Shown here: in pieces, positions 1-64,000 of the stretch
Layout of the letters: each line of letters begins with the position of its first letter
Numbering within the stretch: position 1 is the stretch's first letter
NCBI RefSeq assembly: GCF_016888515.1
Contig: NZ_JAFEJK010000001.1
Span: 1-64,000, forward strand
Reading direction: 5' to 3'
From: Shimia biformata
GTDB lineage: Bacteria; Pseudomonadota; Alphaproteobacteria; Rhodobacterales; Rhodobacteraceae
Length of the DNA: 64,000 nucleotides
Program-made: the position numbers and the translations under genes
Notes under the pieces: model-generated
Seen by the model: only the letters and a program-made list of their open reading frames with translations
What the model was told of the DNA's origin: nothing
Databases searched by the model: none

Positions 1-458
1 TGCAAACGTCGATCCGTCGAAAAACGAAACCAAACCGCCCACATATCTCTTCAGATATTCAACAATGTCAAAAAGCGTTGAGACAAAATCAACCGGAAGC
101 GCCCTAGTCTTGTTTGGCGCAACCCGCGTCAGTTACCACAGTAGTTGTTGCCTCGCTTCCCTTCGAAGCGTCCGCTTCGTCGTTCCGTCTGGCGTCCCGT
201 TAGCGCCTCAGCGCCGCCGGTGAGGGGGTATTTACGGATTGCCGCCGGGACCCGCAAGGGCTTTTTTCAAAAAACTTTCACTTTCTTCGATTTTTTTGAT
301 TTTTCGTTTAAATTCAATGGATAAGCTATTGCCGGCGTGACCATGGTCAAGCTTAGCGCAATTTTCTTTCGCGGAATCGGGGGTGGTTTGAAACGCAATG
401 ACCGGGACTCTCCCCAAGTCACGCTAGGGCACCCCAGGAATCCTTGTGAAAGTGGTCC
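1..458. other. Gene-free left edge with small hairpins
   Basis: No coding frame here looks real. The stretch contains a perfect 7-bp hairpin (164-170 with 173-179), a 5-bp hairpin CCTCA/TGAGG (206-210 with 221-225), then AT-rich sequence with A- and T-runs (265-310). A short CCC/GGG stem followed by a T-run near 250-270 could act as a weak plus-strand terminator for a gene to the left of the window. It lies downstream of msrQ. I cannot assign any RNA gene to it. Confidence 0.5.
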
Positions 459-1058
459 TCAGGTCAGTCGCACTCGGCGTTTTGGGGCTAGTCGAAGTCC
501 AAGCAATCCCAAAATCACGGCAAGGTACAGGATCGGTTCCCACTGAAATCCCTTCACCAGCATCAGGAAATGCACCCCGCCCAGAATCGCGACGAGATAG
601 ACGAGCCTGTGCAACCGGCGCCACGAGCTTCCAAGGCGGCGCACCGACCAGTTGTTCGAAGTGGCCGCCAGCGGAACCATCAGGACGAGGCCTGTCATTC
701 CAAGAGTGATATAGGGGCGCTTCAGGATGTCCCCCCAGATCTGAGCCACGATCTGAACGTCGAGGATCAGCCAGACACAGAGGTGAAGGAAGATGAACCA
801 GAAGGTCACAAGTCCGATCGCGCGGCGGAACTTCAGCAGGTTCAGCCCAAGATACCGTCGCATTGGCGTGATGGCGAGACCAAGGATCAGCATCTGCAGC
901 CCCTTCTCGCCCAGCGCATGTTCCATCACCTTGACTGGGTCGACGCCAAGCGCACCATTCAGCCCCTGCCACAACAACCACGCCGGCCAAAGCGCAGCCA
1001 CAGCATAGATCGGCCAGACGGGAAAGCGGCGCAGGGTGCGGTTCAGCGCGTCGACCAT
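459..1058 (-). CDS. msrQ: MsrQ, heme-binding membrane subunit of the MsrPQ system
   Basis: A YedZ/MsrQ-type polytopic cytochrome b-like protein of 199 residues. It passes electrons from the quinone pool to periplasmic MsrP, which reduces methionine sulfoxide in oxidised envelope proteins. About six hydrophobic segments are visible, with histidines in the FLHLCVW and HRLVYLVA stretches as likely heme ligands (family knowledge). I chose the ATG at 1058 because it follows the stop of the upstream gene by one base (TGACATG), which implies translational coupling; a frame open to 1133 would overlap that gene. It is the last gene of msrP / GDCCVxC / msrQ. Confidence 0.93.
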   Translation of the reverse strand: MVDALNRTLRRFPVWPIYAVAALWPAWLLWQGLNGALGVDPVKVMEHALGEKGLQMLILGLAITPMRRYLGLNLLKFRRAIGLVTFWFIFLHLCVWLILDVQIVAQIWGDILKRPYITLGMTGLVLMVPLAATSNNWSVRRLGSSWRRLHRLVYLVAILGGVHFLMLVKGFQWEPILYLAVILGLLGLRLAPKRRVRLT

Positions 1059-1059
1059 G

Positions 1060-1269
1060 TCAGCCACAGCATTGCCCCAACTGAACAGGCGGGCATGGCA
1101 CGTCGCCAAAAGAGCAGAACACACAACAGTCACCCGGCGCCGGACGCATCAGATGGCCGCAATCCGCACATGTGTGAAAGAACATGCACATGTCTGTCGG
1201 CATCTCGTGGCGGTCCGTGTGCCCGCACCGTGGGCAGGTCAGGGTGGATATGAGGATGGGCGCGCTCAA
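1060..1269 (-). CDS. Small Cys-rich GDCCVxC-domain protein
   Basis: A 69-residue protein with 11 cysteines: a CPRC pair (12, 15), C28, C34/C37, the signature GDCCVFC (48, 49, 52), C59 and a C67-C68 pair near the C-terminus. The spacing suggests zinc or other metal binding. The GDCCVxC family includes selenoprotein members; here all positions are TGT or TGC cysteine codons, with no in-frame TGA. It starts with TTG at 1269, overlapping the msrP stop (TTGA), and msrQ begins one base after its own stop, so it is locked between the two. Function is unknown; metal or redox handling in the sulfoxide repair operon is inference. Confidence 0.8.
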
Positions 1270-2165
1270 TAGTACTTCTTCAAATCCATGCCTTCATAAA
1301 GCGCCATGACCTCTGGCCCGTAGCCATTGAACATCAACGTCGGCTGACGCTTGGCCAGAAGGCCGCCACCGATCACACGCTCTGAGGCCTGGCTCCAGCG
1401 CGGATGATCCACATTCGGGTTCACGTTGGAATAAAATCCATATTCGCGGCCATTGGCCTTGTTCCAGCTGGTTGGCGGCTCTTTGTCGGTCAGCGTGATC
1501 CTGACCACCGACTTGATCGACTTGAAGCCGTATTTCCACGGCACCACCAGACGCAGCGGCGCACCGTTCTGGTTCGGGATTGCCTTGCCATAGATACCCG
1601 TCGCCATGAGTGTCAGCGGGTGCTGCGCCTCATCCAGCCGCAGCCCTTCGACATAGGGCCAGTCCAGAACGGCATACTTCTGACCGATCATTTCCTCGGG
1701 ACGGTAAAGAGTTTCGAAGGCGACGTATTTCGCGCCGGACTGAACCCCGGCGAGATCCAGCAGGTCTTTCAGTTCAAAACCGTTCCAGGGAATGACCATG
1801 GACCATGCCTCGACACAGCGGAAACGATAAATTCGCTCCTCGATCTGCATCTTCGCCATGATGTCCTTGAAGGCATAGTCGCCCGGACGATCCACCATGC
1901 CGTCGATCCGCACCGACCACGGGTCGGTCGTCAGCCGGTGGGCGTGTTTGACCGGGTCGCCCTTGCCGGTCCCGAATTCATAGAAGTTGTTGTAAGAGGT
2001 GATGACCTCCCAACTGTCTGGCTTGGGAGAATCCGCGCTGGCGCCCCCGGCCATCGTCGCCAGCCCTGCGCCAGCCATGCCAGCCACTAACTGGCGGCGG
2101 TTCAGCCAATGTGCCTCGGGTGTCACATCGTCATGTGTCAGCGTGTTCTTCCAACGAAAGGCCAT
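1266..2165 (-). CDS. msrP: MsrP, periplasmic methionine sulfoxide reductase catalytic subunit
   Basis: A molybdopterin (sulfite-oxidase fold) reductase of 299 residues that repairs methionine sulfoxide in periplasmic proteins. The N-terminus carries a Tat signal (NRRQLVAG, twin Arg at 23-24, then a hydrophobic Ala/Gly stretch), consistent with export of a folded Mo protein. Cys117 in YRFRCVEAW is the expected molybdenum ligand. I chose the ATG at 2165, five to six bases after a GAGGAG ribosome site, over an in-frame GTG at 2171. It is the first gene of the three-gene msr operon. The 118-bp upstream gap holds repeats described separately. Confidence 0.95.
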
Positions 2166-2192
2166 GGTCACTCCTCAAACCGGCAGGCAAAT

Positions 2193-2253
2193 CCTGTCTT
2201 GTTTCTCGGCCAGTTCAGCCTGTCTTGCAATTAACAGGAAGTCACGTTCCTGT
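2193..2253. promoter_or_regulatory. Direct repeats and inverted repeat upstream of msrP
   Basis: The gap between the FMN protein and msrP holds two identical 9-mers CCTGTCTTG (2193-2201 and 2219-2227, 26 bp apart) and a perfect inverted repeat ACAGGAA-N6-TTCCTGT (2234-2253). These are plausible operators for a regulator of msrP. The binding protein is not recognised. Confidence 0.45.
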
Positions 2254-2284
2254 GCCGGACTTGAAACAACCGACGGTTCCACCA

Positions 2285-3775
2285 TTACGGGGGCGCGTTA
2301 TAGGACGGATGGATCTTGTTCATCGGAACCGAGCGGCCGTTGGGCTGCACCAGTCGCACGTGGCGGCGGCGCATCTGACGGGGTTCGCTGACGCCGACCG
2401 AATGGGCGATGGTCTCGACCTCTTTGATAATGGCCTTGGCGTAATTGGCGACGCGCTTTTCCTTGACGCTGGCAACCAACCCCTTTTGCAGGGACGGGTC
2501 ATGTGTGGTGATCCCGGTAGGACATGTGTTCTTGTTGCACTTCAGCGCCTGTATGCAGCCCAGCGCGAACATGAAGCCGCGCGCCGATACGACAAAATCC
2601 GCCCCTGCTGCCAGCGCCCAGGCCACGTCGCCGGGATTGACCAGCTTGGCCCCTGCGATCATGCGGATACGTTCTTTCAACCCGAACTCGTCCCGAAGGT
2701 TCACCACCAGCGGCAACGCCTCGCGCACGGGCATGCCGACGAGATCCATCAACGGCATAGGCGCCGCGCCGGTGCCGCCTTCGCCGCCATCGATCGTGAT
2801 AAAATCGGGGGCCGAGTCCCGGCCCCTGCGCGCAATGGTTTCAAAGAACTCTCGGAATGTCTCTTCGGTTCCCACGACGGTCTTGATTCCGACAGGCTTG
2901 CCAGTGACCTCGCGGATACGGGCAATCATGTCCAGAAGATCGTCATAGTTCTCGATCTCCTTGTGGCGGTTTGGCGATATCCCGTCCTGCCCGACCTCAA
3001 GCCCACGGATCGCCGCGATCTCGGCGTTTACCTTGGAGCCCGGGAGGATGCCGCCCTTGCCTGGCTTTGCGCCCTGACTCATCTTGATCTCGAACATGCG
3101 CACGGCTTTGATCGCAGCCACTTCGCGCAGCTTTTCGTCGCTCAATTCACCGTTGGCATCCCGCACCCCGAACTTCGCGGTGCCAATCTGATAGACAAGG
3201 TCACAGCCCCCTTCCAGGTGAAAGGGGGACAGCCCGCCCTCACCCGTGTTCAGCCAGATCCCGGCCTGCGCAGCCCCCCGGCTGAGCGCAATCACCGCCG
3301 GCTTCGAGATCGCCCCAAAAGACATGCCCGAGATGTTGAAGAAGGAAGGCGCAAGATAGGGATGGCGGGCACCGGGTCCGATCAGCATCGGTTCGGTCGA
3401 TGCGAACTCGTCATCCAGCGGCGGGAACGGGTCATTTACGAATATCGGCGTGCCCACAACTTCAAGGCTGCGGGTAGACCCGAAGGCGATGGTGTTCGAT
3501 TTCCCGGCGCTGGCTCGATTGACCCAGTCCCGTTGAGCGCGGTTGAACGGCAGTTCCTCGCGGTCCATGGCAAAGAAGTACTGCCGAAAGAACTCTCCCA
3601 GCGCCGTAAAGATGTGCCGGAACCGCCCGATCACCGGATAGTTTCGCCGAATTGCATCACCGGTCTGAAGCCGATCGGCGACGAACATCACCAGCACGCC
3701 CAGCGCAATCAGTCCAAAGATCACAACAAAGATCAGGGCAAGGAATTCGACTATGTCAAAGGCTTGTTCCATCAT
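2285..3775 (-). CDS. FMN-binding glutamate synthase family protein, membrane anchored
   Basis: About 496 residues, matching the central FMN/Fe-S synthase domain of glutamate synthase large subunits without the N-terminal amidotransferase domain and without a GltD partner nearby. One transmembrane segment at the N-terminus (LALIFVVIFGLIALGVLVMF) precedes the barrel. MSFGAIS, GGEGGTGAAP and a cysteine cluster CIQALKCNKNTC, typical of the 3Fe-4S site, are present. True substrate and electron donor are unknown. The start is uncertain: ATG at 3775 (or 3772) is preferred to a TTG at 3805; neither has a strong ribosome site. Confidence 0.85.
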   Translation of the reverse strand: MMEQAFDIVEFLALIFVVIFGLIALGVLVMFVADRLQTGDAIRRNYPVIGRFRHIFTALGEFFRQYFFAMDREELPFNRAQRDWVNRASAGKSNTIAFGSTRSLEVVGTPIFVNDPFPPLDDEFASTEPMLIGPGARHPYLAPSFFNISGMSFGAISKPAVIALSRGAAQAGIWLNTGEGGLSPFHLEGGCDLVYQIGTAKFGVRDANGELSDEKLREVAAIKAVRMFEIKMSQGAKPGKGGILPGSKVNAEIAAIRGLEVGQDGISPNRHKEIENYDDLLDMIARIREVTGKPVGIKTVVGTEETFREFFETIARRGRDSAPDFITIDGGEGGTGAAPMPLMDLVGMPVREALPLVVNLRDEFGLKERIRMIAGAKLVNPGDVAWALAAGADFVVSARGFMFALGCIQALKCNKNTCPTGITTHDPSLQKGLVASVKEKRVANYAKAIIKEVETIAHSVGVSEPRQMRRRHVRLVQPNGRSVPMNKIHPSYNAPP

Positions 3776-4017
3776 GGCAATCTGTCCATCAATCCAATTG
3801 TTCAATCTGCGGACGCCTTACGGATTCCGCATCCCGCTGCGACGGGTGTGTGCCGACTGTGCGCCCACTCTAACATGGCGGCAAGAAAAGAAACCGGCGG
3901 GTTACCGCATTCTAGAGAAGGATTGCCAGGTCTTGTCGATTACCCTCCGGCAATGACACCCCCGTACAATAGTGATTTCTGTCGAACCCGCCTGACTTTG
4001 ACGCTAAACCGAACGAC

Positions 4018-5130
4018 ATGAACAACACACAAGACATGGACATCTTTCTGGTCGTCGCGCCGGGGTTGGAAAACGCTCTGGCCGAAGAAGCGCGTGACGG
4101 CGGGTTCGATGTGACCGAAGTGATCCCCGGCGGCGTCACCGTGCGCGGCGATTGGACCGAAGTCTGGCGCGCCAACCTGACACTCCGAGGCGCGACACGC
4201 GTGCTGGCGCGGATCGGATCATTCCGTGTCTTTCACCTGGCTCAGCTCGACAAGCGATCGCGCAAGTTTCCGTGGGCCGATGTGCTTCGGCCCGACCTGC
4301 CATTTCGGGTCGAGGCGACCTGCCGCAAGTCCAAGATCTATCACGCCAAGGCAGCGACCCAGCGTATCGAACGCGCAATCGCGGAAACACTTGGGGCACC
4401 CGTTTCTTCAGAAGCAGAAATCGTGGTGAAGGCCCGGATCGAAGACGACCTCTGCACTTTCTCGATCGACACGTCGGGCGAGTCACTGCACAAGCGCGGC
4501 CACAAACCCGCCGTAGGCAAAGCGCCGATGCGCGAAACGCTGGCAGCGCTGTTCCTGCGCGACTGCGGTTTCGACGGATCCGAACCGCTGGTTGACCCGA
4601 TGTGCGGTTCGGGGACATTTGTGATCGAGGCAGCCGAAATCGCAGCGGGACTTCAACCGGGCCGTAGCAGGCGTTTCGCGTTCGAAAACCTGGCCACGTT
4701 CGACAGCGGTGCATTTGGCGCACTGAAGACCAAAGACCAGCGCAGCCCACCTGCCATGTTCTACGGATTTGACCGCAACGACGGCGCCATCGCGTCGTCG
4801 CGCAAGAACGCTGAAGCCGCTGGGGTTTCAAACATTTCGACCTTTGCCATGCAGCCGATTTCCGATCTGTCCCCACCCGATGGGCCACCGGGCTTGGTAA
4901 TCGTCAACCCTCCCTATGGCGCGCGTATCGGCAACAAGAAACTGCTGTACGCGCTTTATGGAACCCTGGGGAAAACCTTGACCGAGCGGTTTTCCGGTTG
5001 GCGTGTCGGCATCGTGACCAGCGAACCATCGCTGGCAAAAGCTACCCAGCTTCCGTTCCTGCCACCCGGTCCACCCGTCGCCCACGGCGGGTTGCGCGTG
5101 AAGCTGTGGAAGACCGCCCCACTCCGCTAA
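4018..5130 (+). CDS. THUMP-domain class I SAM-dependent RNA methyltransferase (RlmL-like)
   Basis: A 370-residue protein with an N-terminal ferredoxin-like/THUMP region (about 1-165) and a Rossmann methyltransferase domain. The SAM motif DPMCGSGTF starts near residue 192 and the catalytic NPPYG begins at about 297, typical of N2-guanine methyltransferases. It matches the N-terminal half of E. coli RlmL (23S rRNA m2G2445) and lacks the second RlmK methyltransferase half. Target site is inferred only. It stands alone, divergent from the FMN protein and followed by the hlyD pair. Confidence 0.88.
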   Translation: MNNTQDMDIFLVVAPGLENALAEEARDGGFDVTEVIPGGVTVRGDWTEVWRANLTLRGATRVLARIGSFRVFHLAQLDKRSRKFPWADVLRPDLPFRVEATCRKSKIYHAKAATQRIERAIAETLGAPVSSEAEIVVKARIEDDLCTFSIDTSGESLHKRGHKPAVGKAPMRETLAALFLRDCGFDGSEPLVDPMCGSGTFVIEAAEIAAGLQPGRSRRFAFENLATFDSGAFGALKTKDQRSPPAMFYGFDRNDGAIASSRKNAEAAGVSNISTFAMQPISDLSPPDGPPGLVIVNPPYGARIGNKKLLYALYGTLGKTLTERFSGWRVGIVTSEPSLAKATQLPFLPPGPPVAHGGLRVKLWKTAPLR

Positions 5131-5255
5131 ACCGATCCTTTGCTTGCGGACATCACCGTGGACGGGTGAGCGTGATCGCTCTAAGAATACTTCAGATTGA
5201 TCGGTGCGCCGCCTCGTGCGGTGCCAATAGCATATTAACAGGGACGGACTTTGAC

Positions 5256-5654
5256 ATGAGTGCAGAACAAGGCGCTGGACACAGCGCGCCAAATTGGTTT
5301 GTGCCACCGGGCGAAGGGGATTTCTACGCGGTGGTGGCTTTGGTCTTCATGATTGGCGCCCTCTACCTGATCGTGGTGCTTTACGCCGCTTTCGATCGCT
5401 GGGCCGAGCATCAGTCCCAGGGCACCCCATTGGCCAAGACGATCCCGACGATGCTGGCCATTGCGCTGCTTTACGAAATTTTCCCGCTGGACCATTTCAG
5501 CGTGTTTCTGCCCCTCAGCGCCATCCTGATTGCGCTGATGGCGGATTGGTCCCGGTTCCATCTGGGGGTGCATTCGACCCCACATGACAACACCGCAAAC
5601 GACACGGGCGCCGACGATGCCACCCCAAAAGAGGAGCCCGCGCCCAATGTTTGA
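5256..5654 (+). CDS. Small membrane protein paired with HlyD adaptor
   Basis: A 132-residue protein with about three transmembrane helices (roughly residues 22-45, 64-80 and 84-100) and a polar acidic C-terminal tail. I do not recognise a family by motif. It starts at ATG 5256 and its last codons overlap the start of the hlyD-type gene (ATG at 5647, stop at 5652-5654), so the two are translationally coupled. Two-gene modules of a small inner-membrane protein plus an HlyD-type periplasmic protein are known in proteobacteria (for example E. coli yibI-yibH), but similarity to DUF3302 is not evident by eye. Confidence 0.75.
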   Translation: MSAEQGAGHSAPNWFVPPGEGDFYAVVALVFMIGALYLIVVLYAAFDRWAEHQSQGTPLAKTIPTMLAIALLYEIFPLDHFSVFLPLSAILIALMADWSRFHLGVHSTPHDNTANDTGADDATPKEEPAPNV

Positions 5655-6843
5655 GCTTCTCTTTACATCTTTCCCGGCTGTCCTTCGTTACCTTTACCTG
5701 AAGAAGCGCGGGCTGCCGATCACGGTCTGGACCATGAAGACCGCCGTTTTCACATGGGCAATCCTCGCCTTCAGCCTGTTCCTGCTGATCTTCTATTTTC
5801 ACCCCAAAACCTATGCAGGGGTGGTGCCGTTCCGCACCGTGTCCGTGGTGGCGCAGACGGCTGGCCCGGTGACCGATCTCTATGTCGAGAATGGCCAGCA
5901 CGTGCAGAAGGGCGATCTTCTGTTTCGGATCGAGAACAGCGCCCAGACCGCCGCCCTTGCGGAGGCCAAGGCCCAGCTTGACCTGATCAAGGCATCCGAG
6001 AAAAAGGCGCAGGATGCCGTAATCGTCGCCCAGGCATCGGTCGATTCCGTTAACGCACAATTGCTGCGCCACAAGGATGACCTGAAGGATGCCGAAACCC
6101 TGGTCAGCCGCGGGGTCGGTCGCGCCGACGAGGTGGTCCGCCTTCGCGCGCTGGTCGCGTCGACCGAGGCTGAACTCAACGCGGCAGAGGCCCAGCTTGA
6201 TCTGGCGCGCATCGATGTCGAACAGACGTTGCCCGCCCAGATCAAAGCCGCACAGACGGCCGTCGACAAGGCGCAGGTGGCGCTTGGGTTCACCGAGGTC
6301 CACGCTTTCACCGACGGCACGATCACACAATTGTCGCTTTGGCCCGGCAGCCCCGCCACGACCATCGTTCTGCGTCCGGCCATGGTAATCATCCCCGACC
6401 GGCCCGAGGACGTGCCGGTCCGCGTCGCCGCCGGGTTCAATCAGGTTGCGCGCGGGCAACTTTATCCGGGTATGCCCGCCGAGATCGCCTGCGACAGCAA
6501 CGCCAGCCTTTCCTTCCGCAACACGGTGATGCCCGCCCGCGTCCACTCGATCCAACCGGCGGTGGCCTCTGGCCAGATCATCCCGAAAGAGGACATCGTC
6601 GATGTGGCCCAAAGGTTGCAGCGTGGTTCGGTTTTGGCCATGCTCGAACTGGAATATCCCGAGCACGAGGCGATGCTCTTGGACGGGTCGGGCTGTATCG
6701 TTCAGACCTACACTGACAATCTCAGTGGCGTCGGCGGCCATATCATCGCCGCGACCGGCATGATCAAGGCTGTTGGCCTGCGTCTCAAGGTCTTTGGCGC
6801 GATCCTGACCGGCGTCGGCCTTGGCGGAGGTGGCGGGCACTGA
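5647..6843 (+). CDS. HlyD-family membrane fusion / secretion adaptor
   Basis: 398 residues from ATG 5647. An N-terminal anchor helix (about 20-45) is followed by a lipoyl-like half domain (TAGPVTDLYVENGQHVQKGD), a long coiled-coil hairpin rich in Ala, Gln and Lys (about 105-215), the second lipoyl half and a beta-barrel region, then a hydrophobic C-terminal stretch (GAILTGVGLGGGGG). It probably spans the periplasm from an inner-membrane partner, for which the overlapping small membrane protein is the only candidate present. No outer membrane factor or ATPase is encoded nearby. A strong hairpin terminator follows. Confidence 0.88.
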   Translation: MFELLFTSFPAVLRYLYLKKRGLPITVWTMKTAVFTWAILAFSLFLLIFYFHPKTYAGVVPFRTVSVVAQTAGPVTDLYVENGQHVQKGDLLFRIENSAQTAALAEAKAQLDLIKASEKKAQDAVIVAQASVDSVNAQLLRHKDDLKDAETLVSRGVGRADEVVRLRALVASTEAELNAAEAQLDLARIDVEQTLPAQIKAAQTAVDKAQVALGFTEVHAFTDGTITQLSLWPGSPATTIVLRPAMVIIPDRPEDVPVRVAAGFNQVARGQLYPGMPAEIACDSNASLSFRNTVMPARVHSIQPAVASGQIIPKEDIVDVAQRLQRGSVLAMLELEYPEHEAMLLDGSGCIVQTYTDNLSGVGGHIIAATGMIKAVGLRLKVFGAILTGVGLGGGGGH

Positions 6844-6864
6844 CCCCTCGACGCGCGAAAACGA

Positions 6865-6897
6865 AACGCCGCCCAATGACGGGCGGCGTTTTTTGTT
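6865..6897. terminator. Intrinsic terminator between convergent hlyD-type gene and clpB
   Basis: A perfect 10-bp stem AACGCCGCCC/GGGCGGCGTT (6865-6874 with 6881-6890) with a 6-nt loop is followed by a T-run on the plus strand. The minus strand is also T-rich after the stem, so it may serve both genes. Confidence 0.85.
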
Positions 6898-6925
6898 TCT
6901 GCTTCCGGGGAAGCTTGCGGCGCGC

Positions 6926-9541
6926 TTAATGCACCACAGCGTCGTCGGGTCGTGGCCGGTCGGTCGTGCCCAGCCGATCCCCGATAATCAGGCCGTCGGC
7001 CCCGGCAGAGACCGGGACAGTGTCGCCGTCCTTGATCTCTCCGGCCAGAAGCGCCTCGGCCAGCGGGTTCTGCAACGCGCGCTGGATCACCCGCTTCAAC
7101 GGACGCGCACCAAAGACCGGATCATAGCCCTCATCCGCGAGCCACGTCCGTGCGCCCTCGTCCAATTCGATCGCGATCTTGCGGCCAGCCAGACGTTTTT
7201 GCAGGCGCGCCAGCTGAATATCGACGATCCCGTCCATATCCGCGCGCTGAAGCCGGTCGAAGATGATGGTTTCATCCAGACGGTTCAGGAACTCGGGACG
7301 GAAATGTGCCCGCACCGCGTCCATCACGTCGCGCTTGGCATCGGACGCGTCCGCGCCGTCGGGCAGCTGGCTGAGCGCCTGCGCCCCAAGGTTCGAGGTC
7401 AGGATGATCAGCGTCTGCTTGAAATCAACCGTCCGACCCTGACCATCGGTCAGAACCCCGTCGTCAAGCACCTGCAACAGCACGTTGAACACATCCTGGT
7501 GCGCCTTCTCGACCTCGTCGAACAGCACAACCTGATAGGGACGCCGCCGCACTGCTTCGGTCAGCACGCCACCCTCGTCATAGCCGACATAGCCCGGAGG
7601 CGCCCCGATCAGGCGGGCGACCGAGTGTTTCTCCATGAATTCGGACATGTCGATACGGACCATGGCGTTGTCATCGTCGAACAGGAACTCGGCCACGGCC
7701 TTGGTCAGTTCGGTTTTGCCGACACCGGTCGGCCCGAGGAACAGGAATGACCCCAGAGGACGGTTTTCATCGTTAAGCCCGGCACGCGCACGGCGCACGG
7801 CGTTGGCGACAGCGGTGACTGCACTGTTCTGGCCGATAACCCGACGATGCAGGTCATCTTCCATGCGCAACAGTTTTTCACGCTCGCCTTCCAGCATCTT
7901 CGAGGTCGGGATACCTGTCCAGCGCTCGACCACCTGGGCGATCTGTTCCGGGCGGACAGCCTCTTCAACCATCATGTCGCTGTCGGCTTCCTCTGCCTCA
8001 GACAACTGCTTTTCAAGCTGCGGAATCACGCCGTAAGACAGCTCTCCGGCCTTGGCCAGATTGCCTTCGCGCTTGGCGATATCCAGTTCCGCGCGGGCAT
8101 GGTCCAGCTTTTCCTTCAGATCGCGGGCCGAGGCCAGCTTGTCCCGACCGGCCTGCCACTGGGCAGTCATCTCGGCGGACTTGTCCTGAAGGTCAGCCAG
8201 GTCTTTCTGCAGTTTCTCAAGCCGGTCCTTCGACGCCTGATCGTCTTCCAGCTTCAACGCCTCTTCTTCGATCTGCATCTGCAAAATCTGGCGGTCGAGT
8301 GCGTCCAGTTCTTCGGGCTTGCTGTCCACTTCCATACGCAGCCGCGATGCGGCCTCATCCACAAGGTCGATGGCCTTGTCGGGCAGGAAACGGTCGGTGA
8401 TGTAACGATGGGACAGGGTCGCTGCCGACACCAACGCGGAATCCGAGATCCGAACGCCGTGGTGAAGCTCGTACTTCTCCTTGATGCCGCGCAGGATCGA
8501 GATCGTATCCTCGACGGTCGGTTCCTCGATCATCACCGGCTGGAAACGGCGGGCAAGCGCTGCGTCCTTCTCGACGTATTTGCGGTACTCATCCAGCGTC
8601 GTCGCGCCGACACAATGCAATTCACCCCGTGCAAGCGCAGGCTTGATCAGGTTTGCGGCATCCATCGCGCCATCGGTTTTGCCCGCGCCAACCAGCGTGT
8701 GCATCTCATCGATGAACAGGATGATTTCACCTGCTGCCTCGGTCACTTCGGTCAGAACCGCCTTCAGGCGTTCCTCAAACTCTCCACGGTATTTCGCGCC
8801 GGCGATCAGCGCGCCCATGTCGAGCGCCAACAGTTTTTTGTCGCGCAAACTTTCGGGCACGTCCCCGTTGACGATCCGCAGAGCCATGCCTTCGGCAATC
8901 GCGGTCTTACCCACGCCAGGTTCCCCAATCAGGACCGGGTTGTTCTTGGTCCGACGGCTGAGAACCTGCATCGAGCGGCGAATCTCGTCATCCCGCCCGA
9001 TAATCGGGTCGATCTTGCCTTCGCGTGCGGCCTCGGTCAGGTCTCGGGCGTATTTCTTGAGCGCATCGTACCCTTCTTCGGCAGACGCGCTGTCGGCGGT
9101 CCGACCCTTGCGAATGTCATTGATCGCCGCATTCAGCGACTGGGCGTTGACCGCCCCCGCCTCAAGCGCGTCTTTGGCTTTCGATTTCACCATGACAAGC
9201 GCCATCAGGATACGCTCGACCGGGACAAAGCTGTCGCCAGCTTTCTTGGCCAGCTTCTCGGCCTCGTCCAGAACTTTGGCGGTGGAGTTATCCAGATAGG
9301 GCTGGCCGGTGTCGCCACTGACGCGCGCGATCTTACTGACCGCAAGGTCGACAGCCTCGACCACACGACCGGGCGCACCGCCGGCGCGTTTGATCAGGTT
9401 GGACGCCAACCCCTGTTCATCATCCATGAGTGCTTTTAGCAGATGTTCGGGTAGCAAGCGCTGGTGGTTTTCCCGCATCGCAATCGTCTGAGCCGCCTGC
9501 ACAAATCCGCGCGACCGCTCGGTGAACTTGGAAAAGTCCAT
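6926..9541 (-). CDS. clpB: ATP-dependent chaperone ClpB (disaggregase)
   Basis: 871 residues with the full ClpB architecture: N-domain with two Clp repeats (1-145), AAA1 with Walker [10 protein letters not shown] and pore motif [10 protein letters not shown], a coiled-coil middle domain (about 405-525), then AAA2 with Walker [10 protein letters not shown] and sensor GARPLKR. It rescues aggregated proteins with DnaK/DnaJ. The ATG at 9541 is preferred because an AAGGAGA ribosome site lies a few bases upstream; the open frame to 9595 has no such support. It is monocistronic. Heat-shock control is expected, but I did not identify a convincing sigma-32 promoter. Confidence 0.97.
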
Positions 9542-9750
9542 AGGTATTCTCCTTCTATCAAGCGCCCGAAATCGAGGTGCCCGTCTGCGGCACACCCCAT
9601 GCTGGGCCTCATCAAGAATGTGTGAACTAACGACCGCGTGTTCAACCCTTGGCGCTTCAGGAAATCCTTACAATTGCTCCCAAGTTTCGCCCCATTTCGG
9701 TGATTTCTTAACTGCCGGGCCCAATGGTCGACCCCAAGAGGAGAGCAGTC

Positions 9751-10014
9751 ATGTACATCACTCAGATCGAGGTTTCGGAATACCCAGCGCGCAGCGGAGA
9801 ATTGCACCGGCGTGCCCATGTCCGGCTTCAGTCGGATCGCCGCCAGGTCCAGATGGATTGCGCCATTCACGAGGACGAGGCAGGGACCGGGTCTCGTCTG
9901 GCCTTCATTCGAGACGCTCTGCGTCAGGTGCGCCGCATGCCCGAATTCCGCCGCGGCACGGAAGAAATCACTTTTGCCCCGGAACTGGGCGATCAGCAGC
10001 TGTTTCTGGCCTGA
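9751..10014 (+). CDS. Small conserved hypothetical protein, paralogue A
   Basis: 87 residues, no signal peptide or membrane helix, and no recognised domain. The start at 9751 follows a GAGGAGAG ribosome site. The C-terminal half (IRDALRQVRRMPEFRRG, then EEITFAPE) closely resembles the protein at 10892 (VSDAIRQIGRMPEYLTG, then SLRFAPD), and the N-terminal halves share beta-strand-like patterning. The two paralogues flank a membrane methyltransferase-like gene on the same strand. Role unknown. Confidence 0.75.
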   Translation: MYITQIEVSEYPARSGELHRRAHVRLQSDRRQVQMDCAIHEDEAGTGSRLAFIRDALRQVRRMPEFRRGTEEITFAPELGDQQLFLA

Positions 10015-10041
10015 TCCACTCAGCATGGCTAGACTACGGGC

Positions 10042-10758
10042 ATGACAAAGCCCGCGACAGGACATCTTGACCGGATCAGACGCCGCAGCACTTGGCGCGA
10101 CATAATCGAAGGAATGCCGCAACACGCAGCGATCGCGGCCCTGATGTGGATCGGGGCCGATGCGCTGCTCGTTCGCCCGGAATCTGCGCCCCGCCTGCTT
10201 GGACTGACGGCGACGGGCTGGGCGAATGTCTCGATCACACTTGCGGTCTTGCATCAAATGGTGGTCGCGGTCGTCTTCCGCCTTCAATTACACCGCAACA
10301 TGATGACCCGTCTGTTTGCAGACCGGGACATGACAGTCTGGCGCCTTGTGTTCATGCCACTGCTTATCGCCCGGCCAATCACCGTGATTCTGACGGGATG
10401 GGCGGACCCGGTTCCCATCACCGACTGGCGCAGCGCTGAAATCGTGTCGGGTGCCGTCCTGCTGGCAATTGCCATCTGGGGGATGCATTCGGTCCTGAAA
10501 TACTTCACCATCCCCCGTGCATTGGGTGGCGACCATTTCCGAGATTCTTTTGCCGCGATGCCGCTGGTTCAGCAGGGCGCCTTCAAATACACGTCGAACG
10601 CCATGTACTGCATTGTATTTCTCGGGCTCTGGGGAATAGCCCTGTTGTTTGGCTCTTGGAACGCGCTTGTCCTTGCCCTGTTCCAACACGCCTTCATCTG
10701 GGTTCACATGTATTGCACCGAAAAACCGGACATGGAGTGGATCTATGGCACTCGTTGA
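10042..10758 (+). CDS. Integral membrane methyltransferase-like protein (PEMT/ICMT type)
   Basis: 238 residues with about five hydrophobic segments. The C-terminal QHAFIWVHMYCTEKPDM matches the H/E...P signature at the SAM-binding end of phosphatidylethanolamine N-methyltransferase and isoprenylcysteine carboxyl methyltransferase relatives, and EKPDMEWIYG ends the protein. It may methylate phospholipid headgroups in the inner membrane; substrate is inference. It begins 27 bp after the preceding small gene and may be cotranscribed with it. Confidence 0.75.
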   Translation: MTKPATGHLDRIRRRSTWRDIIEGMPQHAAIAALMWIGADALLVRPESAPRLLGLTATGWANVSITLAVLHQMVVAVVFRLQLHRNMMTRLFADRDMTVWRLVFMPLLIARPITVILTGWADPVPITDWRSAEIVSGAVLLAIAIWGMHSVLKYFTIPRALGGDHFRDSFAAMPLVQQGAFKYTSNAMYCIVFLGLWGIALLFGSWNALVLALFQHAFIWVHMYCTEKPDMEWIYGTR

Positions 10759-10891
10759 TCACGCCCTGTTTCGGCCTTGGCCAGCCACGTGACACCACGC
10801 GCGAAATGATGCCGACGCACCGATTTTCCCCGGTTGAAGACACAAAATTTCTGATTACCTGAGCCTCAGTCAACCAGTGCAGAAGGTATCA

Positions 10892-11167
10892 ATGATGTTG
10901 GTAACGAGTGTCGAGTTTGCTGGTAAGAAGCTTGTGAACAAAGGCAACGCCGTGGTCGCCGTAGTTCTGTTTCACGCCGAAAGCGGGATCCTTCAATTGT
11001 CATGCAAAGCGCCAGTCCACGAAGGCGAATCCGAAGTGTCGCAATATGCCGCCTTGGTCAGCGACGCGATCCGCCAGATCGGGCGCATGCCAGAGTACCT
11101 GACCGGCAAGCAAAGCCTGCGGTTTGCCCCCGACGCATTGTCCCCACGAAAACTGCGTGCCGCCTGA
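10892..11167 (+). CDS. Small conserved hypothetical protein, paralogue B
   Basis: 91 residues starting at ATG 10892 (an ATG at 10895 and a GTG at 10877 are alternatives); AAGG precedes the chosen start. No recognised domain. The segment DAIRQIGRMPEYLTGKQSLRFAPD aligns with the protein at 9751, so they are diverged paralogues about 1.1 kb apart. Role unknown. Confidence 0.72.
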   Translation: MMLVTSVEFAGKKLVNKGNAVVAVVLFHAESGILQLSCKAPVHEGESEVSQYAALVSDAIRQIGRMPEYLTGKQSLRFAPDALSPRKLRAA

Positions 11168-11244
11168 AGGCGCAGATTTGACCCGGACCGGTTTACCGCG
11201 TATGGCCCCTTCGACCGCCACACAGCATCGAAGGGACATTTTTC

Positions 11245-11940
11245 ATGGCCGATGACCGCCTGATCGTAGCGCTGGACGTTCCCAACGCTCTTGCCGCACT
11301 GAAGCTGACCGAAACGATTGGCGACACGGTGTCCTTCTACAAGATCGGTCTTGGTATGCTGACTGGTGGCGGGCTGGCCGTGGCCAATGAATTGAAACAG
11401 GAACACGGCAAGCGCATCTTCCTAGACATGAAACTGTTTGACATCGGCGCCACGGTCGAGGCCGCCGTGCGCGGACTGGCCCAGTTCGACCTCGACTTCC
11501 TCACCGTGCATGGCGACCCCCACGTCGTGCGCGCCGCCAAAGAAGGCGCAGCGGGCAAGGACCTGAAGATACTTGGCGTCACGATCCTGACCTCGCTTGA
11601 CCGCGAAGATCTGGATGCCAGCCTCATAAAACCCGGCGATATCCGCGACCTTGTACAGGAGCGCGCCGCCCGTGCGTTCGAAGCAGGGGCCGACGGCGTC
11701 ATCGCCTCGCCGCAAGAAGCTGCGATGATCCGCGCGTTGCCACAGGCCGAAGGCCGCCTCATTGTCACCCCGGGCGTGAGGCCGGCGGGTGCCGCACTGG
11801 GTGATCAGAAGCGCGTCGCCACCCCCGCCAACGCCATTGCCGACGGAGCCGACCACATCGTCGTCGGACGCCCGGTCTGGCAAGCGGAAAGCCCGCGCGC
11901 CGCAGCCGAGGCCATTGTCGCCGAGCTTGCCGAGCTCTGA
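11245..11940 (+). CDS. pyrF: Orotidine 5'-phosphate decarboxylase
   Basis: 231 residues, normal length for bacterial PyrF, catalysing OMP to UMP in pyrimidine synthesis. The catalytic DxKxxDI motif appears as DMKLFDIGAT starting near residue 62, and the phosphate-binding end contains VTPGVRPAG and VVGRPVWQAE. It is a cytosolic TIM-barrel dimer by family knowledge. The ATG follows GAAGGGA. It converges with nadC, leaving a 64-bp gap without an obvious hairpin. Confidence 0.97.
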   Translation: MADDRLIVALDVPNALAALKLTETIGDTVSFYKIGLGMLTGGGLAVANELKQEHGKRIFLDMKLFDIGATVEAAVRGLAQFDLDFLTVHGDPHVVRAAKEGAAGKDLKILGVTILTSLDREDLDASLIKPGDIRDLVQERAARAFEAGADGVIASPQEAAMIRALPQAEGRLIVTPGVRPAGAALGDQKRVATPANAIADGADHIVVGRPVWQAESPRAAAEAIVAELAEL

Positions 11941-12004
11941 CCACAAACCTTCAAAAGTCCTGTGTTTCTTGAAACCGACGCCCGATGCGGCGTGGACCCG
12001 GCGA

Positions 12005-12859
12005 TCAGAAGTCCAGCCCGAGGTCCAGTGTCCGTGCCGAATGAGTCAGCGCGCCAGAACTGATGTAATCAACTCCGGTCGCTGCAACCTCGGCAATCCG
12101 TGGCAGAGTCATGTTGCCGGACGCCTCGGTAATCAGGCGGCCATCAACCAACGCCACGGCCTCGCGCAGCGTCGCCGTATCCATGTTGTCCAACAGCACA
12201 ACGTCGGCGCCGCCCACCTTTAGTACCTCGGACAGTTGGTCCAGCGTGTCGACCTCGATTTCAACCCGCATCATGTGGCTGGCGCTGGCCTTCACCGCAT
12301 CCAGAACGGCCGCGACACCACCGGCGGCGGCGATGTGGTTGTCCTTGATCAGAATTGCGTCGGACAGGCTGAAACGGTGGTTGAACCCACCACCGTGCAG
12401 CACCGCCTGTTTCTCGGCAATGCGCAGCCCCGGCGTGGTCTTCCGCGTGCAGGTGATGCGGGTCCGGGTGCCTTTGGTTTCGGCGACAAAACCCGCCGTC
12501 ATGGTGGCAATCCCACTCATCCGCCCGGCAAAGTTCAGCGCCACGCGTTCGCCTGTCAGGATCGAGGCGGCAGACCCATTGATCTCCATCAACGTCTGAC
12601 CGGGCTCGCAGGCCGCGCCGTCCTTCATCTGCACCCGAACCTGAAGAGCAGGGTCCACAAGCCGGAAGGCAATCTGCGCCAGTTGCATGCCTGACACGAT
12701 GCCCGCCTCGCGCGCATTGATCCGCGCCTGATAGGTCACGCCCGCGTCGATCACGCTGCGGGTGGTGATATCGCCATATTGCCCCAGGTCCTCGGCCAGG
12801 GCGATGCGCAGCATCGGCTCAAGAACAATGTCGGGCAATGGTGGAACGATCCGAATCAT
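12005..12859 (-). CDS. nadC: Nicotinate-nucleotide diphosphorylase (quinolinate phosphoribosyltransferase)
   Basis: 284 residues. It converts quinolinate and PRPP to nicotinate mononucleotide, the third de novo NAD step. [22 protein letters not shown] carries the conserved Arg/Lys/His substrate-binding residues, followed by [10 protein letters not shown]. It overlaps the end of nadB by four bases (start 12859, nadB stop 12856), so it is translationally coupled as the last gene of nadABC. Confidence 0.97.
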
Positions 12860-14433
12860 GGTTGGTCTTCCGTGATGGTGCGCCGCAAATCCAGCGCGTC
12901 TTGCAAGGTGATGCGCGTGCGATGCGCGAAGTCGGGGTTTTCCTGCGGAAAGTCGCTGCGGAAATGGCCGCCGCGGGATTCTTCCCGCAACAATGCCGCC
13001 GCCGCGATCAACGTGGCGGTCGCCGCCATGTTCATAAAAGACGGGCTTGCCGACTGCGCCTCTTCCAACCCCGCGATGGTCTTGAGTGCCAGTTTCAAAC
13101 CCGCCGCATCGCGCACCACACCGACATGGTTGGTCATGGTCCGGCGCAACAGGTCAACCGCGTCCGGGTCGGGCGCATGTCCACCGGGGATGAAATCCAG
13201 CACCACCTCGTCCGCGTCGCGCGCCACGGGCACAGCTTCCGAGATGTCGCGGGCGCAGCTGCGAGCAAAGACCAACGCCTCAAGCAAGCCGTTCGACGCC
13301 AGCCGATTGGCCCCGTGAAGCCCCGACGCCCCGGCCTCGCCGCAGACCCAAAGATTGCCAAGGCTGGCGCGCCCCTGTGCTGTCACCTCGACGCCGCCCA
13401 TGTGGTAATGCGCTGCCGCCGCAACCGGTATCGGCTGGGTCACCGGGTCGATACCCGCCCGAGCGCAGTATTCCGCAACAGAAGGAAAGTCCGTCACGAT
13501 GCGCGCGCCCAGCGCCTCGCGCGTGTCCAAAGCCGGATGGTTCCCGGCTTGGGTCTGTGCGAAAATCGCGCGGGCGACGATGTCGCGCGGGGCAAGTTCT
13601 GCATCCGGGTGGATCTCGGTCATGAACCGGTCGCCATCGCGGTTGATCAAAACTGCCCCTTCACCGCGCAGCGCTTCGGTTGCCAGCGGCGCGGGGTCTT
13701 CGCCCATGTCGATGGCAGTCGGATGGAATTGAACGAACTCAGGATCGGCAATCCTCGCCCCGGCCCGCGCCGCCATGCCGATCACTTGCCCCCTGATCCG
13801 GGCCGGGTTGGTGGTCAGTTTGTAAAGCCCACCGGAACCGCCACCTGCCAGAAGGACCGCCGGGGCGCGGATCAACACCGGGGCCGAACGCGATTCGTCA
13901 GAAGTAACGATATGGACGCCGGTCACATCATGGCCTTGGGTCACCAACCCGGTTGCCATCACCCCTTCGAGGACCTGAACCGATGGAGTCTGGCGCACGG
14001 CCGCGATCAGTGTCTCCATGATCTGCTTGCCGGCCTGATCGCCCTTTACCCGCACCACGCGGGCGGTCGAATGGGCGGCCTCACGCGACATGACATAGTC
14101 ACCGTTTTCCGTCCGGTCAAAAGGCGTGCCCAACTCGGTCAGATCAAGGATATGGGTGCGTGCATCTTCGGTCACGAGGGCGGCAATTGCGGCGTCCACC
14201 GTGCCTGCACCGGCCTTCACCGTGTCGCTGGCATGGGCTGCGGGGCTGTCCCCCTCACCCATCGCTGCGGCCACGCCGCCCTGCGCCCACGCTGATGACG
14301 CGCCGGTCCCCAGCGCATCAGGCGAGATCATCAGAACCGGGCGCGGCGCCAGTTCAAGCGCGGCGTAAAGCGCCCCCATGCCCGCGCCGACAATCACGAT
14401 CCGGCTGGTGAAAATGGTCCGCTCCGCGACCAT
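12856..14433 (-). CDS. nadB: L-aspartate oxidase
   Basis: 525 residues, a flavoprotein oxidising L-aspartate to iminoaspartate. The N-terminal dinucleotide-binding motif GAGMGALYAALEL, the SSAWAQGGVAA segment, HMGGVEVTAQGR and the GLHGANRLASNGLLEALVF stretch are typical of NadB. The C-terminal helical region (about 430-525) is that of the fumarate reductase/succinate dehydrogenase flavoprotein superfamily. It starts six bases after nadA ends and overlaps nadC. Confidence 0.97.
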   Translation of the reverse strand: MVAERTIFTSRIVIVGAGMGALYAALELAPRPVLMISPDALGTGASSAWAQGGVAAAMGEGDSPAAHASDTVKAGAGTVDAAIAALVTEDARTHILDLTELGTPFDRTENGDYVMSREAAHSTARVVRVKGDQAGKQIMETLIAAVRQTPSVQVLEGVMATGLVTQGHDVTGVHIVTSDESRSAPVLIRAPAVLLAGGGSGGLYKLTTNPARIRGQVIGMAARAGARIADPEFVQFHPTAIDMGEDPAPLATEALRGEGAVLINRDGDRFMTEIHPDAELAPRDIVARAIFAQTQAGNHPALDTREALGARIVTDFPSVAEYCARAGIDPVTQPIPVAAAAHYHMGGVEVTAQGRASLGNLWVCGEAGASGLHGANRLASNGLLEALVFARSCARDISEAVPVARDADEVVLDFIPGGHAPDPDAVDLLRRTMTNHVGVVRDAAGLKLALKTIAGLEEAQSASPSFMNMAATATLIAAAALLREESRGGHFRSDFPQENPDFAHRTRITLQDALDLRRTITEDQP

Positions 14434-14439
14434 GTTGGT

Positions 14440-15504
14440 TCAGATGCCCAGTTCGCGGCTGAGATCGATCATCCGCTGCACTGCCTGACGCGCCTTGCCC
14501 GCAACCGCGTCCGGGACAATCACTTCTTCCTGGCCCGTGTGCAGTGACCACAGGATCTTCTCCAGCGTGATTTTCTTCATGTAGGGGCACATGTTGCAGG
14601 GCTTGGCGAACTCGACCTCGGGCAGCTCATCCGAAATATTGGAAGCCATCGAGCATTCCGTGACCAGCATCGCCTTTTTCGGTTTGTGCTGGTGAACCCA
14701 GTCAACAATTCCGCTGGTGGAGCCGGTGAAATCGGCCTCGGCCACCACTTCAGGCGTGCATTCCGGGTGCGCGATGATCTTGGTCTCGGGATCATACTCG
14801 CGATAGGCGCGCAGGTCCTCGGCTGTGTAAAGCTCATGCACGATGCAGGATCCCTTCCAGAACACGACCTTCTTTTTCGACAGGTTGGCGACGTTCTGCG
14901 CCAGATACTGGTCCGGTGTCATGATGACGGTATCGGCGTCCAGCGCATCGACGATCTGAACCGCGTTGGACGAGGTGCAGCAGATATCCGATGCCGCTTT
15001 CACCTCGGCGGTGGTGTTCACATAGGACACGACCGGTGCACCGGGATACTTGGCGCGCATCTCGGCGATGCCCTCGGCGGTGATCGACTCGGCCAGCGAG
15101 CAACCCGCCGACATATCCGGGATCAACACGGTTTTCGCCGGGTTCAAAACCTTCGACGTCTCGGCCATGAAATGCACGCCGCACTGCACGATCACGTCAT
15201 GTTCGACCTCAGTCGCCTTGATCGCAAGCTGCAGTGAGTCGCCAACAAAGTCGCTGACGCCGTGATAAATCTCGGGCGTCATGTAGTTGTGCGCCAGGAT
15301 GACGGCGTTCTTTTCCACCTTCAGCCGATTGATCGCCTCGACGTAAGGCGCATAGATCGCCCAGTCCGAGGGCGGCACAACGCGGTCCATCCGGGAATAA
15401 AGATCGCCCAGTCGGTCCGCCGTTTCCTGGGATGGGGTCAGATCGTATTGCGCGCCCAGTTCCGCGCGCACGGTCGTCAAATCAAGCAACGGATAGCTCC
15501 TCAC
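14440..15504 (-). CDS. nadA: Quinolinate synthase A (4Fe-4S)
   Basis: 354 residues. It condenses iminoaspartate with dihydroxyacetone phosphate to quinolinate on a 4Fe-4S cluster. Conserved cysteines lie in VQCGVHFMAETSK, SAGCSLAES, SDICCTSSN, PECTPEV and CNMCPYMKK; three of these ligate the cluster by family knowledge. It is the first gene of nadABC. A pair of near-identical repeats sits upstream and may be the operon's operator. Confidence 0.97.
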   Translation of the reverse strand: MRSYPLLDLTTVRAELGAQYDLTPSQETADRLGDLYSRMDRVVPPSDWAIYAPYVEAINRLKVEKNAVILAHNYMTPEIYHGVSDFVGDSLQLAIKATEVEHDVIVQCGVHFMAETSKVLNPAKTVLIPDMSAGCSLAESITAEGIAEMRAKYPGAPVVSYVNTTAEVKAASDICCTSSNAVQIVDALDADTVIMTPDQYLAQNVANLSKKKVVFWKGSCIVHELYTAEDLRAYREYDPETKIIAHPECTPEVVAEADFTGSTSGIVDWVHQHKPKKAMLVTECSMASNISDELPEVEFAKPCNMCPYMKKITLEKILWSLHTGQEEVIVPDAVAGKARQAVQRMIDLSRELGI

Positions 15505-15543
15505 CTACCTTGGGCAATGGGCATTAAGGGCTGCTTGTCCGAA

Positions 15544-15586
15544 ATGCAAATGCCCGCAGCTATGACGTGGGGATGCAAATAGCCGC
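15544..15586. promoter_or_regulatory. Tandem direct repeats upstream of nadA
   Basis: Two 14-mers, ATGCAAATGCCCGC (15544-15557) and ATGCAAATAGCCGC (15573-15586), match at 12 of 14 positions with starts 29 bp apart, close to three helical turns. They lie 40-82 bp upstream of the nadA start and are a candidate binding site for an NAD-biosynthesis repressor. NadQ and NrtR are known alphaproteobacterial candidates; I cannot tell which. Confidence 0.5.
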
Positions 15587-15651
15587 ATGCACGGGGAAAA
15601 TTTCTTGTTTTTCCACTCGACGGGAAAGAGTTTTCCGATCCGCGCCATAAT

Positions 15652-16101
15652 TCAAAGATGCGAGGCTTTTCCATCAAGGTAATCGGAAAGCCGTGACTGG
15701 AATCGCGGAATCGCACCCGGATTGGTCAGATACGCCTCTGCTGTCACCAGTTCAAAGCGTTGCCCTTCGTCCCCGAAACGGATGTCGTCCTGCCTTTCCT
15801 GCGGCAGATGGGCGGCAAAGAACCAGAAGAAACGGCCTGTCCTTTCATACCGCCGCGCCCAGGTCAGATCACCGGGGTCCAGCACAAGACCCATTTCCTC
15901 GTGACATTCGCGGATTGCACAATCGGCAGCGCTTTCAAGCCCCTCGCGCCCGCCGCCGACAAGGTCCCAGTGGCCGGGCCAGGGAATCGTGTCGACCTCG
16001 TCCCGAAGGATCGTCACCAGATGCGGTCCAATGAACAACGCCATCTTCGCGCCACGAAACTGGCTGTGCTGGCCGCGCTGAAATGCTAGACTCGGGGTCA
16101 T
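15652..16101 (-). CDS. Nudix hydrolase
   Basis: 149 residues from ATG 16101, preceded by a GGAGGT ribosome site. The Nudix box is visible as GGGREGLESAADCAIRECHE with EEMG following, so the metal-binding glutamates are present. Substrate is unknown. It sits upstream of nadA on the same strand. It lacks a helix-turn-helix, so it is not an NrtR-type regulator, and its link to NAD metabolism is only positional. Confidence 0.88.
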   Translation of the reverse strand: MTPSLAFQRGQHSQFRGAKMALFIGPHLVTILRDEVDTIPWPGHWDLVGGGREGLESAADCAIRECHEEMGLVLDPGDLTWARRYERTGRFFWFFAAHLPQERQDDIRFGDEGQRFELVTAEAYLTNPGAIPRFQSRLSDYLDGKASHL

Positions 16102-16129
16102 CCTGATTACCTCCGACCCTTGTAAGCCG

Positions 16130-17383
16130 ATGCCAGCCCTCTGCCGCGATTGCCTGACCCAGTTCGAGACCGGACGGCGCTGCCCATCCTGTGGCAGCGC
16201 CCGCGTTGTCAGCCATCCTGAACTGTTTGACCTGACCATCGCGCATATGGACTGCGATGCATTCTACGCCAGTGTCGAGAAGCGCGACAATCCCGCATTG
16301 GCGAACAAGCCCGTCATCATTGGCGGCGGCAAGCGTGGCGTGGTGTCGACCGCCTGCTATGTTGCCCGCATACGCGGTGTGAAATCCGCCATGCCGATGT
16401 TCAAAGCACTTGAACTTTGTCCGGACGCGGTTGTGGTGCGCCCCCGTATGCAGGTTTATGCCGAGGTCTCGCGCCAGATCCGCACTATGATGGACGAGTT
16501 GACGCCCGACATTGAACCCCTGTCGCTGGACGAGGCGTTCATGGACCTTGGCGGCACGATGCGACTGCACGGCGCGGCCCCTGCGGTGATGCTAGCGCGG
16601 TTGGTGCGGAGGATGCGGACGGAACTGGGTCTGACTGGGTCGATCGGACTGAGCCACAACAAGTTTCTCGCCAAGGTTGCCTCGGACCTGGACAAACCAC
16701 ACGGATTCTCGGTGATTGGCAAAGCGGAAACCGACACCTTCTTGCACGACAAACCTGTGCGCCTGATCTGGGGCATCGGACCGGCGGCTCAGGCCAGCCT
16801 GGAAAAGGCTGGAATACGCACCTTCGCCGACCTGTTGCGTTGGGATCAGCAGGACCTCAGCGCCCGGTTCGGGTCGATGGGATACCGCCTGTGGCACCTC
16901 GCACGCGGGCAGGATAAGCGCAGGGTCACGGCACACGCGCCAATGAAGTCGATCTCGAACGAAACCACGTTTTTTGAGGATACCGGGAACCCTGACATCC
17001 TGGACGGCCACCTTTGGCGTATGTCCGAGAAAGTGTCGGACCGTGCCAAGGCCAAGGATCTGGCGGGACGTGTGGTCACACTGAAGCTGAAACGCGCCGA
17101 TCACTCGTTGATCTCACGCCGACTGGCGCTTCGTGATGCAACGCAGATGGCGGACACGATCTATGCCACCGCGCGGGGCCTGTTCGACCAGGTTGGGGCG
17201 CAGGGCCCCTATCGGCTTTTGGGGGTCGGGATTTCAGACCTTGTGGCGGCAGAGGCGGCAGACCTGTCGGGCGACCTGCTGGACCCAAGGGCGGCCCAGC
17301 GCCGCAAGGCCGAACGCGCCACGGACGAGATCCGAAAGCGTTTCGGATCCGAGGCAATCCTCAAAGGGCGCGCTATGCGATGA
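16130..17383 (+). CDS. dinB: DNA polymerase IV (Y-family, DinB) with N-terminal zinc ribbon
   Basis: 417 residues. The palm motif HMDCDAFYASVE and the catalytic SLDEAFMDL are intact; the little-finger domain follows (about 260-400). It is an error-prone translesion polymerase. Before the polymerase fold, residues 5-21 (CRDC and CPSC pairs) form a four-cysteine zinc ribbon not found in E. coli DinB. It is divergent from the Nudix gene with 28 bp between starts. I found no clear LexA box in that gap. Confidence 0.95.
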   Translation: MPALCRDCLTQFETGRRCPSCGSARVVSHPELFDLTIAHMDCDAFYASVEKRDNPALANKPVIIGGGKRGVVSTACYVARIRGVKSAMPMFKALELCPDAVVVRPRMQVYAEVSRQIRTMMDELTPDIEPLSLDEAFMDLGGTMRLHGAAPAVMLARLVRRMRTELGLTGSIGLSHNKFLAKVASDLDKPHGFSVIGKAETDTFLHDKPVRLIWGIGPAAQASLEKAGIRTFADLLRWDQQDLSARFGSMGYRLWHLARGQDKRRVTAHAPMKSISNETTFFEDTGNPDILDGHLWRMSEKVSDRAKAKDLAGRVVTLKLKRADHSLISRRLALRDATQMADTIYATARGLFDQVGAQGPYRLLGVGISDLVAAEAADLSGDLLDPRAAQRRKAERATDEIRKRFGSEAILKGRAMR

Positions 17384-17393
17384 CCCTTTGGCG

Positions 17394-18251
17394 TCACTCG
17401 GCCGCCAACCGTTCCTGCGGGCGCCCAATTGCCGCTACTTCTGCAATCACCCGTGTCAGGCGTTGCTGGAACTCAGCGAAATCCGCGCGCGGTTCAATCC
17501 GCGCCTCGTCCATATAGAGCGAACGGTCGATCTCGACCTGGATCACGTGCTGGTTCTTTGCTGGACGGCCGTAATGCTGGGTGACATAGGCCCCGGCAAA
17601 AGGCGTGTTGCGCGATACGGCAAATCCTTCACGCACAAAAGCCGCCTCGACCGCCTCGACAATCTCGGACGCGGCAGAGGCACCGAACCGGTCGCCCAGC
17701 ACGACATCCGGCCTGCGTCCGGCCCGCGCGACGCCATCAAGCGCTTCGTGCGGCATCGAATGGCAGTCAATCAGAATGGCGCGTCCGAATGCCTGTCGCG
17801 ATTCGGCCAGCAATGCCTGCAACTTCTCATGGTAAGGTCGCCAATAAGTATCGATCCGACGGTTGGCCTCGTCCAGCGCAAGCTTGCCGCTATAGATCTG
17901 CCGCCCCTGCGCGACGACACGGGGAATCACACCAAGCCCAGAAGCGATACGTGGATTGTGCGGACGTTTGCGAATTCCGTCGATCAGGGCGGGGTCCAGC
18001 TCCTCTGCGGCGCGATTCAGATCGATCAGTGCACGCGGCGCCGCCGCTTTCAGGAATGGTGCGCCGAACCTTGGCGCGGCCTCAAAAAGCCTGTCCACGA
18101 ACGCATCCTCGGAACTTCGGATCGTATGCGCGTTCAGCAACGTGCGCCGCACGAACCACTCCGGGTAGTCGCAGCCGCTGTGCGGCGACGCAAACACCAC
18201 CGGCGACAGACGGCGGGCGGGTTCAGACAGGAAATAGGCGGTGTTCGGCAT
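17394..18251 (-). CDS. N-formylglutamate amidohydrolase family protein
   Basis: 285 residues. [12 protein letters not shown] near the N-terminus and LIDCHSMP fit the metal-dependent N-formylglutamate deformylase fold (HutG-like), which hydrolyses N-formyl-L-glutamate in histidine breakdown. No other hut gene is nearby, so the real substrate may differ. It converges with dinB, with 10 bp between stops. Confidence 0.88.
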
Positions 18252-18398
18252 GGATTCTCCTCAGAAAAATATTAGACCGAAAAAATACCCGGTCAAAAGC
18301 CCTTGATCCTTCCTGCGACTCCTTCTATAGACCCCTCCACCGGCGCGGTTTTCCGCGCTCCTTTTTGTTAAGGGCAAGGATTTGTGCCGGATCAGAGT

Positions 18399-18473
18399 GG
18401 GCGATTAGCTCAGCGGTAGAGCACTTCGTTGACATCGAAGGGGTCACAAGTTCGATCCTTGTATCGCCCACCA
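18399..18473 (+). tRNA. tRNA-Val (GAC)
   Basis: A 75-nt cloverleaf with a 7-bp acceptor stem GGGCGAT/ATCGCCC, discriminator A and encoded CCA (18471-18473). The anticodon stem CTTCG/CGAAG encloses anticodon GAC at 18431-18433, reading valine GUC/GUU codons. The T-arm contains TTCGATC. Confidence 0.97.
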
Positions 18474-18544
18474 TGAATTCACCGCCCCAGCCTGGGGTGC
18501 CCGATAACCTGGCGCACGCCGCGCCGCGAAATGAGGAGAAGGCC

Positions 18545-18670
18545 ATGAAGGTCAAGAACTCGCTCCGGTCGCTGAAGAACCGGCACCGCGATTGTCGCGT
18601 TGTGCGCCGCAAGGGCCGCGTCTACGTGATCAACAAGACGCAGCGCCGCTTCAAAGCCCGCCAAGGCTAA
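18545..18670 (+). CDS. rpmJ: 50S ribosomal protein L36, zinc-free type
   Basis: 41 residues of strongly basic sequence starting [16 protein letters not shown], with the [18 protein letters not shown] ending of L36. Only one cysteine (Cys17) remains of the usual zinc-binding set, so this is the zinc-independent (YkgO-like) form common in alphaproteobacteria. GAGGAGAAGG lies just upstream of the ATG. A terminator follows directly. Confidence 0.96.
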
Positions 18671-18693
18671 GAACGCGTTATTGCGAACAGGCA

Positions 18694-18725
18694 AAAGGCC
18701 GCCCAATCGGGGCGGCCTTTTTCTT
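18694..18725 (+). terminator. rpmJ intrinsic terminator
   Basis: A GC stem GGCCGCCC/GGGCGGCC (18697-18704 with 18710-18717) is flanked by an A-run and followed by TTTTTC. Confidence 0.9.
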
Positions 18726-18772
18726 TTTGAAATGGCGTTCGTGGGGGCCATCGACAAGGCCAATCGACCCGA

Positions 18773-19291
18773 TCAAAGTCGTGTCAGCACACGACGCGTT
18801 TCCTTGGTGACAAAGCCGGTCACCGGCAGCCCTCGTGACCTTTGAAACTGTCTGACAGCGCGTTGCGTGTCCTGGTCGAACTTGCCATCAATTGGGCCGG
18901 GATCGAACCCCAGCCGCGAAAGGCGCCGCTCGACGTCCAGCGCAGCGGGCTTGTTCTTGGACAGCACCCGGTCTTCGATCAACATCTGCTGATAACGATC
19001 ACGATTGTCACGCAGCCTCTCGAACGCCCGTATGCGCGCCTTGGCCTCTTTGACAAACAACCCGTTTGGAAACTGTTTCCGATACTTGATGTAGGACAGC
19101 AGGCTGTCCTCGTACGTGGCTTCGTTCCATGCCGCGCGATCCCGTGATCTGGAATAGTTGGACTGGGCTTGCCATGCCTGCCCCTCCGGAACCGGAACCG
19201 ACCGACTCCATCGTTGCTGATCATGCGCAGCCTCAGACATGATTGGCGTGGCTGCCAACAAGAACGCAGCCATGGCCATTGAAACTTTCAC
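18773..19291 (-). CDS. Secreted peptidoglycan-binding domain protein
   Basis: 172 residues. A signal peptide (MKVSMAMAAFLLAATPIMSEA) is followed by a helical, tetratricopeptide-like stretch (about 50-100) and a C-terminal peptidoglycan-binding type 1 domain (LSRLGFDPGPIDGKFDQDTQ...FQRSRGLPVTG). It probably sits in the periplasm on the cell wall. No catalytic domain is present, so its role is structural or regulatory at most. It stands alone on the minus strand. Confidence 0.85.
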   Translation of the reverse strand: MKVSMAMAAFLLAATPIMSEAAHDQQRWSRSVPVPEGQAWQAQSNYSRSRDRAAWNEATYEDSLLSYIKYRKQFPNGLFVKEAKARIRAFERLRDNRDRYQQMLIEDRVLSKNKPAALDVERRLSRLGFDPGPIDGKFDQDTQRAVRQFQRSRGLPVTGFVTKETRRVLTRL

Positions 19292-19378
19292 CGCTCAAAC
19301 TCCTTCATCCTACAACGGCAAGCGGTCGCCTGCTGTTCCAATGTGGTCAATATGCGACTGTTATTGAATAGCACACGC

Positions 19379-19414
19379 GAAAAAGGGGCGGTTCCAAGGG
19401 ATAACCGCCCCTTT
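19379..19414 (-). terminator. Intrinsic terminator after the PaaK-like gene
   Basis: A perfect 12-bp stem AAAGGGGCGGTT/AACCGCCCCTTT (19382-19393 with 19403-19414) with a 9-nt loop, followed on the minus strand by a run of five Ts. It closes the minus-strand CoA-ligase transcript. Confidence 0.88.
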
Positions 19415-19453
19415 CTCACCGGCCCTGCAGAACGGAGCCGTATTTCATACCCG

Positions 19454-20674
19454 TCAGTCGTAGCTGCGCTGATCCTCGATCACCAATCCGTCCTTGGGAA
19501 GGGATCCCGGCGCAACAATCTCAATCTTGCCACGCAGTTTCAGGGTCTCGCTGACCGATTTGGCGTAGGCATCTGCGTCGCCGCCGGAGGCTTCGATCCG
19601 GACAGTCATCGAGTCCATTTCCCCATCTCGGGTGGCAATGACGCGGGCCTTTGCGATCTCGGCATGTTTGGCAACCAGCGCCGCGACCTGCTCGGGCCGC
19701 ACGAACATGCCCTTGATCTTGGTGGTCTGGTCAGCGCGACCCATCCAGCCCTTGATGCGCATATTGGTCCGCCCACACGGGCTTTCACCTGCCATGACTG
19801 CTGACATGTCGCCAGTGGCGAAGCGGATCAGCGGATAGTCAGGATTGAGAGTGGTGACCACAACCTCACCCACTTCGCCAGGCGCGACCGGGGTGCCGGT
19901 ACCGGGGGTTACAATCTCGACGATCACACCCTCGTCCACGATCATGCCTTCCATCGCTTCGGATTCATAGGCGATCGAGCCCAAATCGGCAGTTCCATAC
20001 CCCTGCAGGCAGGTGATGCCGCGATCGGCATATTCGGCACGCAAGGACGGGAACAACGCCCCGCCGCCGACTGTGGCCTTGGTGATTTTCAGCTGCTCAC
20101 CCATCTCGTCAGCCTTGTCCAGAATGACCTTCAGGTAATCCGGCGTTCCGGCATAAGCCGTGGTGCCGATGTCGACAGCGGCACGGACCTGCAATTCGGT
20201 CTGGCCGATCCCCGCAGGCAGGACTTTGGCGCCCACCGCCTTGGCACCGCTTTCAAACATGATCCCGGCTGGGGTCAGGTGATATGAAAAACAGTTCTGC
20301 ACGATGTCGTTTACCCCAATCCCGACCGCGTGCAACACGCGCCCAAATCGGAACCAGTCATTGCCGTTGCTTCCCGGCTCATAGATCGGGCCCGGCGACT
20401 GAAACAGATGAGTGATGCCCGGATTAGACATGTCCGCGAACCCACCCAGCGGTGCAAAAGCCGTCTGCGCCTTGCCCAGTTCGGATTTGCGCAGCACGGG
20501 CAGCGCGGCCAGTGCCTCCGGTGTTGTTATCGTGGCGGGTTCCACATCGGCAAGGCTGTCGCGATAGCCTGGTAATACCTTGGCGCGGGCGATCTGTGCC
20601 GCCAGATCGCGGGCAAGGTCGGCCGCACGCTGGTCGGTCGAACGGGTTTCCAGATCATCGAAATAGCGGCTCAT
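19454..20674 (-). CDS. PaaK-like (phenylacetate-CoA ligase family) AMP-forming ligase
   Basis: 406 residues from ATG 20674. It belongs to the adenylate-forming superfamily in the PaaK branch: YGTADLGSIAYE, RIKGWMGRADQTTKIKGMFV and the C-terminal KLRGKIEIVAPGSLPKDGLV are family-like. It activates an aromatic or other carboxylic acid to its CoA thioester; substrate is unknown. It lies close to, but is not cotranscribed with, an ABC transporter/acyl-CoA synthetase operon on the same strand, separated by a divergent gene, which suggests carboxylate uptake and activation. Confidence 0.85.
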   Translation of the reverse strand: MSRYFDDLETRSTDQRAADLARDLAAQIARAKVLPGYRDSLADVEPATITTPEALAALPVLRKSELGKAQTAFAPLGGFADMSNPGITHLFQSPGPIYEPGSNGNDWFRFGRVLHAVGIGVNDIVQNCFSYHLTPAGIMFESGAKAVGAKVLPAGIGQTELQVRAAVDIGTTAYAGTPDYLKVILDKADEMGEQLKITKATVGGGALFPSLRAEYADRGITCLQGYGTADLGSIAYESEAMEGMIVDEGVIVEIVTPGTGTPVAPGEVGEVVVTTLNPDYPLIRFATGDMSAVMAGESPCGRTNMRIKGWMGRADQTTKIKGMFVRPEQVAALVAKHAEIAKARVIATRDGEMDSMTVRIEASGGDADAYAKSVSETLKLRGKIEIVAPGSLPKDGLVIEDQRSYD

Positions 20675-20792
20675 CGAGATGTCCTTTTCATGCCCACACC
20701 CGCGACGGTTTGTGGAATTGATCCCGGCCCTGCGGATTTGGCAGAAACGTCCAACCGTTCCGCGGCCCAAGGTTTTTCAGAAGGGTTTTCAT

Positions 20793-21635
20793 ATGGCTGA
20801 CAACATGCGCCCGATTGCCGACCGGGTTTCGTTTCACAACGCACTGCAATGCATGGAGGTCGATTTCTCGGGCTTTCACTTCGATACGTCGGAAACCGTG
20901 AACACAGTCTATGATCACATCGAGGAACGCATTGCCGAGACGGGTGAGGAAAGATGGTTTTTCCTGATCAACTATTCTGCCTGCCGGATCGATCCCGAAG
21001 CCTGGATCGCCTATTCGCGGCGCGGCAAGGCACTGAACCTTGCCCATAGCCAAGGAAGCGTAAGATTTGATGCATCCGACGAAACCCGTGCCCAGATCGA
21101 ACGAGACGCCAATACCGAAAACTTCGACGCGAACCTTTTTGCGGACCGCGACCACGCGCTTGAGCGCATCGCCGAGCTTCCAAGCCAGCGCCGAACCCGC
21201 ATCAGCCACGACCCGAATTACTGTCAGGCCGATTTCGTGCGCAGGGTTCGCTTTGACCCTGAAACGGTGATTATGGACGTCGATTTTTCCCACTTTACCT
21301 TTTACCACTCTCGCGATGTGGACGACTTCTATGACTATCTGGAAGAGCGCATCATCGAATCCGACCGGCGATGGTTCTTCCTTGTTGACTACAATGGCTG
21401 CCAGATTATGCCGGCGGCCTGGGTTCGATATGCCTTTCGCGGCAAGCGGCTGAATGAAGCCGGGTCGCTGGGGTCCGTCCGATATGCCGCCGGGTCCGAG
21501 ACCGAGGCCGATATCCGCCTGCGTGCCGAAAGCCAGGGGTTCCGCCCCAATATTCGCAACACCCGGGCCGAGGCTCTTGAGCGCATCGAGGAAATGCGCG
21601 CCGAAATCCTGGCCGCCCAGCCGCATCTCAACTAA
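20793..21635 (+). CDS. Uncharacterised protein with two tandem copies of one domain
   Basis: 280 residues consisting of two homologous halves about 140 residues apart (roughly 20-129 and 160-268). Shared signatures in each half are VDFSGF/VDFSHF, EERI, RWFFL-[IV]-[ND]-Y, AW..Y..RGK.LN, GSVR and ALERI. No signal peptide or membrane helix. The hydrophobic strand followed by a conserved polar loop is loosely reminiscent of STAS-like folds, but I do not recognise the family. It is transcribed divergently from the PaaK-like gene and converges with the ABC ATPase, overlapping its end by eight bases. Confidence 0.78.
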   Translation: MADNMRPIADRVSFHNALQCMEVDFSGFHFDTSETVNTVYDHIEERIAETGEERWFFLINYSACRIDPEAWIAYSRRGKALNLAHSQGSVRFDASDETRAQIERDANTENFDANLFADRDHALERIAELPSQRRTRISHDPNYCQADFVRRVRFDPETVIMDVDFSHFTFYHSRDVDDFYDYLEERIIESDRRWFFLVDYNGCQIMPAAWVRYAFRGKRLNEAGSLGSVRYAAGSETEADIRLRAESQGFRPNIRNTRAEALERIEEMRAEILAAQPHLN

Positions 21636-22449
21636 GCCAGCGTTTGCGGCGGCGATAGGACCGCACGTCCCGATAGGATTTGCGCCCTTCCTCTGACATG
21701 CCGAGATAAAATTCCTTCACGTCCGGATTCTCTCGCAGTTCCTGCGCAGGGCCGTCCATCACCACACGGCCCGATTCCAGGATGTATCCATAATGGGCAA
21801 AGCGCAGCGCGACGTTGGTGTTCTGTTCGGCCAGAAGGAAGGTCGCGCCTTCCTTCTCGTTCAGATCTTTCACAATCTGGAAAATCTCTTCCACCAACTG
21901 CGGCGCAAGGCCCATGGATGGTTCATCAAGAAGGATGCACTCCGGTCGGCTCATCAGGGCACGGCCAATGGCAACCATCTGCTGCTCGCCGCCCGACGTG
22001 TAGCCGGCCTGCGATTTGCGCCGCTCTTTCAGGCGCGGGAAATAAGTGTAAACCATCTCAAGGTCAGCGGCGATGTCAGCCGCACCCGAGCGGGTATAAG
22101 CCCCGGTCAGAAGGTTCTCTTCGACGGTCAGGTGTTCGAAACAATGCCGTCCTTCCATCACCTGGATCACGCCGCGCTTGACCAGTTCGGCGGGTTCAAG
22201 GTCCTGAATCCGGTCGCCCCGATAGACGATCGACCCTTTGGTCACCTCGCCCCGTTCGGAATGCAACAGGTTCGAGATCGCCTTCAGCGTCGTCGTCTTG
22301 CCCGCGCCGTTGCCACCCAGAAGCGCGGTGATACCGCCCTTGGGCACTGACAGGCTGACGCCTTTCAGGACGAGGATCACGTGGTTGTAGATCACCTCGA
22401 TATTGTTGACCTCTAGCAGGGTCTCTTTGGTCGGAGCCGCATCCAGCAT
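21628..22449 (-). CDS. Branched-chain-type ABC transporter ATPase (LivF-like)
   Basis: 273 residues with Walker A GGNGAGKTT, signature SGGEQQMVAIGRAL and Walker B CILLDEPSMGL. The C-terminal extension SYRDVRSYRRRKRWL is longer than in amino acid LivF proteins. It is the last gene of a seven-gene operon with two permeases, a binding protein, a second ATPase and an acyl-CoA synthetase, so the substrate is more likely an aromatic or aliphatic carboxylate than an amino acid (inference). Confidence 0.92.
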   Translation of the reverse strand: MLDAAPTKETLLEVNNIEVIYNHVILVLKGVSLSVPKGGITALLGGNGAGKTTTLKAISNLLHSERGEVTKGSIVYRGDRIQDLEPAELVKRGVIQVMEGRHCFEHLTVEENLLTGAYTRSGAADIAADLEMVYTYFPRLKERRKSQAGYTSGGEQQMVAIGRALMSRPECILLDEPSMGLAPQLVEEIFQIVKDLNEKEGATFLLAEQNTNVALRFAHYGYILESGRVVMDGPAQELRENPDVKEFYLGMSEEGRKSYRDVRSYRRRKRWLS

Positions 22450-22484
22450 GGGGGTCTCTCTCTGACAGGAGTTCGGTTGTTTGG

Positions 22485-22512
22485 CCCGGTCGCGACGGCT
22501 GCCGCGACCGGG
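22485..22512 (-). other. Intercistronic hairpin between binding-protein and LivF-like genes
   Basis: A perfect 10-bp GC stem CCCGGTCGCG/CGCGACCGGG (22485-22494 with 22503-22512) with an 8-nt loop and no T-run on either side. It fits an mRNA-stabilising or attenuating hairpin downstream of a highly expressed periplasmic binding protein gene rather than a full terminator. Confidence 0.7.
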
Positions 22513-22524
22513 GATTTCAGGTCA

Positions 22525-23808
22525 TTACTTGCAGTTTGACTCGATACTGTTCTCAGCCGCATAAGCCGCCGAGTCTTCGGCGATCAGCGCACCAATCACT
22601 TCCGTGTCGGTCGGTTTGAAGTCCGAGATCAGCGACCAGGTCTTGCTGGAGGCATCCCACTGGGTCACACCCACCAGGCCGGGGCCACCGTGGTTCTCGC
22701 ACGAGACGTTGAAGGCCGGGCCGAAATTCGGCATGCCAAGCTCAACCATTTTGGCCTCGTCGATTGACAGGGCTTCCATGCCGTCGCGCATCATGGCTGC
22801 GGTGATGTCCTTGGTGCCGTGGATTTCCTGCGCGGTTTTGGCGGCTTCCGCTGCCAGCATCGCTGCATACATGCCACGGTTATAAAGAACGTTGCCGATC
22901 TGGTCGCCTGCACCGGCGGCCTTGCCTGCATCCACGACGTACTTCTGGATGTCGTCAAAGACCGGGAAGTCACGGCCGACGTTGTGGAAGGTCAGCGCCT
23001 TGTAGCCATTGGCCGCATCGCCGGCCGGCAGCACGTCATGTTCTGCGCCCGACCACCAGATACCGATGAAGTTTTCCATCGGGAACCGGATGTTCGCGGC
23101 TTCCTGGATGGCAACCTGGTTCATCACGCCCCAGCCCCACATCAGGACATAATCAGGACGGTCGCGGCGAATTTGCAACCACTGCGACTTTTGCTCCTGC
23201 CCCGGGTGATCCACGGGCAGCGCACTCAGTTCATAACCGTGCTTCTTCGACAGTTCTTCCAGCGTGCGGATCGGTTCCTTGCCGTAGGCGGAGTTGTGAT
23301 AGACCAGGGCCACTTTCTTGCCCTTGATGTCGCCACCATTGATTTCCAGCAAGTAGTTGATCGCGCCCGACGCACCGTTCCAGTAGTTGCCCGGATAGTT
23401 GAACACGTGGCTGAAAACGTCACCGTTTGCTGCCGAAGTCCGACCATAGCCCATCGAGTGAATCGGAATGTCATCCGCGGTTGCCTTGGGGATCAGCTGA
23501 TAGGTAATCCCGGTCGAGAGCGGCTGATAGACCAGAGCGCCTTCGCCCTTGGTCGATTCGTAGCACTCCACGCCTTTCTCGGTGTTATAGCCGGTTTCAC
23601 ACTCCAGCAGCTTGACCGGAACCCCACCGATGCCGCCGTCGCGTTCATTCAGAAGGGTGAAATAGTCAGCATAGCCGTCTGCGAAGGGGATACCGCCTGC
23701 TGCATAAGGGCCAGTGCGGTAGGACAGCGACGGGAACACCAGGTCCGCCATCGCCGGCGCTGCGGCCATGATCGCGCCGAGTGCCATTGTTGCAAGTTTC
23801 AGTTTCAT
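22525..23808 (-). CDS. ABC transporter substrate-binding protein (periplasmic, type 1 fold)
   Basis: 427 residues from ATG 23808 behind GGGAGGAGA. A signal peptide (MKLKLATMALGAIMAAAPAMA) precedes a mature type 1 binding protein with ligand-pocket-like SYRTGPYAAGGIPFADG. A GKKVALVYHNSAYGKEP segment is typical of the Leu/Ile/Val-binding superfamily. Its length and the neighbouring CoA ligases argue for a carboxylate ligand. Confidence 0.92.
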   Translation of the reverse strand: MKLKLATMALGAIMAAAPAMADLVFPSLSYRTGPYAAGGIPFADGYADYFTLLNERDGGIGGVPVKLLECETGYNTEKGVECYESTKGEGALVYQPLSTGITYQLIPKATADDIPIHSMGYGRTSAANGDVFSHVFNYPGNYWNGASGAINYLLEINGGDIKGKKVALVYHNSAYGKEPIRTLEELSKKHGYELSALPVDHPGQEQKSQWLQIRRDRPDYVLMWGWGVMNQVAIQEAANIRFPMENFIGIWWSGAEHDVLPAGDAANGYKALTFHNVGRDFPVFDDIQKYVVDAGKAAGAGDQIGNVLYNRGMYAAMLAAEAAKTAQEIHGTKDITAAMMRDGMEALSIDEAKMVELGMPNFGPAFNVSCENHGGPGLVGVTQWDASSKTWSLISDFKPTDTEVIGALIAEDSAAYAAENSIESNCK

Positions 23809-23881
23809 CGGGTTTCTCCTCCCTTGGTTATTCCGATGTTTCGAATTCGCCCCGTGACCGGAGCAGGTCATGGCCCCGCCG

Positions 23882-24958
23882 TTAATGCGGGAAGGGCCAC
23901 AACCGCAGTTTTTCTTTCGTGATCCGCCACAACTGGGCCAACCCATGTGGTTCAAGGATCAGGAATACGATGATCAGCGCGCCGACGATAACCAGCTGGA
24001 AATGCGCAACGATATCCGTGGGCCAGCCCAGCATGTCGACGCCGACCAGCTTCAGCACCACTGGCAGCAGGACCAGGAAGGCCGCGCCCGCGAATGAACC
24101 GAAGATCGAACCCAGGCCACCGATGATGACCATGAACAACACGAGGAACGATTTCTGGATGCCAAACGCCTCGCCCACCTCGACAGCACCAAGATAGACC
24201 GCAAAGAACAGCGCGCCCGAGATGCCGACAAAGAAGGATGACACAGCAAAGGCCGACAGTTTCGCTTTCAGCGGATCAACCCCGATGATCTCGGCGGCGA
24301 TATCCATGTCGCGGATCGCCATCCATTTGCGCCCCACCGAGCCGCGCGTCAGGTTCCGCGCGATCAATGCGCTGATGACAAGGAACACGAGGCAGAACAG
24401 GTAAACCGCCCATGGCTGTGTATTCGGACCGGTTATGGCAATGCCAAACAGGGTACGTTCGGGCGCCGAGATCTGGCCCGAGGCCGAGTAGTTATAAAAC
24501 CATGGCACCCGGTTGAACAGCCAGACCAAGAAGAACTGGGCCGCCAGTGTCGCCACTGCCAGGTAAAAGCCCTTGATGCGCAGTGACGGCAGGCCGAACA
24601 AAACGCCGACAAGCGCGGTCACGCCTCCGGCAAGGACAATGTGAATAAAGATATTCACTTCCGGGAACGAGGTCATCAGCTTGTAGCAGGCATAGGCCCC
24701 CACTGCCATGAACCCGCCCGTACCAAGGCTGACCTGTCCGCAATAACCAACCAGGATGTTCAACCCGATTGCGGCGATCGCATAGATCAGGAACGGCAGG
24801 AAAATCGCGTTCACAAGGTAGTCGTTCATCATGAAGGGCAGAACGCAGAAGGCCACGATCAGCGCAATGTAATAGCCGATCCTGTCGAATTTGATCGGAA
24901 AGGTCTGGCTGTCGGCGGCATAGGTCGTCTTGAAGTCGCCGGCTTCACGGTAAAACAT
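23882..24958 (-). CDS. Branched-chain-type ABC transporter permease (LivM-like)
   Basis: 358 residues, about nine to ten transmembrane helices, with the LivM-type motif GLNILVGYCGQVSLGTGGFMAVGAYA and a cytoplasmic EAA-like loop WMAIRDMDIAAEIIGVDPLKAK that contacts the ATPase. It is part of the seven-gene operon. Confidence 0.93.
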   Translation of the reverse strand: MFYREAGDFKTTYAADSQTFPIKFDRIGYYIALIVAFCVLPFMMNDYLVNAIFLPFLIYAIAAIGLNILVGYCGQVSLGTGGFMAVGAYACYKLMTSFPEVNIFIHIVLAGGVTALVGVLFGLPSLRIKGFYLAVATLAAQFFLVWLFNRVPWFYNYSASGQISAPERTLFGIAITGPNTQPWAVYLFCLVFLVISALIARNLTRGSVGRKWMAIRDMDIAAEIIGVDPLKAKLSAFAVSSFFVGISGALFFAVYLGAVEVGEAFGIQKSFLVLFMVIIGGLGSIFGSFAGAAFLVLLPVVLKLVGVDMLGWPTDIVAHFQLVIVGALIIVFLILEPHGLAQLWRITKEKLRLWPFPH

Positions 24959-24964
24959 CGTTTG

Positions 24965-25201
24965 TTACCCTTCCTGCGTGTCGATCTCGCCATGGCGGAA
25001 GGCCATGGCACGGTTATTTATGCGCTGTCCCTTGGACAGTTTGAGATAGGCCGCGACCCCGATCAGAAAGGCGATGGCGGCAATGAGGCCCGCAGCCATG
25101 ATCTGTTCCTGCGAAAGGCTATCCGCGGTCAGGGCAAGGAACCCGAAGGCCCAGAAGCCCGACCAAGAGATCACGTTGACAATGGCAATCAGCTGTTTCA
25201 C
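24965..25201 (-). CDS. Small two-helix membrane protein inside the ABC operon
   Basis: 78 residues from a GTG at 25201, directly after the LivH-like stop codon (25203), with AAAGGGTG upstream. It has two hydrophobic helices (about 3-23 and 35-55) and a basic/polar C-terminal tail. No recognised domain. Its position between the two permease genes suggests an accessory subunit of the transporter, which is inference. The GTG start is preferred over an upstream start that would overlap livH by about 80 bases. Confidence 0.65.
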   Translation of the reverse strand: MKQLIAIVNVISWSGFWAFGFLALTADSLSQEQIMAAGLIAAIAFLIGVAAYLKLSKGQRINNRAMAFRHGEIDTQEG

Positions 25202-25202
25202 G

Positions 25203-26189
25203 TCACACCCTTTCGATGATCTTCTCGCCAAACAGTCCCTGCGGCCTAAAGACGAGGAACAAGAGCGCCAGCACATAGGCAAACCAGTTCTCGGTCGCGC
25301 CGCCGACCATCGGGCCGACGAGGAACTCGAACATCTTTTCGCCGACCCCGATGATCAGCCCGCCGACAATTGCGCCGGGGATCGAGGTGAAACCGCCCAG
25401 CATCAGAACCGGCAGCGCCTTCAGTGCGATCAGCGATAGCGAGAACTGCACGCCAGATTTCGCGCCCCACATGATGCCCGCGACCAACGCCACGAACCCG
25501 GCAACCGACCAGACAAGAACCCAGATGAAATCAAGGCTGATCCCGACCGACAGCGCGGCCTGATGGTCATCGGCCACGGCGCGCATGGCGCGGCCCTGCT
25601 TGGTGTACTGGCTGAACAGCACCAGCGCGATCACCAGAAGCGCGGCGATGACGGTTGCGACGATATCGAGATTGTCGATGAAGAACCCATAGCCAAAGGC
25701 GTCAAAGGTCACCCGGTCGATGGTTTCGTTGATCCCCTGTGGAAGACCGACATCCAGCGTCTTGATCTCGGACCCCCACATCAGGTCAGCGACACCTTCC
25801 AGGAAATAGGCAAGGCCGATCGTCGCCATGAACAGGATAATAGGTTCCTGCCCGACCAGATGGCGCATAACGAAATGCTGCACCATCCAGGCCAGACCGA
25901 TCATCACCACGACTGTCAGGGCAATCGCCAGAAGCGCCGGAACGGTCCAGCCGAAATTTGTGACATGCAGGCCGAACACCGCGTTGATCAGATGGGCGAA
26001 CGGCACCTGCCCGTTCATGATCCCGACCAGCGTCATCGCTGCAAACAGCGCCATCACGCCCTGTGCATAGTTGAAGATGCCGGACGCCTTGTAGATCAGG
26101 ACAAAACCCAGCGCGACAAGGGCATACAGAACCCCTGCCATGAGGCCGTTGAGGAAGACCTCCATCCCGAAGAGAAGTTGATCAGGCAT
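25203..26189 (-). CDS. Branched-chain-type ABC transporter permease (LivH-like)
   Basis: 328 residues with about eight transmembrane helices. YALVALGFVLIYKASGIFNYAQG is the LivH-type N-terminal signature and RAVADDHQAALSVGI is the coupling loop. It forms the membrane channel with the LivM-like subunit. Confidence 0.93.
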   Translation of the reverse strand: MPDQLLFGMEVFLNGLMAGVLYALVALGFVLIYKASGIFNYAQGVMALFAAMTLVGIMNGQVPFAHLINAVFGLHVTNFGWTVPALLAIALTVVVMIGLAWMVQHFVMRHLVGQEPIILFMATIGLAYFLEGVADLMWGSEIKTLDVGLPQGINETIDRVTFDAFGYGFFIDNLDIVATVIAALLVIALVLFSQYTKQGRAMRAVADDHQAALSVGISLDFIWVLVWSVAGFVALVAGIMWGAKSGVQFSLSLIALKALPVLMLGGFTSIPGAIVGGLIIGVGEKMFEFLVGPMVGGATENWFAYVLALLFLVFRPQGLFGEKIIERV

Positions 26190-26230
26190 CGTGCGCGCCT
26201 CCGGTCATCTTGTTGATTTCTTGGCAGATA

Positions 26231-27046
26231 TCAGTCATGAGCCACCCCCAGATAGGCGTCGATGACGTCCTGGTTGTTGCGCACCTCATCGGGGGTGCCG
26301 TCACCGATCTTCTTGCCGTAATCCATCACCACGACGCGGTCCGACAGGTCCATGACCACTCCCATGTCATGTTCGATCAAGGCAATGGTGGTGCCAAATT
26401 CGTCGTTCACGTCCAGGATAAAGCGGCTCATGTCCTCTTTTTCCTCGACGTTCATTCCTGCCATCGGTTCGTCCAGCAGCAGGATCGACGGCTCGGCGGC
26501 CAATGCGCGGGCCAGTTCGACCCGTTTCTTCAGTCCATAAGGCAGACGCGCCACCGGGGTCTTGCGGATGTGCTGGATTTCCAGAAAGTCGATGATTTTC
26601 TCGACCTTTTCTCGGTTCTCAACCTCTTCCGCCTCAGCTTTGCCTTTCCAGATCGCCTGCGCCAGCATGCCCGTCTTCATATGGTTCAGACGGCCGGTCA
26701 TGACGTTGTCCAGAACGGTCATGCCCTCGAACAGCGCGATGTTCTGGAAAGTCCGGGCGATGCCTTGCTGCGCGACCTCATAGGGTTTCATCGGCGGGCG
26801 TTTGTGACCCTTGTACCAGACCTCACCCTCTTGCGGGATGTAGAACCCCGAGATCACGTTCAGCATCGACGATTTGCCGGCGCCGTTCGGCCCGATGATA
26901 GCGCGGATCTCGCCTTCGCGGATATCGAAGGAAATATCGGTGATCGCCTTCACCCCGCCGAAGCGCAGCGTGATGTTCTTCATCTCCATCACGGTCGGGC
27001 CAATGGTACGCCCATCCGCGGTGACATAGCTTTCCTGAGTGCTCAT
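26231..27046 (-). CDS. Branched-chain-type ABC transporter ATPase (LivG-like)
   Basis: 271 residues with Walker [10 protein letters not shown], a LivG-type signature region LPYGLKKRVELARALA in place of a canonical LSGGQ, and Walker B ILLLDEPMAGMN. It starts inside the end of the acyl-CoA synthetase gene (ATGA overlap at 27043-27046), so it is translationally coupled to that enzyme. Confidence 0.93.
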   Translation of the reverse strand: MSTQESYVTADGRTIGPTVMEMKNITLRFGGVKAITDISFDIREGEIRAIIGPNGAGKSSMLNVISGFYIPQEGEVWYKGHKRPPMKPYEVAQQGIARTFQNIALFEGMTVLDNVMTGRLNHMKTGMLAQAIWKGKAEAEEVENREKVEKIIDFLEIQHIRKTPVARLPYGLKKRVELARALAAEPSILLLDEPMAGMNVEEKEDMSRFILDVNDEFGTTIALIEHDMGVVMDLSDRVVVMDYGKKIGDGTPDEVRNNQDVIDAYLGVAHD

Positions 27047-29016
27047 TCTGCGGCTACCTTTGCGGATTGGGTGGGAAAGACCTTGGCATCGCGCAGTTGC
27101 AACGTCGCCTTGATCGCCCCTTTGCGGCCGTCCTCATAGGTGACTTCCGTCACGGTCGAGACCGTCTCGGACCCGTCGTATAGTGCCTCGACAAGGTCAT
27201 TAAACTTGTCGGCAACCACGACGCGGCGCACTTTGCGGGTGCGGGTCATCTCGCCGTCGTCTGCGTCCAGTTCCTTGTGCAGGACAAGGAAGCGGTGGAT
27301 CTGACAACCTGACAGCATCGGGTCGGCGGCGACAGACTTGTTCACCGTTTCGACATGTTCCTGGATTGTGTCCAGAACCCGTGGGTGACCGGCCAATTCC
27401 TGATACGACGCATAAGCGATGTTGTTGCGCTCAGCCCAGTTCCCAACGGCGGTCAGGTCGATATTGATGAAGGCGACACAGCGGTCCTTTCCATTGCCGA
27501 ACAGCACGGCCTCAAGGATGTCGGGGTAGAACTTGAGTTTGTTCTCGACATACTTCGGCGCAAACATGCTACCATCGGCCATCTTGCCGACATCCTTGGC
27601 ACGGTCGATGATCCGCAGGTGGCCGGTGCCCTCCTCGAAAAAGCCCGCGTCACCCGTGGCAACCCAGCCCTCGGAATCCTTGGTTGATGCGGTGGAATCG
27701 GGGTTGTTGAAATACTCGACGAAGACGCCAGGCGAACGATAGAAGATCTCTCCGTTGTCATCGATGCGAATTTCGACATCCGGTGCGGGAACGCCAACCG
27801 TATCGGCACGCACTTCCCCATCGGGTTGAACGGTGATGAAAACAGATGCCTCGGTCTGACCATAAAGCTGTTTCAGGTTAATGCCGAGCGAACGATAGAA
27901 ATCAAAGATCTCGGGCCCGATCGCTTCGCCGGCCGTGTAACCGACGCGCACACGACCGAACCCCAACGTGTCCTTCAGCGGACCATAGCACATCAGATCG
28001 CCCAGACGGTATTTCAGCCGGTCCCCAAAACCGACCGGCTTGCCGTCCAGGATCTTGCCGCCGACTTTTCTGGCGTGATCCATGAAGTAATGGAACATGC
28101 GCCGCTTGAAGCGGCCCGCGTCTTCCATTCGGATCATGACACTTGTCAGCTGGGTCTCGAAGACGCGCGGCGGAGCGAAGTAATAGGTCGGACCGATTTC
28201 GCGAAGGTCAGTCATCATCGTGTCGGGCGACTCTGGACAGTTCACGCAGAAGCCCGCCCACATCGCCTGCCCCAGCGAGAAGATGAAGTCGCCGACCCAA
28301 GCCATCGGCAGATAGGCAAGGATTTCCTCTTTCTGGGTCAAGTTGTCAAATTCGCAGGAATTCTTGGCGCTTTCGATGATGTTGCGGTTCGACAGCACCA
28401 CCCCCTTGGGCTTTCCGGTGGTGCCTGAGGTATAGAGCATCACGCAGGTGCTGTCATAGTTCAGCTTGGCGCGACGGGCGTTCAGGTCCTCGATCCACTC
28501 ATAGTAGGCGGCGCGACCCTGTTCCTGGATATCGACGAACCGGTGCAGCGTGTGGTGGTCATACTTTCGCATACCACGCTGATCGAGATAGATCATATGC
28601 TCGAACTGGTGCAGCTGGTCCTGAATGTCGATGACCTTGTCGACCTGCTCCTGGTCTTCGGCGATGACGAAGCGTGCGCCACAGTGCCCCAGGACATAGC
28701 CCATCTCTTCCGCTGCCGAGTCCTGATAAACCGGGACAGGCACGGCGCCGACCGACTGTGCGGCAACCATTGACCAATAGAAATAAGGGCGATTGCGCCC
28801 GATGATGGCGATGAAATCACCCTCATTCACACCAAGGTTGATCAGACCAAGCGCAAGCGCCTCGATCTCTTTCTCCGCCTCGGCCCAGGTCCAGGTTTGC
28901 CAGATGCCGAATTCCTTTTCCCGGTAAGCGGTCTTATCCGCGAACTGGGTGGCGTTACGCTGCAGAAGCGCCGGAATGGACGACAGTCCTCCGGTCGCCT
29001 GTGACGACTGTGCCAA
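27043..29016 (-). CDS. Long-chain-type AMP-forming acyl-CoA synthetase
   Basis: 657 residues from a TTG at 29016 that follows GGGAGGAA by about eight bases; the frame stays open to 29130 but has no ribosome site there. The adenylation motifs YTSGTTGKPKGVVLS and YGQTEAS, and the GDAGFFEEGTGHLRIIDRAKD region, are intact, so it activates a fatty or arylalkanoic acid to the CoA ester. It is the first gene of the ABC operon and overlaps the LivG-like gene, implying that uptake and activation are linked. Confidence 0.9.
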   Translation of the reverse strand: MAQSSQATGGLSSIPALLQRNATQFADKTAYREKEFGIWQTWTWAEAEKEIEALALGLINLGVNEGDFIAIIGRNRPYFYWSMVAAQSVGAVPVPVYQDSAAEEMGYVLGHCGARFVIAEDQEQVDKVIDIQDQLHQFEHMIYLDQRGMRKYDHHTLHRFVDIQEQGRAAYYEWIEDLNARRAKLNYDSTCVMLYTSGTTGKPKGVVLSNRNIIESAKNSCEFDNLTQKEEILAYLPMAWVGDFIFSLGQAMWAGFCVNCPESPDTMMTDLREIGPTYYFAPPRVFETQLTSVMIRMEDAGRFKRRMFHYFMDHARKVGGKILDGKPVGFGDRLKYRLGDLMCYGPLKDTLGFGRVRVGYTAGEAIGPEIFDFYRSLGINLKQLYGQTEASVFITVQPDGEVRADTVGVPAPDVEIRIDDNGEIFYRSPGVFVEYFNNPDSTASTKDSEGWVATGDAGFFEEGTGHLRIIDRAKDVGKMADGSMFAPKYVENKLKFYPDILEAVLFGNGKDRCVAFINIDLTAVGNWAERNNIAYASYQELAGHPRVLDTIQEHVETVNKSVAADPMLSGCQIHRFLVLHKELDADDGEMTRTRKVRRVVVADKFNDLVEALYDGSETVSTVTEVTYEDGRKGAIKATLQLRDAKVFPTQSAKVAAE

Positions 29017-29211
29017 ATTGTATTCCTCCCTCTCGCCCGCTCCCACGGGCCGAACCGCCGAAGCGATTCCTCCTTCCTCAAAGGTGCGACTTTGAGACTG
29101 TGCGTCAACTTTTTCCTGATGTTTTCTCAATCCTTACGAATTGTAACGGCACACGATTCCTGCTTTTCCGCCTTGATTCGTGGTGCTAGCCATGAAGGCA
29201 GAGGAGGGCAT

Positions 29212-31134
29212 ATGGAGTCCAATTCCACCACCACCCAGGCGATGACGATTGCCGGACTGAACCTGATTCAGCAGGCTCTTTCGATTTATGACAGTGACCT
29301 GAAACTGGTGGTTGCCAATGAACGCTTCCGCGAGATGTTTTCGATCCCTGACCACCTGACAAGTCCGGGCGCGGATTTTGCCGAAACCATAGCCTTTCTG
29401 GTCGAGCGGGGTGAATACGGCGAAGTTCCCGATGGGGAAAAAGATGCTTTTGTACGAGAGCGGGTCGAGCGGGCGCTGGCCTTTGAAGCGCATTATTTCG
29501 AACGTCAACGCAACAATGGCCGCTGGGTGAGTGTCGAAGGCTCGCCGCTGCCCGAGGGCGGCTGGGTTGCGGTCTATACCGACATTACCGCGGCCAAACG
29601 GCAAGAGGCGCTGCTGCGCGCCCGGTCCGAGGAACTGTCGGATCAGCTGCTGCAATATGCCGAAGAACTTTCCGCCACCAACCGTCAACTCGAATCCACG
29701 GTCACCGCGCTGGAAGAGGCCAAGCGTCAGCTGACGGATTCCGAGGCCCGCACCCGACTGACGACCGAGATGATGCCGGCGCATATCGCCCATGTCGGCC
29801 CCGACCGGCGCTATACCTATTCCAACCGCCGCTTGTCCGCCGTGATGCCTGGGCGGTCGTCAGAAATCGTCGGCAGCCACATTCGCCACGCCTTGGGTGA
29901 GGCTGCATTTCGCGAGATCCGTCCGCATCTTGAGACGGCTTTCGAAGGCACGCCCTCGGTATTTGAGTTCAACGACCTGATCTCTAGCCGCCGCATTCGC
30001 GTCGCATTCACCCCGGATGCCGAGCCTGCCCCGCGACGCGGAGTCTATATTCTGTCAATGGACATCACCGAGGAAACCCAGACCCGAGCGGCCCTGCAAC
30101 AGACCCGCCGGAGGGAACTGGCGGCGCAGATGACAAGTGGACTGGCGCATGACTTCTCGAACCTGTTGACCATCATCCTTGGCCTGCAAAGTAAACTGGG
30201 GCGCATGGGGTTGCCGTCCGAAGCCAGCGAGTTGATTGAAGCCACACTTGGCGCGGCGCGGCGTGGCGGAACGCTGCTGAACCGGATCGCCGACATGACC
30301 GGTCATCGCGCGCCGCAGTTGCAGCCAACTGATATGACCGTGTTCCTGAACGATCTTCAGACCCTTGCCGGACCAACCTTGCCTGAAGGGATAGAGCTGC
30401 AAATTCGCAACCAGATCACCGGCGGGCCAATCCTGGTCGACCCCGGCATGGTGCAGGATTCACTGCTGAACCTGATCCTGAACGCCCGTGATGCCTGTGG
30501 TGGCGCGGGCCGGATCACACTTGAGGCCGAACTGATCAAAGACACATGGGTCAACTTCGCCGTCAGTGACACCGGGACGGGTTTTTCCGACGAGGCGCTG
30601 ACCCATGCGCTTGACCCGTTCTTTACCACCAAGGGCGGCGAGGGTTCGGGGCTGGGGCTTGCCATGGTCTATGACATGACAAAGCTGGCCGGCGGGCGCA
30701 TCACGCTGGACAACACCGACGTCGGCGGTCGGGTGACGATCCAGTTGCCATTGCGCCGACCCCGGCCGACCGACACCCCCGGCCTTGTTCTTCTGGTCGA
30801 GGACAACGCCGATCTGCGCAGTTCAATCCGCGACATGCTGACGACCGCAGGACATACCGTGATCGAAGCCACCGCGGTGGATGAGGCCCGCACTCTTTTG
30901 GACCAGGTGCCGGGCATTACGCTTCTGTTGTCCGACATCTCGCTAGAGGGTGAAGAGACCGGTGTCGACCTGATCCGCGCCCTGCCCACCGACGGGGTGC
31001 CATCGTTCCTGATGACATCCTTGCCGCAATCTCACCCGCTCTATATCGAGGGCGCCGCGCGTGCGCCGCTTCTTCGCAAACCATTCACCGCCGATCAGCT
31101 GTCGGCCTTTCTGCAATCCAAGGTGACATCATGA
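29212..31134 (+). CDS. PAS-containing hybrid sensor histidine kinase
   Basis: 640 residues. The order is a PAS_7-type domain (about 20-120), a coiled coil (about 125-185), a second PAS (about 190-290), dimerisation helix with phospho-acceptor His near residue 313 in LAHDFSN, ATPase domain with NLILNARDA, DTGTGF and GEGSGLGLAM, then a C-terminal receiver (about 525-640) with EDN, SDIS, T and KPF residues in place. No transmembrane helix, so it is cytosolic. It is divergent from the acyl-CoA synthetase operon and overlaps the next gene, so it may control that operon. Confidence 0.92.
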   Translation: MESNSTTTQAMTIAGLNLIQQALSIYDSDLKLVVANERFREMFSIPDHLTSPGADFAETIAFLVERGEYGEVPDGEKDAFVRERVERALAFEAHYFERQRNNGRWVSVEGSPLPEGGWVAVYTDITAAKRQEALLRARSEELSDQLLQYAEELSATNRQLESTVTALEEAKRQLTDSEARTRLTTEMMPAHIAHVGPDRRYTYSNRRLSAVMPGRSSEIVGSHIRHALGEAAFREIRPHLETAFEGTPSVFEFNDLISSRRIRVAFTPDAEPAPRRGVYILSMDITEETQTRAALQQTRRRELAAQMTSGLAHDFSNLLTIILGLQSKLGRMGLPSEASELIEATLGAARRGGTLLNRIADMTGHRAPQLQPTDMTVFLNDLQTLAGPTLPEGIELQIRNQITGGPILVDPGMVQDSLLNLILNARDACGGAGRITLEAELIKDTWVNFAVSDTGTGFSDEALTHALDPFFTTKGGEGSGLGLAMVYDMTKLAGGRITLDNTDVGGRVTIQLPLRRPRPTDTPGLVLLVEDNADLRSSIRDMLTTAGHTVIEATAVDEARTLLDQVPGITLLLSDISLEGEETGVDLIRALPTDGVPSFLMTSLPQSHPLYIEGAARAPLLRKPFTADQLSAFLQSKVTS

Positions 31135-31835
31135 CAGCTCCGCTTGTGACCATTCTCGACGATGAGCCCGAGATCAGGAACATGCTGGCCGACGCGCTCA
31201 GCGATGCCGGTTTCCGCACCATGAGGTTTGCCCGTGCGACCGAATTCGAAGCCGCGCTGAAAAAGACAGCGCCGGACGTCTGCCTTGTCGACCTTGGCCT
31301 GCCCGACCGCGACGGGCTGACACTTGTCCACCGGTTGGCGCTGGAACAGGGGGCCGCCGTTATCATCATCTCGGGGCGGGCACAGGTGCAGGACCGGGTC
31401 ACCGGGTTGGAGCTTGGGGCCGACGACTATATCATCAAACCCTTCGACCCGGCCGAGGTCGTCGCCCGCGTGCGCGCTCGCCTGCGCAAGGAAAAGCCGG
31501 CCACCCGCGCCGCGTCAAACACCGCCCGGTTCAATGGATGGACCGCCTATTTCGACCGATATGTCCTGGAAGACGACAAGGGCGAGGAAACCACATTCAG
31601 CCACGCCGAGGGCGAAGTTTTGCGCCTGTTTCTCGACAGCCCGAAGCGCCTGATCAGCCGCGCCCACATGCAGGAAAGTCTGGGCGGCGCGGCCGGGGAA
31701 AGTTTTGACAGGGCGATGGACGTGCGCATATCCCGACTGCGCACCAAGCTGCGCGAAGACCCCAAGAACCCGCGCCTGATCAAGACGATCTATGGGGCGG
31801 GCTATATCTTTCTCGGTGACGTGACCTGGGAGTAA
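31131..31835 (+). CDS. OmpR/PhoB-type response regulator
   Basis: 234 residues with an N-terminal receiver (DDEPEIR, phospho-acceptor in CLVDLGLPD, KPFDPAE) and a C-terminal winged helix ending TIYGAGYIFLG. Its ATG overlaps the kinase stop (ATGA), so it is the cognate partner. DNA targets are unknown; the divergent acyl-CoA synthetase/ABC operon is the natural candidate. Confidence 0.93.
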   Translation: MTAPLVTILDDEPEIRNMLADALSDAGFRTMRFARATEFEAALKKTAPDVCLVDLGLPDRDGLTLVHRLALEQGAAVIIISGRAQVQDRVTGLELGADDYIIKPFDPAEVVARVRARLRKEKPATRAASNTARFNGWTAYFDRYVLEDDKGEETTFSHAEGEVLRLFLDSPKRLISRAHMQESLGGAAGESFDRAMDVRISRLRTKLREDPKNPRLIKTIYGAGYIFLGDVTWE

Positions 31836-31935
31836 TCCCACCACATTCTGCGACGATGAAGTCGCAATCCACGAGATATAGAAATTCCTGGCATTTTCGA
31901 GTATGCTTTCCCCACGTGTTTGGGAGGATACGGAA

Positions 31936-32334
31936 ATGTCAGACTTGGAATTCTGGACAGCAGCCAGCGCGCTTTGGATCGCGGTGGCTTGGGCACCATA
32001 CATACTGGACCGTATGGCCGTTCGAGGGATTATGGGGGCAATGGCCAACCCGTCCCCCGATCTTGCGCCGCAATCGGCTTGGGCCGAACGCGCCAAAGCG
32101 GCCCACAAAGTGTCAGTCGAACTGTTCGTCGCTTTCGCCCCGCTTGCCGGCATCGCGATGATGCGGCTGCCGGTGGATACCTATGCCGGCACATTGGCTA
32201 TGTTTTTCTTTATCGGAACCATCATCCATTACGTGGTCTATACACTGGGCATAGTGGTGATCCGAACCCTCGCCTTCCTGCTGGCGTCACTGTCGACGGT
32301 GGCGCTTGGCCTGCGGGTCTTTGGCGTGATCTAG
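31936..32334 (+). CDS. MAPEG-family membrane protein
   Basis: 132 residues with about four transmembrane helices. The middle AERAKAAHKVSVELFVAFAPLAG and the tail HYVVYTLGIVVIRTLAF fit the MAPEG (membrane-associated eicosanoid/glutathione metabolism) family as found in bacteria. Enzymatic activity is not known for these small bacterial members. GGGAGGATA precedes the ATG. It converges with the LysR gene, two bases apart. Confidence 0.82.
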   Translation: MSDLEFWTAASALWIAVAWAPYILDRMAVRGIMGAMANPSPDLAPQSAWAERAKAAHKVSVELFVAFAPLAGIAMMRLPVDTYAGTLAMFFFIGTIIHYVVYTLGIVVIRTLAFLLASLSTVALGLRVFGVI

Positions 32335-32336
32335 GA

Positions 32337-33206
32337 TCAGGCCACGAATTCCGCGCGTCGACCACGAAAAAACGGGACAAGGATGTTGCGAAACGCAGTC
32401 ACTTTGGCGGAGGGCCAGACATCCTTGTGGCCGACGACCCAGATCGACGGATAGGGTTGTGGTTCAAGCACCGGCACCTGCACCAATCCCGGCGTTGCGC
32501 GGCCCAGGAACATGGGCATCCGCACCACACCCAGACCACGCTGCGCCGCGCCAACAAGCGCAACCATATCGTCGAATTGAACTTTCACCGCCGCGTTGGG
32601 ATAGGCCTTTAGAGACGCCTTGGGAACTGCACCCAATCCGGTGTAGACAGCCCAGTCGATCCGGTCGGCGGGTCGCGTTCTGATCCGCTCAGCCCAATCT
32701 GCATTGGCGAAGCTTGCGCTGGCCTGCTCGGTCAGCCGCACCCCCATCAGCGCATCCCCCGGCGTTTCGCTGATCCTGATCGCCAGATCCGCCTCGCGCC
32801 GATTGAGATCAAGCAAGTCATTGGTGGCGCGCACCTGTAGGTCAACTTCGGGGTGGGCAGCACAAAAGGCCTCGATCACCTCAGCCAGATGGGTGACGAT
32901 CAAAAGCTGCGGCGCGGTGATGACCAAAGACCCGCTCAGACGCTGATCCCGCCCCTTCAACCGACGGTCAAGCGACAGCTGTGCATCTTCCATACGCGCG
33001 ACGTATTCACCAACTAGCCGAGCGGCTTCGGTGGGTTGGTAACCGTCGGCCAGCCGCTCGAACAATGTCTCACCCACCGCCTGTTCAAGACGCGCGATGC
33101 GTCGCGCGACGGTCGTGTAATTCACCCCCAGCGATTGCGCCGCCGCAGCCAGGGTGCCGCCCCGCAACAGATGCAATGCGGTTTTCAAGTCATCCCAATG
33201 CTCCAT
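32337..33206 (-). CDS. LysR-family transcriptional regulator
   Basis: 289 residues with an N-terminal winged helix-turn-helix (GTLAAAAQSLGVNYTTVARRIARLE) and a periplasmic-binding-like effector domain. It is divergent from the DUF1330 gene across a 98-bp gap that contains a LysR-type palindrome, so it likely regulates that gene and itself. Effector unknown. Confidence 0.92.
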   Translation of the reverse strand: MEHWDDLKTALHLLRGGTLAAAAQSLGVNYTTVARRIARLEQAVGETLFERLADGYQPTEAARLVGEYVARMEDAQLSLDRRLKGRDQRLSGSLVITAPQLLIVTHLAEVIEAFCAAHPEVDLQVRATNDLLDLNRREADLAIRISETPGDALMGVRLTEQASASFANADWAERIRTRPADRIDWAVYTGLGAVPKASLKAYPNAAVKVQFDDMVALVGAAQRGLGVVRMPMFLGRATPGLVQVPVLEPQPYPSIWVVGHKDVWPSAKVTAFRNILVPFFRGRRAEFVA

Positions 33207-33215
33207 CCATGCACA

Positions 33216-33236
33216 TTTGCATGCCTAGAGTGCAAA
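33216..33236. promoter_or_regulatory. Candidate LysR-type operator
   Basis: Perfect inverted repeat TTTGCA-N9-TGCAAA in the LysR/DUF1330 gap, 10 bp before the LysR start codon. Location and dyad symmetry fit autoregulation and control of the divergent gene. Confidence 0.6.
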
Positions 33237-33304
33237 CTCACGCGTTTTCGCAATTCATGCGGCCGACTACGTTACGCAAAGACAAAATCTGAAAGGAAAT
33301 CACG

Positions 33305-33586
33305 ATGATTTACGCCTACGCAAAGCTGACAATTTCGAACCCCGAAAAGCTGGCCGAATACCGCGACAAGGCGGGCTCGGCGCTGGCGCGACACGGGGGA
33401 AAGGTCGAACAGGCATCGGCCACAGCGACCGCCATTGATGGCACACCTGACCTTCCTGACGTCGCAGCCATCATGTCCTTTCCTGATGCCGACGCCGCCC
33501 GAGCCTGGATCAACGACCCCGAGCTTGCGGAAGTCCATGCGCTGCGGCGCGGGGCAGGCGCGTCGGATATCGTGCTGCTCACCTGA
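33305..33586 (+). CDS. DUF1330-family small protein
   Basis: 93 residues of the ferredoxin-like dimeric alpha/beta barrel type: IYAYAKLTISNPEKLAEYRD at the start and FPDADAARAWINDPELAEV later are typical of DUF1330. A substrate is not known. AAGGAAA lies before the ATG. Divergent from its probable LysR regulator. Confidence 0.85.
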   Translation: MIYAYAKLTISNPEKLAEYRDKAGSALARHGGKVEQASATATAIDGTPDLPDVAAIMSFPDADAARAWINDPELAEVHALRRGAGASDIVLLT

Positions 33587-33633
33587 GTGTCAAAACCATT
33601 GCACCCCGATTCGGGGTGCAATACCATTGGCTT

Positions 33634-33867
33634 ATGGCTGTCTGCATCCTATACCGCCACGCCGAAAAACGCCGCCCGCGTTATTACCGCGTTGAGCTGG
33701 CGATGAACCTGTTTGACGAGGTTTCGGTGCTGCGTGAATGGGGCATCTCCGGCGGCAAGGGTCGCGCCATCGTCAATATCTATGCAAATCTTCGCGATGC
33801 CTCGACCGCTGCCGATCGCCACCGCAAACGGGCGCAGAGCCGCGGCTATGCGCGGATTACGGCCTAA
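33634..33867 (+). CDS. Small WGR-domain protein
   Basis: 77 residues containing only a WGR-like domain ([28 protein letters not shown]). WGR domains bind nucleic acid ends or act in regulators and PARPs; here the WGR triplet reads WGI, with the Arg displaced. It overlaps the 3' end of the convergent amidase gene by 11 bases. Role unknown. Confidence 0.75.
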
Positions 33868-35056
33868 GCGAAGCGACCGCCCCGGCCAGCACCTTCAGTC
33901 CGGTCACCAGATCCGCCTCATCGGTATCTTCGGCGAAATCGTGGCTGATGCCGTTGATCGACGGCACGAACAGCATGGCTACCGGCAAGTGCCGCGCCAC
34001 GTTGGTTGCATCATGCAAAGCACCCGACGGCATCTCGCGCCATTTGCCGGGTGCAACCGTTGCGGCACTTTTGGCCAACGCCGCCCGCAACACGTTGTCC
34101 ATCGCCACCGGCTCCAGTCCAAGCATCGGGCCGAATTCAACCTCCAGTCCGCGTGAATCGGCAATCTCTTGCGCTGCGGTTCGAATGATCGCCTCCATCC
34201 GCGCCAGCCGGTCCGCGTCCCCGTCCCGCCACTGCATCGAGAACGTCACCCGCCCCGGCACGATGGACGAGGCATTGGGATGCAGCGAGACATGTCCAAT
34301 GGTCCAGACCGTCTGCGGCGTAACAACGTTGCGAAAATCCTCGTTGATGCGGGTGGCAAAGGCATTCAGCCCCTGAAACGCGTCGCGCCGCAGGTGCATC
34401 GGCGTGGTGCCGGCATGATTCTGCTCGCCCCGGAAGGTGATTTTCATATCGCGGATACCGACGATATCGGTGACCACGCCCACCGCTTGACCCGCCTGAT
34501 CCAGCCACGGGCCCTGTTCGATATGCATTTCGATGAAACCGGTAAACCGAGTTGGGTCGACAAATTCCCCGGCAAGGTCAGCCATCTTCGCTCGTGCCGC
34601 ACCAAAAGTGATCCCGTCCCGGTCCATCAGCCCATCGGCCTTGGCAAGCTCCAGGTTTCCGCCCCAGACCGCGCTGCCAGTGGTGACGCCAAACCGCCCT
34701 TCTTCGTCCTGGAACGACACGACCGACACTGCCGGGCCACCCGCCTCTTGCGCCGCGCGCGCGATTTCCAACGCCGCAATCACACCAAGCGCTCCGTCCA
34801 GCCAGCCGCCTTCGGGCTGACTGTCAGAATGTGATCCCAACAGGATGGACGGCCCCTCAGCCAACCCCCAGACAGAGCCGACCGGATCAATCCGCACGGT
34901 CAAACCGGCCTCTTCCATTCGGCCCGCCAACCATTGCCGCGCCGCGATGTCCGCGTCGGAATAGGCCGGACGCACCACGCCCTTGACGACGCCGGACGCG
35001 CCAAAGCTACGCAAGTCATGCAAATCCTTCAGGAACCGTTCCGCATTCACGTCCAT
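33857..35056 (-). CDS. M20-family amidase/hydantoinase-carbamoylase (allantoate amidohydrolase-like)
   Basis: 399 residues from ATG 35056 behind GAGGAAG. A zinc peptidase fold: [20 protein letters not shown] carries the first metal-ligand set, QDEEGRFG the catalytic Glu pair, [10 protein letters not shown] and a C-terminal HDF the rest. Such enzymes split N-carbamoyl amino acids, allantoate or ureidoglycolate. No other purine gene is near, so the substrate is open. Formate dehydrogenase lies just upstream on the same strand. Confidence 0.9.
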
Positions 35057-35116
35057 AGAGCTGCTTCCTCTTGCCGAAAATACCCCGGGCGGCATGGGGG
35101 CGACCCCCATATCCAT

Positions 35117-37888
35117 TTACTCGGCGGCGACGGTGATTTTTTCCACCCGCACAGCCGAGAACTTGAATTCGGGGATTTTGCCGAAAGGGTCAAGGGCAGG
35201 ATTGGTCAGGATGTTGGCTGCCGCTTCGACATAGGCGAAGGGAAAGAACACCATGTCCTCGGCCACCGCCCGGTCCGCCCGGGCCATGACATCGATTGAC
35301 CCACGCCGGGTGGTCAGACGCACCAAGTCACCGGGTTCGACCCCCATCCGCCGCAGCGTTTTGGGATTAAGCGAGCAATTTGCCTCTGGCTCAACCGCAT
35401 CCAGTACCTTGGACCGCCGTGTCATCGACCCGGTGTGCCAATGCTCAAGCTGACGTCCTGTGGTCAGGATCATCGGGTATTCGGCATCCGGCGCTTCATC
35501 CGGCGCGATCACATTGGCCGGAGCAAACCGTGCGCGCCCGTCGTCGCGCGGGAAACCATCGCCAAAGACAATTGCCTGACCGGGGTCCTCGGGTGACAGC
35601 GACGGATAAGTGATCGACTGCGTCTCAAGCCGCTCCCAGGTGATGTTATCGAGCGACTTCATGTTCAGCTTCATCTCGGCAAATACGTCTGACACATCCG
35701 CATAGTTCCAGGGCAATCCGATCCGCTGGGCCAGGTCGACGGTGATTTCCCAATCCACCCGCGCGTCGCCGGGCGGAGGCACGGCCGCGCGCACGCGCTG
35801 GACCTGCCGGTTGGTATTGGACACGGTCCCGTCCTTTTCATAAAGCGCCGAAGCCGGCAGGATCACGTCGGCATAGTTTGCCGTCTCGGTCAGGAAAATG
35901 TCCTGCACGACCAGATGATCGAGCTTGGCCAGCGCATCGCGGGCATGGTCGACATCCGGGTCCGACATGGCCGGATTTTCACCCAGAATATACATTCCCC
36001 GGATCTGGCCTTCATGCACCGCGTCCATGATCTCGGTCACGGTCAGGCCCTTCTGGTCCGAGAAATCCCCGCTGCCCCAGACATCGGTGAACGATTTGCG
36101 AATCTTGGCGCTGGTCACGGTCTGATAATCGGGCAGGAACATCGGGATCAGACCCGCGTCCGACGCCCCCTGCACGTTGTTCTGCCCGCGCAAGGGGTGC
36201 AGCCCCGCGCCCGGCTTGCCGACATTGCCGGTCATCAGCGCCAGCGCAATCAGGCAGCGCGAATTGTCGGTGCCGTGAATATGCTGGCTGACACCCATGC
36301 CCCAGAAGATCAGCCCCGCCTTGCCACCAGCGAATGTCCGCGCCACCCGTCGCAGCTGTTCTGGTGACACGCCGCAGATCTCGGACATCGCCTCAGGCGA
36401 AAAGGCCTTAAGGTGTTCCTTCTCGGCTTCCCAATTCTCGGTGAAACGGTCGATATAGGCCTCGTCGTATAGGCCCTCCTCGACGATCACGTGCATGATG
36501 GCATTGAGCATCGACACGTCTGCGCCGGGGCGGAACTGTACCATTTCGGTGGCAAACCGCCGCAGGCCGACCCCGCGCGGGTCCATCACGATCAGCTTGC
36601 CGCCGCGCTTTGTGAACTGTTTGAAATAGGTCGCCGCGACGGGGTGGTTCTCGATCGGATTGGCCCCGATCACGATGGCGACATCTGCATTTTCGATCTC
36701 GTTGAATGTGGCCGTCACCGCCCCCGAACCGACATTCTCGATCAGCGCCGCCACGGACGAGGCATGGCACAGCCGCGTGCAGTGGTCGACGTTGTTGTGA
36801 CCAAATCCCTGACGGATCAGCTTCTGAAAAAGATAGGCTTCTTCGTTGGTGCATTTGGCCGAACCAAACCCGGCAACCGCCTCACCGCCGTCGCTCTTTC
36901 GCAGGTCGACCAACCGCTTTGCGGCCAGGTCCAGCGCCTCGTCCCACGTCGCTTCGCGGAAATGGGTCAGCAGGTTGCCGGGATCGACATTCAAACCTTT
37001 CGCGGGCGCATCCGCGCGCCGGATCAGCGGCTTGGTCAGGCGGTGTGGATGGTGGATATAGTCAAAACCGAACCGGCCCTTGACGCACAGACGGCCTTCG
37101 TTGGCGGGACCATTCAGCCCCTCAACAAATTTGACTTTGCCGTCTTTTACCTTGAGCGACACCTTGCACCCCACGCCGCAGAACGGGCAGACGCTTTCGG
37201 TTTCGCTGTCGAAATCGGCGCTGTCACCGACTTGGGTATCGTCCAGTACCGTCGCTGGCATCAGCGCCCCGGTCGGGCAGGCCTGCACACATTCCCCGCA
37301 GGCGACGCAGGTCGATGCGCCCATCGGGTCGGCGATGTCGAATGTGGGATAGGCATCGTGCCCCCGCCCCGCCATACCGATCACGTCATTGACCTGCACC
37401 TCGCGGCAGGCACGCACGCACAATCCGCATTGGATACAGGCATCCAGATTGACTCGCATGGCGACGTGGCTGTCGTCCAGCAGCGGGATCCGCCCCTCTT
37501 CCAGCTTCGGGAAGCGGCTGTCGCTGACGCCGTTCAGATCAGCCATCTCCCAAAGGTGGCTGGATTTGTCATGCGCTGCGTCGCGCGCGGGCTGATCTGC
37601 CAGTAGCATCTCGACCACCATCTTGCGCGCACCTTCCGCGCGGGCCGAGTTGGTGGTGACCACTATCCCCTCGGACGGCTCGCGAATACAGGATGCCGCC
37701 AGAGTGCGCTCGCCGTCGATCTCGACCATGCAGGCGCGGCAATTGCCGTCGGGCCGATACCCCGGCGCGGGTTTGTGGCACAGATGAGGGATCACCAGGC
37801 CACGGCCATGCGCGACTTCCCAGATCGTCTGACCTGCCTCGGCCTCAACCTCATTGCCATCCAGAATGAAACGGATTCTTTCGCTCAT
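35117..37888 (-). CDS. Formate dehydrogenase alpha subunit (Cys type), apparently orphan
   Basis: 923 residues. N-terminal 2Fe-2S domain (HLCHKP, NCRACMVEIDG), two 4Fe-4S ferredoxin motifs (CIQCGLCVRAC, CVACGECVQAC), a CPFCGVGC cluster, the molybdopterin domain with Mo-ligand Cys in VDHCTRLCHASS (codon TGT, not selenocysteine TGA), and the C-terminal cofactor-binding domain. It matches FdsA-type NAD-linked enzymes, but no FdsB, FdsG, FdsC or FdsD gene is adjacent, so its electron acceptor is unclear. It starts at ATG 37888 behind GGAGG. Confidence 0.93.
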   Translation of the reverse strand: MSERIRFILDGNEVEAEAGQTIWEVAHGRGLVIPHLCHKPAPGYRPDGNCRACMVEIDGERTLAASCIREPSEGIVVTTNSARAEGARKMVVEMLLADQPARDAAHDKSSHLWEMADLNGVSDSRFPKLEEGRIPLLDDSHVAMRVNLDACIQCGLCVRACREVQVNDVIGMAGRGHDAYPTFDIADPMGASTCVACGECVQACPTGALMPATVLDDTQVGDSADFDSETESVCPFCGVGCKVSLKVKDGKVKFVEGLNGPANEGRLCVKGRFGFDYIHHPHRLTKPLIRRADAPAKGLNVDPGNLLTHFREATWDEALDLAAKRLVDLRKSDGGEAVAGFGSAKCTNEEAYLFQKLIRQGFGHNNVDHCTRLCHASSVAALIENVGSGAVTATFNEIENADVAIVIGANPIENHPVAATYFKQFTKRGGKLIVMDPRGVGLRRFATEMVQFRPGADVSMLNAIMHVIVEEGLYDEAYIDRFTENWEAEKEHLKAFSPEAMSEICGVSPEQLRRVARTFAGGKAGLIFWGMGVSQHIHGTDNSRCLIALALMTGNVGKPGAGLHPLRGQNNVQGASDAGLIPMFLPDYQTVTSAKIRKSFTDVWGSGDFSDQKGLTVTEIMDAVHEGQIRGMYILGENPAMSDPDVDHARDALAKLDHLVVQDIFLTETANYADVILPASALYEKDGTVSNTNRQVQRVRAAVPPPGDARVDWEITVDLAQRIGLPWNYADVSDVFAEMKLNMKSLDNITWERLETQSITYPSLSPEDPGQAIVFGDGFPRDDGRARFAPANVIAPDEAPDAEYPMILTTGRQLEHWHTGSMTRRSKVLDAVEPEANCSLNPKTLRRMGVEPGDLVRLTTRRGSIDVMARADRAVAEDMVFFPFAYVEAAANILTNPALDPFGKIPEFKFSAVRVEKITVAAE

Positions 37889-38079
37889 TTCCCGCGCCTC
37901 CTTGCTTGGGACAGTCTAGTTCATCCGCAAAGGGAAACGAGACCCCCATTCCGACATCCCGGCCTGTATTTGCGCCACCGGATGTTCCGACAGGACGAAA
38001 GGACAGCGCATAGGAAACCGCCCTTCCCTTTAGGCGTCATTGGACCTAGCAAAGGGTGGCAAGAGCAAAGGACCGGATC

Positions 38080-38736
38080 ATGCCCAACATCACCCTTGTC
38101 CGCCACGGCCAGGCGAATTCGGCCGCGAAGGATGAAACCAGCTATGACCAGCTGTCCGATCTTGGCTGGACACAGGCACGCTGGCTGGGCGACCACATGC
38201 GCGCCACGGGCGATCACTTTCAGCGCATCTATGCCGGCACACTGAACCGGCAGGTCGATACGGCGCGTGGGATGATGGGCGACGCGGTCGAGATCGTGCA
38301 GGATCCCCGCCTGAACGAGCTGTCCTATTTCACCATGGCCCAGCTTCTGGACGATCAGCAGGGTATCCCACTGCCCGACACACGCGAGGGATATGTCGCC
38401 CATCTTCCAAAGGTGTTCGGCGCCTGGATGCGGGACGAAATCGCGGACGTGCCGGAACGCTATGCAGATTTCGAGAAACGCGTGACGGATGCGCTGGATG
38501 ACATCGCCGCCGGTCACGGCCGCGCGGTCGTCGTCACCTCAGGCGGAGTAATCAGTCTGGTCATGCGCAGGGTGCTGGGGCTGGACTTGATGGGATGGTC
38601 ACAGATGGCGCTGGCGATCCAGAACACGTCGGTCCACCGACTGCACCTGGTCGGTGACCGCCCGATGCTGGCGCAGTTCAACGCCACACCGCACCTTGAG
38701 CAACCCGACAGGCACCACGCACAGACACATCTTTAG
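38080..38736 (+). CDS. Histidine phosphatase family protein
   Basis: 218 residues of the phosphoglycerate-mutase-like fold: LVRHGQANS carries the catalytic His at the N-terminus and VVVTSGGVISLVMRR occupies the region of the second His but lacks it (SGG in place of HGG). That change may lower activity or shift the specificity. AAAGGA precedes the ATG and a terminator follows. Substrate unknown. Confidence 0.88.
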   Translation: MPNITLVRHGQANSAAKDETSYDQLSDLGWTQARWLGDHMRATGDHFQRIYAGTLNRQVDTARGMMGDAVEIVQDPRLNELSYFTMAQLLDDQQGIPLPDTREGYVAHLPKVFGAWMRDEIADVPERYADFEKRVTDALDDIAAGHGRAVVVTSGGVISLVMRRVLGLDLMGWSQMALAIQNTSVHRLHLVGDRPMLAQFNATPHLEQPDRHHAQTHL

Positions 38737-38758
38737 GGGCGCGGATTCGCCCCTTTTT
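38736..38758 (+). terminator. Intrinsic terminator after the histidine phosphatase
   Basis: Six-bp GC stem GGGGCG/CGCCCC (38736-38741 with 38748-38753) followed by TTTTT, starting in the stop codon. Confidence 0.85.
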
Positions 38759-38793
38759 GTGTTGCGAGAGTTTTCAGAGTCTATCCGGCAGGA

Positions 38794-38973
38794 TCAGGCA
38801 GCGTCCGCGTGGTCCTTGTGAACGAACTTGCAGTCGCAATAGGGGCACTCGACCCAACCGTGTTCATTCGGGATCTGCAGCCAGACGCGGGGATGGCCCA
38901 GGGCGCCCACGCCGCCGTCACAGGCAACCTTGTAGCTGTCCACGATCTTGGTTTCCGGCGCTTGGATGGTCAT
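38794..38973 (-). CDS. Small zinc-finger domain protein (NDUFS6-like)
   Basis: 59 residues ending [15 protein letters not shown], with earlier ACDGG; the Cys/His set fits the zinc-finger domain of the NDUFS6/complex I 13-kDa type. Such free-standing proteins are widespread in alphaproteobacteria and may associate with complex I. AAGGA precedes the ATG. Divergent from the ABC ATPase. Confidence 0.85.
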
Positions 38974-39059
38974 TCCGCGATGTCCTTCTGGTTGTCGTTG
39001 GCGGTCTGTTTGGCTATGCGCGAATATGAGCGAACAGGGACGCGGGGGCAAGTGCACGC

Positions 39060-39992
39060 ATGACGCAGAACGCCATTGAAATTCGCGGGTTGCAAAAGAC
39101 CTATCGGGGCGGACGCCACGAACCGGCAAAACAGGCGCTGAAGGGTGTCGATCTTGATATTCCTGCAGGCTCGATATTCGGCCTTTTGGGGCCAAACGGC
39201 GCCGGCAAGTCGACGATGATCAACATCATGGCCGGGCTTGTGACCAAAACGGCGGGGTCGGTTCGCATTTGGGGCTTCGACCAGGACCAGAACCCGCGCC
39301 AGGCCCGCGCCGCGATCGGGGTCATGCCACAAGAGCTGAACCTGGACCCGTTTTTTACCCCGCGCGGCGCGCTTGAGGTTCAGGCCGGGCTTTACGGGGT
39401 GCCAAAATCGCAGCGGCGTTCAGACGAGATATTGGAAATGGTCGGCCTGTCCGACAAGGCCGAAGCCTATGCCCGCACCCTGTCGGGCGGCATGCGTCGG
39501 CGGTTGCTCTTGGCCAAGGCGCTGGTGCATTTCCCGCAGGTTCTGGTTCTGGACGAGCCCACCGCCGGGGTCGACATCGAGCTGCGCCAGATGTTGTGGC
39601 AGAACGTCCGAAAACTGAACCGCGAGCGCGGCATGACCATCATCCTGACAACACATTATCTCGAAGAAGCCGAGGAAATGTGCGACGAAATCGCGATTGT
39701 CCATCAAGGCCAGAAGATCACGCAGGCCGCGACATCGGACCTGCTGGGCCAGATCGATGCCAAGACCATGGTCATCGACCCTGCATCCCCAGCCAAGATT
39801 TTGCCGCAAGCAGACGGGATCGACGTAACCCTGCGCGACGACGGCACCATCGCGCTCAGTTATCACGCCCGCCAGACCAGCGCCGAAGACGTGCTGCGCG
39901 CGGTGCGCGACGCCGGGATCACGATTCGCGACGTAAAGACCGAGCAGGCAGACCTTGAGGATGTGTTCCTCGACTTGACCCGCAGCCGCTAG
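39060..39992 (+). CDS. ABC-2-type transporter ATPase, no permease nearby
   Basis: 310 residues of the CcmA/YadG type: Walker [10 protein letters not shown], signature [15 protein letters not shown], Walker [14 protein letters not shown]-loop [16 protein letters not shown], and a C-terminal DUF4162-like extension. Proteins of this type drive two-component exporters with an ABC-2 permease. The next gene is on the opposite strand, so the partner must be encoded elsewhere or the ATPase acts alone. Confidence 0.9.
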
Positions 39993-39998
39993 AAGCAG

Positions 39999-40352
39999 TT
40001 AGCTTTCGTTTGTCAAAAGCGCGACGGGCGTGTGTTCGTCGCGATAGAAATCCAGCGGCGCCGAGTCGGATGCCGCAGTCGAGCGCTTGAACTCGTAATG
40101 CATCAAGTCACCTTCGGCCTCGGACGCGACGATCAGGCATTGGTAGATGTGGCGCGCACCGTCGTACAGATCGACGAAACCGCGCAAATGCGGTGCGTCC
40201 TGAATATCAAGCGTAAAGCCATCGCTGCGGAATTTCAGGACCCTGAACATCTCTCCCCCGGCTTCGACGCGCAGGCGGCTTTTCTTTTTCAGGTCTTTCT
40301 TGCGCGCGGCATCCAGCCCCGCCTGGACCTCTTTTGGCAGAAAGGTGGTCAT
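39999..40352 (-). CDS. Conserved hypothetical protein (PilZ-like pattern uncertain)
   Basis: 117 residues from ATG 40352. Lysine-rich N-terminus (ARKKDLKKKSRLRVEAGG), then a beta-rich region (MFRVLKFRSDGFTLDIQDAP, LRGFVDLYDGARHIYQCLIV). The RR/FxVDxxxxxxL pattern is loosely like PilZ c-di-GMP domains but the key motifs are not clear. No membrane segment. Converges with the ABC ATPase. Confidence 0.7.
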   Translation of the reverse strand: MTTFLPKEVQAGLDAARKKDLKKKSRLRVEAGGEMFRVLKFRSDGFTLDIQDAPHLRGFVDLYDGARHIYQCLIVASEAEGDLMHYEFKRSTAASDSAPLDFYRDEHTPVALLTNES

Positions 40353-40538
40353 CGCGGTTTCTCCATCCCAGCCTACATTCGAGGCCGTACGGGTGATTCC
40401 GTCAAGCATTCCCATGAAGAACTTGTGAAACCTGTGCGCCAGCACACAACTGATTTGCGCTGTGTTGCGTTTTCGGCGCAGGTGACGCGACCTAGATGAG
40501 AAGCAGTGAAGCCGAAAAACAACCGGAGAGATTCTGCG

Positions 40539-41555
40539 ATGGGCCAACTTGTAGATGGGAAATGGGAAATCCGGCCGCTGCTGGACAAATCCAAGAGCGG
40601 CGCATTCAAGCGGAAACCATCACAGTTTCGCAACTGGATCACAGAAGATGGCTCGGCCGGTCCAAGCGGACAAGAGGGTTTCAAGGCGGAAAGCGGACGG
40701 TATCACCTCTATGTATCGCTGGCCTGCCCTTGGGCACACCGCACCCTTATCTTCCGGCAACTGAAGGGTCTTGAGGACCATATCGGGGTATCTGTCGTTC
40801 ATCCTGACATGCTGGATCATGGCTGGACATTTGACACCGACGACAAAGGGGCGACCGGAGACGATCTGTTCGGCTATGGCTTCGCGCATGAACTCTATTC
40901 CCGTGCCGATCCGCACTACACGGGTCGCGTGACGGTGCCGATCCTGTGGGACAAGACGCGAAATACAATTGTCTCGAATGAAAGTTCCGAGATCATCCGC
41001 ATGTTCAATTCCGCCTTTGACGGAATCACTGGCAACAAGATTGATTTCTTCCCCCACCCCCTTCGGGACGACATTGAGGCGGTCAATGAGCGTATCTATA
41101 ACACGCTCAACAACGGTGTGTACAAAGCCGGGTTTGCGCGCAGCCAGTCCGCCTATGATGCCGCGATCTACCCGCTGTTTGACACACTTGACTGGCTTGA
41201 AAATCGTCTGGAGTCACAGCGCTATCTGATGGGTGACACCCTGACGGAAGCCGATTGGCGCCTGTTTACGACTCTGGTTCGTTTCGACGCGGTGTATCAC
41301 ATCCATTTCAAATGCAGCCGCAACCGGATCGTGGATTTCCCGAACATTTGGGGCTTTACGCGCGAGCTGTTCCAAATGCCCGGAGTCGCCGAAACCGTGA
41401 ACTTCGATCACATCATCCGCCACTATTATTATAGCCATGAAAGCATCAATCCGAACAGGACAATACCCCTTGTCAGACTTGCGGGTTTTGATGCCCCCCA
41501 CAGACGAGACGAAGGCGGCACGGTCCGGGAACAGGTAGTTGCAGCCAACAGCTAG
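40539..41555 (+). CDS. Glutathionyl-hydroquinone reductase (GST Xi class)
   Basis: 338 residues. The catalytic Cys lies in SLACPWAHR, the CPWAH motif of YqjG/EcfG glutathionyl-hydroquinone reductases, which reduce glutathionyl-hydroquinones. The C-terminal helical domain carries FTTLVRFDAVYHIHFKCS, typical of the family. It is divergent from the 117-residue hypothetical gene, and its stop overlaps the convergent receiver gene by four bases. Confidence 0.93.
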   Translation: MGQLVDGKWEIRPLLDKSKSGAFKRKPSQFRNWITEDGSAGPSGQEGFKAESGRYHLYVSLACPWAHRTLIFRQLKGLEDHIGVSVVHPDMLDHGWTFDTDDKGATGDDLFGYGFAHELYSRADPHYTGRVTVPILWDKTRNTIVSNESSEIIRMFNSAFDGITGNKIDFFPHPLRDDIEAVNERIYNTLNNGVYKAGFARSQSAYDAAIYPLFDTLDWLENRLESQRYLMGDTLTEADWRLFTTLVRFDAVYHIHFKCSRNRIVDFPNIWGFTRELFQMPGVAETVNFDHIIRHYYYSHESINPNRTIPLVRLAGFDAPHRRDEGGTVREQVVAANS

Positions 41556-41917
41556 TCCGCGTCGGCATAGTGTTCGACGAGCGCAGCAAGATCCGTGGCA
41601 GAGGTTCCGGTGCGCACCATGGCACAGGCATTGGCACAATGCGAAAACACCGACCCGTCGGAAAAGAAACTGCTGTTGGTGACAAAGATCACCCGCGCCT
41701 TCGGGCGGCGATATCCCGCATAGTCGGCCACTGACAGCGCGCCGCCGCCGGGCAAGTCGAGGTCCAGAATGACAACGTCGAATCCTGCGCGGCGCAGCTT
41801 GTCGATGGCCTGCTCGATCGATACTGCCAAGTCGACCTGAGCCCCCATCCGTTGCAGATGCCGCATCCAGACAGTCCCGAGCGCTGGCTCACCCACTACA
41901 ATCAATACTCGCATCAT
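41552..41917 (-). CDS. Stand-alone receiver-like protein, degenerate
   Basis: 121 residues with the receiver fold and a phospho-acceptor-like Asp52 in ILDLDLPGGG. The N-terminal acidic pair is replaced (VVGEP instead of a DDEP-like sequence) and the conserved Lys near the end is missing (VRTGTSATDL). So metal-dependent phosphorylation is doubtful; it may act as a phosphorylation-independent adaptor. Two adjacent ATGs (41917, 41914) are possible starts. No kinase is adjacent. Confidence 0.8.
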   Translation of the reverse strand: MMRVLIVVGEPALGTVWMRHLQRMGAQVDLAVSIEQAIDKLRRAGFDVVILDLDLPGGGALSVADYAGYRRPKARVIFVTNSSFFSDGSVFSHCANACAMVRTGTSATDLAALVEHYADAD

Positions 41918-42089
41918 TCCCCGATCCGGGGGCAATCCCGGTTCACGCACATAATATCGCGGCGTTATCTCAAGATTGAACGGATTGATTAACGAATCCT
42001 TAACACGCCCGACGATCGGCCATGGCTTGCCAAACGTCGTTGATTGCGTTTGATGGCGTGAGCCGAAGGAATTGCGCAGGGGAACTGAC

Positions 42090-43034
42090 GTGCCGATTGA
42101 AACCAGGAATCGCGATCACGGAGGCGGGATCGACGCCGCCTGTCTGCGGTTTGGAGGCGCAAGGCATGACTGGCTGGACCTGTCGACGGGGATCAACCCA
42201 CTGCCCTACCCGGTGTACGAATTTCCTTCCGACGCATGGACTTCACTTCCTGACAGGGCAGCGCAGACTCGGCTGATCGACGCCGCACGTCAGTTCTGGG
42301 ACGTACCAGAAGGGTTCGACATCCTGCCGGTTCACGGTGCATCAGCCGCCATAGCCGCCCTGCCGCGCGTTTTGCCAGGACAAAACGTCCATATTCCCGC
42401 CCCGACGTACAACGAACACGCCGCCGCTTTTGACGCGGCACGCTGGTCCCCGGCGGAGCGTGACGCCGATGTTCAGGTGATTGTTCATCCCAACAATCCC
42501 GATGGTCGGCTGTGGCGTCGGGACGAGGCCTCGGCACCGTTCACAGTCGTCGACGAGAGTTTTTGCGACGTCGCGCCCGGCAAATCGCTGTTGCCGCATC
42601 TGAATCCGGCGGACGGGCTGGTTCTAAAGAGCTTTGGCAAGTTCTGGGGGCTGGCCGGGCTGAGGCTGGGCTTTGTGATTGCGGCACCTGACATCATCGG
42701 CGCGATGGCGGACGCGACGGGGCCATGGTCGGTTTCAGGCCCCGCGCTAGACATTGGTGCAAGGGCATTGTCTGACCTGGACTGGGCAACTTCCACACGC
42801 GCACGTCTGACACGCGACGCTACCAGGCTTGACCGCCTGATGGCCAAGTCCGGGGCGGAACTTGCGGGTGGCACAAGCCTGTTCCGCCTGTACGCGGTCG
42901 ATGACGCCGCCACCTGGCAAGAGCGGCTTGCCCGCGCCCATGTTTGGTCTCGCATTTTCCCCTATTCAAAAACCTGGCTGCGACTTGGTCTTCCCGCCCC
43001 GGACCGCTGGGAACAACTGGAGGCGGCGTTGTGA
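42090..43034 (+). CDS. cobD: Threonine-phosphate decarboxylase / aminotransferase class I-like
   Basis: 314 residues from a GTG at 42090 behind AGGGGA. A PLP enzyme of the histidinol-phosphate aminotransferase type: [20 protein letters not shown] and the PLP-lysine region [16 protein letters not shown] are typical of CobD (called CobC in P. denitrificans). It makes aminopropanol phosphate for the cobalamin nucleotide loop. It overlaps cbiB by four bases (GTGA). An in-frame TTG at 42072 is less likely. Confidence 0.9.
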
Positions 43035-43939
43035 GTACCTCTTTCCTGCTTGTCCTTGCGCTGTGTCTGGACGCCGCCCTTGGGGAACCGCGCTGGCTGT
43101 GGTCACGCCTGCCACATCCGGCCGTTCTGATGGGCCGGCTGATCGGTTGGGCGGATCGCAATTGGAACCAAGGCGCAAATCAGCGCGAAAAAGGCGCAGC
43201 GGTTGTCGTTGCACTTGTTGTCGGGATGGCGGTTCTTGGCGCGGTTCTTTCGGCTTTGGGCTGGGTCGTCACCGTGGTTGTCGCCACGATCCTTCTGGCG
43301 CAGCGATCGCTAGTCGATCATGTGCAGGCGGTCGCCGACGCGCTGCGCCTTTCGACGGGGGACGGGCGGCTGATGGTGGCGCGCATCGTCAGCCGCGACA
43401 CATCCGACATGGACCAAAGTGCTGTGTCGCGTTCTGCCATCGAATCCGCCGCGGAAAACCTTTCGGACGGCGTTGTCGCACCGGCATTCTGGTTCCTAGT
43501 CGCCGGATTGCCCGGACTATTGATCTACAAGGCCATCAACACCGCCGACAGCATGATCGGCTATCGCACTGACCGTTACGAGGAGTTTGGCAAGGCGGCG
43601 GCGCGGCTGGACGATCTGTTGAATTTCATTCCAGCCCGTTTGACCGCCATCATGATCGCTGTCGGTTGGGGACTTCTGGGTGAGTGGTCCGCCATTCGCT
43701 TGGATGCGCGCCAGCACCGTTCACCAAATGCAGGCTGGCCCGAGGCCGCAATGTCCCGCGCCATTGGCGTGGCGCTGTCCGGCCCGCGATCCTATGATGG
43801 CGCACTGCGCGAATTCCCGTTTGTTAATCCAGAAGGTAAGCGCATTTTGGGGGCTACGGATATTGATGCCGCAATCCGGGTTCTGTGGGCGATTTGGGGT
43901 GGCCTGTTGGTGATCGCCCTGATCCTGACTCTGTTGTGA
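43031..43939 (+). CDS. cbiB: Adenosylcobinamide-phosphate synthase
   Basis: 302 residues from a GTG overlapping the cobD stop. Polytopic membrane protein; CLDAALGEP and [11 protein letters not shown] at the N-terminus, [28 protein letters not shown] and [13 protein letters not shown] are CbiB (CobD in P. denitrificans) signatures. It joins aminopropanol phosphate to adenosylcobyric acid, using the product of the preceding gene. No other cobalamin genes are within the window. Confidence 0.95.
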
Positions 43940-44000
43940 TGCTTGAAGCGAAAGGCTGACCTGCTAACCTTTCCCCAACGATTTGATATGAGGATTTCCC

Positions 44001-45170
44001 ATGCGTCTGTTTTTCTCAGCGGCCCTGTTTGCGCTTTCCACCCAGTTTGCCCATGCCAATACACCCTGTGGCGGTTCGTTCAACGGCTTCGTGGGTGATC
44101 TCAAGGCCGAGGCCTTGGCCAAGGGGCACGCCCGCAAAACGGTGGACAAGTTCTTTTCCAGCGTCCGCCACGACCCAAAAACGATCAAGGCAGACCGGGC
44201 GCAGGGTGTTTTCCAGATGCCGTTCATCGACTTTTCACGCCGTCTGATCAGCCAGAACCGGATCAATGTCGGCCAAAAGAAAGCACAGCAATACAAATCC
44301 GTCTTTGACACGATCGAGCGGAACTACGGCGTGTCGCGCGGTGTGCTTCTGGCGTTCTGGGCGTTTGAAACCGACTACGGTGCTTTTCAGGGTGATTTCA
44401 ACACATTGAATTCGCTCGTGACGCTGTCGCATGACTGCCGCCGCCCTGCCTTGTTCCGACCGCAGGTCTTTGCCGCGCTCGAACTCTACGAACGTGGAGA
44501 TTTCGATCCACAAAAGACAACAGGTGCATGGGCGGGTGAGATCGGCATGGTCCAGATGCTTCCGGCTGACATCCTTGAGAACGGCGTCGATGGAGACGGA
44601 GACGGCAAGGTTCGCCTGAAGACCTCGGCCCCGGACGCACTGATGTCCGGTGGAAAGATGCTGCAGCATCTTGGCTGGCGCAAAGGCGAGCCGTGGCTGC
44701 AAGAGGTCAGCGTTCCGGCCAATCTGGACTGGTCGAAAAGCGGATTGGACACAACCCTTTCGACCGGCGAATGGGCGCAGATGGGTGTCAAGCCGCGTTA
44801 TGGCAAGCTGGCGAACCTGCCGGCGTCGCTGCTGCTGCCGCAGGGCCGAAAGGGACCGGCATTTTTGGCATATCCAAATTTCAACGTCTATTTCGAGTGG
44901 AACAAAAGCTTTGTCTACGTGACCACAGCGGCCTATTTCGCCACGCGACTGGAAGGCGCACCGGTCTATGATGCGGGTTCGCCCGAGCCGGGGCTGTCCA
45001 GTGGCCAGATGAAGCAGTTGCAGCAGAAACTGAAGTCGCGCGGCCACGATGTCGGCAAGGTTGACGGCATCCTCGGCGCCAAGACCCGCGCGGCCGTTCA
45101 GAAAGAACAGCAACGTCTGGGTTTGCCCGCTGATGCGTGGCCGACCCCAGCGCTTTTGAACAAGCTCTGA
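44001..45170 (+). CDS. Lytic murein transglycosylase (MltB family) with peptidoglycan-binding domain
   Basis: 389 residues: signal peptide (MRLFFSAALFALSTQFAHA), MltB/SLT-like catalytic domain with the catalytic Glu in AFWAFETDYGAFQG, then a C-terminal peptidoglycan-binding type 1 domain (KLKSRGHDVGKVDGILGAKT). It cleaves glycan strands in the periplasm. GAGGATT lies upstream. It converges with the sulfotransferase. Confidence 0.94.
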   Translation: MRLFFSAALFALSTQFAHANTPCGGSFNGFVGDLKAEALAKGHARKTVDKFFSSVRHDPKTIKADRAQGVFQMPFIDFSRRLISQNRINVGQKKAQQYKSVFDTIERNYGVSRGVLLAFWAFETDYGAFQGDFNTLNSLVTLSHDCRRPALFRPQVFAALELYERGDFDPQKTTGAWAGEIGMVQMLPADILENGVDGDGDGKVRLKTSAPDALMSGGKMLQHLGWRKGEPWLQEVSVPANLDWSKSGLDTTLSTGEWAQMGVKPRYGKLANLPASLLLPQGRKGPAFLAYPNFNVYFEWNKSFVYVTTAAYFATRLEGAPVYDAGSPEPGLSSGQMKQLQQKLKSRGHDVGKVDGILGAKTRAAVQKEQQRLGLPADAWPTPALLNKL

Positions 45171-45189
45171 CCGCGTTCAGACCCGTTGA

Positions 45190-46008
45190 TCAGTCGCCCA
45201 GCTTGGCGTGGACCTCATCAAGGTCGATCTCGCCGATGGGCATCTTGTTCGACGGGTCTTCGAAGTCATATTTGAACAGGTCGAAATCGCGTTTGTAGAT
45301 TTCATATACCAAGTGCATCGACAGATCGTCGAAATAGTCCTCGACGGGATGAGCGCGCTTGGGTCCGTGACCTTCGGATTCATTGAAACGCGGCACCTTG
45401 GCCAAATCGACGGAATGCGCCGTGTCGATGGCATCCAGCACCTGCTGCATCCCGTCGTTGAAACTTTCGGTCCAGAAGATCTTGTCGTAGCGCCCGCCAT
45501 TTACAATGAAAGTCGAAACATGGCCCGACATCGCCGACCAATGAATGTCAGGCTCCATCGGACGGCGCCAGCGGATGGTATCGCGGGCAAACAGAAGGAA
45601 GCGGCGGAAGCTTTGAATCTGGTCGAACTCGGCCTTGCCGTCATCGCCACCGACTTCGATCCCGTATTTCTGAATCAGCATCGGCACCAGATTTCCGCGA
45701 TAGCGTTTTCCGTTGCGCTGAATGCCGCAAATCTTGTCGAAAAACGAGCTGAGGATACGGGTATAAGGGTTGCGAACGCAGGTGAAGGCATAGGACTTGT
45801 GCTGGGTCACATTTTCGGTGATCAGCGGCTGGCTGTCCTCCAGCGCCCATTTGTGCATCCCGTCCTTGGCGTCGTGAATATCACCATCGAAATAGCGGCC
45901 ATGGTCAGAGTAATACATGATCTGCCCGATGGTCGAGCAGGCGCATTTCGGGACGACCCTGTAAACGACGCTTTCGGACTCAGTCATCCAGGTTCCGGGA
46001 AATCCCAT
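45190..46008 (-). CDS. Sulfotransferase family 2 protein
   Basis: 272 residues from ATG 46008 (behind GGAGG; an ATG at 46026 is possible). The PAPS 5'-phosphosulfate loop is seen as PKCACSTIGQ (Lys21) and the 3'-phosphate loop as CVRNPYTRILSSFFDK. It probably transfers sulfate to a glycan. It is divergent from a GT14-type glycosyltransferase, suggesting the two act on the same surface polysaccharide or glycoconjugate. Confidence 0.87.
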   Translation of the reverse strand: MGFPGTWMTESESVVYRVVPKCACSTIGQIMYYSDHGRYFDGDIHDAKDGMHKWALEDSQPLITENVTQHKSYAFTCVRNPYTRILSSFFDKICGIQRNGKRYRGNLVPMLIQKYGIEVGGDDGKAEFDQIQSFRRFLLFARDTIRWRRPMEPDIHWSAMSGHVSTFIVNGGRYDKIFWTESFNDGMQQVLDAIDTAHSVDLAKVPRFNESEGHGPKRAHPVEDYFDDLSMHLVYEIYKRDFDLFKYDFEDPSNKMPIGEIDLDEVHAKLGD

Positions 46009-46151
46009 ATTGCGATGCCTCCGCATTCAGACCGCTTGGCAGCGGTTTCGAATTGATTTGCAAACAAAAAAGCAAACAATACTGGTTTATTCAATCACCG
46101 TTCCTGATAATCAGGAAACAATCGAGCAGAACAAGGACCGGCGTTTCCCAG

Positions 46152-47729
46152 ATGGCAAGAATTGCATATATCCTTCTATGCCATAAGGATCCCGAGTCGA
46201 TCATCCTGCAAGCGCAACGCCTGACCGCGACAGGCGACTATATTGCGATCCATTTCGACGCCAGTGCAAAGCCCGAACACTATACCCTGATCCGAGACGC
46301 GCTGGACGACAATCCCAACGTCACCTTTGCCAGAAAGCGGATCAAATGCGGCTGGGGGGAATGGTCTCTGGTCCAGGCCACGATCAACGCGCTCGAAGTT
46401 GCTGTCGAGACCTTCCCGCGCGCCACGCATTTCTACATGCTGTCCGGCGACTGCATGGCAATCAAATCGTCGGAATACGTGCATGACTTCCTAGATGAAA
46501 ACGACGCGGATTTCATCGAAAGCTTCGACTATTTCGACAGCGACTGGATCAAGACCGGCTGGAAGGAAGAGCGGCTGATCTATCGCCACTGGTTTAATGA
46601 GCGCACCCAGAAACGCCGGTTTTACTGGATGTTCCATCTTCAGAAGAAACTGGGACTGACGCGCAAGATTCCCGATGACATTCAGGTCATGATCGGCAGC
46701 CAATGGTGGTGCCTGCGCCGACAGACGATCGAGTGGATCCTGGACTTCATCGCTCGCCGCAAGGATGTGATGCGCTTTTTCCGCACCACATGGATCCCGG
46801 ACGAAACCTTTTTCCAGACTTTGGTGCCCCATCTGATCCCGGAAAGCGAGATTCGCAGGCGAACACTGACATTCCTGATGTTCACCGACTACGGGATGCC
46901 GCTGACCTTCTACAACGACCACTACGACCTGCTTCTGAATCAGGATTTCCTGTTTGCCCGCAAGATCAGCCCCGAGGCCCTTGAGCTGAAAGAGAGGTTG
47001 GGGCAGCTTTATGCCGCCAAGGGCGTCAAATTCGAGATTTCCGGCGAGGGGCCGAACCTGTTCAAGTTCCTGACCGGTCGGGGGCGGATCGGGAGGCGAT
47101 TTGCGTCGCGGTTCTGGGAATCTGAATCCACTCTGGGCCGCAACCGAGAACTGCTGATCATCGTCTGCAAGAAATGGCACGTGGCCAAGCGCCTTCTTTG
47201 GCGCATCCACGAGGAAACCGGCATTCCGGCCATCGAATACCTGTTCAATGAAGACGGCACATCGCTGCCTGACCTTGGCGGGATCCAGTCGACCCTGGAA
47301 AAGCGCACCCGCCATCGCCGCGCATTGACGCGGATGCTGTTTGACTTCTACACCACTGACCGGCTGCTGATCTGCATGGATTCCAGTTCGATCGACCTGT
47401 TACACGACTTTTTCGGAGATCGCTCCAAGACCAGGCTGCTTGAGATCCAGTGCGATTTCACCGATGACTACCTGATCGGCCATGCGACCCGGATCGGGCT
47501 TGCCGGGGAGCGGACGCCGCAGGACACGATCGAACGGCTTTTGCCAACGATCCGGCAGGATATCGTGCTGGAAAGCGACCACATCCGCGACGCGAATTTT
47601 GAAAACCACGCGCGTTTACGCCAGAGCGACGACATCGACGATCGCGCCGCGGCACTGATGGATTTTCTGTCAGTTGGTGAAGACCGGGCTCGTCGGATCG
47701 CCGACCTGCCGCACCTGTTTGACGACTAA
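46152..47729 (+). CDS. Core-2/I-branching-type glycosyltransferase (GT14) with C-terminal extension
   Basis: 525 residues. The N-terminal 290 residues match beta-1,6-N-acetylglucosaminyltransferase-like GT14: YILLCHKDPE, GWGEWSLVQATINAL and FYMLSGDCMAIKS. The C-terminal ~200 residues (from about 320) form an additional, unassigned domain, a combination seen in Rhodobacterales. Cytosolic, no signal. Divergent from the sulfotransferase over a 143-bp gap. Confidence 0.85.
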   Translation: MARIAYILLCHKDPESIILQAQRLTATGDYIAIHFDASAKPEHYTLIRDALDDNPNVTFARKRIKCGWGEWSLVQATINALEVAVETFPRATHFYMLSGDCMAIKSSEYVHDFLDENDADFIESFDYFDSDWIKTGWKEERLIYRHWFNERTQKRRFYWMFHLQKKLGLTRKIPDDIQVMIGSQWWCLRRQTIEWILDFIARRKDVMRFFRTTWIPDETFFQTLVPHLIPESEIRRRTLTFLMFTDYGMPLTFYNDHYDLLLNQDFLFARKISPEALELKERLGQLYAAKGVKFEISGEGPNLFKFLTGRGRIGRRFASRFWESESTLGRNRELLIIVCKKWHVAKRLLWRIHEETGIPAIEYLFNEDGTSLPDLGGIQSTLEKRTRHRRALTRMLFDFYTTDRLLICMDSSSIDLLHDFFGDRSKTRLLEIQCDFTDDYLIGHATRIGLAGERTPQDTIERLLPTIRQDIVLESDHIRDANFENHARLRQSDDIDDRAAALMDFLSVGEDRARRIADLPHLFDD

Positions 47730-47741
47730 GTCCCGGCCCGA

Positions 47742-48491
47742 TCAGATGGTGATGCCGCCATCTACCTGAAGTGTCTGGCCAGTGATGAACCTGCCATCTT
47801 CGCTGGCAAGGAAAGCGCAGATGCCGGCGATTTCTTCGGGCTTTCCCAAACGGCCTGACGGCTGGCGGCTGATGAAGAAATCCCATGCCTTGTCGCGACT
47901 GCCGAACTGCTCGGCCAGTTCCTCGATCCTCTGGTGCAGGCTGGGGCTGTCGACTGTGCCGGGGCAGACCGCATTGCAACGCAGCCCCTCGGCCACATAA
48001 TCCGCTGCCATTGCTTTGGTCAGACCGATGACACCGCCTTTGGCTGCGCCGTATGCAACTCGCTTCGGAAATCCCTTCAACGACGAAGCAACCGAGGCGA
48101 TGAAGGTCAGCGCGCCGCCATGGGCACGCATCTTTGGCACTGCGCCTGCGGCCACGTTGTAGGCACTGTCCAGCGTGATCGCCAAGGACCGGCGCCAGTC
48201 GGCGGGGCTGCATTCCTCGATCGTGCCCTGATGAACATAGCCAACCGCGTGAACCAGCGTATCGATCCGCTCAAACCCGGCGAAATAGGCCTGCACCGCG
48301 TCATAATCGGTAGCATCAAGCGCCGCGGTTTCGCCACCGAAACCGGCAAGAAGTTCGGCGTTCAGATCCGAGGCAAAAACCGTCGCGCCCTCGGCACGCA
48401 GGCGGTCCGCCACGGCGCGGCCGATGCCCTGACCGGCAGCAGTCACCACGGCGACCTGCCCTGTCAAACGACCTTTGTCAGTGGTTGTCAC
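47742..48491 (-). CDS. SDR dehydrogenase, BDH2 / keto-deoxy-sugar-acid dehydrogenase-like
   Basis: 249 residues. Rossmann motif TAAGQGIG (17-24), catalytic Ser133/Tyr147/Lys151 (IASVASS, YGAAK). [14 protein letters not shown] and [15 protein letters not shown] closely follow the BDH2 branch, which includes bacterial 2-keto-3-deoxy-L-fuconate and L-rhamnonate 4-dehydrogenases. In this operon it would oxidise the IlvD/Edd product to a 2,4-diketo-3-deoxy acid. Its start overlaps the dehydratase stop by 14 bases. Exact substrate unknown. Confidence 0.88.
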
Positions 48492-50259
48492 GCGGTATCC
48501 CCTTGGTTTGCGCGATGCGCTGGTACTTGACCGCCGGCTTCAGGACCATGCCCTTGTCGAACTGGTCCACGATTCCGCGTTGGATTTCCTGCCACGGGGT
48601 CTGATGCTCGGGGAAACGTGGCGCGGTGTCGGCCTCGTATGTCGCACGGCGTTCGGCCAGTTCTTCATCCGAGATCTTGATGTCGGCGCGCCCAGTCTTG
48701 AGGTCGATCCGCAGGATGTCCCCGGTCCGCACCAGCGCCAGACCTCCACCAACCGCCGCCTCGGGACAGGCGTTCAGGATCGAGGGGCTGCCCGAAGTGC
48801 CGGACTGCCGCCCGTCACCGATACAGGGCAATTCGTCGATGCCACGTTTGATAAGTGCGGCGGGTGGTTGCATGTTCACCACTTCGGCACCGCCGGGATA
48901 GCCAACCGGCCCGGTGCCACGCACGACCAGCACGCAGGTTTCGTCAATCTCAAGCGATGGATCGTCGATGCGGTGGTGGTAGTCTTCGGGGCCGTCGAAA
49001 ACGATGGCACGGCCTTCAAAGGCGTTGGGATCATCTGGGTTCGAAAGGTAACGCTTGCGGAAATTCTCGGAGATGACCGATGTCTTCATAATCGCGCTGT
49101 CAAACAAAGTGCCCTTCAGGTTCAGGAACCCGGCCGCCGGTTTCAACGGCTCGCCAAAGGGCCGGATCACGTCATGGTTTGTGACGGCAGCATCGGCATA
49201 GACCGTGGCCACCGGCTGCCCGGTCACCGTGACAGCGCCGGGATGCGGCAGGGCGGACGCGCCCAGCAACTCGGCAAAGATGCCCGGTACGCCGCCGGCG
49301 CGATGGAAATCCTCGCCCAGGTATTTGCCTGCCGGTTGAAGGTTTGTCAGAAGCGGAATCTCGTGTCCGATCTCTTGCCAGTCGTCATTGGTCAGCTCGA
49401 TCCCCAAATGCGCCGCCACCGCGTTCAGATGGATCGGAGCGTTGGTCGAACCGCCGATGGCCGAGTTTACGACAATGGCGTTCTCGAACGCCTCGCGGGT
49501 CATGATATCGGACGGCTTCAGGTCCTCATGCACCATCTCGACGATGCGTCGCCCGGTTTCATAGGACATCTGACCCCGCTCTCGATAAGGCGCGGGAATT
49601 GCGGCGCTGCCCGGCAGCTGCATGCCCAGCGCTTCGGCCAGCGAATTCATCGTCGAAGCGGTGCCCATCGTGTTGCAATAACCCACCGACGGCGCAGAGG
49701 CTGCGGCAATGTCCATGAACTCGTCATAGTCGATCTCGCCCGCCGCGTGATCCTTGCGCGCGGCCCAGATCGCGGTGCCCGATCCCGCTCGCTCCCCTTT
49801 GTGCCAGCCGTTCAGCATCGGACCGACCGACAGAGCGATAGCAGGAATATTGACCGTGGCCGCCGCCATCAGCAGCGCAGGCGTGGTCTTGTCGCAGCCA
49901 ATTGTCAGGACAACCCCGTCAATCGGGTACCCATAAAGGCTTTCCACCAGCCCGAGATAGGCCAGGTTCCGATCCAGTGCCGCGGTCGGCCGCTTGCCGG
50001 TTTCCTGGATCGGATGCACCGGAAACTCGAAACAGATGCCGCCGGCCGCAACGATCCCTTCGCGCACGCGTTTGGCCAACTCAATGTGGTGGCGGTTGCA
50101 GGGGCTCAGGTCTGACCCGGTCTGGGCGATCCCGATAATCGGCTTGCCCGACTGCAACTCTTCCCGCGTGATCCCGAAGTTCAGGTAGCGCTCGATATAC
50201 AGCGCGGTCATGCCGGGATTATCGGGGTTGTTGAACCATTTTTGCGAGCGAAGGGTCAT
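48478..50259 (-). CDS. IlvD/Edd-family sugar-acid dehydratase (xylonate/arabonate type)
   Basis: 593 residues. Three cluster cysteines are in place: Cys54 ([10 protein letters not shown]), Cys122 ([10 protein letters not shown]) and Cys195 ([11 protein letters not shown]). Long stretches such as [30 protein letters not shown] and [21 protein letters not shown] follow the D-xylonate dehydratase XylD of Caulobacter rather than Edd or IlvD. It dehydrates an aldonate to a 2-keto-3-deoxy acid. Chain length of the substrate (C5 or C6) is not visible from sequence. Third enzyme step upstream of SDR and FAH in the operon logic. Confidence 0.93.
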
Positions 50260-50269
50260 TACGGAATCC

Positions 50270-51112
50270 TCAGAGTGAAATCACGGTCTGACTTTGCTCT
50301 GACAGCCCGTCAATGCCAAGAGAAACAACATCGCCAGGATTGAGCCAGACCGGGGGCGTCATGCCTGCCCCTACACCCGGAGGCGTGCCGGTGCAAATCA
50401 GATCCCCCGGTTCCAGCCGCAGAAACTCGCTCAGGTAGCTGACAATCGTGGCGACATCGAAGATCATCGTGTCTGTATTGCCGGTCTGCATCCGCTTGCC
50501 GTTTACGTCCAGCCACATGCCCAGCGCCTTGGCATCATCAACCTCGTCCCCGGTCACGATCCACGGACCGGTCGGGCAGAAATTGGGAAAACTCTTGCCC
50601 TTGGCCCATTGACCCGATCGCTCCATCTGCCATGCGCGCTCGGACACGTCATTGACCAAGGTATAACCCAGCACGTGATCCAGCGCTTCCTCTTTCGAGA
50701 TGTTCAATGCGGGCTTGCCGATCACCACGCCCAGCTCGACCTCCCAGTCAAGCTTGGTCATTTTGGGGCTGTAAAGCAGCGGATCGTTGGGCGCGCAGAA
50801 GGTGCCCGACGCCTTGTTGAACAGGATCGGTTCTTCGGGGATCGGCAGACCGGCTTCGGCCGCATGGTCGGAATAGTTCAGCCCGATGCAATAGATATTG
50901 CGCGGCTGTGTCATCGGCGTACCGATGCGCGCACCATCAGTCTCGACCGGGGGCAGCGCCGCAAAATCGACGCCGGAAAGTGTCTCAATAAGCGTTGCAA
51001 ATGTCTCGGGACCGAAATCGGCGATCAGCCCGCTGACATCACGCGCGGTCCCGTCTGCACCCATTACGCAGGGGGTTTCCTGACCTTCGGCGCCAATACG
51101 AAGAAGTTTCAT
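50270..51112 (-). CDS. FAH-family hydrolase (2,4-diketo-3-deoxy sugar-acid hydrolase-like)
   Basis: 280 residues from ATG 51112. The metal triad of the fumarylacetoacetate hydrolase fold is visible in [12 protein letters not shown] with [24 protein letters not shown] and [14 protein letters not shown]. Relatives hydrolyse 2,4-diketo-3-deoxy-L-fuconate or L-rhamnonate to pyruvate and lactate, or act as ureidoglycolate lyase. The enolase-like stop overlaps its start (ATGA), so they are coupled. In this operon a cleavage to pyruvate plus a hydroxy acid is likely. Confidence 0.9.
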
Positions 51113-52425
51113 GCGGCTGTTTCCTTTCCGTTTTTCCGGCCCCACCAGGTCCGCGCCAATGCCGCGCCCCCCGCAAAGCTGCCCGATCCGGGTTCATCCT
51201 GGATGCGCAGGCATTCGTTCCACTTGACCATCCGCTCGGACCGGGTGAACGACCCAACCTTGAGCTGGCCAGCGCCCAGTGCCGTCGCCAGATGTGCGAT
51301 CGACACGTCCTCAGTCTCGCCCGACCGGGCCGAAACGATTGCGCCCCACCCGTGTTTGCGCGCCGCACGGAAGGTCGCAAGCGATTCACTGACTGTCCCA
51401 GCCTGATTCACTTTCACAAGAACTGCATTGCAGGCCCCTGACGCTGCAGCCTGCTCGACCAAGGCGGCGTTGGTGACAAGGTAATCGTCCCCAATAATCT
51501 GCACACGTTCACCGAAGCGGCGGGTGAACTCGACCATTCCGGTTGTGTCATCCTCGCCCACCGGGTCTTCGATCGAGGCGATGGGATAGGCATCCAGCCA
51601 ACCACCCAGCATGTCGATCAGCTGGCCCGAGTCCATCTCGCGGTCTTCCAGGGCAAGACGATAGCGACCATCTTTGCCAAATTCCGACGCAGCCACGTCA
51701 AGCGAGATTACGACACGGTCACCGGGCGTCTCCCCCGCCTTTTCGATGGCGGCCACCAGCGTTTCCAGCGCCTCTTCGTTGCTGTCAAAAACCGGCCACC
51801 AGCCACCTTCATCAGCAACACCCGCCATCTTGCCCTTTTGCGCCATGATCGAACCGGCGGCGAAATAGACCTCGTTGGTGACTTCCATAACCTCGTCAAA
51901 CGAGGATGCGCCCGGCACCATGATCATGAAATCCTGAATATCGACGCGTCGTCCGGCATGCGCGCCGCCACCAAAAATCTGGATCTCTGGCAAGGGGATG
52001 GCGGGAGTGGTGCCTTCCATTTCCGCGACATAGCGCCAGAGCGGAAGCCGGGCCGAAGAAGCAGCCGCATGTAACACAGCCAGCGACGTTGCCACGGTCG
52101 CGTTTCCGCCAAGGTTTTCCTTCAGCGGCGAAGGATCAAGCGCAAGAATAGCATCGTCGATGCCCTGCTGATCGCGCACATCCCGCCCTACCAACGCCGG
52201 AGCAATCACCTCATCGACCGCCGCAAGCGCCCGCGCCACGTTCTTGCCGCTCAGGGCCGAACCGCCATCGCGCAGGTCAATCGCCTCACGGGTGCCTCGG
52301 GATGCGCCAGCGGGAGCAATTGCCCGGCCGAGGCTGCCGTCAGACAGGGAAATGTCGACCTCGACAGTCGGATTCCCGCGCGAGTCCCAGACCCGGCGGC
52401 TTTTGACCTTGGTGATAATGCTCAA
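51109..52425 (-). CDS. Enolase paralogue with altered active site
   Basis: 438 residues, full-length enolase fold. Metal ligands Asp243, Glu286 and Asp313 are kept, as are His156, Glu206, Lys338, Arg367, Ser368 and Lys401. Compared with yeast enolase, Thr40 is Arg43 (GASRG), Glu168 is Asp165 (IQDFM) and His373 is Ala366 (VSARSGETED). It lies in a sugar-acid operon, not next to pyrG as eno usually does, and overlaps its neighbours on both sides by ATGA. So it is probably a specialised 2-phosphoglycerate-like dehydratase, not the housekeeping enzyme. Substrate is inference. Confidence 0.9.
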   Translation of the reverse strand: MSIITKVKSRRVWDSRGNPTVEVDISLSDGSLGRAIAPAGASRGTREAIDLRDGGSALSGKNVARALAAVDEVIAPALVGRDVRDQQGIDDAILALDPSPLKENLGGNATVATSLAVLHAAASSARLPLWRYVAEMEGTTPAIPLPEIQIFGGGAHAGRRVDIQDFMIMVPGASSFDEVMEVTNEVYFAAGSIMAQKGKMAGVADEGGWWPVFDSNEEALETLVAAIEKAGETPGDRVVISLDVAASEFGKDGRYRLALEDREMDSGQLIDMLGGWLDAYPIASIEDPVGEDDTTGMVEFTRRFGERVQIIGDDYLVTNAALVEQAAASGACNAVLVKVNQAGTVSESLATFRAARKHGWGAIVSARSGETEDVSIAHLATALGAGQLKVGSFTRSERMVKWNECLRIQDEPGSGSFAGGAALARTWWGRKNGKETAA

Positions 52426-53435
52426 CGATCCAGTTCCTTCAATTGTCCGGCCACGGTTTCGACGAAACCCGCCAGCGTGTTCTTGGGTGAATTGATCAAT
52501 GGCGGCGCGATCATCCGCAGCCGCGCCTTGCCCGGAGGAGTCAGGTATTCCACCGGTGATTTGCCGTCGATCCGCGCCAGCATCAAAGCCGGCAACAGCG
52601 CCGCGATCCGCGCTTCAAGACGCGCCACCGATTCCCAGTCGACATGCCGTTCGTAGGCTGCCCAGAACGCCAGCACCTCTTCGAGATAGGCGTCGCGCAT
52701 GACAGGCAGATGGATGGCTTTCAGGACAAGGTGATTGAGGCAGAACGCCGGGTCGAAAGACGCGTCACCCATCGTTGCGCATTCGGCGTCCAGAACCACC
52801 GGACGACCGCCACGGAACAGGATGTTCTTGGGACTGACGTCACCGTGAACAAGTACCTTGTCGTCGGCATACAACATGTCTGCCAGGCCGGTCAGCGCGG
52901 CCCTTAGCCCCTCGTGGCGGGTCGCCGTGAAGGTCAGGTAGGGTTCAATCCTGAGCGCCCGAAAGTCATCCCGGTTCTGAAACGGGGCCGAGTCAAACCC
53001 CGGCCGGGCCGAAGCTGCATGAATGCGACCGATCAGGTCGCCAACTGCTGCCGCTTCACCTTTGGGCGGCACTTTGTCCAGCAGCACCGACTTCCAAAGA
53101 TAGATCGCATCGCCGTCGAGGAACTCCATGGCAAAGCCGTGCTGCTCTTCGCTACGTCCATAAAGGCGAACCGCGCTGTCTGGCGCGATTTCCGATGCCA
53201 CCCGCAGCCATTCGTATTCGGCGCGGTTGCGATGTACCGGGGCGTTCCAGTCCTCGGCCACTTTCAGCTTGGGCAACGCGAATTTCACACAGATCCGGCG
53301 CCCTGCAACGTCGACTTTCGCGATGTCGGACGCCACCCCGCCGGTCAAAGGCGTGACCTCGGTCACATCATCCGGCCGCGCCACCCCAAGCGCCGCAACA
53401 AGGCGTTTGCATCTTTCGTCGAGCGCCACACTCAT
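52422..53435 (-). CDS. APH-family (aminoglycoside phosphotransferase-like) kinase
   Basis: 337 residues from ATG 53435. Nucleotide-site Lys51 (CVKF), Brenner-type VHGDVSPKNILF (His197, Asp199, Asn204) and the metal-binding Asp216 in VLDAECATMGD are present, so it should be an active small-molecule kinase. It is the first gene of the five-gene operon, overlapping the enolase paralogue (ATGA). The substrate is probably a pathway intermediate such as glycerate or a sugar acid, not an antibiotic (inference). Confidence 0.88.
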   Translation of the reverse strand: MSVALDERCKRLVAALGVARPDDVTEVTPLTGGVASDIAKVDVAGRRICVKFALPKLKVAEDWNAPVHRNRAEYEWLRVASEIAPDSAVRLYGRSEEQHGFAMEFLDGDAIYLWKSVLLDKVPPKGEAAAVGDLIGRIHAASARPGFDSAPFQNRDDFRALRIEPYLTFTATRHEGLRAALTGLADMLYADDKVLVHGDVSPKNILFRGGRPVVLDAECATMGDASFDPAFCLNHLVLKAIHLPVMRDAYLEEVLAFWAAYERHVDWESVARLEARIAALLPALMLARIDGKSPVEYLTPPGKARLRMIAPPLINSPKNTLAGFVETVAGQLKELDR

Positions 53436-53488
53436 CCCCGGGCCCTTTCGAATATCACCGCAGCGGCAAGCATTACCGCCCACAAAAA

Positions 53489-53502
53489 TGTTCACGTGAA
53501 CA
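53489..53502. promoter_or_regulatory. Candidate LacI-family operator
   Basis: A perfect 14-bp palindrome TGTTCACGTGAACA with a central CG, typical of LacI-family operators. It lies 54 bp upstream of the kinase start and 135 bp upstream of the divergent ATP-grasp gene. The regulator itself is not in the window. Confidence 0.6.
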
Positions 53503-53636
53503 ATTACGAAGTCGAAAACACTGAGTCAACTGCGTTGTGAAATCTTTTTGCTGAAAACGAAGGCGACCGTCGGTCGTTTGACGCCTCGGCGTTCGGCAGG
53601 TGTTGCCTTTTGTCACGACTCGGCCATGATCTGATT

Positions 53637-55055
53637 ATGACCCAGATATTTGACGAAATGACAACGGAAGACGGGTCCCTCAGAGACCCTTATGCCGAAA
53701 TCGGGCGCTGGTTCGGCAACGAAGATGTTTCACGACTGCGCGCCAAACAGCGCGAGGCGGAAGAAGTCTTTCGCCTGACCGGGATTACCTTCAACGTCTA
53801 TGGCAAAGCGGAAGCCGAGGAACGGCTGATCCCCTTTGACATTGTGCCCCGCGTGATCTCGCATCGCGAATGGCAAAAACTGTCGCGCGGCATCGAACAG
53901 CGTGTCCGCGCCATCAACGCCTTCCTGCACGACATCTATAACCGGCGCGAGATCGTGAAAGCAGGCCGCCTGCCGGAGGAGATGATCTCGCAGAACGAAG
54001 CCTTTCTTCCGCAGATGCTGGGTGTGACACCGCCAGGACACGTCTATACCCATATCGTCGGGATCGACCTTGTGCGCACCGGGCCGGATGATTTCTTCGT
54101 GCTTGAGGACAACGCCCGCACCCCATCCGGGGTCAGCTACATGCTGGAAAATCGCGAGACCATGCTCAAGATGTTCCCCGAACTGTTCACCGCCACGCGG
54201 GTGCAGCCGGTGTCGGACTATCCGCGCAACCTGCGCCGGTCACTGGCCGCCTGCGCGCCCGCGATGACAACCGATGAGCCAACCGTGGCGGTGCTGACGC
54301 CGGGGATTTATAACTCGGCCTATTACGAACATGCCTTCCTTGCCGACCAGATGGGCGCGGAACTTGTCGAAGGCCATGACCTTCGGGTTGTCGACGGGCG
54401 CGTCGCGATGCGCACCACACGCGGTTACAAGCCGATCGACGTGCTGTATCGCCGCGTCGACGACGAATACCTCGACCCGCTGAACTTCAATCCCAATAGC
54501 GCGCTTGGCGTGCCGGGCATCATGGATGTGTATCGCGCCGGGGGCATTACCATCGCCAACGCACCCGGCACGGGGATTGCCGATGACAAGGCGATCTATT
54601 CCTACATGCCCGATATCGTCGAATTCTATACCGGCGAAAAAGCGATCCTTCAGAATGTTCCAACATGGCGTTGTTCCGATCCTGAGTCGCTGAAATACGT
54701 GCTGGACAACCTCGCGGAGTTGGTTGTGAAAGAGGTGCATGGCTCGGGCGGATACGGTATGCTGATTGGCCCGACCTCGTCCAAACGGGAACTGGCGACC
54801 TTCCGCAAGAAGCTTCAGGCAAACCCCGGCAACTATATCGCCCAGCCGACGCTGGCGCTATCGACTGTGCCGATCTTCACCAACAAGGGGTTGGCGCCGC
54901 GCCACGTGGACCTGCGTCCCTTCGTGCTTGTCTCGCCCGAGGGGATCAACATCACCCCCGGCGGCCTGACCCGTGTGGCGCTGAAGAAAGGGTCGCTTGT
55001 GGTGAACTCGTCCCAAGGTGGCGGCACCAAGGACACCTGGGTGCTGGAGGACTGA
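53637..55055 (+). CDS. Circularly permuted ATP-grasp protein (Anbu operon)
   Basis: 472 residues from ATG 53637. Typical type 2 circularly permuted ATP-grasp (COG2308): FDIVPRVISHREWQ, DIYNRREIVKAG, FVLEDNARTPSGVSYM, VKEVHGSGGYGML and HVDLRPFVLV. ATP-grasp members ligate a carboxylate to an amine, so a peptide-bond-like ligation is predicted. It is the first gene of four that run on to the Anbu peptidase; the next gene starts five bases after its stop. Confidence 0.93.
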   Translation: MTQIFDEMTTEDGSLRDPYAEIGRWFGNEDVSRLRAKQREAEEVFRLTGITFNVYGKAEAEERLIPFDIVPRVISHREWQKLSRGIEQRVRAINAFLHDIYNRREIVKAGRLPEEMISQNEAFLPQMLGVTPPGHVYTHIVGIDLVRTGPDDFFVLEDNARTPSGVSYMLENRETMLKMFPELFTATRVQPVSDYPRNLRRSLAACAPAMTTDEPTVAVLTPGIYNSAYYEHAFLADQMGAELVEGHDLRVVDGRVAMRTTRGYKPIDVLYRRVDDEYLDPLNFNPNSALGVPGIMDVYRAGGITIANAPGTGIADDKAIYSYMPDIVEFYTGEKAILQNVPTWRCSDPESLKYVLDNLAELVVKEVHGSGGYGMLIGPTSSKRELATFRKKLQANPGNYIAQPTLALSTVPIFTNKGLAPRHVDLRPFVLVSPEGINITPGGLTRVALKKGSLVVNSSQGGGTKDTWVLED

Positions 55056-55059
55056 CGCG

Positions 55060-56001
55060 ATGCTGGGAAAAACCGCTGGCGGGCTGTTCTGGATGGCACG
55101 TTATCTTGAACGCGCAGAGAACACGACACGCCTGCTGGAAACCGGGCAACGGATCGCGCTGACACGGTCCCACGCCTCGAATGATGAATGGGCGTCGATC
55201 ATGCAGACCGCCGGGGTTGCGGCGGGTTTTGCAGACAAGCATGGCGAGGTGACAAAGGACGCCACCATCGACTGGATGCTGCGCGATATCGACAACCCAT
55301 CCTCGGTGCGCGCCGTGATGAAACAGGCGCGCGACAATGCCCGCCTTGTGCGCACCGCGCTGACCCACGAGGTCTGGGCCGCAATCAACGCCGGCTGGAT
55401 GCGCATCGACGAGGCGCTGGGCCGCAAAGTCAATGAACGCGACCTGCCTGCGGTGCTGGACATGATCCGGCAATCGACGGCCCTTGCCCGCGGAGCAACC
55501 CACGGCACCATGTTGCGCAACGATATCTATGATTTCCTGCGACTGGGCACTTTCATCGAGCGCGCCGACAACACCGGCCGAATCCTGGACGTAAAGTACT
55601 ACGTCCTATTGCCGACTTCTTTTTCGGTCGGTTCTTCGCTGGACAATGTCCAATGGGACACGATCCTTCGGTCGGTCGGAGCCGGCGGCGGCTATCGCAT
55701 GACCCACGGCCAACGCACCGGTCCATCCGAGATTGCCCAGTTTATGATCCTCGACCAGCGCATGCCGCGTTCTCTGCGTTTCTGCTGTTCCAAGATCGCA
55801 TCAAACCTTGATTTTCTTGAAAAGGACTATGGCGAAGAAAAACCATCCGGCAGCCTTGCCCGGACCCTGCATGGCCGCTTCAAGGGGCTGACGATAGCCG
55901 AGGTCTTTGACCACGGCCTGCATGAATACATCGAGGATTTCCTGCGCGATCTGGGCGCCCTGAGCAGCCGGATCGAAATAGACTATCGGTTCTACGAGTG
56001 A
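55060..56001 (+). CDS. Alpha-E domain protein (Anbu operon)
   Basis: 313 residues, almost wholly alpha-helical. The start MLGKTAGGLFWMARYLERAENTTRLLE, the FLRLGTFIERADNTGRILD motif and the ending SRIEIDYRFYE are hallmarks of the COG2307 alpha-E family. In known operons it is always paired with the ATP-grasp protein and may be its partner. It starts four bases after the previous stop. Biochemical activity unknown. Confidence 0.92.
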   Translation: MLGKTAGGLFWMARYLERAENTTRLLETGQRIALTRSHASNDEWASIMQTAGVAAGFADKHGEVTKDATIDWMLRDIDNPSSVRAVMKQARDNARLVRTALTHEVWAAINAGWMRIDEALGRKVNERDLPAVLDMIRQSTALARGATHGTMLRNDIYDFLRLGTFIERADNTGRILDVKYYVLLPTSFSVGSSLDNVQWDTILRSVGAGGGYRMTHGQRTGPSEIAQFMILDQRMPRSLRFCCSKIASNLDFLEKDYGEEKPSGSLARTLHGRFKGLTIAEVFDHGLHEYIEDFLRDLGALSSRIEIDYRFYE

Positions 56002-56008
56002 GGGCGCC

Positions 56009-56806
56009 ATGAAACTGCGAATCCGACACAGCACCCGATATGATTTCGATGCCGCCGTTCCCTTTGGCCTGCAACAATTGCGTAAGACTCCCAAAAGCTT
56101 TCGCAGCCAGAAAGTTCTGGAATGGCGGACCGAAGTGACCGGTGGACAAAAAGAACTGAGTTTCGACGACTACCACCGCAACAAGGTCGAACTGATAAGC
56201 TTCGAATCCGGTACTCGGCATATCGAACTGCTCAGCGAGGGCGTGGTCGAACTGACCGACACCCATGGTGTCACCGGTCCACACGAAGGCACGACGCCGC
56301 TATGGTTGTTCGAGCGCGCAACCGACCTGACCAAACCGGGAAAACTCTCGCGCGAGCTGGTGCGCGGAATCGACGGCAGCAGCGAACTCGACCGGCTGCA
56401 CGCGCTGTCGGCGGAACTGCATGCTCGGGTGGAATACACCATCGGCGCGTCCCATCCCGACTGGACGACCGAAAAGGTCCTTGAAGAAGGCAAAGGGGTC
56501 TGCCAGGACCATGCTCATGCGTTCCTGACCTGTGCCCGCCTGATGGGGCACCCGGCGCGCTATGTCTCGGGGTATTTGATGATGGACGGGGTTCAGGACC
56601 AGGACGCGATGCATGCCTGGGCCGAAGCCCATGTTGATGGGCTGGGGTGGGTTGGCTTCGACGTGTCGAACGGCATATCCCCGGATGCGCGTTACGTGCG
56701 CGTTGCGACGGGACTGGACTATTCTCAGGCCGCTCCTGTATTGGGCACAAGACTCGGCGATGCGGGCGAAACCCTGTCTGTGGCGCTGGAAGTCGCGCAG
56801 CAATAA
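56009..56806 (+). CDS. Transglutaminase-like cysteine protease (Anbu operon)
   Basis: 265 residues. N-terminal beta domain with RIRHSTRYDFDAAVPFGLQQLR, then the transglutaminase core with catalytic Cys in GKGVCQDHAH, His in MHAWAEAHVDG and Asp in GFDVSN. No signal peptide, so it acts in the cytosol. Family members in this context are thought to cleave or transfer peptide bonds. Seven-base gap from the alpha-E gene. Confidence 0.93.
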   Translation: MKLRIRHSTRYDFDAAVPFGLQQLRKTPKSFRSQKVLEWRTEVTGGQKELSFDDYHRNKVELISFESGTRHIELLSEGVVELTDTHGVTGPHEGTTPLWLFERATDLTKPGKLSRELVRGIDGSSELDRLHALSAELHARVEYTIGASHPDWTTEKVLEEGKGVCQDHAHAFLTCARLMGHPARYVSGYLMMDGVQDQDAMHAWAEAHVDGLGWVGFDVSNGISPDARYVRVATGLDYSQAAPVLGTRLGDAGETLSVALEVAQQ

Positions 56807-56842
56807 GGCGCCCGCAGGCGTGTTCAGGAACAGGAATCGGCC

Positions 56843-57577
56843 ATGACCTATGGCGTTGGTATCCGGCTAAATAAGGGGCTCGTGTTCATGTCGGACACGC
56901 GCACGAACGCCGGAGTCGACAATATCTCGACCTTCCGCAAGATGTTCAGCTGGGACGTGCCCGGAGAGCGCGCGATCACATTGATGACGGCCGGTAACCT
57001 GGCCACGACTCAGGCAGTGGTGTCGATACTGGAAGAGCGGATGAAAGCCCCCGCGGACCGCGCGCCCTCGATGTTCGAAGCGCCGACCATGTTCCAGGTC
57101 GCGCGGATCGTGGCCGCAACCCTGAAAGAGGTAATCGCCACGCACGACAAGGCTGGTCAGCAGGCGGATTCGGCCTTTCACGCGACGATGATCCTGGGCG
57201 GCCAGATATCCGGCGGACCATCACGCCTGTTTCTGATCTACCCGGAGGGCAACTTCATCGAAGCCGGCGCAGAAACGCCCTTCTTCCAGATCGGCGAGAC
57301 CAAGTATGGCCGCCCGATTCTAGTGCGGGCCTACGACCCGGACATGACGTTCGAGCAGGCGGTCAAACTTCTGTTGGTCAGTTTTGATTCGACAATCAAG
57401 GCCAACCTTTCAGTCGGGGCGCCACTAGATGCCGAACTTTACACCGAAGACAGTTTGACAACCGGCCGCCAGATCCGCTTTCACGCCACCGATCCCTATT
57501 TCGAAACTATCTCGAACAGCTGGGGCGACGCCCTGAAAGACGCGCTGGACCAAATGCCGGATTTCAAACTGGACTAG
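56843..57577 (+). CDS. Anbu, proteasome-like Ntn peptidase
   Basis: 244 residues. After Met removal the N-terminus is Thr1 (TYGVGIRL), with Asp17 in SDTRTNAGVDNISTFRKM and Lys32 as the proteasome-like active-site set. That stretch is the near-invariant signature of Anbu (ancestral beta subunit, COG3484), a relative of HslV and proteasome beta subunits. It assembles as a helical or ring-like oligomer by literature; its substrates are unknown. It is last in the ATP-grasp/alpha-E/transglutaminase operon. Confidence 0.95.
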   Translation: MTYGVGIRLNKGLVFMSDTRTNAGVDNISTFRKMFSWDVPGERAITLMTAGNLATTQAVVSILEERMKAPADRAPSMFEAPTMFQVARIVAATLKEVIATHDKAGQQADSAFHATMILGGQISGGPSRLFLIYPEGNFIEAGAETPFFQIGETKYGRPILVRAYDPDMTFEQAVKLLLVSFDSTIKANLSVGAPLDAELYTEDSLTTGRQIRFHATDPYFETISNSWGDALKDALDQMPDFKLD

Positions 57578-57699
57578 TGGGGGTGGGCACCTATCCGGGG
57601 CGGGCACCGGGTTCAGATCATGTGCCGAAAGCTGACAAAGGCAAAGCGGTTTTCTCATTCGGCTCCTGAAGCGAACTGCCGATCATTCAAGACAGCCCC

Positions 57700-58608
57700 C
57701 TACGCGCCACCATTTCCAGTAACTGGATAGGCGACATATGCAAATCGGTGGCTGTCAGGAGACCAACTGTTCACGTTTATCGTTCCCTGCCCGCCAAAAA
57801 GTTCGACCGCAGTACACGCGTTCATCCAGTCTCCGTCCCGCACGACGCGCAATTTCACCCGTTTATCTGCAGGGTGTCCGCGAGTGTTTTCCGGGTAGGC
57901 CAGATAGAGCGCCAACTTGCCGTCGGGCGACAAATGCGGGAACCAGTCAACGGTGTCAGAAAACGTCAAGCGCGTCACGCCAGAGCCATCGGGTCGCATT
58001 CGGGCAATCTGCGCATGTCCACTAAACTGCTCGGTGTTGAAATAAATCCATTGCCCGTCAGGACTGTACTCTGGCCCGTCTGCCGGCACTCCTGCGTTCG
58101 TCAGTTGACGAAAGTTCCGGCCATCGGCCGCGATGAGGCAGATTTCGGCCGAGGCAAAGGTTTCCTTGCCTCCCGATTGATCCACCTGGACCCCGACAAA
58201 AGCCAGTTCCTGCCCGCTTGGAGAAACACCATGCAGGAAATTCCGCAATCCTTGCGGACCGGCGTTGCCTGTAATCTGAACCGCACGGCCGCCCCTTAAT
58301 GGCGCCAGATAGATCTGCCAGTTGTCATAGGTGGAAACAAAGATTTCGCGGCCATTCGGGTGAAGGACATGGTCATTGTTTGCCGGTGGCAGTCCCTCAA
58401 TCTCAATCGGAATCAGGCGTGGGTCATCAAATGACAGGCGCCACAAACGGCCATCCCCATTAAGAATCAGCGCGTCCCCCCGAAGCGTCCAGTTCGGGGC
58501 CTCCAGCAATAGGTCCTGTGTTTCAAAAACAAGCTGATCTTGACCGGTTTCGGTGTCGTGGACCCAAACTTGGCAAGTTTGGTTATGAGCAAGCGTTCGT
58601 GGTGGCAT
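57700..58608 (-). CDS. TolB-like beta-propeller (PD40) protein
   Basis: 302 residues from ATG 58608 (ribosome site weak). Repeated blades with WRLSFDDPRLIPIE, HPNGREIFVSTYDNWQI, YSPDGQWIYFNTEQFSG and LSPDGKLALYLAYPENT are WD40-like PD40 repeats as in TolB. No signal peptide, unlike TolB, so it is probably cytosolic. Related proteins in other bacteria are annotated as oligogalacturonate lyase-like or TolB-like; function is unknown here. Confidence 0.82.
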   Translation of the reverse strand: MPPRTLAHNQTCQVWVHDTETGQDQLVFETQDLLLEAPNWTLRGDALILNGDGRLWRLSFDDPRLIPIEIEGLPPANNDHVLHPNGREIFVSTYDNWQIYLAPLRGGRAVQITGNAGPQGLRNFLHGVSPSGQELAFVGVQVDQSGGKETFASAEICLIAADGRNFRQLTNAGVPADGPEYSPDGQWIYFNTEQFSGHAQIARMRPDGSGVTRLTFSDTVDWFPHLSPDGKLALYLAYPENTRGHPADKRVKLRVVRDGDWMNACTAVELFGGQGTINVNSWSPDSHRFAYVAYPVTGNGGA

Positions 58609-58794
58609 ACTCAACAGATACGTTTTCTTCCAAGACCAGAGCAAGTCGCCCGGCCCAAATATGCGCTGCGATACGAAGAAACCCGTTCGATGAAGAAAAT
58701 CACCCGTTTCGCGACCAAAACAAAGCGCGAAAACCACTCAATACACATACGGCTCCAAGCACCGCTCGCATTCTACATGCCATGTCTTGAAAAG

Positions 58795-58870
58795 TGGTGA
58801 GCCGTGCAGGATTCGAACCTGCGACCCACTGATTAAAAGTCAGTTGCTCTACCAACTGAGCTAACGGCCC
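58795..58870 (-). tRNA. tRNA-Lys (TTT)
   Basis: A 76-nt cloverleaf on the minus strand, acceptor stem GGGCCGT/ACGGCTC with one G-T pair, discriminator A and encoded CCA. The anticodon stem ACTGA/TCAGT encloses the loop CTTTTAA; the anticodon TTT lies at 58835-58837. Confidence 0.97.
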
Positions 58871-58996
58871 ACTTCACAGAGGCGCTATCTAGATTTGGTC
58901 AGGGGTGGGGTCAACCCCGAAAAAGAAGAAAAACGACTCCACTGGAATATGTTTGGTCCTGCCGCTATATGCGGCGCAGGAAATTATGGGGTCTCG

Positions 58997-59812
58997 ATGG
59001 CACTGGCTTTTGAAAAGATGCACGGTTTGGGCAACGATTTTGTTGTTGTGGACGCACGTGCGCGGGCCATCGAGCTGTCGGCCGCGCTGATCACCGCGAT
59101 TGCAGATCGCCACAAGGGGATCGGGTTCGACCAGCTTGCCGTGATCTCGTTGCGCGGCAACGCCGATGCGCACCTGACGTTTTACAATGCCGACGGATCG
59201 ACCTCGGCCGCATGTGGTAATGCCACACGCTGCATCGCCCGAAAGCTGATGGACGAAAACGGCACTTCCGAGCTGGTCCTGACCACCGATCGCGGCACGC
59301 TTTTGGCGCGTGATGCCGGTGATGGACTTACGTCGGTCAATATGGGGCAACCGCAACTGACCTGGGACGAGGTTCCGCTTGCCCACGAAATGGACACGCT
59401 GAATTTGCCGATCGACGGCGGGCCGGTGGCGACCGGAATGGGTAATCCGCACTGCACCTTTTTTGTCGATGACGTGGCCGCGGTTGATCTGGACGAGTTC
59501 GGCCCCAGGCATGAGCATCACCCACTTTATCCGCAGCGCACCAACGTTCAGGTCGCTCAGATCGTTGGCCCGGATCACATTCGCATGCGGGTGTGGGAGC
59601 GCGGGGTCGGTGTGACTCTCGCCTCGGGGTCGTCGTCCTGTGCAACCGCTGTGGCGGCGGCGCGACGTGGGCTGACCGGACGCAAGGTGCAGATTGACCT
59701 GGATGGCGGCACCCTTTGGATCAATTGGGCCGAAGACGGCGTCTGGATGACCGGGCCCACGATGACCGTCTGTTCGGGCAAATTCAGCGACCAGTTTCTG
59801 GATTCGATCTGA
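58997..59812 (+). CDS. dapF: Diaminopimelate epimerase
   Basis: 271 residues from ATG 58997. It interconverts LL- and meso-diaminopimelate for lysine and peptidoglycan. The N-terminal KMHGLGNDFVVVDAR and first catalytic Cys73 (AACGNATRC) are intact. At the second catalytic site the usual ACGSG/ACGTG is LASGSSSCAT, so the nucleophile position is Ser210, with Cys215 five residues on. Position next to mtaB is the usual one in Rhodobacterales, so this is probably the genuine DapF. Its stop overlaps the mtaB start by one base. Confidence 0.9.
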   Translation: MALAFEKMHGLGNDFVVVDARARAIELSAALITAIADRHKGIGFDQLAVISLRGNADAHLTFYNADGSTSAACGNATRCIARKLMDENGTSELVLTTDRGTLLARDAGDGLTSVNMGQPQLTWDEVPLAHEMDTLNLPIDGGPVATGMGNPHCTFFVDDVAAVDLDEFGPRHEHHPLYPQRTNVQVAQIVGPDHIRMRVWERGVGVTLASGSSSCATAVAAARRGLTGRKVQIDLDGGTLWINWAEDGVWMTGPTMTVCSGKFSDQFLDSI

Positions 59813-61071
59813 TGTCCACACCACCGAAACTCACCACGCTTGGATGTCGGCTAAACGCCTACGAATCCGAGGCAATGAAGAAACTTGCCCAAGACGCCGG
59901 GCTGGGTGACGTGGTGATTGTGAACACCTGTGCGGTCACCGCCGAGGCCGTGCGAAAATCGCGCCAGGAAATCCGCCGCCTGCGCCGCGAAAACCCTGAT
60001 GCCCGTATCGTCGTCACCGGCTGCGCCGCCCAGACCGAACCCCAGACATTTTCGGCCATGACCGAGGTCGATCAGGTCGTCGGCAACAACGAGAAGATGC
60101 AGCCCGAGACCTGGGCGCGCATGGCCCCCGATTTCGTCGGTAAAACCGAGCGCGTGATGGTTGATGACATCATGTCCGTCACCGAGACGGCGGGTCACCT
60201 GATCGACGGCTTCGGCACCCGCAGCCGGGCCTATGTGCAGGTCCAGAACGGCTGTGACCACCGCTGCACCTTCTGCATCATTCCATATGGCCGGGGCAAT
60301 TCCCGCTCGGTTCCCGCAGGCGTTGTTGTGGACCAGATCAAACGACTGGTCGACAAGGGTTTCAATGAGGTCGTACTGACCGGGGTCGACCTGACATCCT
60401 GGGGGGCGGACCTGCCGCAGCACCCCCGCCTTGGCGACCTTGTGATGCGGATTCTGAAGCTGGTGCCGGACCTGCCGCGCCTGCGGATCAGCTCGATCGA
60501 CTCGATCGAGGCGGACGATGCTCTGATGCAGGCCATCGCCACAGAACCGCGCCTGATGCCGCATTTGCACCTGTCCCTGCAACATGGCGACGACCTGATC
60601 CTGAAACGCATGGCCCGCCGCCATCTGCGCGACGATGCCATCGCTTTCTGTGAAGAGGCTCGGCGGCTGAGACCCGACATGACATTCGGCGCCGACATTA
60701 TTGCCGGCTTCCCGACTGAAACCGAAGATCAGTTCGAAAACTCGGTCAAGCTGGTTACGGACTGTGACCTGACATGGCTGCACGTCTTTCCCTATTCCAA
60801 GCGTGAAGGCACCCCGGCAGCCAAGATCCCGAAACAGGTCAACGGCAAGGTAATCAAGGACCGCGCAGCCCGTCTGCGTGCAGCAGGGGACGCACAGGTG
60901 GATCGGCATCTGGCGACACAGATCGGAGTGCGCCACAGGGTGTTGATGGAAAACCCGCTGATGGGTCGAACCGAACAGTTTACCGAAGTCACCTTCCGCT
61001 CTCCGCAGACTGAGGGCGCGATTGTGGACGCTGTGGTTTCGGGGCGGGATGGACAGCGCCTCTTGGTCTGA
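59812..61071 (+). CDS. mtaB: tRNA t6A37 methylthiotransferase
   Basis: 419 residues. N-terminal UPF0004 domain (TTLGCRLNAYESEAM, NTCAVTAEA, TGCAAQT), radical SAM CxxxCxxC as CDHRCTFC, and a TRAM-like C-terminus. It adds a methylthio group to N6-threonylcarbamoyladenosine 37 of ANN-reading tRNAs. Coupled to dapF (TGATG). Confidence 0.95.
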   Translation: MSTPPKLTTLGCRLNAYESEAMKKLAQDAGLGDVVIVNTCAVTAEAVRKSRQEIRRLRRENPDARIVVTGCAAQTEPQTFSAMTEVDQVVGNNEKMQPETWARMAPDFVGKTERVMVDDIMSVTETAGHLIDGFGTRSRAYVQVQNGCDHRCTFCIIPYGRGNSRSVPAGVVVDQIKRLVDKGFNEVVLTGVDLTSWGADLPQHPRLGDLVMRILKLVPDLPRLRISSIDSIEADDALMQAIATEPRLMPHLHLSLQHGDDLILKRMARRHLRDDAIAFCEEARRLRPDMTFGADIIAGFPTETEDQFENSVKLVTDCDLTWLHVFPYSKREGTPAAKIPKQVNGKVIKDRAARLRAAGDAQVDRHLATQIGVRHRVLMENPLMGRTEQFTEVTFRSPQTEGAIVDAVVSGRDGQRLLV

Positions 61072-61095
61072 TCCGCCAAACAGGAAGGACATGGT

Positions 61096-61725
61096 ATGCC
61101 CCTCCCCATTCTCTACAGTTTCCGTCGTTGCCCCTATGCGATCCGCGCGCGGCTGGGTGTGGCCTCGGCGGGCGTGCAGGTGGAACTGCGAGAGGTGGTC
61201 TTGCGCGACAAGCCAAGGGCGTTCCTGGAAACGTCACCCAGCGCCACTGTGCCGTGCCTTGATGCAAACGGGCGGATCATCGACGAAAGCCTCGACATCA
61301 TGCTGTGGGCTTTGGGGCAAAGCGACCCCGAGGGATTGATGGACATGCCCGAAACTGGGTTCGACCTGATCGCGACCAATGACGGGCCGTTCAAGACCGC
61401 GCTTGACCGTTACAAGTACACCAGCCGCCACCCAGAACGGGACCGCGACCATGACCGCGCTCAGGCTGCCAAGCATCTGGCTGCGCTTGACCGGCAGCTT
61501 GACGATCACCACTGGCTATTTGGCGCAGAACCCCGGCTTGCCGATTTCGCGATCCTGCCATTTGTCCGTCAGTTCGCCTTTGTCGACAAGACCTGGTTTT
61601 ATGCCCAGGACTGGCCAGCACTTGCCGGTTGGCTTGACCGCTTCATCGGATCACAGCGTTTCATCTCGGCCTTTGCCAAGATCCCTCAGTGGAAACAAGG
61701 CGACCCTGTCAACCTGTTCCCGTAA
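61096..61725 (+). CDS. Glutathione S-transferase family protein
   Basis: 209 residues. The thioredoxin-like N-terminus has ILYSFRRCPYAIRARLG with a single Cys, as in the YfcF/YibF-like and stringent-starvation-type branches, and the SATVPCL cis-proline motif. C-terminal helical domain follows. AGGAAGG precedes the ATG. Substrate unknown. Probably cotranscribed with mtaB across 24 bp. Confidence 0.88.
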   Translation: MPLPILYSFRRCPYAIRARLGVASAGVQVELREVVLRDKPRAFLETSPSATVPCLDANGRIIDESLDIMLWALGQSDPEGLMDMPETGFDLIATNDGPFKTALDRYKYTSRHPERDRDHDRAQAAKHLAALDRQLDDHHWLFGAEPRLADFAILPFVRQFAFVDKTWFYAQDWPALAGWLDRFIGSQRFISAFAKIPQWKQGDPVNLFP

Positions 61726-61730
61726 CAAGC

Positions 61731-61747
61731 GATCCCTTCGCGGGATC
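61731..61747. repeat. Small hairpin between convergent genes
   Basis: Six-bp stem GATCCC/GGGATC (61731-61736 with 61742-61747) between the GST and YciI-like genes. No T-run, so at best a weak terminator. Confidence 0.4.
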
Positions 61748-62060
61748 ACATTTCAATTGCTTCGGCGATTTCGACGGTGCCCTTGCCACCGTCAAGGATC
61801 GGACAGCCCTGCGCAATGGTAATGGCGGTGTCCATGTCGGCAGCGTCGACCAGCGTATAGCCCGAAACGGGGTTTGATCCGCCATTGTCCTCGACCCCGG
61901 TCGCTGTCACGGTTTTCGACAGGCCAGCCGGGTTGCCGCCGTCAAGCAGGCCATCTCCGATTCCCGCCATCCATGCGCCCCAGGCAGCCATGACCTTTTC
62001 GCCTTCTTCCGGTGTCTCGGGGCGTCCGCCACCGTGGTAAATGAACATGAATTTAGGCAT
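61746..62060 (-). CDS. YciI/DGPF-domain protein
   Basis: 104 residues: MPKFMFIYHGGGRPE, then WGAWMAGIGDGLLDGGNP and a C-terminal AITIAQGCPIL fit the YCII-related family (dimeric alpha/beta barrel). Members are often small enzymes or sigma-factor accessories. GGAGGA precedes the ATG. Function unknown. Confidence 0.85.
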   Translation of the reverse strand: MPKFMFIYHGGGRPETPEEGEKVMAAWGAWMAGIGDGLLDGGNPAGLSKTVTATGVEDNGGSNPVSGYTLVDAADMDTAITIAQGCPILDGGKGTVEIAEAIEM

Positions 62061-62168
62061 GTTGGTCCTCCTGGCAAAACCGAGTGCAACAAATGCATCT
62101 CTGCCCTCCAGAATGTCCTGATTCTCTGAAATTCGGAAATTTTTGGGATGAAAGGGCCAGATTCCGGC

Positions 62169-62927
62169 CTAAAGTACGTCCCACAACAGCTTTGACGCCA
62201 GCGCGAGTGAGGTCACGACCAACAGAGGCCGGATCAACCTTGCCCCCCTTGCCATCGCCATCCGCGCCCCAAGACGCGCCCCCATGATCTGCATGACCCC
62301 CATCGCCAGGCCAATCGCCCAAAGCGGCTCCGCCACAAGGACAAATCCGGCAAGCCCGCCAAGATTCGACGCAAAGTTCAAAAGCTTTGTGCGCGCGGTC
62401 GCTTTCAGGATGCCATAACCGCCAAGGGCGACAAAGGCGATCATGTAGAAGCTTCCCGCACCCGGCCCGAGAAGCCCGTCATAGAAGGCAACCAGCGGCA
62501 CGGCGGTCAGCGAAAATACCGCAGGTCTGAGCCGTGCGGTGCGGTCGATCTCGCCGGGGTCCTTGCGCAGAGCAAAGAACAGGGCGATACCAACCAGAAG
62601 CGCGGGCAGGATCAGCCGCACCCAATCCGTCGGCAAGACTGACACCGCCAGCGCCCCGGCCAGCGACGCGCAGAACGCCAGCGCGGCGGGACCGACCTGG
62701 GTCTTCAGATCCACAAGGCCGCTGCGGGCATAGGAAAAGGCCGCCGTGCCAGATCCAAAAAGACCCTGAATCTTGTTGGTCGCCAGCGCCTGCACTGGCG
62801 GAACACCGGCAATCATCAAGGCAGGAACAGTAATCAACCCGCCGCCGCCCGCAATTGCATCAATAAACCCGGCAAAGAAACCTGCGACCAGCAGGATCAT
62901 CAGGCCTTCCAGACCAAACTCCAACAT
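62169..62927 (-). CDS. TSUP-family (TauE/SafE) membrane permease
   Basis: 252 residues, about eight transmembrane helices. AGFFAGFIDAIAGGGGLITVPALMIAG is the TSUP signature and FYDGLLGPGAGSFYM its second-half counterpart. The family exports or imports sulfite, sulfoacetate and related anions. The start lies three bases after the serB stop on the same strand, so it may be cotranscribed with serB. Substrate unknown. Confidence 0.93.
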   Translation of the reverse strand: MLEFGLEGLMILLVAGFFAGFIDAIAGGGGLITVPALMIAGVPPVQALATNKIQGLFGSGTAAFSYARSGLVDLKTQVGPAALAFCASLAGALAVSVLPTDWVRLILPALLVGIALFFALRKDPGEIDRTARLRPAVFSLTAVPLVAFYDGLLGPGAGSFYMIAFVALGGYGILKATARTKLLNFASNLGGLAGFVLVAEPLWAIGLAMGVMQIMGARLGARMAMARGARLIRPLLVVTSLALASKLLWDVL

Positions 62928-62930
62928 GGA

Positions 62931-63809
62931 TCAGCTGGCCCGGAATTCAGATTTCGCGTAGCCTTGGATGTATAGGAGCGCGGTGAGGTCGCCGTGATTG
63001 ATACGGATATCACATTGCGCCGCGACCGAGGGTTTGGCGTGAAGCGCGACCCCTGCCCCTGCCAATTCCAGCATGCCAAGGTCATTGGCCCCGTCGCCGA
63101 CAGCCATGACGTCAGTATGGGCAAGCCCAAGCCGGGCCGCGATCTCTTTCAGCGCCCGCACCTTGGCTTCCCGGCCAAGGATCGGGCGGCCGACATCACC
63201 GGTCAGCGTGCCATCCTCGACCAGCAGCGTATTGGCGCGGTTTTCGTCAAATCCCAGCTCGGCGGCGACCTTGGCCGTGAAAGCGGTGAACCCGCCCGAC
63301 ACCAGCGCGGCATAGGCACCATTGGCCTTCATCGTGGCAAGCAATGCCTTGCCGCCGGGCATCAATGTGATGCGCTCGGCCAGCACCTTGTCAATCACGC
63401 TTGAGTCCAGCCCCTTCAGAAGGCCAACCCGCTCGGTCAGCGCCCCTTCGAAATCCAATTCGCCATTCATCGCCCGAGCGGTGATATCCTTGACCCGGTC
63501 ACCCACGCCCGCCTCATCCGCCAGTTCGTCGATGCATTCCTGCTGGATCATGGTGCTGTCCATGTCCGCCAACAGCATCTTCTTCTGCCGCCCCTCGGCA
63601 GGCTGGATCACTAGGTCCACGCCCATGCCTTGCAGGTCGCCCCATACGTCCCACCGATTGTCAGGCAGGATTTCGATCGGAAATTCCGCGGCTTCGTCCA
63701 CTGCCAGCCAATTGGCGTCACCACCACCCCAGGCATTGCGCAGCGACTCGACCAATGAGGGGTCAAGGGAAGGGGTCGCCGGGGCGGTCAGTAAAGTGAC
63801 GATGTACAT
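62931..63809 (-). CDS. serB: Phosphoserine phosphatase
   Basis: 292 residues from ATG 63809 (an in-frame start at 63833 is less likely). HAD phosphatase with the nucleophile motif LADMDSTMIQQECIDE, the motif II VSGGFTAF and the motif III/IV region VGDGANDLGML. An N-terminal ACT-like region (about 1-80) precedes it. It performs the last step of serine synthesis. Divergent from serC with a leader between them. Confidence 0.95.
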   Translation of the reverse strand: MYIVTLLTAPATPSLDPSLVESLRNAWGGGDANWLAVDEAAEFPIEILPDNRWDVWGDLQGMGVDLVIQPAEGRQKKMLLADMDSTMIQQECIDELADEAGVGDRVKDITARAMNGELDFEGALTERVGLLKGLDSSVIDKVLAERITLMPGGKALLATMKANGAYAALVSGGFTAFTAKVAAELGFDENRANTLLVEDGTLTGDVGRPILGREAKVRALKEIAARLGLAHTDVMAVGDGANDLGMLELAGAGVALHAKPSVAAQCDIRINHGDLTALLYIQGYAKSEFRAS

Positions 63810-63894
63810 GAGAATGTTTCCGATCGTAGTCATTCAGGGTCGCAAATATGCGCTCATGCGGCGCTATAGCGTCATTTTGGCAGTTGTGGAACCT

Positions 63895-63966
63895 GAAACA
63901 CCCGTCTATCTCCGTCCGCGGGACACCCCTCCCCAACGAGGGGCGCTTATCTGGAAGGGTAGCTAC
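63895..63966 (+). ncRNA. Candidate serC leader RNA
   Basis: The 157-bp gap between serB and serC contains CCCGTC...GCGGGAC and a CCCCT...AGGGG hairpin just before the serC start codon. Rfam describes a serC leader motif in alphaproteobacteria at exactly this position; I cannot align it here, so this call rests on location and visible hairpins. Confidence 0.5.
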
Positions 63967-64000
63967 ATGGCTATGCAAAAACCGGCAACGCGGCCGGCCA
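63967..64000 (+). CDS. serC: Phosphoserine aminotransferase, 5' end only
   Basis: Only the first 11 codons (MAMQKPATRPA) are inside the window; the rest is beyond the right edge. The start MA.Q.PA.RPA is typical of Rhodobacterales SerC, and divergence from serB fits. SerC converts 3-phosphohydroxypyruvate to phosphoserine. Confidence 0.7.
   Translation, partial: MAMQKPATRPA

Follow-up and report, generated by a model that had tools for sequence, protein, structure and literature searches.

A recurrent kinase-enolase paralogue gene pair in a sugar-acid operon of Shimia biformata and its possible route to phosphoenolpyruvate

The window analyzed here is the whole stretch of 64,000 nucleotides from Shimia biformata (contig NZ_JAFEJK010000001.1, positions 1 to 64,000), and it carries a group of five genes on the minus strand preceded by a palindrome (Table 1). 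A sequence-only reading of the window had proposed these five genes as an operon joined by ATGA or near overlaps, and all five open reading frames were found. The kinase and enolase genes overlap by 4 nt (TTGA), the enolase and hydrolase genes by 4 nt (ATGA) and the dehydratase and SDR genes by 14 nt, with a gap of 10 nt between the hydrolase and dehydratase genes; the kinase/enolase junction is not an ATGA. The sequence-only reading had not noted the palindrome, the altered active site of the enolase paralogue or the conservation of the kinase-enolase pair apart from the other three genes. A chance grouping of the five genes was ruled out by the gene overlaps and by the conservation of the kinase-enolase pair.

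Table 1. Features of the operon and its upstream region (window positions)
Feature	Position	Strand	Remarks
APH-fold small-molecule kinase, putative hydroxy-acid 2-kinase	52422..53435	-	337 aa; PF01636
Enolase paralogue, D165 + A366 for Glu + His	51109..52425	-	438 aa; TTG start; TIGR01060
FAH-family C-C hydrolase, putative 2,4-diketo-3-deoxy sugar-acid hydrolase	50270..51112	-	PF01557
IlvD/Edd-family sugar-acid dehydratase	48478..50259	-	PRK13017
BDH2-like SDR, putative 2-keto-3-deoxy-acid 4-dehydrogenase	47742..48491	-	GTG start; PDB matches
Palindrome TGTTCACGTGAACA, probable LacI-family operator of the operon	53489..53502		recurrence upstream of relatives' kinases

The dehydratase scored 1039.8 bits against PRK13017 (cut-off 684), and its best PDB matches were 7M3K (named galactonate dehydratase) and 5OYN. 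For the hydrolase the best PDB match was L-2,4-diketo-3-deoxyrhamnonate hydrolase (8GSR, 1.8e-84); its top NCBIfam match was the L-rhamnonate-pathway hydrolase equivalog NF053535, whose cut-off of 500 was not reached (360 bits). The SDR was closest to 8Y11/8XWK/8Y4J, followed by human BDH2 (2AG5). The former three are L-KDF 4-dehydrogenase (L-KDFDH) according to PMC11199699, where substrate binding is assigned to three Arg residues that are conserved in the window SDR by alignment; the published Arg numbers differ by a constant 4 from our own count, which was taken as a numbering offset. Together the families, the PDB matches and the three Arg are consistent with the 2,4-diketo-3-deoxy route suggested by the sequence-only reading. 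The reaction logic and a homologous 4-dehydrogenase and hydrolase are shared with the non-phosphorylating L-fucose/L-rhamnonate route (FucC-FucF-FucG; L-DKDR hydrolase). To our knowledge, the L-fucose route has no kinase-enolase pair. It ends in pyruvate and lactate (PMC11199699), and the window operon differs from it in using an IlvD/Edd-family dehydratase.

The kinase matched PF01636 (APH) with 61.4 bits (cut-off 23.2), its sole Pfam match at E 0.001, and no NCBIfam model scored above its cut-off. The residues HGDxSPKN and DAE were invariant in 32 aligned kinase sequences, and the window protein has the marks of the APH superfamily, namely PF01636 and HGDxxxxN with a downstream Asp motif. 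The nearest solved structures by profile were methylthioribose kinase 2OLC and 2PYW. A glycerate 2-kinase followed by enolase occurs in the serine cycle and in glucarate and galactarate pathways, and a conversion of glycerate to PEP via a 2-phospho intermediate would match that segment. Here, however, the enolase belongs to a separate altered-site group co-occurring with the kinase, and the kinase, an APH-family member, falls into none of the three classes of glycerate kinase given in PMC2063504. A Pfam search of the window kinase gave no match to the domains of classes I-III (PF02595, MOFRL/PF05161 of class II and PRK-type PF00485). A phage collection held no record matching the kinase.

Enolase is usually regarded as a one-reaction enzyme. 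The window paralogue matched the full-length curated enolase model TIGR01060 with 456.6 bits (cut-off 300) and has in common with ordinary enolases this full-length family match, the catalytic Lys, the general-acid Glu and the metal ligands. On the other hand, it is 42% identical to the ordinary enolase of its own genome, and D165 replaces the essential active-site Glu (presumably residue 168 of yeast enolase) while A366 replaces the His of SHRSGETED, so that these two residues of ordinary enolases are both missing. The equivalent Glu163 of Mycobacterium tuberculosis enolase touches the carboxylate, and its alanine mutant is non-functional (PMC10619443); this numbering was matched to the window paralogue by alignment to chain 7CLK, taken as the M. 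tuberculosis enzyme from its N-terminal sequence.

Both replacements proved invariant. Asp was found at the Glu site in 80/80 enolase-seeded loci and Ala at the His site in all 79 that were readable; the paralogues in kinase-seeded loci gave 38/38 and 37/37 readable, respectively, and 23/23 ordinary enolases had Glu and His. Glu206, Asp243 and Glu286 were kept in 80/80 enolase-seeded relatives, Asp313/314 in 79/79 readable ones and the catalytic Lys338 in 78 of 79, the exception being L080 (Asn). Trp was present at position 210 in 149 of 151 paralogue rows. These rows are no independent evidence for the Ala because they were grouped by it, and the independent Asp and Ala counts are those taken locus by locus. 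Removal of near-duplicates left 120 rows, the truncated L078 having been dropped and some loci missed by the script. A single branch (support 100/98) separated paralogues from ordinary enolases in a tree of 46 selected rows, comprising 23 of the 120 paralogues, hand-picked for spread, and 23 ordinary enolases. Annotated plasmid records name these proteins 'phosphopyruvate hydratase', and the sequence-only reading had likewise counted on an enolase at this step; with Asp and Ala at these two sites, the window protein and its readable relatives are not ordinary enolases.

The two changed residues, together with neighbours that differ greatly across loci, might also be expected if the pair acted outside any catabolic line, modifying a side product or signal, or if the paralogue were a non-catalytic structural or regulatory protein. 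We consider this very unlikely, since the Lys, general-acid Glu, phosphate-binding Arg/Ser and metal ligands were kept in all readable enolase-seeded loci except L080, and the paralogue gene overlaps both the kinase and the hydrolase genes in the window.

The kinase was present in 76/80 enolase-seeded loci and lay directly before the enolase in 75. Loci were counted by tblastn where possible, because sets from the simple ORF finder contain wrong-frame calls. No kinase was detectable in the other four loci, at least one of which is a short contig. A search with the kinase alone recovered the paralogue in 41/44 genomes; in 38 it was part of the fetched stretch, and in 3 it was encoded at another place in the genome. 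The remaining three (G341, G004 and G320) had only an ordinary enolase and, like the four kinase-less loci, count against the route proposed below. Twelve plasmid loci were obtained from 13 fetched among 1120 matching plasmid records, L092 being excluded as it carries an ordinary enolase.

The other three genes of the operon were far less constant. With close defined as at least 60% identity over at least 250 residues for the FAH hydrolase and at least 55% for the SDR, the enolase-seeded loci had a close hydrolase in 24/80 (excluding the partial match of L003, 65% over 118 residues), a close SDR in 16/80, both in 15/80 and a close dehydratase in 3/80. Some of the 56 loci without a close hydrolase are on short contigs. 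All five genes were found only in L014, with the dehydratase about 9 kb off, and the contiguous set, for which the sequence-only reading had proposed a search in other genomes, was not found again among the fetched loci. The exact five-gene set was thus ruled out as the conserved unit. The conserved unit is the kinase-enolase pair, which occurs independently of the other three genes and with varied partners, and the 56 loci and these other partners argue against its being a specific add-on for one aldonate pathway.

The partners themselves varied. Three plasmid clusters of Rhizobium have PEP carboxylase at a distance of about 6.5 kb from the enolase, a fourth locus has it partly inside its stretch, and in Rhodococcus opacus the distance is about 19 kb; it was seen in this soil/plant variant only, and none was detected close to the enolase of the fetched marine relatives. 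The Rhizobium and Rhodococcus clusters join the pair and PEP carboxylase with a ring-cleaving dioxygenase, which is HpaD-like in Rhizobium, and the Rhodococcus cluster also includes HsaA/HsaB-like flavin hydroxylase genes. Matches to 2-hydroxyacid dehydrogenases (31-38% identity) lay within 2.5 kb of the kinase in 14/44 loci. In L027 the genes directly upstream encode a dehydratase of the galactarate/altronate type and, below cut-off, a relative of tartronate-semialdehyde reductase. In place of a close FAH hydrolase, the pair is elsewhere accompanied by 2-hydroxyacid dehydrogenases, TRAP/TTT transporters or aromatic-degradation genes. These neighbours point, as predicted from the window, to a C3 hydroxy acid as probable input and PEP as probable end product. 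The genes serA-serC adjoin the pair in six loci (L060, L062, L064, L075, L076 and L080); this neighbourhood may be housekeeping and was therefore left unused as evidence.

Where relatives of D-2-hydroxyacid dehydrogenase and of tartronate-semialdehyde reductase have been characterised, their products are D-hydroxy acids. Such neighbours would supply D-glycerate, and with PEP carboxylase close by they would suit an alternative in which the kinase is a glycerate 2-kinase of new fold forming D-2-phosphoglycerate and the paralogue a dedicated, inducible normal enolase; its conserved general-acid Glu, Lys and metal ligands and its TIGR01060 score agree with this, and catabolic clusters do hold extra copies of central genes, of which PEP carboxylase may be one. 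The window genome, however, also has its own ordinary enolase together with a glycerate kinase of class II, so that turning plain D-glycerate into D-2-phosphoglycerate would not require the pair. A second enolase (41-49%) was present in 30/30 pair genomes checked, chosen from the 44 and not a random draw, and was of the ordinary type in the 21 read; the paralogue was never their sole enolase. A MOFRL (class II) glycerate kinase was found in 29/30 of these, as against 24/25 genomes without the kinase, which were hand-picked with smaller or less complete genomes omitted and are not a random draw either. This equal frequency ruled out the simple explanation that the kinase substitutes for a glycerate kinase. 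Since the second enolase and the class II kinase are nearly always already there, the pair probably handles a phospho-acid outside the range of the housekeeping enzymes. Kinase without paralogue in just 3/44 genomes, even where the two are unlinked, would be odd for an ordinary 2-phosphoglycerate product, and the replacement of Glu by Asp and of His by Ala is invariant; we therefore regard the D-glycerate alternative as unlikely. A second copy of a central gene in a catabolic cluster may do no more than increase flux. This would account for an extra enolase without a new substrate and speaks against the route proposed below, but it leaves the invariant residue changes unexplained.

We propose that a hexonate-type sugar acid would be dehydrated, oxidized at C4 and cleaved hydrolytically to pyruvate and a C3 hydroxy acid, most simply glycerate, that the APH-fold kinase would phosphorylate its 2-hydroxyl and that the enolase paralogue would remove the C3 group of the 2-phospho acid to give PEP, a product supported by the PEP carboxylase genes of the Rhizobium and Rhodococcus clusters. 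Kinase and enolase would form a self-contained plug-in, added by bacteria to diverse upstream pathways that all yield one kind of hydroxy acid. For this route as a whole, with its predicted substrates, stereochemistry and PEP, we judge the case almost evenly balanced, leaning slightly to the negative; the missing close linked dehydratase in 21 of the 24 loci with a close FAH hydrolase, the NF053535 shortfall and the restriction of PEP carboxylase to the soil/plant variant count against it. Of the sequence-only reading, the 2,4-diketo-3-deoxy route and the C3-to-PEP direction are retained, whereas the aldonate-specific add-on, the ordinary enolase and the fixed five-gene set are not.

The substrate may be L-glycerate, D-glycerate or a 3-substituted lactate. 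Because the ordinary enolase and glycerate kinase are kept and the paralogue has changed where it contacts the substrate, plain D-2-phosphoglycerate is probably not the phosphorylated intermediate, and as a single candidate we favour L-2-phosphoglycerate from L-glycerate. L-KDFDH preferred L-KDGal about 20-fold over D-KDGlu (kcat/Km 1480 vs 75; PMC11199699), and cleavage of the L compound would release L-glycerate. Against this, the preference was measured on an enzyme from another organism that works best on a 6-deoxy acid, which would lead to lactate, and the D-hydroxy-acid-making neighbours weigh in the opposite direction. That the paralogues are a new enolase subfamily partnered by an L-glycerate 2-kinase of APH fold, and that they form PEP by dehydrating L-2-phosphoglycerate or by eliminating a larger group at C3, is accordingly put forward as a tentative and somewhat doubtful proposal.

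The leaving group could also be other than water, a 3-substituted lactate (e.g. 3-aryloxy or 3-sulfo) being phosphorylated and its substituent freed by the paralogue to give PEP. The remodelled active site, with its lost His, shorter acid and Trp210, would accommodate this, as would the ring-cleaving dioxygenase, HsaA/HsaB-like and PEP carboxylase genes of Rhizobium and Rhodococcus, and the TTT and TRAP transporters suggest import of an organic acid. Yet the sugar-acid variant would have to free the same substituted lactate, no sulfite- or phenol-handling gene was recognised among the five of the window operon, and no neighbour names the substrate, so that we think this quite improbable.

If the pair is what it appears to be, a second enolase reaction, inherited separately, and a kinase of a fourth glycerate-type kind would exist in bacteria of more than one phylum, and the two would provide a plug-in path to PEP for sugar acids and other hydroxy acids; genome-scale models would then mis-assign both genes. 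Under the L-glycerate proposal, acids of that type would enter central metabolism directly, without isomerisation. No paper on the pair was found among titles and abstract openings of the open-licence literature, a scope that makes this a weak negative.

At 53 nt upstream of the start codon of the window kinase stands the 14-bp palindrome TGTTCACGTGAACA, the single exact copy in the whole 3.94 Mb genome. Exact copies were found within 300 bp upstream of the kinase in 28/76 enolase-seeded, 3/12 plasmid and 4/44 kinase-seeded loci, sets which have some loci in common, and 4 exact copies elsewhere in the 2.34 Mb of fetched loci. A LacI-family gene stands near the kinase in many palindrome-bearing loci (cluster 2, 27 loci), and its orthologue in the Shimia genome (56% identity) lies at contig position 140876-141790, outside the window. 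The recurrence of the palindrome suggests that it is probably a LacI-family operator of the sugar-acid operon.

The five genes that the sequence-only reading had assigned to one operon (APH-type kinase, enolase paralogue, FAH hydrolase, IlvD/Edd dehydratase and BDH2-like SDR) were all found at the positions it described, on the minus strand, and their families were backed by Pfam, NCBIfam and solved relatives. The ATGA or near overlaps that it had described between them held in part: the enolase and hydrolase genes overlap by ATGA and a 14-nt overlap joins the dehydratase and SDR genes, but the kinase/enolase junction is a 4-nt overlap of TTGA and a gap of 10 nt lies between the hydrolase and dehydratase genes.

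Features in and around the operon
Feature	Positions	Strand	Remark
Palindrome TGTTCACGTGAACA	53489-53502		53 nt upstream of the kinase start codon
Five-gene operon	53435 to 47742	-	
Circularly permuted ATP-grasp, Alpha-E domain, transglutaminase-like and proteasome-subunit-type proteins	53610-57577	+	Divergent group, in a row
Sulfotransferase-family gene (-); Core-2/I-branching + DUF5928 protein (+, divergent)	45190-47729	- and +	Adjoins the downstream end of the operon

Conservation of the set was determined by scanning genomes with the enolase paralogue as query; this gave 175 relatives, the best 80 of these 175 loci being analyzed. The kinase was present in 76 of the 80, immediately before the enolase in 75 and about 7 kb from it in the other (L003); none was detected in L033, L048, L081 and L082. 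A close FAH hydrolase (identity of at least 60%) was found in 24 of these 80 loci and a close SDR in 16, with 15 loci having the two together; a close dehydratase was seen in three (L014, L017 and L028). Only L014 carried all five genes, its dehydratase lying some 9 kb off. The search for the same set in other genomes, which the sequence-only reading had called for, therefore yielded no second contiguous occurrence among the best 80 of 175 loci.

To escape the bias of an enolase-seeded search, the kinase alone was used as query (E 1e-45). The class set of 385 genomes yielded 38 with a homologue and the family set of 120 yielded 8, the window's own genome being counted in each. All 44 other genomes were fetched; the paralogue lay within the fetched stretch in 38, directly 3' of the kinase in 35, and elsewhere in three more (G298, G080 and, at a contig end, G157). 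On plasmids the paralogue was present in 12 of 13 loci fetched, one of them actinobacterial, and the kinase in all 12; the two genes were adjacent in the order kinase-enolase in five and about 3-7 kb apart in six, and in the Rhodococcus plasmid the enolase directly precedes the kinase.

The remaining three kinase-seeded genomes (G341, G004 and G320) have a kinase homologue of 42-44% identity and ordinary enolase only; these kinases may belong to a neighbouring subfamily with another role. A kinase making ordinary D-2-phosphoglycerate should often stand without an enolase of its own, and since this was seen in only 3 of 44 genomes, the pairing appears to be a sign that the kinase product needs the altered enolase.

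The window genome also has an ordinary enolase and, adjoining glycerol genes (named by our own reading), a MOFRL glycerate kinase. Among 30 pair-bearing genomes checked for both (of the 44 fetched), all had a further enolase, which shared 41-49% identity with the window paralogue and was of ordinary type in all 21 sequences read, and 29 had MOFRL, as did 24 of 25 listed genomes without the kinase. These results indicate that the pair neither replaces the ordinary enzymes nor depends on their absence. Known glycerate kinases fall into three classes, described as unrelated to each other (PMC2063504); the window kinase differs in belonging to the APH family, with methylthioribose kinase as its nearest solved structure by profile. 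No description of the pair was found in a literature search of open-licence papers.

The window paralogue shares 42% identity with the ordinary enolase of the same genome and carries Asp at the active-site Glu (Glu163, M. tuberculosis numbering) and Ala in place of the SHRSGETED His. Asp was found in 80/80 enolase-seeded (best 80 of 175), 38/38 kinase-seeded and 12/12 plasmid paralogues and Ala in 79/79, 37/37 (both of those readable) and 12/12, against Glu and His in all 23 ordinary enolases compared. At window-protein positions 210 and 204, Trp replaces Ala in 149 and Ala replaces Gly in all of 151 aligned rows. The general-acid Glu and metal ligands are unchanged, and the catalytic Lys is kept in 78 of 79 readable enolase-seeded paralogues (best 80 of 175). 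The one exception, L080, has Asn, and is possibly inactive or the Asn a sequencing error. An M. tuberculosis enolase with Ala, not Asp, at the equivalent Glu is reported as non-functional (PMC10619443). When 23 paralogues were placed in one tree with 23 ordinary enolases, a single branch parted the two groups (support 100/98); under midpoint rooting the divergent paralogues L091 and L156 fell nearer the ordinary side, so the rooted tree does not establish a single origin.

The palindrome occurs once in the window genome. Exact copies were found within 300 bp upstream of the kinase in 28 of 76 enolase-seeded (from the best 80 of 175), 3 of 12 plasmid and 4 of 44 kinase-seeded loci, sets that have some loci in common, and four exact copies lay elsewhere in the same 2.34 Mb. 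A LacI-family protein is encoded beside the kinase in relatives, and its 56% orthologue in Shimia biformata lies outside the window, some 77 kb past it. The palindrome stands ahead of the kinase even at loci that gave no close match to FAH, SDR or dehydratase (L019, L021, L023, L029 and L043 among them), which makes it probable that the inducer relates to the substrate of the pair itself.

In the proposed route a sugar acid would be dehydrated by the IlvD/Edd enzyme, oxidized at C4 by the SDR and cleaved hydrolytically by the FAH enzyme, yielding pyruvate plus a C3 hydroxy acid, which the kinase would phosphorylate at position 2 for elimination to PEP by the enolase paralogue. The steps before the kinase form a version of the non-phosphorylating pathway already known for fucose/rhamnonate, and the SDR retains the three substrate-binding arginines of L-KDF 4-dehydrogenase. 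The sequence-only reading is supported for these steps, but among the best 80 of 175 loci the conserved unit is the kinase-enolase pair and not the five-gene set.

That PEP is the product of the pair is likely, the best evidence being a link to PEP carboxylase across phyla. Three Rhizobium plasmid clusters with the pair encode PEP carboxylase, a LacI regulator, a branched-chain-type ABC transporter, a cupin, a VOC-family protein (HpaD-like extradiol dioxygenase in the one scanned), an FAH hydrolase and a 2-hydroxyacid dehydrogenase. An equivalent gene set is found on a Rhodococcus opacus plasmid; it includes HsaA/HsaB-like flavin hydroxylase genes, and its PEP carboxylase gene is some 19 kb away from the enolase. 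Loci from Paraburkholderia, Cupriavidus and Pararhizobium have many genes in common with the Rhizobium clusters; PEP carboxylase gave a partial match where the Pararhizobium stretch ends and no match in the Paraburkholderia and Cupriavidus stretches fetched.

Given PEP, L-glycerate, D-glycerate and a 3-substituted lactate are roughly comparable as substrates, L-glycerate being slightly ahead. L-KDF 4-dehydrogenase is reported to act best on L-KDF, a 6-deoxy acid, and to prefer L-KDGal (2-keto-3-deoxy-L-galactonate) about 20-fold over D-KDGlu (2-keto-3-deoxy-D-gluconate) (PMC11199699). Starting from L-KDF the hydroxy acid would be lactate, and starting from L-KDGal it would be L-glycerate, the latter favouring L-glycerate as substrate. 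Ordinary D-specific enzymes are not known to use L-glycerate, which would account for a kinase devoted to it and for the remodelled enolase. The dehydrogenase neighbours elsewhere speak against L-glycerate, being of families that make D-hydroxy acids. Fourteen of the 44 kinase-seeded loci had a gene matching the Rhizobium 2-hydroxyacid dehydrogenase (31-38% identity, by homology search) no more than 2.5 kb from the kinase, and in L027 a TRAP transporter, a galactarate/altronate-type dehydratase and a tartronate-semialdehyde-reductase-like gene (176 bits, under the cut-off of 341) precede the pair.

Many loci with the hydrolase continue with a sugar ABC transporter and additional SDRs. The one SDR scanned (L084) matched D-xylose 1-dehydrogenase best (332 bits, under the cut-off of 400), which fits a route starting with aldose oxidation. 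TTT transporter genes, 72-82% alike, adjoin the pair in L019, L083 and L084. A recurrent soil/plant cluster (L085, L087, L089, L091/L108 and L094; alpha- and betaproteobacteria, Rhodococcus) surrounds the pair with genes for a cupin, VOC dioxygenase, carboxymuconolactone-decarboxylase family protein, alcohol dehydrogenase, FAH and 2-hydroxyacid dehydrogenase; its substrate is probably aromatic. In L060, L062, L064, L075, L076 and L080, serA and serC stand beside the pair but are encoded on the other strand (SerA shares 70-72% identity with the L076 protein), possibly reflecting a link to serine/glycerate metabolism or merely a conserved neighbourhood.
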